This document shows positions 1-31,765 of a DNA stretch of 31,765 nucleotides, piece after piece. The position numbers and the translations under genes are program-made. The stretch covers positions 1 through 31,765 of IMG/VR virus record IMGVR_UViG_3300019889_000028; one strand, given 5' to 3'. This DNA is from a virus. Position 1 is the stretch's first letter. The number at the start of each line of letters is the position of its first letter. The notes under the pieces were generated by a model that saw nothing but the letters and a program-made list of their open reading frames with translations, did not search any database and was not told the DNA's origin.

Positions 1-596
1 GGCTTTCTCTGCGCGTTTGCAAAGTTCAACGCGTTGATGTTGGTCGGGGTGGCGCTGGTGTCCGGATCGGTCGCGAACACTTGCGCGTTCGGATAGACGA
101 AATGAAACGAGCCTTGCAGATAACCGACCGCACTTGGCGAGCCGACGATGAAGCCGCCCGAGCCGTTCGGATAGGTGACAACCGCGCTGTTGGTGCCGGG
201 CGGCGTCGCGCTCGTTGGCCGTGGATTGATCCGAAAGGCACCGTTGCCGGGCGCGACGATGGCAATATCCGGCCCCACGGCGTTGTTGCGCGCCATCGTG
301 ACCGGGCCGCTGCCCAGCACAGTCCCCGCCAATTGCGTGCCCGCGCCGCCACCAACCGGGAAGGTAAAGACGGCGTTGTCGATCACCGCATAGATCAGAG
401 TGTCGACCAACAGCGCGCCGCGAAAGTTAGCGCCCGTCGAAGTGCCCCACGGTCGCAGTCCCGGCACGCGCCAGTAGGCGTAGGGCTTGCCAGCGCTGGC
501 CGGTAGCGTCTCCGGATAGCAATTGGTCAACCGGCCGCCCGCAGCCTGCGGAACGCGCCCCGGCGCGTTGAGTAGCGGAAAGGGTACGTCGGTCAT
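1..596 (-). CDS. P22 gp10-like packaged DNA stabilization protein (3' part beyond window)
   Basis: Partial leftward gene: 198 codons are visible from the ATG at 596 and the frame is still open at the window edge. The visible part matches the beginning of the P22 gp10 tail-hub/DNA-stabilization family: an NCYPE segment near the start, a VPGLRP turn, an FRGALLVD strand, a GSGPVTMARNN strand and a later INALNFANAQ segment, comparable to the gp10 pattern I remember. In P22, gp10 plugs the head-tail channel after packaging. The ATG directly follows the upstream stop (TAAATG), implying translational coupling. Family assignment is from motif memory and could be a remote homologue. Confidence 0.72.
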   Translation of the reverse strand, partial: MTDVPFPLLNAPGRVPQAAGGRLTNCYPETLPASAGKPYAYWRVPGLRPWGTSTGANFRGALLVDTLIYAVIDNAVFTFPVGGGAGTQLAGTVLGSGPVTMARNNAVGPDIAIVAPGNGAFRINPRPTSATPPGTNSAVVTYPNGSGGFIVGSPSAVGYLQGSFHFVYPNAQVFATDPDTSATPTNINALNFANAQRK

Positions 597-941
597 TTAG
601 AAATAATTGTTCGCCAGCACTTCATACGTCGGCGTTTGCGCGATCAGGTAGCGCAGCCGCATTTCGTGCTGTTCGACGGCGGCGAGATCGGGCGGCACGT
701 TGGAAAATTCGGCCGCCGCATAGATCGCCAGAATGCGCGCCAAGGTCTCAAACACCAGATTGGGAATGTCGTCGCGATCAGGGATCGCAATGATTTTGGA
801 AGTTTCGGCCAGCACGTCATCAATGCAGCCGTCAATGGTCGTGAACTCAATCGCGCCCAAGGCTTCGCCGGGCACAAACTTTCCCAAGATCGCGGCGGCC
901 TTGTTGACCAACTCTGCCGACGTGTGACTGAGCGATGCCAT
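597..941 (-). CDS. Head-tail adaptor, P22 gp4-like (tail accessory factor candidate)
   Basis: A 114-residue, mostly helical protein between the coat-proximal genes and the gp10-like gene. A helix with ILGKFVPGEAL, then a DDVLAETSKIIAI segment and a long LARILAIYAAAEF helix resemble the order of helices in P22 gp4-type adaptors that bind under the portal. I chose ATG at 941 (MASLSHT) because GAGGG lies about 7 bases upstream; a GTG at 953 is in frame but has no comparable ribosome site. Function is inferred mainly from gene order (coat, small genes, adaptor, gp10-like). Confidence 0.55.
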   Translation of the reverse strand: MASLSHTSAELVNKAAAILGKFVPGEALGAIEFTTIDGCIDDVLAETSKIIAIPDRDDIPNLVFETLARILAIYAAAEFSNVPPDLAAVEQHEMRLRYLIAQTPTYEVLANNYF

Positions 942-954
942 GTTTGCCCTCACG

Positions 955-980
955 AAAAAGGGCCGGTGTTACCCGGCCCT
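955..980 (-). terminator. Stem-loop with T-run, leftward
   Basis: Read leftward, AGGGCCGG pairs with CCGGCCCT across a short loop and is followed by TTTTTCG. It lies between the stop of the 80-residue gene and the ribosome site of the adaptor gene. It would act as an intrinsic terminator or attenuator inside the late operon, so downstream tail genes may need antitermination or read-through. Confidence 0.7.
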
Positions 981-984
981 GCTT

Positions 985-1227
985 TTAGATTTTGGCTTTC
1001 TCGTCCGGAAGGCGCTGCGGCGCTGGCGGCGGCGGCGGGGCCACCTTCGGCTTGGCGTCCTGCGGCTCCGAGCATTCAAAGTGCCGGTTGCCGCGCATCT
1101 TTTCGGCGACGTGATCGGGCACATCGACCTGTTCGGACTTGCCGTCAAAGAAGGTGTGCCCGAACGCTTCAACCACTTTGCTATCGCCGGGCGGAGCGTG
1201 ATAGGTTGCGGTCATTCTCTTCGTCAT
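985..1227 (-). CDS. Small hypothetical late protein, proline-rich tail
   Basis: 80 residues with an N-terminal compact part (GHTFFDGKSEQVDVPDHVAEKM) and a proline/alanine-rich C-terminus. ATG at 1227 follows AGAGG at about 9 bases. I recognise no named family. Its position between the head protein at 1286 and the adaptor suggests a small structural or assembly role. Confidence 0.6.
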   Translation of the reverse strand: MTKRMTATYHAPPGDSKVVEAFGHTFFDGKSEQVDVPDHVAEKMRGNRHFECSEPQDAKPKVAPPPPPAPQRLPDEKAKI

Positions 1228-1264
1228 CGTTCTAACCTCTTGGTTTGACTCTGAATTTTTCCGA

Positions 1265-1282
1265 GTGTTTCATATGAAACAC
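1265..1282. repeat. Perfect 18-bp palindrome resembling parS
   Basis: GTGTTTCATATGAAACAC is self-complementary. Its 16-bp core differs from the chromosomal parS consensus TGTTTCACGTGAAACA only at the two central bases (TA for CG). It sits in the gap between two late genes and has no T-run on either side, so it is not an obvious terminator. Confidence 0.55.
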
Positions 1283-1285
1283 GGC

Positions 1286-1699
1286 CTAGATGATGAAGCC
1301 CCGGAAATACAGTTCCAGAATTCCCGCCGCTGGCGCGCTCGATTGCGTCGTGATGAGCATCTGGACTTCCGTATCCAAGAAGGTCCGGAAAAATGGTCCG
1401 GTTGCCGCCATCGCAGGAAGCGCACCGCCCGCCGCACCAATCGAGGAAGCGGAGAGATAGCGCGCGGTGTTGCCGGGATCACCGAGCGAGAACACAAGCG
1501 CAGTGCCGAGCGCGGGCACGGCCGGGCCGAACATATCGACCACCACGAACTTGCCGGGCAGCATGAACAGCCCGATGACGTTGCCGGTGGTGCCGAGATC
1601 GGCCGCCGAAAGGTTCACCTTGCGGCCATATACTTTCATCGTTCGTGCGAAACCCTCCGCGCCTTGCTGCGGCTGGCCCCAATCTTTCCGATAGACCAT
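1286..1699 (-). CDS. Hypothetical structural protein next to the coat gene
   Basis: 137 residues, rich in small and hydrophobic residues (TTGNVIGLFMLPGKFVVVDMF near residue 40), no membrane signal, ending in LELYFRGFII. ATG at 1699. Immediately downstream of the coat gene but behind a terminator-like hairpin. The beta-rich look and the place after the coat gene suggest a head decoration or minor capsid protein; I do not recognise the family. Confidence 0.6.
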   Translation of the reverse strand: MVYRKDWGQPQQGAEGFARTMKVYGRKVNLSAADLGTTGNVIGLFMLPGKFVVVDMFGPAVPALGTALVFSLGDPGNTARYLSASSIGAAGGALPAMAATGPFFRTFLDTEVQMLITTQSSAPAAGILELYFRGFII

Positions 1700-1726
1700 T
1701 TGTGTTCTCCCTTTCCGGGTGGGGTT

Positions 1727-1764
1727 GACTTAAAAGTCAACGGCGCGGGTTATTCCGCGCCGTT
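1727..1764 (-). terminator. Leftward hairpin after the coat gene
   Basis: Read leftward, AACGGCGCG pairs with CGCGCCGTT around an 8-base loop just beyond the coat stop codon and is followed by GACTTTTAAG. The trailing T-run is short, and a second small inverted repeat (TTGACTT-AA-AAGTCAA) follows, so it may be an attenuator between coat and the 137-residue gene rather than a full stop. Confidence 0.55.
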
Positions 1765-1771
1765 GTAGGGC

Positions 1772-2965
1772 TTACGCTGCGGCCGGTGCGGCGACGAAAC
1801 CCGTCACCATGCCCCAATCAACCAGATCGCCAGCGGTGGCGTTCGGGGTGGCTTGCGGGGCCTTGGCGATTTTGGCGATGCCGTATTGGGTTTCGATGCC
1901 GAGGCCGGTGATGAACTCATAGTCACCATCCTCAAGCGTGGTCGGGCGCGGCATCTGGCCCATTGCGTAAGCCATCGCCGCCTGACCGCAGAGGAAATAA
2001 GGCTCGATATCGACACCACCAGCGCCCGCGCCTTTCAGCAGCAAGCGCTGGGTGATTTCGGGAATGTTCTTGTAGAGGATGCCGTCATATTTCAGCGCCC
2101 CGCCCGTGAAGATCGGGTTGCTGTTGGTCGGGTTGCCCTCGCGCTCGCGAGCGTCGCGATTGGCCTGAAACATGACCGGATCGTTTTGCAGGCTCTTGAA
2201 CGCGCGATCACCGAGGAAGGTGACGTACATTTCTTCATCGAGTTCGGGCAGTTCGTAAGGCGTGATCTTGGGCCGCCCGTTGTACATGCCGGGGTTGTTC
2301 GGATCGACGCCCGACTGTTTTGCCAGTTGCTTCGCCAGCGAACCCGTCGCCGCCGTCATCAGGTCGCCCGTCGCATCCACGTTGGCAATCGCGGTTGCGA
2401 AGGTGGACGAGTAGTTGCCGACCAGCGAGCCGAACAAAATCCGGTCGAAGTTTGCAGCGGTCCACGAATTTTTCTGTGCCGTGGTAGCTTGACTCCAACG
2501 GATGCCGTTGACGCGATTGCCCGGTGCCTGCAAGCGGCCGGGCTGGATCGAGGCGGTGGGGATCGACAACAGCGTGTCGGTCAGATCGTCGCGAACGATG
2601 CGACGCCCCCAGCCGCGCAACAGATCACGCGCGGTCGAACGCACGTTGAACGAGCTTTCCTTGTTGGTGGCCCGATTGTTGGCGACCGCGTTGCGGCCCC
2701 AATCGGCCCACACTGGAAAGCCGTAGCTGTCCATCATTTCTTCATTACCCCGCAGCGTGCCAGCACCGACACCATCGCCGGTCATCTGGTTCACCAGCGG
2801 GATATTGATTTCCTTGCCGTCCGCTTCCAGATCGGCCATGCGGACGATCACGGAAGTAGAGCTATCACCCATGAAGGGGTCGAAGCGCGAGCGCCGCAGG
2901 AAATCCGAAATAACCTGACGGCGGAATTTGATAAGTTCGTTGTTGACGTGATTGGTCGTAAGCAT
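1772..2965 (-). CDS. Major capsid (coat) protein, N4-gp56/DUF4043-like family
   Basis: 397 residues, the expected size for an HK97-fold coat protein. The N-terminus (NNELIKFRRQVISDFLRRSRFDP), IPLVNQMTGDGVGAGTLRGNEE near residue 55, RTTARDLLRGWG-type segment and the YEFITGLGIETQYGIAK strand near the end match my memory of the N4-gp56 / Phage_capsid_3 family. It follows the scaffold gene, as expected. ATG at 2965 has AAGGGG 8 bases upstream; that ribosome site lies inside a 14-bp palindrome (2972-2985). Portal is P22-like while the coat is not, so the head module is mosaic. Confidence 0.82.
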   Translation of the reverse strand: MLTTNHVNNELIKFRRQVISDFLRRSRFDPFMGDSSTSVIVRMADLEADGKEINIPLVNQMTGDGVGAGTLRGNEEMMDSYGFPVWADWGRNAVANNRATNKESSFNVRSTARDLLRGWGRRIVRDDLTDTLLSIPTASIQPGRLQAPGNRVNGIRWSQATTAQKNSWTAANFDRILFGSLVGNYSSTFATAIANVDATGDLMTAATGSLAKQLAKQSGVDPNNPGMYNGRPKITPYELPELDEEMYVTFLGDRAFKSLQNDPVMFQANRDAREREGNPTNSNPIFTGGALKYDGILYKNIPEITQRLLLKGAGAGGVDIEPYFLCGQAAMAYAMGQMPRPTTLEDGDYEFITGLGIETQYGIAKIAKAPQATPNATAGDLVDWGMVTGFVAAPAAA

Positions 2966-3005
2966 GCCGAAAACCCCTTGGGGTTAGCGGCGCAAATCTT
3001 TCTGT

Positions 3006-3860
3006 TTAGCGCCGCTTGGCTGTAACGGCTGCTCGAAACAACTGCTCGTCGGACGGTTCTGTTTGCTGTTCATCCCCGCCGCCTGCGCCGAAATTCGAGA
3101 GCGATGGCATGTTGGGGACCGATGGCATGACGACGGGACGGTTAACGGACTTGCCGTTAGCCGCGCCCTTGGCCTTTTCAATCGCCGCTTTGAGAAATTC
3201 CGGATCGTTCAACGCTTCTTCGCGGGTCTTCTTGCGGAAGCTGTCGAGGTCGCCGCCAATCGAGTTGAGCGTTTCGCGATCATGGTGCCATTTGACAATG
3301 ACGCCATAGGGATCGTGGCTTTGCATGGCTCGATTGTAGAGGCCCCAAATGTTTGGATCGCCGCGCTGCATGCCCTGTTCAAGGGCCTGTCGCGCCGCCA
3401 TCACCTTGTCGTCGCCATGACGTGCAACCGCATTGTCGAGGCTCATCGCCTCGCGAGTGATTTGCAATTCCTGACGAAACTGATCGAAAAACGGAGACAC
3501 TTCCTGCTTGATGAAGCCGGAAGGGTTTTCAAACAGATCGACTTTTTGGGGTTGTTGCGCGGGTTGCGTAGGCTGCTGGCGGCGCTCTAGCGCATCCAGA
3601 CGGCTCCGCAGATCATCGCGCTCCCGCTCTGCCCGCCGTCGTGCGTCGGCTTCCTCGCGCAAGCGGCCGGGCGGCACCGGGGCATTATCCGGGTCCGTGG
3701 TCCTTTGCGTGTCGGGTGGCTGTTGCTCAACAGGTTTTTCCGCTGGCTTGGGCGGTTCTGGCAGTTGCGGGTTTTCAAATTTCTCAAGCGTCGGGGTATC
3801 AAGCGCCTCACGGAATAGATCGCCGTCCGGCGCGTCTTGGCCTTGGGTTATGTCAGTCAC
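3006..3860 (-). CDS. Capsid scaffolding protein
   Basis: 284 residues between portal and coat genes, the canonical scaffold position. Low-complexity, proline/glutamine-rich N-terminal third (PPKPAEKPVEQQPP), a strongly charged coiled coil (REEADARRRAERERDDLRSR), a helical middle and a basic C-terminus (AAVTAKRR), as in scaffolds that bind coat through a basic tail. The start is set at GTG 3860 (VTDITQGQ) because GGAG lies 9 bases upstream; the frame stays open further upstream but with arginine-rich, unlikely sequence. The 149 bases up to the next gene hold nothing I can identify. Confidence 0.72.
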   Translation of the reverse strand: MTDITQGQDAPDGDLFREALDTPTLEKFENPQLPEPPKPAEKPVEQQPPDTQRTTDPDNAPVPPGRLREEADARRRAERERDDLRSRLDALERRQQPTQPAQQPQKVDLFENPSGFIKQEVSPFFDQFRQELQITREAMSLDNAVARHGDDKVMAARQALEQGMQRGDPNIWGLYNRAMQSHDPYGVIVKWHHDRETLNSIGGDLDSFRKKTREEALNDPEFLKAAIEKAKGAANGKSVNRPVVMPSVPNMPSLSNFGAGGGDEQQTEPSDEQLFRAAVTAKRR

Positions 3861-4009
3861 TTGTCGGTCTCCCCGGAATTGTCGTGATCCGGCTACGTGG
3901 CCGCGCTGTCGCGTGCGGCGGGCGTGTCGATCCAATCCCCGGATCAAAGGGGCGCATCGTTTCGTCGGTGCGGGACGTGGTGCCGCGATATCGTTCGCAG
4001 CGGACGTGT

Positions 4010-4246
4010 TCAAACGGCGGTGATGTCCATCTTGGCGAGTGCGCCGAGGACGGCCGCCCATGTTTCTTGCTTCTCGTACTTCGCGACAATCGGCGCGCAG
4101 CCGGTCAGCGTGATTTCAATCGTGAAACAGTTTTCATCGGGCCATGATTGCAGGCCCATGAACGCCGAGCGGCGAAACATCAGATGCAGCGTGTCGTTGA
4201 TGTAGATGCAAATCGAGGTCAGCCAGACTTCGACGTGCACACTCAT
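4010..4246 (-). CDS. Small hypothetical protein between portal and scaffold
   Basis: 78 residues; ATG at 4246 overlaps the portal stop by 4 bases, so it is translationally coupled to the portal. Alternating hydrophobic strands (VEVWLTSICIYINDTLHLMF; FTIEITLTG) suggest a small beta protein. No family recognised. Confidence 0.6.
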   Translation of the reverse strand: MSVHVEVWLTSICIYINDTLHLMFRRSAFMGLQSWPDENCFTIEITLTGCAPIVAKYEKQETWAAVLGALAKMDITAV

Positions 4247-6264
4247 TCAGGCGTTAAGTTTCGCTGCACTTGCTGCGTCAGCCTGTCGGCGTTGCGGTGC
4301 GCGGTCTCCGTGGCGCGATCTGCGTTGCGGTGGGCATGATCGATGATGCGATCCGCGCCGCGCTGGGCGTGTTCGGCCGCCATCTGCAACGGCGTCATCA
4401 GCGCCTTATGATAGAGCGCGGTGGAGCTGGCGCGCTTGTGCATCGCGGTCGCGTTGGTCTCGTTGATATCGGCCAATTTTTGCGCGATATCGAGCGGGGT
4501 TTGCGGCGGCGGCGGCGCGGACGGCATGCCTTCGGTGCGGGCCTTGGCGGTGTTGAGGACGGTCTGGCTTTGCGTCTTGCCGATGTCGGCCTGCTTCTTG
4601 CCGATGTCGGCTTGCTTGTCCTGCATCGCCAGTTGTTTTGCCATCTGGGCCATCGGGTCCACTTGCCCGACCATCTGTTGCAGCTTTTGCTTTTCCGAGA
4701 CCGGCAGAGAAGAGGCTTCGATGATCGCCTGCGGCGGCACCGGCACGTTGTTTTGCGCCAGCGACATCAAGAGGTCGAACACATCGCCCAAAATGGTTTC
4801 GGAGTCGGGGCCTTCATCCACCTTGATTTCAACGTCGATGTTGCCGAGGAAATTCACCAAAACCGGCACGCCGCTTTCGTTAAGCCCGACGCCGTTGACT
4901 TGCAGGAATTGCGCGACGCCCTGATTTTCGGTTACGCGCAAGAAACGATCCGCCGTCCAGAATTTTTGCGCCGCCATCCAGCATGAGCGGTAGCGCTGCA
5001 ACTTCCACATCCGGAAGTTTTTCAGGAACGGCCCGAGTTCGGCCAGTCCCGCCTGTTGCAGCATGTTGGCGGCGCGGCCCGAGACGTTCTGACCGAATTG
5101 CTGGATCAATTGCTGGTTGGGGCCAAAGGTGTCGATTTCCGCTTTGGCGTCGTTGTAATAATTAGTCTGGTTGATGAATTCCTGATCGGCTTCGATCACT
5201 TCAAGATCGGTGCTTTGCCCGCGATAGACCAAGGTACCATCGGGCCGCGCGGCTTCCCGGCGCGTCACTTCGATATCGTCAACCGTGCCCTCTTTGAGCT
5301 TGATCTGGCGGGTGTTCATGATGTGCATCGCTTTGCTGCGATGCTGGTTCATGGCGTCCTGCGGCCCGCGCATGCGGCGCACAAAACCATAATGGTCGCC
5401 GTCGATATCGATCAGGCAAGAGAACGCATTATATTTGGATATCGACTGCCCGCGCTCGTTGACGAGAGGGCTATCGCCGCTCATCAGTTCGACCGAGCCT
5501 GTGTGCAGGCACCAGCGCCAGATGTTGCCGCGCTTGTACCAGTGATCGATCAGCCGGACGCGCCTGCGGCTGTCAATCCAGAGATTTTCCCGGTCAGTGT
5601 CAAACGCGGTCCAATAGCTGCCGTCACCGTAATCAAGCGAGTCCGCGACCTTGGCCGACGCACCTTCGGCCAGTTCGTCCAGTTCATCGATATCGGCCCA
5701 TTTATAGACGCCGTGATAGCGCGCATCCTGAAACTGCGTTCGCAGTGAGCGCGGATCATAGAAAAAGGTTTTCGGATCAACATAGCCAAATCTTAGATCG
5801 GGGTCGCCCTTGTCGCCCTTTTCCAGCAACAATTCATCGACGCCAATACCGTGGATCAGCGCGTCCTTGCAGCACTCGACTTCCAAATCTTCATTGAAAG
5901 AGGCATCGCAAATGGTGCGGATCACTTGGGTCGCGACTTCCGCGCCCTGTTCGCCGTTCGGCGTGTTCGGGTAGGCTTTCGGATCGGTGCGCAGCCTGCG
6001 GATGGTGCCACTCAAACTATCGATCTTGCGCGCGGTGTGATCGAACGTGATGATCGGCTGATGCCGCTTTTTCAGCGTCCGGATTTGCTGCGCGGTCCAT
6101 TGATCGATGTGATAATAGCGCCAAGACATGCGCTGTTCATCGATTTCGCGGGCCTTCACGGAAGCATAATTCTCAAACTCGCGCCGCCGTCGCGTCAGTT
6201 CTGTCGCACTGTTGCCGTCCGTGTCCCAAGTATCTTGGGAGCCAGCAACTTCGAGGTTAATCAT
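4243..6264 (-). CDS. Portal protein, P22 gp1-like
   Basis: 673 residues, close to P22 gp1 in size. N-terminal helical region with RMSWRYYHIDQWT, a QPIITFDHTARKIDSLSGT segment and the KTFFYDPRS segment fit the P22_portal family. The dodecameric portal forms the packaging channel and the tail attachment point. The C-terminal 45 residues are 11-residue repeats of the type xHAxRxADRxx, consistent with the helical barrel seen in P22 portal. An internal repeat KQADIGK occurs twice in a row near residue 560. ATG overlaps the terminase stop by 4 bases. Confidence 0.85.
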   Translation of the reverse strand: MINLEVAGSQDTWDTDGNSATELTRRRREFENYASVKAREIDEQRMSWRYYHIDQWTAQQIRTLKKRHQPIITFDHTARKIDSLSGTIRRLRTDPKAYPNTPNGEQGAEVATQVIRTICDASFNEDLEVECCKDALIHGIGVDELLLEKGDKGDPDLRFGYVDPKTFFYDPRSLRTQFQDARYHGVYKWADIDELDELAEGASAKVADSLDYGDGSYWTAFDTDRENLWIDSRRRVRLIDHWYKRGNIWRWCLHTGSVELMSGDSPLVNERGQSISKYNAFSCLIDIDGDHYGFVRRMRGPQDAMNQHRSKAMHIMNTRQIKLKEGTVDDIEVTRREAARPDGTLVYRGQSTDLEVIEADQEFINQTNYYNDAKAEIDTFGPNQQLIQQFGQNVSGRAANMLQQAGLAELGPFLKNFRMWKLQRYRSCWMAAQKFWTADRFLRVTENQGVAQFLQVNGVGLNESGVPVLVNFLGNIDVEIKVDEGPDSETILGDVFDLLMSLAQNNVPVPPQAIIEASSLPVSEKQKLQQMVGQVDPMAQMAKQLAMQDKQADIGKKQADIGKTQSQTVLNTAKARTEGMPSAPPPPQTPLDIAQKLADINETNATAMHKRASSTALYHKALMTPLQMAAEHAQRGADRIIDHAHRNADRATETAHRNADRLTQQVQRNLTPE

Positions 6265-7703
6265 AGCGTCATGTGATCCACGGTTCTTAGCTCCGCTCTT
6301 TTGTAGCCATCACGGGGAAGGCGCTTCGCATCGGTTTTGGCCGCCCTGCCCGTCACCATCACGTCAAGCAATTGACCGACCAGCCCGAGCGCATCGGTTT
6401 GGTCATCGTGCTTGACGGCCGGGAACGAGAGCAGTTCGGCGAGGAAATCCGCGATATAGGGCGCGTTCTTTTTGTAGAAGAGACCATCGAGCGCCATGCG
6501 GCCCTGAATGGAGCGCGCCCGCACCGCCTTGTCGCCGCGCACCGGAAACCCGGTGCGATTGACGTACAGGCGGCGCTCGCGCATGCGCTTTTCGAGGAAA
6601 GGACCGACGCCGGATTTGATCTGTCCGTGTTCTTCCGCCCATTCGAGCGGGTGATATTTTTCCAACAGATCGCAGAACGCTTCGATCCACACATCCGAGG
6701 ATTTTTGGCCCCGCCAGACATCCAACAGGTACATATTATTGAGGTGATCGATACCGACCACGACATGCACGGTGTAGTCGCCGCCGTCTTTCGTCACCGC
6801 ATAATCGCTGCCGCCGTAAATCCGCAGATTGACCGGGCTTGGCAGGATATCGATTGGCTTCAACCAATCTTCCTTGAAAAAATCGCCCTCATCCGGGGCC
6901 GGGGCTTGCTGATAAAGCGCGCTCCACACGCGCGGCGGGGTGGTTTCCTGCACGTCCAGCAGTTGCGCGCCATAACCGTAATCGTCATCGCACCATAACG
7001 GCTCACCAATGGCGCGGCCGAGTTGATCGTCAGACTTGGCAAGCGCTGGCAGCGACAACACGGTCCACGGCTGCAAATTCAACGCACGCCCGGCCAAATC
7101 ATCTTCATGCCAGCGGGTTTGGATCAGCACTTGCCGGGCATGAGGAATAAGACGCGGCCGAAAGTCGTTCAGATACCAATCCCACTGCCGGTCACGGACC
7201 AGCGCGCTATCGGCGTCCTGACGCGACCGGATCGGGTCATCGATCAGGCCGAATAACGCTCTAAAACCGGCGATGCCGACGCCTGCGCCAGCCGCCAGAT
7301 ATTCGCCGCCTTGTTGCAGTCCCCAGCGGCCCGCCGCCTGACTGTCGGCCGCCAGAGAGACCTTGAGTTCTTCGGCATGCTCGGACACCAGATTGCGGAC
7401 CCTGCGGCCCCAGCGCTCGGCAAGCTCGACGGTGTGACTGGCCCCGAGGATCATCGCCTTGGGGTTTTGCGCGAACAGCCACGCCGGAAACAGAATGCTC
7501 GCATAGGTCGATTTGGCCGAGCCGGGCGGCATGAACACCGCGAGCCGGTCAATGTCGCCGCGCGCAAGCGCTTCAAGGTGTTCGATCAAAAGGCGATGAT
7601 GCCGGGCCGGGATAAAGCCGTTGGCAAGGCACCATTCGCCGAGACTTCCGCGCAGCCGTCGCCGCCGCAACACTTCGGCTGCGGCCTGCTCCGGGGTGAA
7701 CAT
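6261..7703 (-). CDS. Terminase large subunit (packaging ATPase/nuclease)
   Basis: 480 residues with both domains of a phage large terminase. ATPase: Walker A PPGSAKST at residues 59-66, Walker B-like LFGLIDDP at 150-157, and coupling segment QTRWHEDD near 195. RNase H-like nuclease: SDYAVTKDGGDY at 299-310 and HDDQTDAL around 432-439 provide the metal-binding aspartates. It cuts concatemeric phage DNA and pumps it through the portal encoded next. ATG at 7703; only a weak ribosome site is visible, so coupling to the preceding gene (stop 5 bases upstream) is likely. Confidence 0.93.
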   Translation of the reverse strand: MFTPEQAAAEVLRRRRLRGSLGEWCLANGFIPARHHRLLIEHLEALARGDIDRLAVFMPPGSAKSTYASILFPAWLFAQNPKAMILGASHTVELAERWGRRVRNLVSEHAEELKVSLAADSQAAGRWGLQQGGEYLAAGAGVGIAGFRALFGLIDDPIRSRQDADSALVRDRQWDWYLNDFRPRLIPHARQVLIQTRWHEDDLAGRALNLQPWTVLSLPALAKSDDQLGRAIGEPLWCDDDYGYGAQLLDVQETTPPRVWSALYQQAPAPDEGDFFKEDWLKPIDILPSPVNLRIYGGSDYAVTKDGGDYTVHVVVGIDHLNNMYLLDVWRGQKSSDVWIEAFCDLLEKYHPLEWAEEHGQIKSGVGPFLEKRMRERRLYVNRTGFPVRGDKAVRARSIQGRMALDGLFYKKNAPYIADFLAELLSFPAVKHDDQTDALGLVGQLLDVMVTGRAAKTDAKRLPRDGYKRAELRTVDHMTL

Positions 7704-7707
7704 TTTG

Positions 7708-8052
7708 CTATCGGATTTCCCTGATCGGCACGCCAGCGGCGCGGGCCTGATCTGTCATGTTGCGCGTTCCCTTGCGGCCGGGAAACGCAATGACGAAATC
7801 GGGCTTGGCGTCGTCCAGCATCGCCTTGTTTCTGATCGGGCCAGCGGCGTGACCGAACGCGGCCCAATCGGCCGGATAGGGTGCGGTCATAATATCGCGC
7901 TGTTCGGCCCAGAGCGCGGCCAGACGATCCGCGCCCGGTGCATCGCCGTGGATCAACAGCGTGAAGGGTGTGGTGGCGTGCGCCTCGTCCAGCGCGCGAT
8001 TGAGCCATCGCGCGTCGTCAAATTTCCGGCCACCGCAGACTAGAACACGCAT
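7708..8052 (-). CDS. DUF2493/YspA-type SLOG-fold nucleotide-binding protein
   Basis: 114 residues beginning MRVLVCGGRKFDD, the signature of the YspA/cpYpsA-related SLOG family, followed by LLIHGDAPGADRLAA (GxAxGAD-like) and PDFVIAFPG. SLOG domains bind nucleotides or nucleotide-derived ligands; related proteins occur in defence and stress systems and in many phages, where their job is unknown. ATG at 8052 with AGGA 9 bases upstream. It sits directly upstream of the terminase in the late operon. Confidence 0.8.
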   Translation of the reverse strand: MRVLVCGGRKFDDARWLNRALDEAHATTPFTLLIHGDAPGADRLAALWAEQRDIMTAPYPADWAAFGHAAGPIRNKAMLDDAKPDFVIAFPGRKGTRNMTDQARAAGVPIREIR

Positions 8053-8056
8053 CGCT

Positions 8057-8350
8057 CTATTTCCTCGCGGAGCGCGATATTTCTTGTTCCGCCCATGCGA
8101 CACCCAATCCATCGAGCAGATCGCCGATCACTTGATGCAGCACGGACTCATCGTCCGGCCGATTGCCGTTCTGCGCTTCCATGCCGTCCTGCATGATTTC
8201 ATGCGCAATCCCGAGCATCGCAGCCGCCACCATCATGCCAATCGCATAGCTTTGGCGGTCGTTTTCGGCCAGTTGCGCCACCGAATGAAACGCGCGCATG
8301 CAGCGCTCAATGGCGAGTTTGCCCAAATCCAAAGTCTGTTTGTCAGGCAT
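8057..8350 (-). CDS. Hypothetical late-operon protein
   Basis: 97 residues, predicted helical, with a hydrophobic helix IGMMVAAAMLGIAHEIM (about residues 37-53) that could be membrane-associated or a packed core helix. ATG at 8350 has a strong GGAGG site 5 bases upstream. Overlaps the preceding gene by 8 bases. No family recognised. Confidence 0.62.
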   Translation of the reverse strand: MPDKQTLDLGKLAIERCMRAFHSVAQLAENDRQSYAIGMMVAAAMLGIAHEIMQDGMEAQNGNRPDDESVLHQVIGDLLDGLGVAWAEQEISRSARK

Positions 8351-8663
8351 GCTGCCTCCGAAACCATGTCGCCCGGCTCATGCCCTCGCTTTTCCAAGGC
8401 TGTTGAGCGGCGAGGCTGTTGCCGACATTGCTTTGCAGCGGGCGACCCCGGCGACGGGGGTGGCTGGGGGGAACGTCGCCGGGGACCGCTTCCGTCGCCG
8501 GAAGCTCCTGAATTCGCGGGCGCACGCCGTCGCCCGCCCGGCTTGCGCCGGATTGCTCCGATGGGGGGTTGGATACCGGAGCAATTTTAGGCACTTCCTG
8601 AAACAGCGGGCAAAAGCCGAGCCGATGGTTCATGCCGCAGATTTTGCAGAATGGAAGGTTCAT
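8343..8663 (-). CDS. Small Cys-rich protein with C-terminal HTH-like end
   Basis: 106 residues. The N-terminus carries CKICGMNHRLGFCP, a compact set of Cys/His residues that could bind zinc, followed by a disordered Pro/Arg-rich middle (including RRRGRP) and a C-terminal SEGMSRATWFRRQ that resembles the recognition part of a small helix-turn-helix. It may bind DNA or RNA near the terminase. Overlaps the preceding gene by 4 bases. Confidence 0.58.
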   Translation of the reverse strand: MNLPFCKICGMNHRLGFCPLFQEVPKIAPVSNPPSEQSGASRAGDGVRPRIQELPATEAVPGDVPPSHPRRRGRPLQSNVGNSLAAQQPWKSEGMSRATWFRRQHA

Positions 8664-8923
8664 CCGAACATGCCCCCGAAACCCTGCTTGTGCGGCACTA
8701 ACGAAGCTCCCACCGCGCCGTCGAGGCCAGCGGCTTTCAGGATGGCGTGCTGGCGGTCGATTTCCGCCTGCATCTCATCCATTGCTTCGATGACAGCTTT
8801 CCGCTCGCGGTCGCCCGAACACGGCGGCCTTTTAAGGGTGCCAGCGTTGAACATTTTCAACTCTCGCTCCACGATCTGCCGGGCCTTCGTCACCGCCTGA
8901 TGATAACGCTCCTTGCCGGTCAT
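8660..8923 (-). CDS. Small helical hypothetical protein
   Basis: 87 residues beginning MTGKERYHQAVTKARQIVE, with a likely coiled coil (AVIEAMDEMQAEIDRQHAIL) and a glycine-rich end. ATG at 8923 overlaps the upstream stop by 4 bases. No named family. Confidence 0.6.
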   Translation of the reverse strand: MTGKERYHQAVTKARQIVERELKMFNAGTLKRPPCSGDRERKAVIEAMDEMQAEIDRQHAILKAAGLDGAVGASLVPHKQGFGGMFG

Positions 8924-9198
8924 CGGCGGAACAGGCTTTGCATGGCAAACTGCCCCTCCGGAGACTTGGCCCATTCCTCGCTTTCCTCAATCGAGGCGTC
9001 GAAATCGCCGTCAAAGGCGCGTTCGCGCAGCGCCATCGCTTCCGGCGTGCCAGCCGCTTCCAGATCGGCGGCTAGTTGCAGTTCCGGGAAATCCAGCGGC
9101 GACAAATAATCGTGGTAATGGCCGTTCGCGGCCTTGTCAGCCATGTCGGCGAGGCCAGCGGCGCGCAATTCGCCCGCAAGTAAATCCTTGGTGTGCAT
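8920..9198 (-). CDS. First gene of the leftward late operon, hypothetical
   Basis: 92 residues, acidic at the C-terminal half (FDGDFDASIEESEEWAK). ATG at 9198 chosen because GGGAGGGG precedes it by 3-6 bases; a longer in-frame start has no such site. It heads the run of overlapping genes leading to the terminase, and faces the rightward cassette across a 95-bp divergent control region with operator-like repeats. Confidence 0.6.
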   Translation of the reverse strand: MHTKDLLAGELRAAGLADMADKAANGHYHDYLSPLDFPELQLAADLEAAGTPEAMALRERAFDGDFDASIEESEEWAKSPEGQFAMQSLFRR

Positions 9199-9223
9199 GT
9201 CCCCTCCCGTTTTTTTCATCATC

Positions 9224-9238
9224 ACCAACGATTTTGGC
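9224..9238. promoter_or_regulatory. Near-match operator site
   Basis: ACCAA-CGATT-TTGGC keeps the CCAA-N5-TTGG core of the 15-bp operator. It lies in the divergent gap between the late operon and the rightward cassette, 18 bp from a perfect site. Confidence 0.45.
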
Positions 9239-9262
9239 AACTCCAAGGCTTTTGGAGGATTG
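9234..9262 (+). promoter_or_regulatory. Promoter-like boxes with perfect operator in the spacer
   Basis: TTGGCA (9234-9239) is followed after 17 bp by GGATTG. The spacer contains CTCCAA-GGCTT-TTGGAG, a perfect copy of the operator (9242-9256). The -10 is weak. It would drive the gene starting at 9294 and sits only 43 bp from the start of the leftward gene at 9198, so one bound protein could control both directions. A degenerate half-copy follows at 9263-9277. Confidence 0.5.
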
Positions 9263-9293
9263 GCAAAATATTTTGGAGGTGTAGGATTGCCGG

Positions 9294-9635
9294 ATGGAAT
9301 GGCCGCGCTATTATATCCTGATCGACCGCTTGCCCGTGGCGGTGGACGTGCTGACGTGGGCCGAGTGGTGGGCCGCGAACCTCAAGGCGTGCCGGATCGG
9401 CGAGGACCAGATCGGCAAGGTCCGGGTTTCCACCGTGTTCCTTGGGCTGGATCACAATTTCCAAGGCGGCGAGCCGGTGCTATTCGAAACCATGATTTTC
9501 GGCGGTCCGCTCGATAGCTCGCAATGGCGTTACCGCACCTATGCGGACGCCGAGCGCGGCCACCAAGAGGCGCTGGCGCAAGTCAAGATCGCGGCGGCCA
9601 AAATCAAATCCATCAGCGACAAGGCGCATTCATGA
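9294..9635 (+). CDS. Hypothetical protein, first gene of the rightward cassette
   Basis: 113 residues. Contains VSTVFLGLDHNF and VLFETMIFGG followed by YADAERGHQEAL, a pattern I recall from uncharacterised phage proteins that appear in many alphaproteobacterial and mycobacterial phages; no function is known. It is encoded opposite to the terminase operon on both sides. Confidence 0.72.
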   Translation: MEWPRYYILIDRLPVAVDVLTWAEWWAANLKACRIGEDQIGKVRVSTVFLGLDHNFQGGEPVLFETMIFGGPLDSSQWRYRTYADAERGHQEALAQVKIAAAKIKSISDKAHS

Positions 9636-9898
9636 CTACACCCGGAACAATCCTGCCGGGCGGCATCGTCCTCATTGACGAGCCTGCCCACGTCAACGTG
9701 ACGACATTCGTTGCAAACGGCGAGGTGCTGTTGACCTTCAATTGCCGGACAGGCGGTGATTGCGGTCAGGTCATCATCGGCCTGACACCCAATCAATCCC
9801 TGCAATTGATCGAGCGCCTACAGGCGCATAGCGACGCCTGCGGGCGGGCCATCGTCAATGGCAAAGGCGGCGCGCGATTTCCGGATGCCTCGAAATGA
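9632..9898 (+). CDS. Hypothetical protein
   Basis: 88 residues; ATG overlaps the upstream stop by 4 bases. N-terminal beta-like part (GGIVLIDEPAHVNVTTFVANGEVLLTF is one stretch read in pieces), then a helix QSLQLIERLQAHSDACG. No signal peptide. Unknown function; coupled to both neighbours. Confidence 0.6.
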   Translation: MTTPGTILPGGIVLIDEPAHVNVTTFVANGEVLLTFNCRTGGDCGQVIIGLTPNQSLQLIERLQAHSDACGRAIVNGKGGARFPDASK

Positions 9899-10053
9899 AG
9901 AAAGCGATGGCGTGCGGCTACGGCGTCACAGTGCCGATCAGCGTTGCCTTTATCTATGAAGGCGTAGCATCCCTGCCCGTCGCCGGGCTGATCCTGCTGC
10001 TGGGGCTGTTTGTGACGCTGGCCGCGCTGGGGGTTCAATGGCAATCACGCTAG
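9895..10053 (+). CDS. Small membrane protein (52 aa)
   Basis: ATG at 9895 overlaps the upstream stop by 4 bases. 52 residues with two hydrophobic stretches, GVTVPISVAFIYEGVA and VAGLILLLGLFVTLAALG, the second a clear membrane helix. It could be a lysogenic-conversion or small holin-like membrane peptide. No family recognised. Confidence 0.55.
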   Translation: MKKAMACGYGVTVPISVAFIYEGVASLPVAGLILLLGLFVTLAALGVQWQSR

Positions 10054-10127
10054 GCATGTTCGCCGTTTTCAGCATGGGCTTGGGCTTGGGTTTTTTAGCC
10101 GGTCTCAACGCCGGACGCTGGATTTAA
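10038..10127 (+). CDS. Micro membrane peptide (29 aa)
   Basis: ATG at 10038 lies inside the end of the preceding gene (16-bp overlap) and reads MAITLGMFAVFSMGLGLG, then FLAGLNAGRWI. Glycine-zipper spacing (GLGLGFLAGLNAG) in a single hydrophobic helix. Its stop at 10125 is directly followed by the terminator hairpin. Two tiny membrane proteins back to back suggest a functional pair. Confidence 0.45.
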   Translation: MAITLGMFAVFSMGLGLGFLAGLNAGRWI

Positions 10128-10161
10128 GAAAAACCGGGAGAGGCATTTGCGCCCTCTCCCG
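10128..10161 (-). terminator. Leftward intrinsic terminator between terminase genes
   Basis: Read leftward, CGGGAGAGG pairs with CCTCTCCCG over a 9-base loop and is followed by GTTTTTC. It faces transcripts coming from the small terminase gene and would separate them from the 9198-1 operon. Read rightward there is no T-run. Confidence 0.72.
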
Positions 10162-10409
10162 TAAGTTGCCGCGCCGAGCAAGACACTCTGACGCGGGGGA
10201 GGTAGCGGCTTTTTAGGATTTGCGAAAATTTTTGGATCGATGGGCGCGTGAGGCGATTTCCAAAAAGACCGGGACGGCTTTTTTTGTGTTGGCGGGTTTG
10301 TGGGGGGTGTTGTCAATATAAGCATGCTTCCCCGCGAAAATTTTCCCCTCCCCGCCTCTCGCCGGGCCGCGCCTTGCCTCCCTGCCCCACAATCGAGCGG
10401 TGCAACAGG
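10162..10409. other. Non-coding stretch beside small terminase; possible packaging site region
   Basis: About 250 bp with homopolymer-rich segments and no convincing gene. Because it borders the small terminase gene, and pac/cos sites are often in or near that gene, it is one candidate for the packaging start; nothing in the sequence proves that. Confidence 0.2.
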
Positions 10410-10913
10410 CTAACGCTCGTTAGTGTGTTGCGATATCTCGCTCTCATCGTGTTCAATCGTCACGGGTTTAGCACCGCGCGCCGCAATCCGCAGTAGTTCA
10501 TCGTCCGAAACGCTTTCAATCCGGACGTTGACTTGCGTTGTCTGATTATACCGATCCTGCCAATCGTCCGGCGCGGCATTCTTGAGCGCGAAGATTGCAG
10601 CGGTGACACCAACTCCGACCTTCGTGTTGAGCAACTTGCGCTGCAACGCGAGCATGCGTTTTGACTTGGCTATTTCGACGGCGTGTCGAAAGTCAGGGAA
10701 CCGACCAATCCAATCGTAAACCGTTTCGCGCCCGACATCGATGGTTCCAGCAAACGCCGTGAGGTCGTATCCATCGCCCATGATCCTGATGACCTCTGCA
10801 CAGTATTCCGGACGGTACAGCGTAGGACGCCCGAATACATAGCCGTCCGGCTTAGGCTTGGCACGGAACGGCTTGGGCGAGGCTGGCAAGCGTCGTGTGG
10901 CTTGTGCTGGCAT
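10410..10913 (-). CDS. Terminase small subunit-like protein
   Basis: 167 residues. A GRPTLYRPEYCAEVIRIM opening and FAGTIDVGRETVYDWIGRFP form a helix-turn-helix typical of small terminase or terminase-like DNA recognition proteins; AIFALKNAAPDDWQDR afterwards is common in this group. It would recognise the packaging site and recruit the large subunit. ATG at 10913 (MPAQATRR) is preferred over TTG at 10958. Unusually, about 2.7 kb including an opposite-strand cassette separates it from the large subunit gene. Confidence 0.75.
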   Translation of the reverse strand: MPAQATRRLPASPKPFRAKPKPDGYVFGRPTLYRPEYCAEVIRIMGDGYDLTAFAGTIDVGRETVYDWIGRFPDFRHAVEIAKSKRMLALQRKLLNTKVGVGVTAAIFALKNAAPDDWQDRYNQTTQVNVRIESVSDDELLRIAARGAKPVTIEHDESEISQHTNER

Positions 10914-10917
10914 GGCT

Positions 10918-11061
10918 CTAGCGCCCTCGCCGCGCGGCGGCGGATAGGGGCCTAGCAATGGTCCGAACTAGCTTGACCTTTGCCCGATGCTTCACGGCCG
11001 CGCGCAATAGCTTTGCGTCAAGGCTTCTGACCTTCTGAGACTGTTTGAGATTATTTTTCAT
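10918..11061 (-). CDS. Tiny basic protein (47 aa) upstream of small terminase
   Basis: ATG at 11061, stop TAG only 4 bases before the small terminase ATG. It begins MKNNLKQSQKVRSLDAKLLR and remains rich in Arg/Lys/Ala. GGAC lies about 7 bases upstream of the start. It might be a DNA- or RNA-binding peptide or a translational leader; the close coupling supports reality, the composition is simple enough that chance cannot be excluded. Confidence 0.4.
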   Translation of the reverse strand: MKNNLKQSQKVRSLDAKLLRAAVKHRAKVKLVRTIARPLSAAARRGR

Positions 11062-11079
11062 CTTTCGTCCGTTTGACCG

Positions 11080-11108
11080 TTGACACATCCAAATTAATTG
11101 GATTAAAA
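11080..11108 (+). promoter_or_regulatory. Promoter with operator in spacer (cassette 1)
   Basis: TTGACA (11080-11085), 17-bp spacer, TTAAAA (11103-11108). The spacer contains TCCAA-ATTAA-TTGGA (11088-11102), a perfect operator. A repressor there would block RNA polymerase directly. It drives the gene at 11158. Confidence 0.75.
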
Positions 11109-11157
11109 CCGAGATCAGGAACGGCGATCTTGCCGCGCCAACACAAGGGGAACTCGA

Positions 11158-11346
11158 ATGGCTTTCATCGTCACGATCATGAACAACGGAACCGAATGGC
11201 CTTTGCGCGGAACCGTTTGGGCCTACTCAATGGACCGCGCGCAAATCTTCGCAACCCGCGACGAAGCGCAAGCCGCGCTAACCAAGGCCAAGCCGTTCAT
11301 GAAAGCGGCAATGTTCAAAAAGGCGGTGATTAAAGAGGTCGAATAG
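11158..11346 (+). CDS. Small hypothetical protein (62 aa)
   Basis: Begins MAFIVTIMNNGTEWPLRGTV; a beta-rich first half and a Lys/Ala-rich helical end. ATG at 11158 is preceded by ACACAAGGGGAAC, the initiation motif shared by most rightward genes of this island. No family recognised. Confidence 0.6.
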   Translation: MAFIVTIMNNGTEWPLRGTVWAYSMDRAQIFATRDEAQAALTKAKPFMKAAMFKKAVIKEVE

Positions 11347-11352
11347 CCCTCG

Positions 11353-11399
11353 CTCAAATCGCGTCATGCCGGGCAAGCGCAAGCTTTACCCGGCTTGAG
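11353..11399 (+). ncRNA. Conserved intergenic hairpin element, copy A
   Basis: Lies between the stop at 11346 and the gene at 11448. Outer pairing CTCAA/TTGAG, then GCCGGG/CCCGGC, then AAGC-GCAA-GCTT, a stem capped by a GNRA-type GCAA tetraloop. A second copy (13825-13870) keeps the outer and middle stems and the loop and swaps an A-T for a C-G pair in the apical stem. The flanks (TA[G/A]CCCT before, TTAG after) are also alike. Class unknown to me. Confidence 0.55.
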
Positions 11400-11447
11400 G
11401 CATTAGGAGCGGTCGCGCATCGCGGTCGCGCACAAGGGGAACGCAAA

Positions 11448-11702
11448 GTGAAAACGGTCAAGCTCGAAACCATCAAGGCGCAAGCTAACGCGGTGTTTCG
11501 CGATAGCGTCGATGACTACGCTACCCAGCGTCGCGCGGTTCATTATTTCGTCGCTGATCTACTGATGAAAGCCGATGCTTACAAAGGCTTTCGCTATCTC
11601 GAAACCAATGAGCCGGGTAAATCAATCGGGCTGATCCGCAATGCGGACAACCCGGCAGGCCCGCACGTTTTCCCCGATGATAGCCGAATTGCGTTTCTGT
11701 AA
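11448..11702 (+). CDS. Small hypothetical protein (84 aa)
   Basis: GTG start at 11448 preceded by CACAAGGGGAACGCAAA. A helical first half (LETIKAQANAVFRDSVDDYA) and HYFVADLLMKADAYKGF. Soluble, unknown function. It follows the structured intergenic element and is coupled to a 32-residue gene downstream. Confidence 0.58.
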   Translation: MKTVKLETIKAQANAVFRDSVDDYATQRRAVHYFVADLLMKADAYKGFRYLETNEPGKSIGLIRNADNPAGPHVFPDDSRIAFL

Positions 11703-11800
11703 TGCGAAAGCTCATATTCCGCCTACGCTTTGGCGACGATTGGCAATGGCACTATAGACGCTGGCAACAGCGAAACCGCAGAAGGAAAACCCGCCGCTAA
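11702..11800 (+). CDS. Arg-rich micro-protein (32 aa)
   Basis: The ATG shares a base with the upstream stop (TAATG), so it would be translated by coupling. MRKLIFRLRFGDDWQWHYRR followed by a run of Gln/Arg/Lys. Its stop codon lies in the loop of the terminator hairpin. Strongly basic, so nucleic-acid binding is possible. Short; could be fortuitous. Confidence 0.42.
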   Translation: MRKLIFRLRFGDDWQWHYRRWQQRNRRRKTRR

Positions 11801-11812
11801 GGCGGGTTTTTT
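11786..11812 (+). terminator. Intrinsic terminator (cassette 1)
   Basis: AAAACCCGCC pairs with GGCGGGTTTT around a 5-base loop, then more T. The A-run on the other side makes it partly bidirectional. Confidence 0.85.
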
Positions 11813-11828
11813 CTTGCCTGCAAATAAA

Positions 11829-11843
11829 TCCAATTCCCTTGGG
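11829..11843. promoter_or_regulatory. Near-match operator site
   Basis: TCCAA-TTCCC-TTGGG, one mismatch to the 15-bp repeat, 33 bp upstream of the perfect site at 11862. Confidence 0.45.
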
Positions 11844-11852
11844 TTGGCTGCA

Positions 11853-11881
11853 TTGACATTATCCAATTTATTTGGATATGT
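11853..11881 (+). promoter_or_regulatory. Promoter with operator in spacer (cassette 2)
   Basis: TTGACA (11853-11858), 17-bp spacer, ATATGT (11876-11881). The operator TATCCAATTTATTTGGATA is a 19-bp inverted repeat centred in the spacer (core 11862-11876). Drives the gene at 11911. Confidence 0.75.
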
Positions 11882-11910
11882 GGAATTGCAAACAACGCAA
11901 GGGGATTTGA

Positions 11911-12204
11911 ATGTTCGATAGCAATGCAATGAACGAGCTAAAGCATATCGCCGCTGATCGGTATCAGCGCAACGGCGGAGGCGGCTCGCAAACGGTTCAT
12001 GCGACCGCGACCGCATATGACAAGGCGCGCGGCTTTGGCGAGATGTCGCCTTGGCGGCAAGCGGTCTATAAGGCGCGCATGCAATACAAGGTCGCTTGCG
12101 ACGGCGCGCGCGCCGATTTCTCTTTCGCTCCCGTCGCCTTTGATCTGGCGAAAGAAGAAAAACGAGAGGCTGCACAAAATGCACTGCGCTCAATCCCGTT
12201 CTAA
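11911..12204 (+). CDS. Hypothetical protein (97 aa)
   Basis: ATG at 11911 with CGCAAGGGGATTTGA upstream. Starts MFDSNAMNELKHIAADRYQR, glycine-rich turn, then long amphipathic helices. Soluble; no recognised domain. Overlaps the next gene by 26 bases. Confidence 0.6.
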   Translation: MFDSNAMNELKHIAADRYQRNGGGGSQTVHATATAYDKARGFGEMSPWRQAVYKARMQYKVACDGARADFSFAPVAFDLAKEEKREAAQNALRSIPF

Positions 12205-12349
12205 CCAAACCGAATTGCCCGATACGGCGCAACAGATCGGGCAAGCTCTACAGCGTCGCGCCAACGCGCCGCTACTGCCGACCAAACCGCAACAGCCAAT
12301 CGAGACCGGACTATTCGGCGAAAGTCACAAGCAAGGGGAAATGTTCTAG
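12179..12349 (+). CDS. Small Gln/Pro-rich protein (56 aa) ending QGEMF
   Basis: ATG at 12179 inside the end of the previous gene, with GAGAGG about 9 bases upstream. Gln-rich, probably disordered, ending SHKQGEMF. The last five residues fit the loose Q-x-x-hydrophobic-F pattern of beta sliding-clamp binding peptides; this is only a pattern match. Confidence 0.48.
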   Translation: MHCAQSRSNQTELPDTAQQIGQALQRRANAPLLPTKPQQPIETGLFGESHKQGEMF

Positions 12350-12373
12350 CCGTCCTAAAACTTTAGACCAACT

Positions 12374-12398
12374 AACCCGCCCATGTGGCGGGTTTTTT
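12374..12398 (+). terminator. Intrinsic terminator (cassette 2)
   Basis: AACCCGCC pairs with GGCGGGTT over CATGT, followed by TTTTTT in total. Ends the 11911-12349 cassette. Confidence 0.85.
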
Positions 12399-12416
12399 GT
12401 TGCCTGTTTTCCGAAT

Positions 12417-12431
12417 TCCAAGCGTTTTGGA
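12417..12431. promoter_or_regulatory. Perfect operator site
   Basis: TCCAA-GCGTT-TTGGA, a perfect copy of the repeat, just after the cassette 2 terminator. No clear promoter boxes flank it. Confidence 0.6.
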
Positions 12432-12467
12432 GGTATCAAAAGACCGCCAATAGGAGACTCGCCCATG

Positions 12468-12539
12468 CGTTATTTTTTCGAGTTGGTACGATTGTGACCG
12501 GGGAATTATCGCCCCTCAGTGACTCGCCTATTGTGTCAA
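12468..12539 (+). repeat. 72-bp imperfect direct repeat, copy 1
   Basis: Matches 12706-12777 without gaps at 60 of 72 positions. Identical blocks include GGTACGATTGTGACC, AATTATCGC and CTCAGTGACTCGCCTA; differences are confined to short clusters between blocks. Spacing of the copies is 238 bp. Confidence 0.75.
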
Positions 12540-12558
12540 CTAATTTAATTGGCTCATA

Positions 12559-12604
12559 TCCAAATTATTTTGATGCTATCGCTTGACTATCCAATGAAAT
12601 TGGA
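12559..12604. promoter_or_regulatory. Two operator sites
   Basis: A one-mismatch copy (TCCAA-ATTAT-TTTGA, 12559-12573) and a perfect copy (TCCAA-TGAAA-TTGGA, 12590-12604). TTGACT precedes the second at the usual distance, but no -10 box follows. Confidence 0.5.
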
Positions 12605-12658
12605 CAAGCCGGAATTCGGGTGATTTGCCCGATTTTTGAAATATTGATTCGTGGAACG

Positions 12659-12673
12659 TCCAAATTATTTGCA
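12659..12673. promoter_or_regulatory. Near-match operator site
   Basis: TCCAA-ATTAT-TTGCA, one mismatch. It lies between the two 72-bp repeats. Confidence 0.4.
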
Positions 12674-12705
12674 TATGTTGCGGCTCAATTAGAAGCTCGC
12701 TGGCT

Positions 12706-12777
12706 CGTTATTTTTTCATCCCGGTACGATTGTGACCTAGAAATTATCGCGTCTCAGTGACTCGCCTAGCGTGTCAA
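12706..12777 (+). repeat. 72-bp imperfect direct repeat, copy 2
   Basis: Second copy of the 12468-12539 element, 12 substitutions, no gaps. Neither copy encodes a conserved peptide: the variable cluster changes codons non-synonymously. Confidence 0.75.
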
Positions 12778-12785
12778 TCCCTTGA

Positions 12786-12800
12786 TCCAAAATAATTGGG
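12786..12800. promoter_or_regulatory. Near-match operator site
   Basis: TCCAA-AATAA-TTGGG, one mismatch, 8 bp after the second 72-bp repeat. Confidence 0.45.
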
Positions 12801-12852
12801 TTGCGTTTCCGGCGCGAACAACGCGGCCAAAAAACACCTGTAACATTTAGTT

Positions 12853-12867
12853 ACCAAACAATTTGGA
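12853..12867. promoter_or_regulatory. Near-match operator site
   Basis: ACCAA-ACAAT-TTGGA, one mismatch, 15 bp before the perfect operator of the ArdC promoter; the two could be bound cooperatively (30-bp centre spacing, about three helical turns). Confidence 0.45.
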
Positions 12868-12874
12868 TGCTTCA

Positions 12875-12903
12875 TTGCCGTATCCAAATTTATTGGATAT
12901 AAA
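12875..12903 (+). promoter_or_regulatory. Promoter with operator in spacer (ArdC cassette)
   Basis: TTGCCG (12875-12880), 17-bp spacer, TATAAA (12898-12903). The spacer holds TATCCAA-ATTTA-TTGGATA, a perfect operator (core 12883-12897). Drives the ArdC-like gene at 12937. Confidence 0.72.
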
Positions 12904-12936
12904 AAGCCATCGAAACCGCAGACAAGGGGAACAACG

Positions 12937-13818
12937 ATGGCGACCAATCTCTACAATGAAGTAACGGCGCGCATTCTGACCGAGTTGCAGAACGGCGCGG
13001 CACCTTGGGTTAAGCCGTGGTCGGCAACTCCGGGTAAGAACATTCCGCACAATGCCGCAACGGGTAACGCCTATTCCGGTTGCAATGTCATCCTGCTCTG
13101 GATGGCACAAGGCGAATTCACGTCGCCGCGCTGGCTCACGTTCAAGCAAGCGCTGGATTTGGGCGGGCATGTTCGCAAGGGCGAAAAATCCCGCGCCACC
13201 ATCTGCAAGGTGTTGCAGTTGCAGGGCAAGCCAAAGGACGGCGAGGCGGAAGGCGACCGCTTTACCACCATCAAGGCTTACGCCGTGTTCAATGTCGACC
13301 AATGCGACGGCTTGCCCGAAACCATCCTAAACCCGGAACCGGCCAAGGCGCGCCATGACGATGAGCGCGACGCGACGATTGACGAATTCATTGCAGCAAG
13401 CGGCGCGGATTTCCGCGATGACGTTGGCGGGGATCGGGCCTATTTTTCGCCCTCGCGCGATTTTATCGCGATGCCTGCTTTTGCCGCCTTCAAATCGGCG
13501 AACAACTACTATGCGACCGCGTTTCATGAGTTGGCGCATTGGACCGGCCACACGACGCGCCTTGACCGTAGTTTCGGTAAGCGTTTCGGCGACCGCGCCT
13601 ATGCGGCGGAAGAATTGGTTGCAGAGCTTACCAGCGCTTTCCTTTGCGCCGAATTCTCAATCGACGGCGAGTTGCGCCACGCTGGCTATATCCAAAACTG
13701 GATTGAGCTTTTGCGCGACGACGCCCGCGCCTTCTTTACCGCTGCCAGCAAGGCGCAAGCCGCCGCGCAATTCCTGCGAGACCGCGCGCTGGCCGAACCG
13801 ATGGCTATTGCCGCCTAA
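12937..13818 (+). CDS. ArdC-like antirestriction protein (ssDNA-binding plus zinc metallopeptidase)
   Basis: 293 residues. Residues 1-125 form the ArdC N-terminal/DUF1738 domain (LYNEVTARILTELQNG, PWVKPW, GKNIPHNAATGNAYSG, FKQALDLGGHVRKGEK), which binds single-stranded DNA in plasmid ArdC. Residues about 150-290 are the polyvalent-type metallopeptidase with HELAH (197-201) and the downstream EELVAE (225-230). Plasmid ArdC proteins protect incoming DNA from restriction. ATG at 12937 has ACAAGGGGAAC upstream. In a phage it would be expected to protect infecting DNA, but this is untested here. Confidence 0.88.
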   Translation: MATNLYNEVTARILTELQNGAAPWVKPWSATPGKNIPHNAATGNAYSGCNVILLWMAQGEFTSPRWLTFKQALDLGGHVRKGEKSRATICKVLQLQGKPKDGEAEGDRFTTIKAYAVFNVDQCDGLPETILNPEPAKARHDDERDATIDEFIAASGADFRDDVGGDRAYFSPSRDFIAMPAFAAFKSANNYYATAFHELAHWTGHTTRLDRSFGKRFGDRAYAAEELVAELTSAFLCAEFSIDGELRHAGYIQNWIELLRDDARAFFTAASKAQAAAQFLRDRALAEPMAIAA

Positions 13819-13824
13819 CCCTAC

Positions 13825-13870
13825 CTCAAATCGAGCTTATGCCGGGCCGCGCAAGCGTTCCCGGCTTGAG
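13825..13870 (+). ncRNA. Conserved intergenic hairpin element, copy B
   Basis: Between the ArdC stop and the GTG at 13916. CTCAA/TTGAG outer stem, GCCGGG/CCCGGC middle stem, CGC-GCAA-GCG tip. Same architecture and similar flanks as copy A at 11353, with a compensatory change in the tip stem. Confidence 0.55.
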
Positions 13871-13915
13871 CCGTTAGAGACGGCATTCCGCCGCGCTCAA
13901 ACAAGGGGCCTACCA

Positions 13916-14290
13916 GTGCAACAGAAGCTTATAACGAAGGAAATTGCCGCGCGGCTTGCCGCGAATGGCATCGCCACGCGCGCCGCGCAAAATGCCGGAC
14001 AACCCGAACCCGATCACATCCCGGCCCTGAAAGTGTTTAACCCCTACGGCGGCGCAACTTGGCTGTTTACCGAAAGCGACCCAGACAATGCTGACTGGCT
14101 TTTCGGCTTGTGCGATCTAGGCCAAGGCTTCCCCGAATTGGGAACGCAAAGCCGCGCGGAATTGGAAGCCTGCCGGATCAAGGTCGGCCCTTGCATGCTG
14201 CCACTTGAGCGCGACGCGCATTTCGTGACCGATAAACCGTTATCGGTTTTCACCGCCGAGGCCCGCGCCGCAAGCCGGATCGGGGCCTAG
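13916..14290 (+). CDS. DUF2958 family protein
   Basis: 124 residues from a GTG start preceded by ACAAGGGGCC. LKVFNPYGGATWLFTESDPD, FGLCDLGQGFPELG and LERDAHF are hallmarks of DUF2958, a family often encoded beside ArdC-like genes on plasmids, integrative elements and phages. Biochemical role unknown to me; the neighbourhood suggests anti-defence or DNA-entry function. Start codon choice: earlier in-frame sequence overlaps ArdC and is implausible. Confidence 0.85.
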   Translation: MQQKLITKEIAARLAANGIATRAAQNAGQPEPDHIPALKVFNPYGGATWLFTESDPDNADWLFGLCDLGQGFPELGTQSRAELEACRIKVGPCMLPLERDAHFVTDKPLSVFTAEARAASRIGA

Positions 14291-14291
14291 C

Positions 14292-14441
14292 ATGACCGAT
14301 ATTGAAAAGGATATGCGCGACCGCTTGGCTCGCCTCCAAGCGATGCTAGATCAGCTAGACCGCGAGGCCCAACGCATGCGCGACTTTGAACGCCGCGCCA
14401 TGCGGCTAGATCGAATGCGGCGGCGCGGAACCTGCCACTAA
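14292..14441 (+). CDS. Small coiled-coil protein (49 aa)
   Basis: ATG one base after the DUF2958 stop. MTDIEKDMRDRLARLQAMLD and onward is a continuous charged helix ending in an Arg-rich tail. Likely coiled coil or nucleic-acid binder. It is the last gene before the terminator. Confidence 0.52.
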   Translation: MTDIEKDMRDRLARLQAMLDQLDREAQRMRDFERRAMRLDRMRRRGTCH

Positions 14442-14448
14442 CCCCAAC

Positions 14449-14474
14449 AAGCCCGGCCATTGTGCCGGGCTTTT
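14449..14474 (+). terminator. Intrinsic terminator (ArdC cassette)
   Basis: AAGCCCGGC pairs with GCCGGGCTT over a 6-base loop, followed by TTCTTTTG. Confidence 0.85.
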
Positions 14475-14481
14475 CTTTTGC

Positions 14482-14496
14482 CCCAAATATTTTGGT
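14482..14496. promoter_or_regulatory. Near-match operator site
   Basis: CCCAA-ATATT-TTGGT keeps the CCAA-N5-TTGG core. It lies 32 bp upstream of a perfect site. Confidence 0.4.
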
Positions 14497-14504
14497 TTCG
14501 GCTG

Positions 14505-14533
14505 TTGACACTATCCAATTTATTTGGATATAA
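14505..14533 (+). promoter_or_regulatory. Promoter with operator in spacer (zinc-protein cassette)
   Basis: TTGACA (14505-14510), 17 bp, ATATAA (14528-14533). The spacer holds the same 19-bp repeat TATCCAATTTATTTGGATA as cassette 2 (core 14514-14528). Near-consensus promoter. Confidence 0.8.
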
Positions 14534-14578
14534 CAGGCAATCGAAACAGCGCGACGCGCAACACAAGGGGAACTAGAA

Positions 14579-14848
14579 ATGTACGATCTGAGCCAGCCGA
14601 ATGCCAAGCCCGGCCAGTGCATCAAATGCCGTGGAACCGGCGTCTATGGTTGGGGTGCCAGCGTCAACGGCAAGATGCAGCATTCCGGAACGTGCTTTTC
14701 GTGCCGTGGCACCGGCAAGCAATCGGGAAAGCAAATCCGCACCAACCGCACATACAACCGCTACAAGGTCGCGCGCATCATGTCGGCGGATTTTCACCGC
14801 GACCCCGGAGAGGACGCGGAAGATCGATGGAATGAGCAATACCGCTGA
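14579..14848 (+). CDS. DnaJ-type zinc-finger protein (89 aa)
   Basis: Two CxxCxGxG motifs, CIKCRGTG (residues 14-21) and CFSCRGTG (39-46), as in the zinc domain of DnaJ and in anti-TRAP-like proteins. There is no J domain, so it is a free-standing zinc-binding module, perhaps binding unfolded protein, RNA or DNA. ATG at 14579 with ACACAAGGGGAAC upstream. It has its own promoter and terminator. Confidence 0.75.
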   Translation: MYDLSQPNAKPGQCIKCRGTGVYGWGASVNGKMQHSGTCFSCRGTGKQSGKQIRTNRTYNRYKVARIMSADFHRDPGEDAEDRWNEQYR

Positions 14849-14853
14849 CCATG

Positions 14854-14883
14854 AAAACCCCGGCCTTAGAGCCGGGGTTTTTG
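14854..14883 (+). terminator. Intrinsic terminator
   Basis: AAAACCCCGGC pairs with GCCGGGGTTTT over CTTAGA, with the T-run continuing to TTTTTG. Confidence 0.88.
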
Positions 14884-14911
14884 TTTCTGCCACAGGTTGG
14901 ATAAGTTCCAA

Positions 14912-14940
14912 TTGACAATTTCCAATTTTCTTGGAATTGT
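14912..14940 (+). promoter_or_regulatory. Promoter with operator in spacer (resolvase)
   Basis: TTGACA (14912-14917), 17 bp, AATTGT (14935-14940, weak). Spacer contains TTCCAA-TTTTC-TTGGAA (core 14921-14935), a perfect operator. Confidence 0.65.
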
Positions 14941-14964
14941 CTGCCACTAAGGGGGATTAGGACA

Positions 14965-15621
14965 ATGATCGTTTACTATCGGGTTTCAACCCAAAAGCAG
15001 GGCCGTTCCGGTTTAGGTCTTGAGGCGCAACGCGCCACAGTGACACGCTTCGCGGTCGCGGAGGGCCTTGCTATAGCTGCCGAGTATATCGAGGTCGAAA
15101 CCGGCAAGGGATCGGACGCCCTCGCCAAACGCCCGCAACTCGCCGCTGCACTTGCCGCTGCCAAAAAACTTAAATGCGCCGTCATCGTTGCCAAGCTGGA
15201 TCGGCTTTCGCGCGACGTGGCGTTTATCGCCGGGTTGATGGCGCAGCGTGTGCCATTCATCGTCGCCGAGCTTGGCGCGGACGCCGATCCTTTCATGCTG
15301 CACATTTACGCCGCGCTGGCGGAAAAAGAACGCCGCATGATTTCAGAGCGCACAAAGCACGCCCTCGCCGCCGCCAAGGCGCGCGGTGTGACGCTGGGCA
15401 ATCCTGAACAGGCAAAGGCCAACGCGGACCATGCGGACGTTTTCGCGGAAAGCTTGCGCGCCATTGTGTGGCCCTACATCAATCTGTCGTCGCGCCGCCT
15501 TGCAGCGTTTCTCAACGCCCAAGGCGTCAAGACGCCAACCGGCAAGGCATGGCAGAGCGCGACCGCGCTGCGGCTGGTCGACCGCTTGAAGGGGGTTGGT
15601 CATGGCGCAGTGGCCGATTAA
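14965..15621 (+). CDS. Serine recombinase (resolvase family)
   Basis: 218 residues. Catalytic YYRVSTQ with Ser8 and Arg6, and KLDRLSRD (Arg80, Arg83), are the serine-recombinase active site; the [12 protein letters not shown] helix follows. The C-terminal part ([23 protein letters not shown]) is the short DNA-binding region seen in many alphaproteobacterial resolvases. Could resolve multimers, invert a segment, or move the cassette. No crossover site is obvious nearby. Under the same operator as the other island genes. Confidence 0.88.
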
Positions 15622-15691
15622 GTTAGCCATCTTAGCGTTGCTGCTGCTCGTAATGTGGGGCGCAACGCAAATTCCAATGCCACCGGGATAA
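15602..15691 (+). CDS. Micro membrane peptide (29 aa)
   Basis: ATG at 15602 overlaps the end of the resolvase gene by 20 bases in another frame. [20 protein letters not shown] then ATQIPMPPG: a single membrane helix with a short polar tail. Similar in style to the 29-residue peptide at 10038. Confidence 0.45.
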
Positions 15692-15727
15692 TAAAAAGGG
15701 CCGGTTGCTGCGCTTGCCAACCGGCCC
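15692..15727 (-). terminator. Leftward terminator of the early operon
   Basis: Read leftward, GGGCCGGTTG pairs with CAACCGGCCC over a 10-base loop, followed by TTTTTATTA. It ends transcripts coming from the replication operon before they enter the island antisense. Confidence 0.82.
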
Positions 15728-15888
15728 CCCGACGATCCACCAAGATCAGCACCCGCCACCGCGCGCCCAAGCCCAACGCGGGACAAGGGGGACTTGAAAC
15801 CCGAGAGGGCCATTTGGCGCGCGGCTTTAGATGATACGCCGATCAGGCGGCCAAACGCCCCTTTTGTCAATACAAAAATTTTGGGGGT

Positions 15889-16412
15889 CTATTGGTTTCG
15901 CAGCCTTTCCCACAATTCCGAAAGCCGCCCGCCCGCGTCGCGCAGGATATCCAGCGCCGCCACCCGGCCCCGGTATGGCGATCTGAACCCCAGCGACCGC
16001 CCGACATCGGTTAAACCGATGTCATGGCATGCAACGCTATCTGCCACGAACGCCGGACGCCGCCCGATCTGTTCCCGCGCCAGATAGTAGGCGCTCCGAT
16101 GGTCGGCTTGTGCCTCAGAGCGCGCCAGCCCTGACATGTTGGATCGAACGCCAGCACCCGGTTGAGGTCGATTGAGTTCAAATGCCCCGCCAAGCCCGCC
16201 GCGAACCAGTGCAGCGCGTAAACCTTCAAGCCGGTGTATTCCTCGCCCGAAATGATTTGACGCGCCAGCGCCCGCCCTAGCGGGTTGTCGTTCATCTTGA
16301 AGCGCTGGCCGTCGCGGCGATTGCCGCCGATCTCAACATCACCCGGCGATTTTTTGGAGAATCCCGCGTGTCGCAAGCGTTCCGCAGTTGGTCCCGTGGC
16401 GTGTTGTGGCAT
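15889..16412 (-). pseudogene. Frameshifted hypothetical phage gene
   Basis: Two leftward frames together make one recognisable protein. The first, from ATG 16412 (MPQHATGPTAERLRHAG), runs through LARQIISGEEYTGLK, HWFAAGLAGHLNSIDLNRVLAFDP; the second continues from about 16137 with MSGLARSEAQADHRSAYYLA to a stop at 15889. Intact relatives, as I recall them, join an LNRVFASDP-type end to a GMAKTEAQAFHR-type start. The total is 524 bases, one short of an in-frame length, so one lost base explains it. Alternatively a sequencing error, or a split gene with the second ATG used. Function unknown. Confidence 0.68.
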
Positions 16413-16626
16413 GGCGTCGGCTCCAATGTCCCCCTTGGTAGGCCCTCGCGCGCAGCAACATACACAGAAGAAGAAGGGAATAAGAATATGTGATTGTGAT
16501 TGGTATCTCAAACGGGGTAGCAAAAATGTAGCATTTGCTATTCACGACACATGCAAAATCAAAGGCTTGATGCTTTTGCGGGGATTTGTCGAATGCAATC
16601 GAGACGTTCCCGGCGGGAACGGTTCC
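16413..16626. other. Leftward intergenic gap
   Basis: 214 bp between DUF1376 and the frameshifted gene. It contains a compact hairpin CGTTCCC-GGC-GGGAACG (about 16605-16621) without a T-run. No gene I would support. Confidence 0.35.
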
Positions 16627-16965
16627 TTAGTGTCGTCGGAATCGATTGATCGATGCAACGACACCGCCCTTTGACCCGGCAGCAACTCGCAACGCCCTGA
16701 TCTTGTCGTGGCGTGCAAGTTCGGCATCAACCCGCTTGTGCTTCCAGCCATTGCAAAAGAGCGCCTGCAAGGTCGGGCGATTTTGTTTCCACGCCTTTAG
16801 GGTCATTTTGGTGATGTTGGCGAGTTGCCGGTCATCGTCCGGAAGGCTGCCGCGCTTCCAGTAGGAGAACAGCAGGAGGCAATACGCGCCGTGTTGCAGG
16901 GTCGAAAGGTGTTCGGTGTCGCCGAGGTAGTCCGCGACATAGAACGGCATCCACGGACGCGACAC
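16627..16965 (-). CDS. DUF1376 family protein
   Basis: 112 residues: WMPFYVADYLGDTEHLSTLQ, GAYCLLLFSYWKRGSLPDDD and ITKMTLKAWKQ are typical DUF1376 features. The family usually lies in phage replication regions and resembles primosomal/replication-initiation N-terminal domains. Here it ends soon after GSKGGVVAS, shorter than many relatives. GTG start at 16965, two bases after the upstream stop. Confidence 0.85.
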   Translation of the reverse strand: MSRPWMPFYVADYLGDTEHLSTLQHGAYCLLLFSYWKRGSLPDDDRQLANITKMTLKAWKQNRPTLQALFCNGWKHKRVDAELARHDKIRALRVAAGSKGGVVASINRFRRH

Positions 16966-16966
16966 G

Positions 16967-17497
16967 TCATTTTCCTTCGTTTATCGGGAAATCTCCGGGA
17001 AACGGCTGCGCGGCACGTTGAACGATTGTGCGAAGCTCCTCAACGGGCCGAAGCGGCGGAATTTTTGCTGGCACCCAACGCACACCGGACAAACCGTTCT
17101 CTTTGCCGATTGCCCAACCATCGCGGCCATAAATCCAGCCAATCAAAAAAAATTTGGGCAGGTCGCAATGTACCAAAAGATAGGGCTTACTCGGTTTGTT
17201 GCCGCGCTCACGGATGCCGAGATCAAGCCCTCGACCGCCAATTTTGCGCGCTCTAACCTCAATCAGCCCGCCGACATCACTACCGTCTACGCGGCCCGTT
17301 TCATCGGCCCAAAACAGATTGAATGTTCTTGCAACGGCCAATTCTGCCATCGCACCCATGATGTGCCGCTCAAACGGGTCAACGCTGTCATTGTGACAGT
17401 AATCCTCACGACTATTGGCCAACGCCGAAACCTGACGACGCACACCGGCAATAGCGGCGGACAGAAGTTCGTTCGGCTTGAGCGTAGCAACAATCAT
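16967..17497 (-). CDS. Putative PD-(D/E)XK-like nuclease or hypothetical phage protein
   Basis: 176 residues. GAMAELAVARTF supplies a conserved Glu, GSDVGGLIEVRAR supplies an Asp and an E-x-R, and PYLLVHC ... FFLIGWIYGRDGW follows; this order matches small restriction-endonuclease-like proteins found in phages. The usual Lys of the E-x-K motif is Arg here, so activity is uncertain. ATG overlaps the upstream stop by 3-4 bases. Confidence 0.6.
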   Translation of the reverse strand: MIVATLKPNELLSAAIAGVRRQVSALANSREDYCHNDSVDPFERHIMGAMAELAVARTFNLFWADETGRVDGSDVGGLIEVRARKIGGRGLDLGIRERGNKPSKPYLLVHCDLPKFFLIGWIYGRDGWAIGKENGLSGVRWVPAKIPPLRPVEELRTIVQRAAQPFPGDFPINEGK

Positions 17498-17688
17498 TGA
17501 CCCTGCTCTCCGTGATCCTCAATGCGGATGTAATCGTATTTGGAAATTTCGCGGCCCTTGCCGAGCTTCAACCGCTTGGCATAGAGCGCGGACACCAGCA
17601 CTTTCGGGTTGCCATCGACCGCGCACAGTTCCACGTCATGGTTGCTGCCATGCTCGCGAACCCAGATCGAATAGCGCCCCCTGCTCAT
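17494..17688 (-). CDS. Small hypothetical protein (64 aa)
   Basis: Begins MSRGRYSIWVREHGSNHDVE; beta-rich, basic in the middle (YAKRLKLGKGREISKYDYI). ATG overlaps the upstream stop by 4 bases. No family recognised; place in the early operon suggests DNA metabolism. Confidence 0.6.
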   Translation of the reverse strand: MSRGRYSIWVREHGSNHDVELCAVDGNPKVLVSALYAKRLKLGKGREISKYDYIRIEDHGEQGQ

Positions 17689-17987
17689 GGCCTCATCCGG
17701 TAGTGCATCGCCAGCGCGAATGGATCGAGGCCGTAGCTCGTCCAAAACACCATTTCGTTCATGGTGTGTTGTTCGCGGTGATGCTTGCCACACAACGGCA
17801 GCGCCCATTTGTCGGAGGATTTTTGCGCCATGCCGGTTGACGGCTTGTCGTCATTGATCGAGCCGACGCGCAAATGCGCCGCTTCAACCGTGGTATTCTC
17901 GCCGCAGATGCAGCACGGTTGCTGCCGGATATAGTCGAGATATTTCTCGTCGCGCTCGCGCGGTTGCTTCTGAATTGGCTCGCTCAT
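17685..17987 (-). CDS. HNH-like zinc nuclease domain protein (DUF968/NinG-like)
   Basis: 100 residues. PCCICGENT gives two Cys, EAAHLRVG the central His, and PLCGKHHREQH the second metal cluster: an HNH/treble-clef layout similar to DUF968 and lambda NinG-type proteins that process recombination intermediates. ATG at 17987 (MSEPIQKQ) with AAGG 7 bases upstream; overlaps the previous stop by 4 bases. Fits beside the Rad52-like protein. Confidence 0.72.
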   Translation of the reverse strand: MSEPIQKQPRERDEKYLDYIRQQPCCICGENTTVEAAHLRVGSINDDKPSTGMAQKSSDKWALPLCGKHHREQHTMNEMVFWTSYGLDPFALAMHYRMRP

Positions 17988-18445
17988 TGCGCCGCCTTCC
18001 ACGCCTGAAATTCATTATCGAGGCCGTGCCAAGCGAGCTTGGCCGGGGTAAACATCGCCTTGCCGAGGTCCGAGCGCGAGGCAATGTCACAGATGGTCCG
18101 GACGCTGCCCGCCGCTTCTTCCTCCGAGCGCACCCGGAGTTGTTTTTCTTCTTCTAGGAACGCCCAGAACACAGGATCACGGCAGCGCAAGGCAGACTGC
18201 TTGACCGGCCCCAGGTCGCGCCATAGCTGGCGCGTGTTGTCCTCTTTCGGCGTTTCGTCGTCATTGACTTCAACCAGCACGCATTGGTACCGCGTGCCCA
18301 TTGCCGCCCCGGTGATGCGCGCGCTCATGTCGGCTGCGGCGATGACGAGGCTTAGAACCCAATCGCCGCTTTGCCGCTGCCGCAGGCCGTCCTTCTTGAC
18401 TTCAAGCGGGATCGCGTTCGCTCTCGCCCGTCGTGCTTCGTTCAT
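17984..18445 (-). CDS. Hypothetical early protein (153 aa)
   Basis: ATG at 18445 (MNEARRARAN) with AAGG 9 bases upstream. PLEVKKDGLRQRQSGDWVLS and ADMSARITGAAMGTRYQCVL appear in uncharacterised proteins that accompany phage single-strand annealing genes; the second half is helical and charged. Position between annealing protein and HNH protein suggests a recombination accessory role. Confidence 0.62.
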   Translation of the reverse strand: MNEARRARANAIPLEVKKDGLRQRQSGDWVLSLVIAAADMSARITGAAMGTRYQCVLVEVNDDETPKEDNTRQLWRDLGPVKQSALRCRDPVFWAFLEEEKQLRVRSEEEAAGSVRTICDIASRSDLGKAMFTPAKLAWHGLDNEFQAWKAAQ

Positions 18446-18608
18446 GGTTGCTTGCCTTCTTGACGGGTCGCGCCGTGATTTCGGCGCGGATGGTCGAAGG
18501 CCACCAGCCCGCGATCTCGAAATGCTCGCCACCGATAACGAGGTATCCGCAGATTTCGGGCTGATCCTCCGAAAAGAACAGCGCGCCGGTCATGTCGGTT
18601 TTGGTCAT
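18402..18608 (-). CDS. Small hypothetical protein (68 aa)
   Basis: ATG at 18608 overlaps the Rad52-like stop by 4 bases. ALFFSEDQPEICGYLVIGGE then FEIAGWWPS: a compact beta protein seen, to my memory, in other phage operons. The last 44 bases overlap the next gene; the basic tail there may be incidental. Confidence 0.6.
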   Translation of the reverse strand: MTKTDMTGALFFSEDQPEICGYLVIGGEHFEIAGWWPSTIRAEITARPVKKASNHERSTTGESERDPA

Positions 18609-19312
18609 GTTGCCTCTGGCGTTCGCTTGCGGATCGTCAGCATGATGTGGTCCCGCATCTGCGGCGGGAGGTCGCCGATCATCTGCTGATTGGCGGTCAC
18701 GTAGGCCGCCAGATCGCCCTTGCCAATGGTGTTGATGGTGTTCAGTAGAAGCTTGTAGGCTTGCCGGTAGGCATGCACGCCGATCACCGGCGCAATCCGC
18801 TTGGCGAATTCCTGATAGAGCGTTTCGAGCCGCTTCTGTTCGGCTTCCGGAATGATTGCCGTCTTGCCGCGCTGTTCCAGCACAACCCACGGCGCTTTGA
18901 TCTCGTAGAGATAGCGCCCGACGCCCCAGCGCACCGCCGCCCGCTTGAAGGCGTCCGACAATGCGCCCTTATCGGCTTCCATGTCGGTCGCGCCCGCGCC
19001 ATCGCCCTTGAACACCCATTCGTGGCCAACCTGATTGCCGCTGTAGACGATAGGAAACCTGACGGCGATGTTGCAGACAATCGACGTGCTGACGCCCGGC
19101 GTATAGTTGCATTGCCAGCCGTCGAAACCGACAACGCTATCGAAACGATCCATGACGGAACGCGCATCGATGTAGCAAAGCGGCTGGCCGCGCAAAGGCT
19201 GGCTTTGCTCGCGGCTGCGCTCATTGGTCGGCCCGACGCGCCATGAGACTTCTTCGACCGGAAACGGGGCCGAGAGCGCGTCAAACAATTCCTGCATGTT
19301 GTCCCAGTTCAT
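18605..19312 (-). CDS. Rad52/Rad22-like single-strand annealing protein
   Basis: 235 residues. YIDARSVMDRFDSVVGFDGW, an extended beta region ending EWVFKGDGAGATDMEADKGA, and SDAFKRAAVRWGVGRYLYE match the Rad52 family annealing domain (conserved G.GRYLY). Such proteins anneal complementary ssDNA in phage recombination and recircularisation. Followed by helical C-terminal 80 residues. Start overlaps the Gp157 stop by 4 bases. Confidence 0.82.
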   Translation of the reverse strand: MNWDNMQELFDALSAPFPVEEVSWRVGPTNERSREQSQPLRGQPLCYIDARSVMDRFDSVVGFDGWQCNYTPGVSTSIVCNIAVRFPIVYSGNQVGHEWVFKGDGAGATDMEADKGALSDAFKRAAVRWGVGRYLYEIKAPWVVLEQRGKTAIIPEAEQKRLETLYQEFAKRIAPVIGVHAYRQAYKLLLNTINTIGKGDLAAYVTANQQMIGDLPPQMRDHIMLTIRKRTPEAT

Positions 19313-19809
19313 TTGGCATACACCGCTAGGGTTGGTTCACCATTGGACAGCGCGAAGCCCGGCACTGCCTCGCCCGCCTGCAAGCGCTCCTTGATCTTGA
19401 TCTTGTCCGGCTCCCGCGCGATGCGGCAGAGTTCGTCAGGCAATCCGCTGGCATCGTCGCCGCGAAGCTGTTGCGCCCCGGCCTTGACCGAGACCGTTCC
19501 CGCCGCCAGTTCCAGCTTTTTGACTTCGGCGTGTTGCAGGAGCTTCAACAGCATGGCGCGGAGGAATTCGCCGCGCATCTTGAAGCGCTCTTGGCGGGCT
19601 TTCAGTTCGTCCATCCTGATCTTGGTGCCGCTGTAGAGCGCCCGCGCGTCGCCGATGCCGTCTAGGATCACGGCGGCCAATTCCTTGAGGCTGGTCGCGC
19701 CTTCCAGCATATCGACGCGCAGCACTTCGTCGTCCTCCCGCAGTTCGGGGAATTGCAGATAGAGATTGGCGATTTCCCGCTGTAACCGTTCGGCTTCTTG
19801 TCTAAGCAT
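19309..19809 (-). CDS. Siphovirus Gp157-like protein
   Basis: 166 residues from ATG 19809 (MLRQEAERLQREI). Long coiled coil (KIRMDELKARQERFKMRGEF) then beta region ELAAGTVSVKAGAQQ and the PDELCRIAREPDKIKIKE segment, the characteristic end of the Gp157 family. Usually encoded beside annealing or RecT proteins, as here; may protect phage DNA ends or assist recombination. Confidence 0.8.
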   Translation of the reverse strand: MLRQEAERLQREIANLYLQFPELREDDEVLRVDMLEGATSLKELAAVILDGIGDARALYSGTKIRMDELKARQERFKMRGEFLRAMLLKLLQHAEVKKLELAAGTVSVKAGAQQLRGDDASGLPDELCRIAREPDKIKIKERLQAGEAVPGFALSNGEPTLAVYAK

Positions 19810-19990
19810 CTTTGTTGTCCGCTTTGTCGAGCAACCGAGAGAGAGCATCGCGCGACGCTTCCAGAAAGTCGTAAGCCGTCCTGATCTGCGCCCGCGTCAA
19901 GGTGGTGTGCAGCGCGCGGATATCGATCATCAGCCGCGTCATGCGGCGCAGTTCGTCATCCGGCAGTTCGCTATGGATCAACTCAGGCAT
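19802..19990 (-). CDS. Small helical protein (62 aa)
   Basis: MPELIHSELPDDELRRMTRL then two more helices. ATG at 19990 overlaps the upstream stop by 8 bases, and its own end overlaps Gp157 by 8. No known family. Confidence 0.58.
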   Translation of the reverse strand: MPELIHSELPDDELRRMTRLMIDIRALHTTLTRAQIRTAYDFLEASRDALSRLLDKADNKDA

Positions 19991-20210
19991 CGGGCTGTTT
20001 CTCCGCATAGTCGGCCTGTGCCTTCTGCACCTTGGCGAGCGCCATCGTCAGGCATCGCTCAACGTGGCCCAGATCGTCTAGGGTGTAGGTCTCGAATTGC
20101 GGTCGCCAGATCAATTGCGAGACATGCCGCGCGCACATTTCGGCCCCGGCTTCGATGTAGTGCAGATGCCGCCCTACCTTTTCGTCCCATTCGGAAAGTG
20201 AGAGCGCCAT
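19983..20210 (-). CDS. Small hypothetical protein (75 aa)
   Basis: MALSLSEWDEKVGRHLHYIE, helical throughout. Start shares one base with the upstream stop (TGATG). Unknown function. Confidence 0.6.
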   Translation of the reverse strand: MALSLSEWDEKVGRHLHYIEAGAEMCARHVSQLIWRPQFETYTLDDLGHVERCLTMALAKVQKAQADYAEKQPDA

Positions 20211-20701
20211 CAGTGCGCCGCCTCTAGCAGCAACGGCCGGTTTTTGAGATTGGTTAGCTCGCGCTCCATCACCTTTTCGGCGATGCGCGCCCGCAAGATG
20301 TCAATGTCGTCGCGCACCACATCATTCTTGCGGGCCAGCGCGGCAATCCGCATGAAGCCGCTCCGGATCGTGGTGTGATTGCGGTCGCCGAGCCGTTCGG
20401 CAATGTTGGGCAGGCTCAACCGGGTCAGCTTGCGGGCGAGGTAATAGACAATCATCCGGGGATGCGCGAAATGATGAACGCGCCGCTCGCCGTGGATATT
20501 GGCTGGCGTGATAAGGTAGAAGTCGGCAACCGCCTCAATGATCTCGCGCAAGGTCGGGTGGTTTTCCGACATGAAGCTGGTCAGCCGGTCCAGCACTTCG
20601 CCCTGCTGGTCAATCAGCCGGTCATGCCGTTCGATGACCTTTTGGAGTTGGTGGATTTTTGCCCATAATTGGCCCACACATGGGTCATCATTCAGGGACA
20701 T
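20210..20701 (-). CDS. DnaA domain IV-like DNA-binding protein
   Basis: 163 residues. The N-terminal 60 residues form a coiled coil (LQKVIERHDRLIDQQGEVLD). Residues about 70-125 match the DnaA DNA-binding domain: HPRMIVYYLARKLTRLSLPN, then GDRNHTTIRSGFMRI, the DnaA signature. No AAA+ ATPase domain. It may bind DnaA-box-like sites at the phage origin or compete with host DnaA. ATG at 20701 follows CAAGGGGAGACT. Second gene of the leftward early operon. Confidence 0.82.
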   Translation of the reverse strand: MSLNDDPCVGQLWAKIHQLQKVIERHDRLIDQQGEVLDRLTSFMSENHPTLREIIEAVADFYLITPANIHGERRVHHFAHPRMIVYYLARKLTRLSLPNIAERLGDRNHTTIRSGFMRIAALARKNDVVRDDIDILRARIAEKVMERELTNLKNRPLLLEAAH

Positions 20702-20753
20702 GATGAGTCTCCCCTTGTTTTGTTGCTTGTAAGTTTCGCGTAAGTTTCGCGGC

Positions 20754-20984
20754 CTAAGCCGCGCGCTTTTCGAAGCCCCGCATTTTCCAGAGGTACGGCG
20801 GTGCCGTGTAACCAAGCCGCTCCAATTCGCGGATCATGATGGCGTAGGTATTTGGAGGAAACGCCTCAAAATATCCGTGCCAGTTCCAGACTGCCTTAGT
20901 GTTCTTGGCAAGCGTCAACTCCGCGACTTTTTGCGGGCCGCCAAGCACTTCCACGATTTTGGCCGGGTCAGTGAGCTTTTTCAT
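20754..20984 (-). CDS. Cro/YdaS-like helix-turn-helix protein
   Basis: 76 residues. KIVEVLGGPQKVAELTLAKN then AVWNWHGYFEAFPPNTYAIM is the compact HTH of Cro/YdaS-type phage regulators; the end PPYLWKM is common in this group. First gene of the leftward early operon and divergent from the XRE gene at 21134, the classic Cro position. ATG 20984 is preferred. Its promoter -10 ends only about 8 bases upstream, so the transcript may be leaderless; GGAGG is 13 bases upstream if not. Confidence 0.75.
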   Translation of the reverse strand: MKKLTDPAKIVEVLGGPQKVAELTLAKNTKAVWNWHGYFEAFPPNTYAIMIRELERLGYTAPPYLWKMRGFEKRAA

Positions 20985-20991
20985 GCGACAA

Positions 20992-21020
20992 AATGTACCT
21001 CCAATGAAATTGGAGGTCAA
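20992..21020 (-). promoter_or_regulatory. Early leftward promoter with operator in spacer
   Basis: Read leftward: TTGACC (21020-21015), 17-bp spacer, TACATT (20997-20992). The spacer is filled by TCCAA-N5-TTGGA (21000-21014) inside a longer perfect inverted repeat with half-site ACCTCCAA (20997-21017). It would control the entire replication operon. Confidence 0.72.
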
Positions 21021-21028
21021 CAGGCTTT

Positions 21029-21044
21029 GGATAAGAATTTATCC
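21029..21044. repeat. Inverted repeat in the immunity region
   Basis: GGATAA-GAAT-TTATCC. A perfect 6-bp half-site repeat between the operator copies; TTATCC is also the start of a DnaA box, so a DnaA-like protein might bind here. Confidence 0.4.
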
Positions 21045-21047
21045 AAC

Positions 21048-21080
21048 TCCAAGAAGCTTGAAGTTTCCAATTATTTTGGT
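21048..21080. promoter_or_regulatory. Two near-match operators in the immunity region
   Basis: TCCAA-GAAGC-TTGAA (21048-21062) and TCCAA-TTATT-TTGGT (21066-21080), one mismatch each, 18 bp apart. With the perfect site at 21000 they form a three-operator cluster between divergent regulator genes, as in lambdoid switches. TTGAAG before the second site could be a rightward -35. Confidence 0.55.
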
Positions 21081-21082
21081 GT

Positions 21083-21097
21083 AGGTCATGTTGACCT
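21083..21097. promoter_or_regulatory. Second type of palindrome in the immunity region
   Basis: AGGTCA-TGT-TGACCT, a perfect inverted repeat unlike the TCCAA operator, 37 bp before the XRE gene. Probably bound by a different regulator, for instance the XRE protein or the Cro-like protein. Confidence 0.5.
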
Positions 21098-21133
21098 ATT
21101 GATTTTCACCCCGAGCCATGCAACTTTTACTAG

Positions 21134-21478
21134 ATGAAAAACCAAACCACCAACGACGGCGATGACGCCATTAGCGAGCGTGAGAGCGAAGCAATCCGGC
21201 GTCGCCTGATTGTCATCCGCACCCATGCGGACGGCGACAATCAGGCGGCGTTTTGCCGACGCCTTGGCATTTCCCATACCCGATGGAACAACATAGAGCG
21301 CGGCTTTCCGCTGACGCTCAAGATGGCCTTCCTTTTGATAAAGGCCGTCGATGGGTTAACCATCGGCTACATCACGCACGGCTATTTTGACCGGGTGCCC
21401 ACGCAACTCAAAAATCAACTTGTCGCGCTAGAAGATCAACTGTTTCCATCGTCCAAGGGCAAGCGCTCCACGAAATAA
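21134..21478 (+). CDS. XRE-type regulator, candidate phage repressor
   Basis: 114 residues. After a polar N-terminus, RRRLIVIRTHADGDNQAAFC RRLGISHTRWNNIERG is an XRE helix-turn-helix (about residues 22-60), followed by LTLKMAFLLIKAVDGLTIGY typical of this family. No protease domain, so not a LexA/CI-type self-cleaving repressor. Divergent from the Cro-like gene. No ribosome site of note precedes the ATG; the flanking palindrome at 21083 suggests autoregulation. Confidence 0.75.
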   Translation: MKNQTTNDGDDAISERESEAIRRRLIVIRTHADGDNQAAFCRRLGISHTRWNNIERGFPLTLKMAFLLIKAVDGLTIGYITHGYFDRVPTQLKNQLVALEDQLFPSSKGKRSTK

Positions 21479-21612
21479 TAATTCTCGGCAAGCCATTGCA
21501 TTTCTTTAAGCACCGCCAGCATGTCGCTTTTGTTTGTCATCGCCAGACAGTGTATGTCAGCAAGTGCAGCAAATGCACAAAGGGCCGCCAATCGAATTTC
21601 CGCGCCGTCCAT
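21436..21612 (-). CDS. Small antisense protein (58 aa) overlapping the repressor gene end
   Basis: ATG at 21612, stop at 21436, overlapping the XRE gene by 43 bases on the opposite strand. MDGAEIRLAALCAFAALADI, then MLAVLKEMQWLAENYYFVER. GGGGAG lies 8 bases upstream and a good promoter 40 bases further on. Helical, soluble. Not recognised as a family, but start signals are better than for most genes here. Confidence 0.62.
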   Translation of the reverse strand: MDGAEIRLAALCAFAALADIHCLAMTNKSDMLAVLKEMQWLAENYYFVERLPLDDGNS

Positions 21613-21660
21613 TTCGTCACTCCCCGGTACTTTATTACGCGCCCGTTTCGGGACTAAAAC

Positions 21661-21688
21661 ATTATCCAGATAAAAACGCGAGTGCCAA
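21661..21688 (-). promoter_or_regulatory. Leftward promoter for the 58-residue gene
   Basis: Read leftward: TTGGCA (21688-21683), 16 bp, GATAAT (21666-21661). One of the best promoters in the window, and free of the TCCAA operator in its spacer, so it could be active in the lysogen. Confidence 0.65.
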
Positions 21689-21698
21689 TCGAAAAATT

Positions 21699-21732
21699 CC
21701 CAATTTCATTGGAGCACTACAATTTCATTGGA
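21699..21732. promoter_or_regulatory. Tandem operator sites before the rightward operon
   Basis: CAATTTCATTGGA occurs twice, 19 bp apart (21701-21713 and 21720-21732), giving two one-mismatch operators. They precede the operon starting at 21788 and adjoin the leftward promoter at 21661-21688. Confidence 0.55.
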
Positions 21733-21787
21733 CCCCCAAAAAATTTGTATGTAGGCTTGTGGTCTCGGAACAGCGGAGACCCCCCAC

Positions 21788-22093
21788 ATGCACGCCACCG
21801 TCCCCCAAAACGAACTGATATCGAAGCCCGCGCCACACAAACCGCCGACCTACGGCGCGCCGCAACGCGATGCCATCGGCAGTATTGTTGACGGGCTGGT
21901 TGATGATCTGTGCCAACGCATAACTACCCTGCGGGAAACGCTGGGTCGGATCGAACAACAGGCGCTGCAAAGCGCGGCCAACGCCAAGGGAACGCTGAGT
22001 GACCATGTTGCGGTGTGCGGCAGGCTTTCCGATGAAATCGGCCGCGTGCAGGCCGTTGTCGCCGAGCTAGACCAGCAGATGGAACAGGCATGA
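21788..22093 (+). CDS. Hypothetical coiled-coil protein (101 aa)
   Basis: Pro-rich start, then helices GSIVDGLVDDLCQRITTLRE and IGRVQAVVAELDQQMEQA. ATG at 21788 with GGAG 9 bases upstream. Dimeric coiled coil likely; unknown function. Heads the operon that leads to the integrase. Confidence 0.62.
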   Translation: MHATVPQNELISKPAPHKPPTYGAPQRDAIGSIVDGLVDDLCQRITTLRETLGRIEQQALQSAANAKGTLSDHVAVCGRLSDEIGRVQAVVAELDQQMEQA

Positions 22094-22311
22094 ACCCCGA
22101 CCGGATGCTGTATCTCGTTGTCTGCGCGCATGAGCGCGGCGATTATGTCGCCGAGCGCGACGTGTCCGATTTGGACCGCAGCACCACCGTTCAGGATATC
22201 CGCGCCGGTCAATTCGGCGAGATTCTTCATGTCATCGAATTTTGCATCGCCGAAAGAATAGTCGCCGATGTGACCGAGGACGTGCTGCGCGAGGCTGGCC
22301 GCGAGCCATGA
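22090..22311 (+). CDS. Small hypothetical protein (73 aa)
   Basis: MNPDRMLYLVVCAHERGDYV, then TTVQDIRAGQFGEILHVIEF. Overlaps both neighbours by 4 bases. No known family. Confidence 0.6.
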   Translation: MNPDRMLYLVVCAHERGDYVAERDVSDLDRSTTVQDIRAGQFGEILHVIEFCIAERIVADVTEDVLREAGREP

Positions 22312-22547
22312 CAAAGCGCTCCGCAATGAAAGCGGCGACCGCCGCCGACGTTGAGCGCGTCCTAGAGGATGCCGCCCGTGTCCGCGATGAACTGACCTTT
22401 TTGCTGATCCAGATCGGCGCGGGCCAGTGCGAACCCCTGCCCGGCGCGACGGGCTACGCCATGCGCTGCATCAATTTCAGCCGGGTCTATGGCGAGGCCA
22501 CATCGCACTTTCTATGCCGCGCCGAGCTACAGGACCGTACCAAATAA
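22308..22547 (+). CDS. Small hypothetical protein (79 aa)
   Basis: MTKRSAMKAATAADVERVLE, a helical segment with RDELTFLLIQIGAG and a C-terminal part with scattered Cys. Coupled by a 4-base overlap. Function unknown. Confidence 0.58.
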   Translation: MTKRSAMKAATAADVERVLEDAARVRDELTFLLIQIGAGQCEPLPGATGYAMRCINFSRVYGEATSHFLCRAELQDRTK

Positions 22548-22553
22548 ATTGGA
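22539..22553. promoter_or_regulatory. Near-match operator before the excisionase-like gene
   Basis: ACCAA-ATAAA-TTGGA, one mismatch. It overlaps the stop of the preceding gene and lies 28 bp before the ATG at 22581, suggesting control of excision and integration by the same regulator. Confidence 0.45.
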
Positions 22554-22580
22554 CTTCTTGTGAAAAATGGAGTAAGGGCA

Positions 22581-22979
22581 ATGAACGAATTGCCGGAAGC
22601 ATTCACCGCCGCCTTTGCTGGCCGGGTCTACATTTCTCTTCCCGAATTGGCCGCATTGCTCGAAATGGACAAGCGCACCTTGCTTGCCCAGCTTGAACGG
22701 GTCGAGGCGCTGCCGTGGCGGCAAAAGGGGATCAGCCAGAAAAAGCCGCGCCGGGTTTTTTCGTTCTCCGATGTGGAACTGATCTGGCGCGACATGGCGC
22801 GACAAGGGGAACAGCAATGGCAAAGGCCAAACTATCCGGCAAATACGTCAAGCGCAGGAGCGAGCAATCCGAGTGGCGCTACCGTTTCGAGGTTGCCGGT
22901 CAAAAATATGAAGATGCCACCGGCATTTTCGATCAAAGAAAGGCGGAAGCTTTTGCGGCCCAAAAGCGACGCGACGTAA
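22581..22979 (+). CDS. Excisionase-like/MerR-type HTH protein overlapping integrase
   Basis: 132 residues from ATG 22581 (MNELPEAFTAAFAGR), with AAGGGC just upstream. VYISLPELAALLEMDKRTLL and RVFSFSDVELIWRDM form a winged-helix of the excisionase/MerR kind in the first 75 residues. The remaining 55 residues are read in a different frame through the start of the integrase gene (163-base overlap) and look like incidental sequence, yet no stop intervenes. Position before the integrase supports an Xis role. Confidence 0.65.
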   Translation: MNELPEAFTAAFAGRVYISLPELAALLEMDKRTLLAQLERVEALPWRQKGISQKKPRRVFSFSDVELIWRDMARQGEQQWQRPNYPANTSSAGASNPSGATVSRLPVKNMKMPPAFSIKERRKLLRPKSDAT

Positions 22980-24028
22980 AGGCGCTGTTGGCGAACGAGG
23001 CCAAGGTCAACCGGGGACCGATGAGCTTTGGCCGGGCTTGCGAAGTGTTCATTGCCGAAAAGGTGCCGACCTTCCTGAGTGAAGAAGAGAGCGACGTCCG
23101 CACCCAGATCGCTTTCATGCAGAAGCACATCAAGCCGGGCCTGTTGCTGCACGAAATCCCGGCCACCGCCATCACCGCGATGGCGGTGGCGCGGCGAGCG
23201 ACCTTTAAGCGGGCGCGCGGCGGCGTCATGGTGCGGATCAAAGGCTCGACTGCCGACTATACCGTTGATCTGTTGCATCGGATTTTGAATTACGCCCATG
23301 ACAACCACGGGGCCACCGTGGCGCATTTCAAATGGGCCACCTTCCGCAGCAAGAAGGAGCGCAAGGAGAAGGGGGCCAAGACGCGCCGGGCGATCCGGCC
23401 CGAAGTCGAACAGATGATCTTGGCGACGATCAGCCCGGAATATCTCCAAGTCACCCGCTTTGCGCTATTGACCGGCTTGCGCGCCACCGAAAACCTGTTG
23501 CGCTGGGACCAGATCAATTGGAGCGAAAAGATCGCCGAGAACGTCAAGGGCAAGGGCCATCGGGCGCTTGGCCGCAACGTGATGCTGGGCCGGGCGGCGA
23601 TGGCGATCCTGCAAGCCGAGCATAGCCGCAATGACCGCGATCCGGTCCATGTGTTCAGCTACGCGGCGCACAAGACACGGCTGATCGGCAACACCGGCCG
23701 GATGACGATCCGGGGCCAGCGCTACGCCATCACCTATTCAGGTTGGAATTCGGCATGGGACCGCATGAAGACCGCGCTAGAGCTACAAGGCAAGGTCCGC
23801 ATCCACGATCTGCGCCACACCTTTGGGACGCGCAACGCCAAAAAGGTCCACATCGGAAACCTCCAAGAAATGATGGGCCACGCCAAGGCGGATACCACGC
23901 TGGGCTATATCAGCCCCGACGATGATGCGATCCGCGCCGCCCTTGACTCCGCGCCGATGCCGATGCCTTTGGGGAGCGACGAAAAAGTTGTCCCCATAGT
24001 TGTCCCCGCCACCGCGAGAGGACACTAA
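22817..24028 (+). CDS. int: Tyrosine site-specific integrase
   Basis: 403 residues. N-terminal arm/SAM-like region followed by the catalytic domain with Arg222 (TGLRATENLLRW), H330-x-x-R333 (IHDLRHTFG), H355 (MMGHAKADTT) and nucleophile Tyr364 (TLGYIS). Start set at ATG 22817 because ACAAGGGGAACAGCA precedes it and the protein then begins MAKAKLSGKYVKRR. Catalyses integration and, with an Xis, excision. The last codons contain two of the repeats proposed below as integrase arm sites. Confidence 0.92.
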   Translation: MAKAKLSGKYVKRRSEQSEWRYRFEVAGQKYEDATGIFDQRKAEAFAAQKRRDVKALLANEAKVNRGPMSFGRACEVFIAEKVPTFLSEEESDVRTQIAFMQKHIKPGLLLHEIPATAITAMAVARRATFKRARGGVMVRIKGSTADYTVDLLHRILNYAHDNHGATVAHFKWATFRSKKERKEKGAKTRRAIRPEVEQMILATISPEYLQVTRFALLTGLRATENLLRWDQINWSEKIAENVKGKGHRALGRNVMLGRAAMAILQAEHSRNDRDPVHVFSYAAHKTRLIGNTGRMTIRGQRYAITYSGWNSAWDRMKTALELQGKVRIHDLRHTFGTRNAKKVHIGNLQEMMGHAKADTTLGYISPDDDAIRAALDSAPMPMPLGSDEKVVPIVVPATARGH

Positions 24029-24238
24029 GCGGTTCAAATCATTAGGGAAATGGAGATATGACCAACTACAAGGAACGAATTCGCCCCGGTTTTTGTCCCT
24101 GCCCCTGAAAATGCAGAAAACCCCTTTAAACAAAGGGGTTTTTTCATTTCTGCCCAAAAGAACAAAGGACGTATAAAGGCATCCGGGGACAACTTTTTAC
24201 ATCTAAAAGCAGCAAAAGTTGTCCCCGAATCTGTCCCC
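23987..24238. other. Candidate attP region (tandem GTTGTCCCC repeats)
   Basis: GTTGTCCCC at 23987 and 23999, inverted at 24185, again at 24218, with a weaker copy TCTGTCCCC at 24230. The two direct pairs both have 12-bp spacing and are preceded by AAAA. This resembles arm-type integrase sites flanking a core. A tRNA T-loop-like GGTTCAAATC at about 24032-24041 lies between them and could be part of the core. The inverted pair also forms a 13-bp hairpin. Confidence 0.5.
24117..24144 (+). terminator. Integrase terminator (bidirectional form)
   Basis: AAAACCCCTTT pairs with AAAGGGGTTTT over a 4-base loop, followed by further T. A-run on the left makes it usable in both directions. Confidence 0.88.
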
Positions 24239-24759
24239 GAATTGCCGGTTTGTTCCGCTCGCCTGTTTAGCTTCGCAGCCACCGTCACGCGGGCCGCTTA
24301 TGCTGCCTTGCGCACATAGCGCGGCACGCCCACGGCGCAACCGACAGGGCCTTGTTAGTTGCCGCCCGCGCTGATCGTTGCCGAATGTTTTGACGCGCCA
24401 TCGCTGCTGCATTCAACAGCACTTGCCCAAAAACAATGCGCGGGCGCGGCGAGTTCCCTGATATTGTAAGCAAGCTTATATTATCAGATGCAATATTCAG
24501 CATACACCGGATTTTCGATTTTATTCCCCGAGCGCGCATTAGACAAAATATCTAAGCGCACAACCCGGTGTTGATATTTTTTTTTGGAAACATCATTTCG
24601 CCGTGAATCATAGCGATTTGGATGCGCCAACAAACAATTTGGACAAACTTTCTCCATCTTATTTTTTTGGAGACAGGACGGGTTGTGTGTGTGTAGGCTC
24701 ACTCCGTTTGTGCGACGGCGCACAAGCCAATCGGCCTTCCCAAAGGAGGGGAATTAAAA
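24239..24759. other. Long intergenic stretch between attP candidate and the right operon
   Basis: About 520 bp. The first half is GC-rich without a convincing gene; the second half turns AT-rich (24465-24680), with the inverted repeat TAAGC-AA-GCTTA, long T-runs and a weak operator-like site (24629-24643). The promoter of the 24760 operon must lie here but I cannot place it with confidence. Confidence 0.4.
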
Positions 24760-25143
24760 GTGGCGACGAAGAAGAAACCAAACCCGCGATCAGTGGTCGC
24801 GTTCGACAAGCAAGTTGGGCACCGCGTCCGTAGCTACCGCAACGCGGCGGCCCTTTCGCAAGCGGAACTCGGCGAAAAGCTTGGCGTGAGCTTTCAGCAA
24901 ATCCAGAAATACGAAAAAGGCGTCAATCGGATGTCGTTCAACAAGGCCGTGGCCGTGTCGGACGTATTGCATTGCACCGTCGCCGACTTGGCGGGGCAAG
25001 ACGGAGCCGTCAAACTATCGAGCCCGCTTGACGGAATTGATTTCAAGATGATGGAGGAATTCAACCAGTTTGAGCCAACGCTAAAACCGGCCGTCCTCAC
25101 CATTCTCAGGCAAATCAATGATGGGTTCAAAAAGCGCAAATAG
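24760..25143 (+). CDS. XRE-family transcriptional regulator
   Basis: 127 residues. GHRVRSYRNAAALSQAELGE KLGVSFQQIQKYEKGVNRM is the XRE helix-turn-helix (about residues 20-58) in the form common in Rhizobiales (SFQQIQKYEKG). C-terminal helical segment FNQFEPTLKPAVLTILRQI may dimerise. GTG start with AAAGGAGGGG, the strongest ribosome site in the window. Another candidate for binding the TCCAA operators. Confidence 0.85.
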   Translation: MATKKKPNPRSVVAFDKQVGHRVRSYRNAAALSQAELGEKLGVSFQQIQKYEKGVNRMSFNKAVAVSDVLHCTVADLAGQDGAVKLSSPLDGIDFKMMEEFNQFEPTLKPAVLTILRQINDGFKKRK

Positions 25144-25157
25144 AAGGGGAAGTGACT

Positions 25158-25844
25158 ATGCCGAAAGAACTACCTATAGAGCGTTTCCGAATATGGATTG
25201 ATGATGTTGATCCTGCCGATGTTGGCCCTACCGTGGCCGCCCTGACCAAACTAGGACGCGGCAAAGTCGGTTTTGAATTGATCGAGGACGTGCGAAGCTT
25301 CGCGAAAAAAGCCAGCCACGAAGTCAACGCGGCTGAGTTTCTAGCGCCGTGGATTGCCGAGCATCCGACCTTTCGGGCCACTGAGGTCGTCAAGCATTTC
25401 GAGGCGAACGGTCGTAGTGGGGGCAGCGCCTATAGCGCACTCACCGCCCTTGCCGAAAATAAAGTCTTGAAGAAACTTGGCCCCGGCAACTACGCCCGCG
25501 CCGACATCAAGCACCTTGCCGGGCCGAGCGCCCCCAAGAAAATTGCCAACGCGCAAAAATACGCGGTCCCCAACGCGACCTTCGCCCTGCGCGCCGCGCG
25601 CCGCAGTCATGGCCGCTGCAACATCACCAGCCTCAAGCGTCTATTCGAGAAAGACGGCCGCAATCCCGCTTCGGTCAGCCCGACGCTCAACGATCTAATC
25701 GAAAAGAAATTGCTCAAGCGCGTGAATGACGGCGAGTATGTGATGCTTCAAGCAAAGCCACCATCCAACAGATCACCAAAACCCAACGAACAACCGAAAC
25801 CCAACGGGAGCGCCCAGATAGTGGAGACAGCGCAACATGGCTAA
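25158..25844 (+). CDS. Tandem winged-helix protein (228 aa)
   Basis: Two similar winged-helix units: about residues 56-115 (EFLAPWIAEHPTFRATEVVK to VLKKLGPGNYARAD) and 140-198 (ATFALRAARRSHGRCNITSL to LLKRVNDGEYVML). Both have a helix-helix-recognition helix-wing order with a Gly-x-Tyr wing. The C-terminus is Pro/Asn-rich and disordered. DNA-binding role likely; could be a replication or transcription switch. ATG at 25158 with AAGGGGA upstream. Confidence 0.68.
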   Translation: MPKELPIERFRIWIDDVDPADVGPTVAALTKLGRGKVGFELIEDVRSFAKKASHEVNAAEFLAPWIAEHPTFRATEVVKHFEANGRSGGSAYSALTALAENKVLKKLGPGNYARADIKHLAGPSAPKKIANAQKYAVPNATFALRAARRSHGRCNITSLKRLFEKDGRNPASVSPTLNDLIEKKLLKRVNDGEYVMLQAKPPSNRSPKPNEQPKPNGSAQIVETAQHG

Positions 25845-26187
25845 GAACGGAACAATGTGGCTGACGCGCTCCTATAATTTTATCGATAAAGACCCTGAAA
25901 TCGATACCTTCCGGACCATCTACCAAAAAGAACACATCAAGGAGAGCGACCTAGCGGCACTCGCCGGATTGTCGGCAAGTACGGTAGTGAATATGTTCGG
26001 GGGGAAAACCCGCAAACCGCAGCACGCCACGTTCGCAAAAATGGCCGGGGCGATGGGCTACGAATACGGGCTACAGCGCGACAAAGCGCCCAACTACGAC
26101 AAGGAAATTCCGAAGGCGCGCGAGGAATTCAAGGCCCACAAAGAGGCCCTGCAAAAGAAGCGAGAGCGCGAAGCCAAAAAGAAATAA
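25837..26187 (+). CDS. HTH protein with basic tail
   Basis: 116 residues. RSYNFIDKDPEIDTFRTIYQ then IKESDLAALAGLSASTVVNM followed by GGKTRKPQHATFAKMAGAMG is an XRE-like helix-turn-helix; the last 30 residues are a Lys/Arg-rich helix. Overlaps the previous gene by 8 bases. I recall similar proteins from Rhizobiales phages without known function. Confidence 0.66.
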   Translation: MAKNGTMWLTRSYNFIDKDPEIDTFRTIYQKEHIKESDLAALAGLSASTVVNMFGGKTRKPQHATFAKMAGAMGYEYGLQRDKAPNYDKEIPKAREEFKAHKEALQKKREREAKKK

Positions 26188-26199
26188 GGGAGACCAAGG

Positions 26200-26847
26200 A
26201 TGGGCGAGTTGAACGCGGCGATCAGAGACATTCCAATTCCGGCGCGCCTTGCACGGCGGCCAGTGTCGGAGCGCGGTTTTCCGGTGCCGTGGTTCGCCTC
26301 GCTCATCAATGGCAAGTGGGATTTGGTCAATCTCGATCCGCGCAAAATCCGCGATGCCTACCAGCAGAAAAAATGCTTTCTGTGCGGCGAACCATTGGGC
26401 ACGTTTCGCTGCTTTGTGATCGGCCCGATGTGTTCGATCAACCGCGTTTCAGCCGAGCCGCCCGCGCACCGAGATTGCGCCGAATATGCCGTGCGCGCCT
26501 GCCCGTTCCTCGCCCGGCCCAACGCCAAGCGCAACGACAAGGCGCACACTGGCGCGCTAGAGGACAACCCCGGCCTTCCAATCGAACACAATCCCGGCGC
26601 GACGCTGATCTGGATTACCAAGCGTTACTGGCCGATCAATGCCGGGGGCGGGACGCTGTTTCAGATCGGCGATCCGGTTGAAGTCTATTGGTACGCCGAA
26701 GGCCGCCCGGCGACGCGCGCCGAGATCATCGCAGCTATCGACAAGGGCCTGCCGTTCTTGCGCAAGGCCGCCACCGATGAAGGCCCCGAGGCCGTCCGCG
26801 AGCTAGAGGGCTACATCAAACGCGCCATGCCGTTGGTGCCCGCATGA
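26200..26847 (+). CDS. Conserved phage protein with Cys cluster (215 aa)
   Basis: CFLCGEPLGTFRCFVIGPMC followed by NRVSAEPPAHRDCAEYAVRA and CPFL: a set of Cys and His that probably binds zinc or iron. The pattern recurs in many uncharacterised phage and bacterial proteins. Later WITKRYWPINAGGGTLFQIG and a helical C-terminus. Start ATG 26200 with GGGAGA upstream. Function unknown. Confidence 0.75.
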   Translation: MGELNAAIRDIPIPARLARRPVSERGFPVPWFASLINGKWDLVNLDPRKIRDAYQQKKCFLCGEPLGTFRCFVIGPMCSINRVSAEPPAHRDCAEYAVRACPFLARPNAKRNDKAHTGALEDNPGLPIEHNPGATLIWITKRYWPINAGGGTLFQIGDPVEVYWYAEGRPATRAEIIAAIDKGLPFLRKAATDEGPEAVRELEGYIKRAMPLVPA

Positions 26848-27119
26848 ACAGCGCCGCCGATATCGCCGCCGCGCAACAGAGGGCACGCAAGCGCGGCAAT
26901 CTCAGTATTTGGACGGTCTACAGCCACCCGAAGGATTTCCCGCATTCCTACGTCGCGCGCCGGTTTGAGGTTGGCAGCGGCAAGCCCGAGCCGCTTGCGA
27001 CCGCCGATATCGTGCAGGGCGAATTATCAACGATCCGCGCCAGCTTTGCCTGTTGCGGGCTTGTCTGCCTCGCCCGCAACGAGGGCGATGATCCGGTAAT
27101 CGTGGAGAGTTGGATATGA
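26844..27119 (+). CDS. Small hypothetical protein (91 aa)
   Basis: SIWTVYSHPKDFPHSYVARR then ADIVQGELSTIRASFACCGL. Recalls uncharacterised phage proteins that act together with the previous gene. Overlaps both neighbours by 4 bases. Confidence 0.66.
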   Translation: MNSAADIAAAQQRARKRGNLSIWTVYSHPKDFPHSYVARRFEVGSGKPEPLATADIVQGELSTIRASFACCGLVCLARNEGDDPVIVESWI

Positions 27120-27436
27120 AATATGTGATTCGTCAGATCAGGCCGCAGGGCAAGTCGGCACTTGCCGATCAGGCTACCCTCCCCGCGCTGGTCGCTGCCC
27201 AGATCGAAAACAAGGTAGAGCTTGGCCCCTATCTGGAATGGTCCGATCCGAACGCCAAGGATGGACTCGGCGACGATGGATGGACCGACGATCCGGCCAA
27301 GGCCAAGCGCTTCCCGAGCTTCACGGCGGCAATGGAATGCTGGAAAGCGCAAAGCACCGTGCGCCCGCTCCGCGACGATGGCCGCCCCAACCGGCCGCTA
27401 ACGGCCTATAGCGTCGCTTTGATTGATCTGCCGTGA
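27116..27436 (+). CDS. Hypothetical protein (106 aa)
   Basis: MKYVIRQIRPQGKSALADQA; acidic middle DPNAKDGLGDDGWTDDPAKA and FTAAMECWKAQS near the end. ATG 27116 chosen for the 4-base overlap with the upstream stop. No family known. Confidence 0.62.
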   Translation: MKYVIRQIRPQGKSALADQATLPALVAAQIENKVELGPYLEWSDPNAKDGLGDDGWTDDPAKAKRFPSFTAAMECWKAQSTVRPLRDDGRPNRPLTAYSVALIDLP

Positions 27437-27654
27437 AGGTCAAGATTTTCACCGTCGCCCACGTCCCCGAACATTTACAGCAAAAATGGTTGCAGCATTT
27501 GCGCGACTTCGACACCGACAATCCCGACTGCCATTTTCAGGTCGCGGTTGAAGGTCCAGAGGTCGATTTTGCCGACGCCATCAAACTACTCCGGGTCGAG
27601 CCGGGCCTGACTTTCAGCAAAATCTACCAGCGCGCGAAGTGGAGCAAGCCATGA
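27433..27654 (+). CDS. Hypothetical protein (73 aa)
   Basis: GTG start, overlapping by 4 bases. MKVKIFTVAHVPEHLQQKWL, DCHFQVAVEGPEVDFADAIK. A small alpha/beta protein. Unknown. Confidence 0.6.
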   Translation: MKVKIFTVAHVPEHLQQKWLQHLRDFDTDNPDCHFQVAVEGPEVDFADAIKLLRVEPGLTFSKIYQRAKWSKP

Positions 27655-27866
27655 GCCGAACCGAGGTCGCCGCGACCCTGTTCTACATCTTCACAATTCT
27701 TTTCTGCCTGACGATGGCCGCCAACGTCGTCGCGCTTGTGCGGCACTGGCGGATGATGACGGCGCTGAATATCGCGTTGAACAATCTGATTGAGACGCAA
27801 AATCAGTACAACGCGATCATGGGACCGCCGCCCACAAGCCCCGATCACCCCGAAATATTGCACTAA
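27651..27866 (+). CDS. Small membrane protein (71 aa)
   Basis: MSRTEVAATLFYIFTILFCL TMAANVVALV is a single membrane helix (about residues 8-30), followed by an amphipathic helix and a Pro-rich tail. ATG overlaps the upstream stop by 4 bases. Last gene of the rightward operon. Confidence 0.6.
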   Translation: MSRTEVAATLFYIFTILFCLTMAANVVALVRHWRMMTALNIALNNLIETQNQYNAIMGPPPTSPDHPEILH

Positions 27867-27904
27867 AAAAAGCCCGCGCCCGGCTTTGAGGCCGGACGCG
27901 GGCT
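27864..27904 (-). terminator. Terminator between convergent operons
   Basis: AGCCCGCG-C-CCGGC pairs with GCCGG-A-CGCGGGCT over TTTGAG with a single C-A mismatch. Read leftward it is followed by seven T, a strong terminator of the lysis operon. Rightward transcripts meet the stem but no T-run. Confidence 0.82.
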
Positions 27905-27939
27905 AATAAACGGGCCGGGAGAACCGGGCCGCCGTTCGT

Positions 27940-28284
27940 TTATGAAGAAGGCGGCGTAGCAGGCGGCGTGACAGGCGGCGCGGGCGTGTTGGCCGTCACC
28001 GCATCGGTCAGTTTTTGGGTGTTGGCATCAAGCTGCGTAATCACAGCAGTTATCGCAGCCGGGTCGCCAGCCGCCAGAGCATCCTTCAACTGTTGCGAGA
28101 TGCCTTGAAGCAACGCGATCACGCTATCCTCTACCGTCGAGTTGCGCGCAACGGCGGCGTTCAGATCGTCCATAACGGTCATGATGGCTTCCTGTTTTTC
28201 GAGAACGAGGCCCAATTTTTTCGCTAGAGCATCAAGCCGGTTCAAGACCTCATCGTCCGGCAAGATGTGGATTTCGATACGCAT
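27940..28284 (-). CDS. Coiled-coil phage protein (114 aa)
   Basis: MRIEIHILPDDEVLNRLDAL, then a long helix pattern typical of coiled coil (VEDSVIALLQGISQQLKDAL) and a Pro/Thr/Ala tail. ATG at 28284 with AGAGG upstream. Similar small proteins are frequent at the end of rhizobial phage lysis/tail regions; role unknown. Confidence 0.66.
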   Translation of the reverse strand: MRIEIHILPDDEVLNRLDALAKKLGLVLEKQEAIMTVMDDLNAAVARNSTVEDSVIALLQGISQQLKDALAAGDPAAITAVITQLDANTQKLTDAVTANTPAPPVTPPATPPSS

Positions 28285-28295
28285 CACGGTTCCTC

Positions 28296-28757
28296 TCAAT
28301 CGGCTCCGATCAGATGCCGCGTACAGGTCGAGATCAGATAGATCGCCGTGACCGTGATGCACGCCAGCCAAGGCCCGTTGCCGTATCGCGGGCGCGACAA
28401 AATCCCGATCAGCCAGAGCAAGCCAACCGCAGACAGCGCCGTCCCAGCCAGCAGCGCATGAACTTGCGTGTCGTTCATCGGGCCGCCCTTTAGGCCGTCG
28501 CCGAAATGACGCCACGTCCAAACCGCAACCCGCGTCACCAAGACGCCTACCTTGTCGAGATAGAGCGCCAGCGCCAGCGCCAGCACGGTTGAGTTTGGCG
28601 CGTTGACCAACGCCTGATGCAGCGGTTGCTTTTGCTGCCGGATTTTTGAAATGATGTAGATCGTCAGAACGATAAGCAGCGGAAACGACAGGATCAAGAC
28701 AACGCCGTTAATCGTCTCCAAAATGAAATTCAACTCAGGACTTCCTGCCTTGAGCAT
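28296..28757 (-). CDS. Multi-pass membrane protein (153 aa)
   Basis: About four hydrophobic segments: VVLILSFPLLIVLTIYII, STVLALALALYLDKVGVLV, HALLAGTALSAVGLLWLIGI and WLACITVTAIYLIS. Could be a holin or an unrelated membrane protein; size is at the upper end for holins. In the lysis cluster. Confidence 0.6.
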   Translation of the reverse strand: MLKAGSPELNFILETINGVVLILSFPLLIVLTIYIISKIRQQKQPLHQALVNAPNSTVLALALALYLDKVGVLVTRVAVWTWRHFGDGLKGGPMNDTQVHALLAGTALSAVGLLWLIGILSRPRYGNGPWLACITVTAIYLISTCTRHLIGAD

Positions 28758-28962
28758 TTCCCGCCCTCATCTGCCGCTGATTGAAAACATCGGTCATGAA
28801 CGCAACGAGTGGATCGTCTGCATCGAGGTACGGCCTGATGGTTTCGGAAAGCTTCTGCACGTCGGACGATAATTCGTCGGCAGCGTCGCTGACCTTTTGC
28901 GACTGCTCGTATTTGTGCGGGGCACCCGTAAGCACTTCAAAAAGCCTAGCGAGGGTGCCCAT
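28735..28962 (-). CDS. Small helical protein (75 aa)
   Basis: MGTLARLFEVLTGAPHKYEQ, then SDAADELSSDVQKLSETIRP. Soluble, coiled-coil-like. Overlaps the following gene by 23 bases and shares a base with the previous one. Unknown. Confidence 0.58.
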   Translation of the reverse strand: MGTLARLFEVLTGAPHKYEQSQKVSDAADELSSDVQKLSETIRPYLDADDPLVAFMTDVFNQRQMRAGNAQGRKS

Positions 28963-29177
28963 TACGCGTCGCCCCCATTGGTCCGGAAGATCGTCGCCAA
29001 TTGAGCAACCAGCGATTTAAGTTCGATCATTGCAACGATGGATTTTTCGGAAACCTGTTTCAGTTCCCGCTGCGAGTCCTGCCGTTCATTGCGCTCTAGC
29101 CAGAACAGGACAGCGAAGATCGGGGCCAGCAATCCGCCCCCTGCCCTCACATATTCCATGAATTCCGCGAGGGTCAT
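28962..29177 (-). CDS. Membrane-anchored coiled-coil protein (71 aa), holin-like
   Basis: MTLAEFMEYVRAGGGLLAPI FAVLFWLERNERQ: one membrane segment (about residues 12-27) followed by a charged coiled coil. The architecture resembles BhlA/UviB-type putative holins. Placed between lysis genes. Assignment tentative. Confidence 0.55.
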   Translation of the reverse strand: MTLAEFMEYVRAGGGLLAPIFAVLFWLERNERQDSQRELKQVSEKSIVAMIELKSLVAQLATIFRTNGGDA

Positions 29178-29189
29178 TTTTCAAAGACT

Positions 29190-29399
29190 TCACGCCGATG
29201 GCTTGCAAAATTCCCGATAGGCCTTTTCGTTGGCGAGCAAGCGGCGCTTGACGCCGGATGTCGCCGTGATCGTGCCGTCGCCCTTGCTGACGACTACCTG
29301 ATTATAGACCTGACAGAAACTATCGATCTGTTGCGGCGTGCAGCTACTTGGGTTCGAGGCCAATAAGCTCGCGGTCAACATCGTTATCACTAAGCGCAT
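29190..29399 (-). CDS. Exported small protein, outer-spanin candidate
   Basis: 69 residues. MRLVITMLTASLLASNPSSC looks like a signal peptide with a Cys at its end, and two more Cys (FCQVY, EFCKP) follow. The lipobox is imperfect (PSSC). ATG at 29399 with GGAG 7 bases upstream. It overlaps the end of the preceding gene by 56 bases in another frame, the layout of Rz/Rz1 spanin pairs. Alternatively a periplasmic disulfide protein. Confidence 0.5.
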   Translation of the reverse strand: MRLVITMLTASLLASNPSSCTPQQIDSFCQVYNQVVVSKGDGTITATSGVKRRLLANEKAYREFCKPSA

Positions 29400-29571
29400 T
29401 CACTTGCTCCATGATTGCCTTCCCGCGTGTGGTCTTTGCAAGGATCGCCGCTGACACCGCTGCAATCTCCGCGTCGCGCCCCGACTGTTCCGCCGCTGAG
29501 AAATCGACGTAATCCATCACGCTTTCGATGACCTTGAGAACAGCGAGGATCAGCGACGCCCAAGTGAACAC
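29344..29571 (-). CDS. Membrane-anchored protein, inner-spanin candidate
   Basis: 75 residues. MFTWASLILAVLKVIESVMD is a likely signal anchor; the rest is a charged helix (SGRDAEIAAVSAAILAKTTR). Overlap with the next gene and position beside the holin candidate suggest an i-spanin, although it is shorter than lambda Rz. Confidence 0.5.
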   Translation of the reverse strand: MFTWASLILAVLKVIESVMDYVDFSAAEQSGRDAEIAAVSAAILAKTTRGKAIMEQVNALSDNDVDRELIGLEPK

Positions 29572-29575
29572 GGGG

Positions 29576-29857
29576 CTATTTCGTCACGTTGTTCGGCGTT
29601 GCGCTCACCAACGACTGCGGCGCGTCCGGTTGAAGCTTGATCGATTGGACGAGGTTGGTCTGATTGGCCGCCGCTGTAATCAGGCTGGTTCCGCGCGTGG
29701 CGATTGCGCCCCACACCGCAGCGCCAGCGCCGACGACGGCACCGATAACGGTTGTCCAAGTGGTCGCGTCGAGGCCAAACACGCCCTTGCCAGAAAGTAG
29801 GCCCGCGAAGAAGGCGACAAGCGGTGCGAGTGTGGTTGTGATCTGCGTCGGGTTCAT
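29576..29857 (-). CDS. Holin-like protein (93 aa)
   Basis: Two membrane helices: TLAPLVAFFAGLLSGKGVFG and TTWTTVIGAVVGAGAAVWGA, short loop with an Asp, then a polar tail. Class II holin topology and immediate neighbour of the lysozyme gene (3 bases apart). Similar sequences accompany GH25 genes in Rhizobiales phages, as I recall. Confidence 0.72.
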   Translation of the reverse strand: MNPTQITTTLAPLVAFFAGLLSGKGVFGLDATTWTTVIGAVVGAGAAVWGAIATRGTSLITAAANQTNLVQSIKLQPDAPQSLVSATPNNVTK

Positions 29858-29860
29858 TGC

Positions 29861-30595
29861 TCAGTTCTCCTGTGTGAAAATGGTCTTGCCATTGACCGCG
29901 ATTGTCAGCGCAGCATGATCGGGGATGGTCAGCGCAATCGAGACCGGCACAGCCGCCGCTGCGGGTGCGGGTTTGGGTGCGGCGACGTTCGGGCTGATCC
30001 ACTGCAACAGCGCATCGTCGGGGCCGTTGAAGCGGTCAAGATCGACCTTGCTGCCGGTGATGCCGTCCACCGAGCCGCTTTCGGAATACTGCCAGAGCGT
30101 CCAATGCGGATAGGTGCCGGTCGGCCATGTCGGCGTGCCCGTGGTGTACTGCGCCAGCCAGAGGTCTGTGTGATCGGCCAGCAAGGCATCGTGCGTGCTG
30201 CCAAGCTGCTCTTTGAGAAGGTTTCCGCTGTAGATCGTCACCTGTAGGCCGCGCGGATCGTCCAGCAACGCCTGCACCGCCTCCTTGAGATCGGCGAGTG
30301 TGCAGCCGTCCTGTTCGTAATCGATCACCATGCGCTCGCCCGGCACCGGATCGATGGTCGCCAGATAGTGCGCGATCTGCGCCTTGGCGTTGCCCGGCTT
30401 TAACCAGTGATAGGTGCAGCACTTGAGGCCCGCCGTGGTGGCGTTAACGAAATTCTTGGCGCGGTTGGGATCGACGTAGCCGGTCCCCTCCGTCGCCTTG
30501 TGGATCATGGCGATGACGCCCGCCGCCTTCACCTTTCCGAAATCGGGCGAGCCTTGCCAGTGCGAGATGTCGATGCACTTTGGAAGGTCGCTCAT
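29861..30595 (-). CDS. GH25-family endolysin (lysozyme)
   Basis: 244 residues. CIDISHWQGSPDF (Asp9), VIDYEQDG (Asp92, Glu94, the D-x-E pair), WLAQYTTG and KVDLDRFNG are the ordered GH25 motifs; the family cleaves the beta-1,4 bond of peptidoglycan. No signal peptide, so a holin is needed for release. A Pro/Ala linker (from about residue 205) leads to a small C-terminal beta segment. Start directly follows the upstream stop (TAAATG). Confidence 0.9.
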   Translation of the reverse strand: MSDLPKCIDISHWQGSPDFGKVKAAGVIAMIHKATEGTGYVDPNRAKNFVNATTAGLKCCTYHWLKPGNAKAQIAHYLATIDPVPGERMVIDYEQDGCTLADLKEAVQALLDDPRGLQVTIYSGNLLKEQLGSTHDALLADHTDLWLAQYTTGTPTWPTGTYPHWTLWQYSESGSVDGITGSKVDLDRFNGPDDALLQWISPNVAAPKPAPAAAAVPVSIALTIPDHAALTIAVNGKTIFTQEN

Positions 30596-30904
30596 TTAGT
30601 CGCCGTTATCCAGCGCTGTGATGCTGGCTTGATTGGCCGTGAGGAACGTTTGCAGCGCGTTGTCGAGATTTTCCAAGGCAAAGGCCCACGCCGCACCCTG
30701 CGCCCCGGCCGTTGCACCGGGGATGACGCCGAAATTGCTTCCAGTCTCAAGGGCTGCGGCGACCGGCGCGGTTGCTCCGTTCTGCGCGGCTGCTTCCGCC
30801 AGACGGACACGATGGATGTCGCGAATTGCGGAAATCAGGTTGGCTATCGCGGCGTTTGTGATGCTGCCGAACGGGGTCGAACCATTAACAATGATCGCGC
30901 TCAT
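30596..30904 (-). CDS. Hypothetical protein (102 aa)
   Basis: MSAIIVNGSTPFGSITNAAI then a helix and an Ala/Gly-rich C-terminal half. Overlaps the upstream gene by 4 bases. Probably tail-associated, from its place between tail and lysozyme genes. Confidence 0.62.
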   Translation of the reverse strand: MSAIIVNGSTPFGSITNAAIANLISAIRDIHRVRLAEAAAQNGATAPVAAALETGSNFGVIPGATAGAQGAAWAFALENLDNALQTFLTANQASITALDNGD

Positions 30905-31203
30905 GTTTGAATTCCTGCTGCTTGGAGAAGAAGATCAACGGACGCTTGGGTGTCACCCCGAGCCTTTAGAAGCGCGGCTTTTCGACGTAACCCGGCAGCA
31001 TAGCTTGCGGCTACTGCGGCTGCGGCTGGTGCCGTCGAAAAAGGCGGGACGGGATCAGGAGCGGTTTTCACCGTGATGCCGATAGCGGTTAAGACCGCGA
31101 GCGGCGCGGTCTCTAGCCAGCCAGCCGGATATTTCTGATTTCCGATTTGGAATTGATCGGTCGCGATGACCGTGGTGCCGTCAGGCAGCGTATAGACGAT
31201 CAT
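30901..31203 (-). CDS. Hypothetical tail-region protein (100 aa)
   Basis: A beta-rich start MIVYTLPDGTTVIATDQFQI, IGNQKYPAGWLE, then a Pro/Ala linker and helices (SYAAGLRRKAALLKARGD). ATG 9 bases after the stop of the glycine-rich gene. Resembles small tail-fibre assembly or chaperone-like proteins in layout only. Confidence 0.6.
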   Translation of the reverse strand: MIVYTLPDGTTVIATDQFQIGNQKYPAGWLETAPLAVLTAIGITVKTAPDPVPPFSTAPAAAAVAASYAAGLRRKAALLKARGDTQASVDLLLQAAGIQT

Positions 31204-31212
31204 GGTCGATCC

Positions 31213-31765
31213 TCATGGTGAGACTGCGATGATGACGATGCCGGAGCCGCCTGCGCCGCCGAGGCGCGGCACGCCACCGCTGGCTGCGCCGCTCGTTCCG
31301 CCGCCACCACCGCCAGTGTTCGGCGTTCCTGATACACCATTGCCCGTCACATTGGCGGTGCCCGCCCCGCCACCGCCTGCACCGCCTGCGCCGGGTATGC
31401 CAACCCCCGGAGAGTTTCCGCCGCCGCCACCGCCGCCGTAAGTTGCCGACGAGCCGGATATGGCTGTCGTTAGGCCGTTGCCGCCTGCGCCGCCGTTGTT
31501 TACGGCATTGTTTCCGCCTACCGCTGTTGCGCCACCGCCACCTCCGCCGCCACCCGTGGCGACGCATGATCCGCCGTTACTACCTTGTCCGGCTGTCCCC
31601 GCTCCCGGAGATGATGTGGTATTGGCAGCACATCCACCGCCTGATCCACCGGGGCTTCCGCTTATGGCAGAAGTCGCCGCACCGCCGCCGCCACCGATTG
31701 CGGTGGAGCCATTGAAGGTAGAATTGCTGCCGTTTAACCCGGCTAATGGAGTGCTTGCACCACCT
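31213..31765 (-). CDS. Glycine-rich tail/fibre protein, C-terminal part (5' end beyond window)
   Basis: 184 codons to the stop at 31213; the frame is open to the right edge. Repeated Gly runs separated by short strands (SGSPGGSGGGCAANTTSSPG; NSPGVGIPGAGGAGG) and the ending GGSGIVIIAVSP are typical of glycine-rich tail tip or fibre C-termini. Likely host-contact or fibre-end domain. Low-complexity DNA here makes the assembly less certain. Confidence 0.75.
   Translation of the reverse strand, partial: GGASTPLAGLNGSNSTFNGSTAIGGGGGAATSAISGSPGGSGGGCAANTTSSPGAGTAGQGSNGGSCVATGGGGGGGGATAVGGNNAVNNGGAGGNGLTTAISGSSATYGGGGGGGNSPGVGIPGAGGAGGGGAGTANVTGNGVSGTPNTGGGGGGTSGAASGGVPRLGGAGGSGIVIIAVSP

Follow-up and report, generated by a model that had tools for sequence, protein, structure and literature searches.

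A covarying RNA element between genes of uncultured phages and its possible role as intercistronic punctuation

The window analysed was a stretch of 31,765 nucleotides that makes up positions 1 to 31,765 of the IMG/VR virus record IMGVR_UViG_3300019889_000028. Two of its gene junctions carry the same arrangement of hairpins, linker and ribosome-binding site, composed of the following features.

11158-11346, plus strand: gene of 62 aa without a Pfam match, stop codon TAG at 11344-11346; the core model begins 7 nt later
11361-11401, plus strand: copy 1, stem P1, GC.UCA (11361-11366) with UGA.GC (11396-11401); folds and covarying P1 pairs
11368-11394, plus strand: copy 1, stem P2, GCCGGG (11368-11373) with CCCGGC (11389-11394); folds, covariance model and alignments
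11375-11386, plus strand: copy 1, stem P3, AAGC (11375-11378) with GCUU (11383-11386), GCAA cap at 11379-11382; same evidence as P2
11374 and 11387-11388, plus strand: copy 1, internal loop, C11374 opposite UA; same evidence as P2
11402-11406, plus strand: copy 1, linker AUUAG (NNUAG); family conservation
11409-11429, plus strand: copy 1, hairpin P4, GCGGTCGCG cat CGCGGTCGC; P4 hairpin scan
11434-11450, plus strand: copy 1, Shine-Dalgarno AAGGGG (11434-11439) and start codon; sequence
11448-11702, plus strand: gene of 84 aa downstream of copy 1, GTG start, no Pfam match
12937-13818, plus strand: ArdC gene, stop codon TAA at 13816-13818; the core model of copy 2 begins 8 nt later
13835-13871, plus strand: copy 2, P1, GCUUA (13835-13839) with UGAGC (13867-13871); folds, covariance model and covariation
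13841-13865, plus strand: copy 2, P2, 13841-13846 with 13860-13865; same evidence as P1
13848-13857, plus strand: copy 2, P3, CGC (13848-13850) with GCG (13855-13857), GCAA cap at 13851-13854; same evidence as P1
13847 and 13858-13859, plus strand: copy 2, internal loop, C13847 opposite UU; same evidence as P1
13873-13877, plus strand: copy 2, linker GUUAG (NNUAG); sequence and family conservation
13877-13898, plus strand: copy 2, bulged P4, GAG.CGGC (13877-13884) with GCCG..CUC (13890-13898); read from sequence
13903-13918, plus strand: copy 2, Shine-Dalgarno AAGGGG (13903-13908) and GTG start at 13916; sequence
13916-14290, plus strand: DUF2958 gene downstream of copy 2; Pfam

An earlier note had described both copies as a structured RNA that is not a simple terminator. 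The motifs it named (CTCAAATCG, GCCGGG/CCCGGC and the GCAA cap) were all present in the sequence, as were the exchange of AAGC/GCTT for CGC/GCG at the tip, the stop codon directly upstream and ACAAGGGG ahead of the GTG start. The neighbouring genes, ArdC followed by DUF2958 and the 62-aa protein followed by the 84-aa protein, were indeed unrelated according to Pfam and blastp. The proposed outer CTCAA/TTGAG stem is complementary, but it is not a conserved outer stem. The partner of the TTGAG(G)C strand, in folds as well as in relatives, is the nearer P1 strand (GC..UCA at 11361-11366 or GCUUA at 13835-13839), and the 5' CTCAA is not retained in other copies. Folded with their flanks, the two copies reached z = -3.5 and -4.0 against dinucleotide shuffles, and they scored 76.0 and 67.6 bits with a covariance model built including both. 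P4 of copy 2 was scored automatically as 'none' owing to its bulges; a similar hairpin is present in L105.

Both window elements are real members of a sizeable family. The search for further covarying copies, which the note had set as its own test, was made with a covariance model and yielded 86 copies, of which 80 are distinct, in some 50 phage contigs, with one to four copies per contig, and pairing covaried among them. In contig G020 four copies occupy successive gene junctions (L093). The carrier phages are environmental and uncultured, and their closest known relatives suggest hosts among the alphaproteobacteria. Two weaker window matches of model R2, at 7095 on the plus strand (20.0 bits) and 28218 on the minus strand (17.2 bits), lacked the fold and were not recovered by model R3. 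Rfam 15 gave no family at the gathering score in the window or over the elements in 16 relative loci, and nothing over the elements at a relaxed E-value. When consensus elements were compared with annotated phages by BLAST, only chance words matched. No element was found by the covariance model in five whole annotated phage records picked by ArdC match, among them phiCbK and two Brevundimonas phages. A pattern scan of bacterial genomes gave one genuine copy, the remaining matches being mostly chance. The same copy was the sole full-length, convincing match in covariance model scans of 385, 397 and 398 genomes. Other matches reached at most 33 bits; the four matches of the first scan that were examined proved to be generic hairpins or due to chance, and in the later scans the majority aligned to just part of the model. 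The structure is previously undescribed and represents a new RNA family with a putative function.

The main hairpin consists of an imperfect P1, a P2 of 6 bp and a P3 of 3 to 5 bp. Its asymmetric internal loop is invariant in form, with C (kept in 80/80 distinct copies) opposite YW, mostly UA; an invariant G-C pair is also present, and the surrounding stems vary in sequence. The cap is a GNRA loop or, rarely, of the UUCG type, so that the GCAA of both window copies is interchangeable with GAAA and UUCG in the family. A conserved NNUAG, predicted to be unpaired, follows on the 3' side (U61 in 80/80, A62 and G63 each in 74/78), then usually P4 and finally the Shine-Dalgarno sequence. P4 was found in 46 of 65 copies, compared with 16.6±3.1 in shuffled and 26.1±2.9 in swapped sequences; the linker is also kept in copies without P4. 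Across the 80 distinct copies 98.4% of cells were paired, both sides changed with pairing kept in 12 of the 13 modelled pairs, and two-sided, pair-keeping changes exceeded the controls (243 cells versus 76±12 in shuffles). RNAalifold gave the same fold on an alignment made from sequence without structure.

Nearly all copies lie between two co-directional genes, on the coding strand and in one fixed orientation. Automatic calling places the core 5 to 9 nt past the upstream stop in 65 of 71 copies, and inspection by eye in more, whereas the spacing to the next start ranges from 7 to 47 nt. As the former distance is nearly fixed and the latter variable, it is the upstream stop that sets the position of the element; the tight spacing could in part reflect genome compaction. 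Stop-codon readthrough was rejected because the stop-to-linker spacing is spread over all three frames. The 64 downstream proteins fall into 51 families, so the neighbours are mostly unrelated. The special tie to DUF2958 genes suggested by the note was not found, DUF2958 and GTG starts being peculiar to this window.

A hairpin acting at the DNA level, as an integron attC-like or REP-like site that moves gene cassettes between phages, is highly improbable and was largely excluded. It would fit the position after stops of unrelated small genes, the arrays, and the serine recombinase family found in about half of the contigs. However, P1 wobble pairs comprised 24 G-U versus 5 A-C in the mRNA sense, which together with the fixed orientation argues for an RNA rather than a DNA element, and copies within one phage differ by compensatory changes and not as recent duplicates would. 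An integron attC, which pairs an RYYYAAC left core with a GTTRRRY right core, was rejected: GTTRRRY was at the expected place in 0/65 copies, and YAAC near the stop in 17/65. REP/BIME elements of enterobacteria are GC-rich imperfect hairpins after stop codons that are credited with mRNA stabilisation; the present element differs by its one orientation, 1 to 4 copies per contig, compensatory variation and Shine-Dalgarno/P4 architecture. The extended start-associated sequences (ESAS) of cluster K mycobacteriophages are inverted repeats of unknown function that recur ahead of the start codons of unrelated phage genes (PMC3203893). Their arms follow a sequence consensus within one phage cluster, whereas those of the element covary, and the element takes its position from the upstream stop and occurs in phages whose structural genes are unrelated. 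Identity with ESAS was rejected, the start-associated GGGATAGGAGCCC and the consensus 17-bp arms being absent from the listed flanks.

No T-run follows any helix; among the copies listed the sequence is TTGAGGCATTAG-like after P1-P3 and GCAAGGGGA-like after P4, and an intrinsic terminator was rejected. A transcription attenuator or antitermination site without a U-tract would suit a GC-rich intercistronic hairpin soon after a stop codon, but it is very improbable: ordinary U-tract hairpins occur elsewhere in the region (11788, 12374), termination needs neither a conserved loop nor a linker, and up to four copies stand in one operon.

An effect on translation was considered in two forms. The two hairpins might fill the intergenic gap and keep the downstream ribosome site open, without cutting, so that this site is uncoupled from, or re-used after, the ribosome stopping upstream. 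This is a rather unlikely alternative. The element is directly upstream of the Shine-Dalgarno sequence, P4 usually ends a few nucleotides before it, the hairpin is near the terminating ribosome, and the Shine-Dalgarno sequence was a little more accessible than in shuffled leaders (0.46 versus 0.42, p = 0.01). The effect on accessibility is small, however, it is the stop distance and not the start distance that is nearly fixed, and the invariant C/YW loop and NNUAG are left unexplained. Translational coupling, in which the C-rich stretch after the stop (230 of 448 bases) pairs with the GGGG of the downstream Shine-Dalgarno sequence until a ribosome reaching the stop frees it, is improbable. The duplex energy was -4.93 versus -4.53±0.20 for shuffled gaps, and more than one gap-Shine-Dalgarno pair was expected in 20 of 65 folds, but gaps permuted between copies gave an equal energy (-4.92), so covariation between gap and Shine-Dalgarno sequence is absent, and the greater openness also speaks against it.

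The invariant G-C pair and C/YW loop resemble a protein recognition site; for simple capping of a 3' end they would be superfluous. With the near-invariant UAG amid variable stems, they could mark a candidate binding site whose partner, either an RNA-binding protein from the host or the phage or a small ligand, turns early phage genes on or off after infection. Several copies per phage would make a regulon, and the neighbours include antirestriction genes (ArdC, ArdA) and a recombinase. As a switch this is doubtful: no phage protein common to all carriers was found, no expression platform was seen, the Shine-Dalgarno sequence is not systematically sequestered, and the downstream genes are mostly unrelated. 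As the carriers also include at least two unrelated structural gene sets, a host factor is pointed to.

The explanation preferred here, with a probability of roughly 0.4, is that the element punctuates polycistronic phage mRNA between its cistrons, most likely by way of a host factor. P1-P3 would stand just beyond the footprint of the terminating ribosome and, as a 3'-terminal cap, would shield the upstream message from 3' exonucleases. An RNase E-like host endoribonuclease would cut within the single-stranded NNUAG linker, and the downstream message would then begin with P4 as a 5' stem-loop that protects its end and leaves the ribosome site open. Every gene would thereby obtain its own message, separately stabilised and translated. 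The run of four copies in successive junctions of G020 and the slightly greater openness of the Shine-Dalgarno sequence fit this reading; the copies lacking P4, and a stop distance that compaction might partly explain, weigh against it. RNase E cuts unpaired stretches with a U two bases after the cut (+2). The invariant U lies in a linker predicted to be unpaired, but the rule is only partly obeyed, U being at +2 if the cut falls between the first two bases. Precedent exists in the cip-cel operon, where intergenic stem-loops direct endonuclease cuts and stabilise both new ends (PMC10311766); that is a bacterial operon with individual stem-loops, whereas the element is one conserved RNA family across many genomes. 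T7-type RNase III sites between early genes, such as R1.1, are likewise intercistronic phage hairpins with an asymmetric internal loop. They are cleaved, whereas cutting of the element is only proposed; the loop of R1.1 is 4/5 nt (PMC6121014), while the element has a 1/2-nt loop, a short stem, the conserved NNUAG and a second hairpin. RNase III is disfavoured as the cutter because the Sinorhizobium meliloti enzyme reportedly requires longer double-stranded RNA than that of E. coli (PMC6121014).

Overall, the interpretation in the earlier note was partly supported: a structured RNA other than a simple terminator is strongly supported, the outer stem had been misassigned, and its suggested roles (processing site, protein site, translation control) are all still candidates. 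More tentatively than the punctuation reading itself, the family may constitute a new class of phage RNA that acts in cis and is positioned by the upstream stop, in which a host factor common to unrelated phages (a nuclease, a ribosome-associated or another RNA-binding protein) reads the invariant C/YW loop and UAG linker and cuts or insulates operon genes at their junctions. Because phages with unrelated structural genes share the RNA and the flanking genes are mostly unrelated, selection acts on the junction itself. The element makes a testable case for a widely shared means by which phages divide a polycistronic message into its genes, and for a host factor that reads the RNA. It also provides a marker for one group of uncultured phages, as well as a candidate part for balancing operons.

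The window, a 31,765-base virus record from IMG/VR, encodes a P22-like portal, a terminase-like protein, a tyrosine integrase and a serine recombinase. It holds two copies of the element:

About 11361-11401: window copy 1, between a 62-aa gene and an 84-aa gene
About 13835-13871: window copy 2, between the ArdC gene (12937-13818) and the DUF2958 gene (13916-14290)

With their flanks, these copies gave fold-stability z scores of -3.5 and -4.0 relative to dinucleotide shuffles, and neither matched a family in an Rfam search of the window. Two ordinary terminator hairpins with T-runs, alike in sequence (AACCCGCC..GGCGGGTTTTTT; window 11788-11820 and 12374-12406), serve beside the element and not in its place.

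A first pattern derived from the two copies (GCCGGGC, GCAA and CCCGGCTTGA, inner stem free) matched 17 IMG/VR stretches, most of which shared the layout of stop codon, hairpin, TTGAG-C-NNTAG, Shine-Dalgarno sequence (SD) and start. The family was enlarged with a covariance model (R2) and two looser patterns, and two further patterns yielded three extra contigs. The final alignment contained 86 copies, 80 of them distinct, with scores of 30 to 80 bits. A model rebuilt from these copies (R3) scored true copies at 43 bits or more and kept them apart from every other match across 887 kb of sequence from carrier contigs, where it found no copy beyond those of R2. The E-values of the model are rough, and copies were judged by bit score and by how far true matches stood apart from false ones. 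The diversity of the element is probably underestimated, since the contig-finding patterns held part of the sequence fixed.

The main hairpin, which follows the stop codon after a C-rich spacer, has three stems. P1 is imperfect, usually 5-8 bp long, and separated by a 1x1 mismatch from P2, a stem of 6 bp in which wobble pairs occupied 0 of 390 cells. An invariant G-C pair closes an asymmetric loop in which C (80/80) faces YW (first U or C, next A or U in most cases). P3 (3-5 bp) was capped by GCAA in 40 copies, by GAAA in 34, by a UUCG-type loop in 4 and otherwise in the remainder; this replacement of GNRA by UUCG-type caps argues against a sequence-specific reading of the cap.

The structured RNA that an earlier note had proposed was borne out by covariation among these 86 copies. 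Two-sided changes were present at 12 of the 13 modelled pairs, in 243 cells compared with 76 ± 12 in shuffles that preserve column make-up, not kinship; a second control and a MAFFT alignment agreed in direction. Sliding the partner by one column lowered pairing from 98% to about 50%. As the covariation alignment had been fitted to the model, an independent MAFFT-only alignment of 45 copies was made, on which RNAalifold returned an identical helix set, 12 of its 14 pairs being compensated. When every pair of columns was scanned, the top signals were overwhelmingly P2 and P3 pairs, P1 pairs ranking lower. The outer CTCAA/TTGAG stem of the earlier note is a real complementarity, but not a conserved stem: the partner of TTGAG is the nearer P1 strand. 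In the sense direction the P1 wobbles were G-U in 24 cases and A-C in 5, a comparison indicating that the conserved RNA fold lies on the coding strand.

On its 3' side P1 is followed by a linker, NNUAG (U 80/80, A 74/78, G 74/78). A second hairpin, P4, counted where a stem of 4 bp or more began at most 4 bases from the G of UAG, was present in 46 of 65 copies, compared with 16.6 ± 3.1 in shuffled sequences and 26.1 ± 2.9 with swapped 3' halves; some copies scored as lacking it, window copy 2 among them, carry a bulged P4. The 3' end of the element adjoins a purine-rich SD, usually AAGGGGA. In a test for sequestration of this SD by the post-stop C-run, the complementarity of the two was slightly higher than in shuffles, but it did not covary, and with shuffled leaders the SD was slightly less open.

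The core began 5-9 nt after the upstream stop, taken as the one ending the longest open frame, in 65 of 71 distinct copies (62 at 6-8 nt); by a rough estimate, a stop triplet falls in such a 5-position window by chance in about 1/5 of cases. On inspection, most remaining copies, including window copy 1, also fell within this range; L123:4423 stayed outside it, and the copy in locus L101 begins at a contig end. The next start, assigned by a simple score, was 7-47 nt away. Comparison of the copies shows an intercistronic element, anchored to the upstream stop, with a conserved unpaired loop and linker. P1 begins about 13-16 nt past the stop codon, which may correspond to the edge of the terminating ribosome's footprint.

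A role in processing or stabilisation is our tentative preference, with a probability of roughly 0.4; a translation module that works by no cutting is about half as probable, and a regulator bound by a protein or ligand comes close behind it. The P1-P3 hairpin would cap the upstream message, a host nuclease would cut within the NNUAG linker, and P4 would shield the downstream message next to an open ribosome site. RNase E follows a rule that places a U two bases 3' of the cut, and a cut two bases 5' of the invariant linker U would suit this rule. RNase III seems a less likely cutter, given the short stem and the reported need of the Sinorhizobium meliloti enzyme for longer dsRNA than that of E. 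coli requires (PMC6121014).

The nearest published analogue found was the ESAS of cluster K mycobacteriophages, repeated inverted repeats of unknown function before the starts of unrelated genes (PMC3203893). The T7 R1.1 site resembles the element in its intercistronic place and asymmetric loop, and stem-loops of the cip-cel operon guide cleavage and stabilise the two resulting products (PMC10311766). In none of the three do the loop, linker and stop anchoring correspond to those conserved here. No title or abstract retrieved in literature searches on structured phage RNAs described the element. An uncultured spring phage (MW202753.1) has junction hairpins at 1960-2028 and 2504-2588, after ArdC and another small gene. 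Their sequences are unlike, GTCCTAA and GGAGG come next, and the element's model did not match them; they are possibly a separate element of the same layout.

Other repeats were also present in the window. The palindrome TCCAAWTTWNTTGGA had 13 matches with at most one mismatch (expected 0.06), three places matching on both strands:

Window 11088, 11862, 12559, 12590, 12659, 12883, 14514, 14921, 21000 and 22539: sites of palindrome TCCAAWTTWNTTGGA

Several overlap promoter-like TTGACA..TTGGATAT sequences 5' of small operons and look like operators of one regulon. The palindrome also occurred in loci L105 (4) and L096 (1). A 92-nt stretch was present twice (12448-12539 and 12686-12777, 77% identical), and its core motif once in L105; it had no stable RNA fold and is thus probably a DNA element.

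The genes beside the element were diverse: 64 downstream proteins fell into 51 families and 62 upstream proteins into 42, with convincing Pfam matches limited to ArdC, ArdA, DUF2958 and resolvases. One contig (G020) had four copies at four consecutive junctions around ArdC. The carriers were metagenomic fragments for the most part, and no protein family common to all of them was found; the larger contigs divide into two or more groups whose structural genes are unrelated. A small serine recombinase of about 217 aa (window 14965-15621 and relatives), encoded on 22 of 46 carrier contigs, was shared more widely than any other of their proteins, and in L008 and L119 a resolvase gene lies immediately 3' of the element. 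A family of about 184 aa (window 16011-16412, minus strand; relatives e.g. L137:3122-3628), with no Pfam or PHROG match, was found on 20 of 46.

Only one convincing copy, in a Bradyrhizobiaceae MAG (L050), came from a pattern scan across 84,980 genomes of bacteria and archaea. Covariance model scans covering 385, 397 and 398 genomes yielded no further copy that was both full-length and convincing, and the element was absent from five annotated phage records. With L050 alone among the cellular genomes scanned and none in these five phage records, the element is essentially a trait of uncultured phages. Relatives of some carrier phage genes occur in plasmids or phages of Sphingopyxis, Roseomonas, Caulobacter and Brevundimonas, which suggests alphaproteobacterial hosts for the carrier phages.
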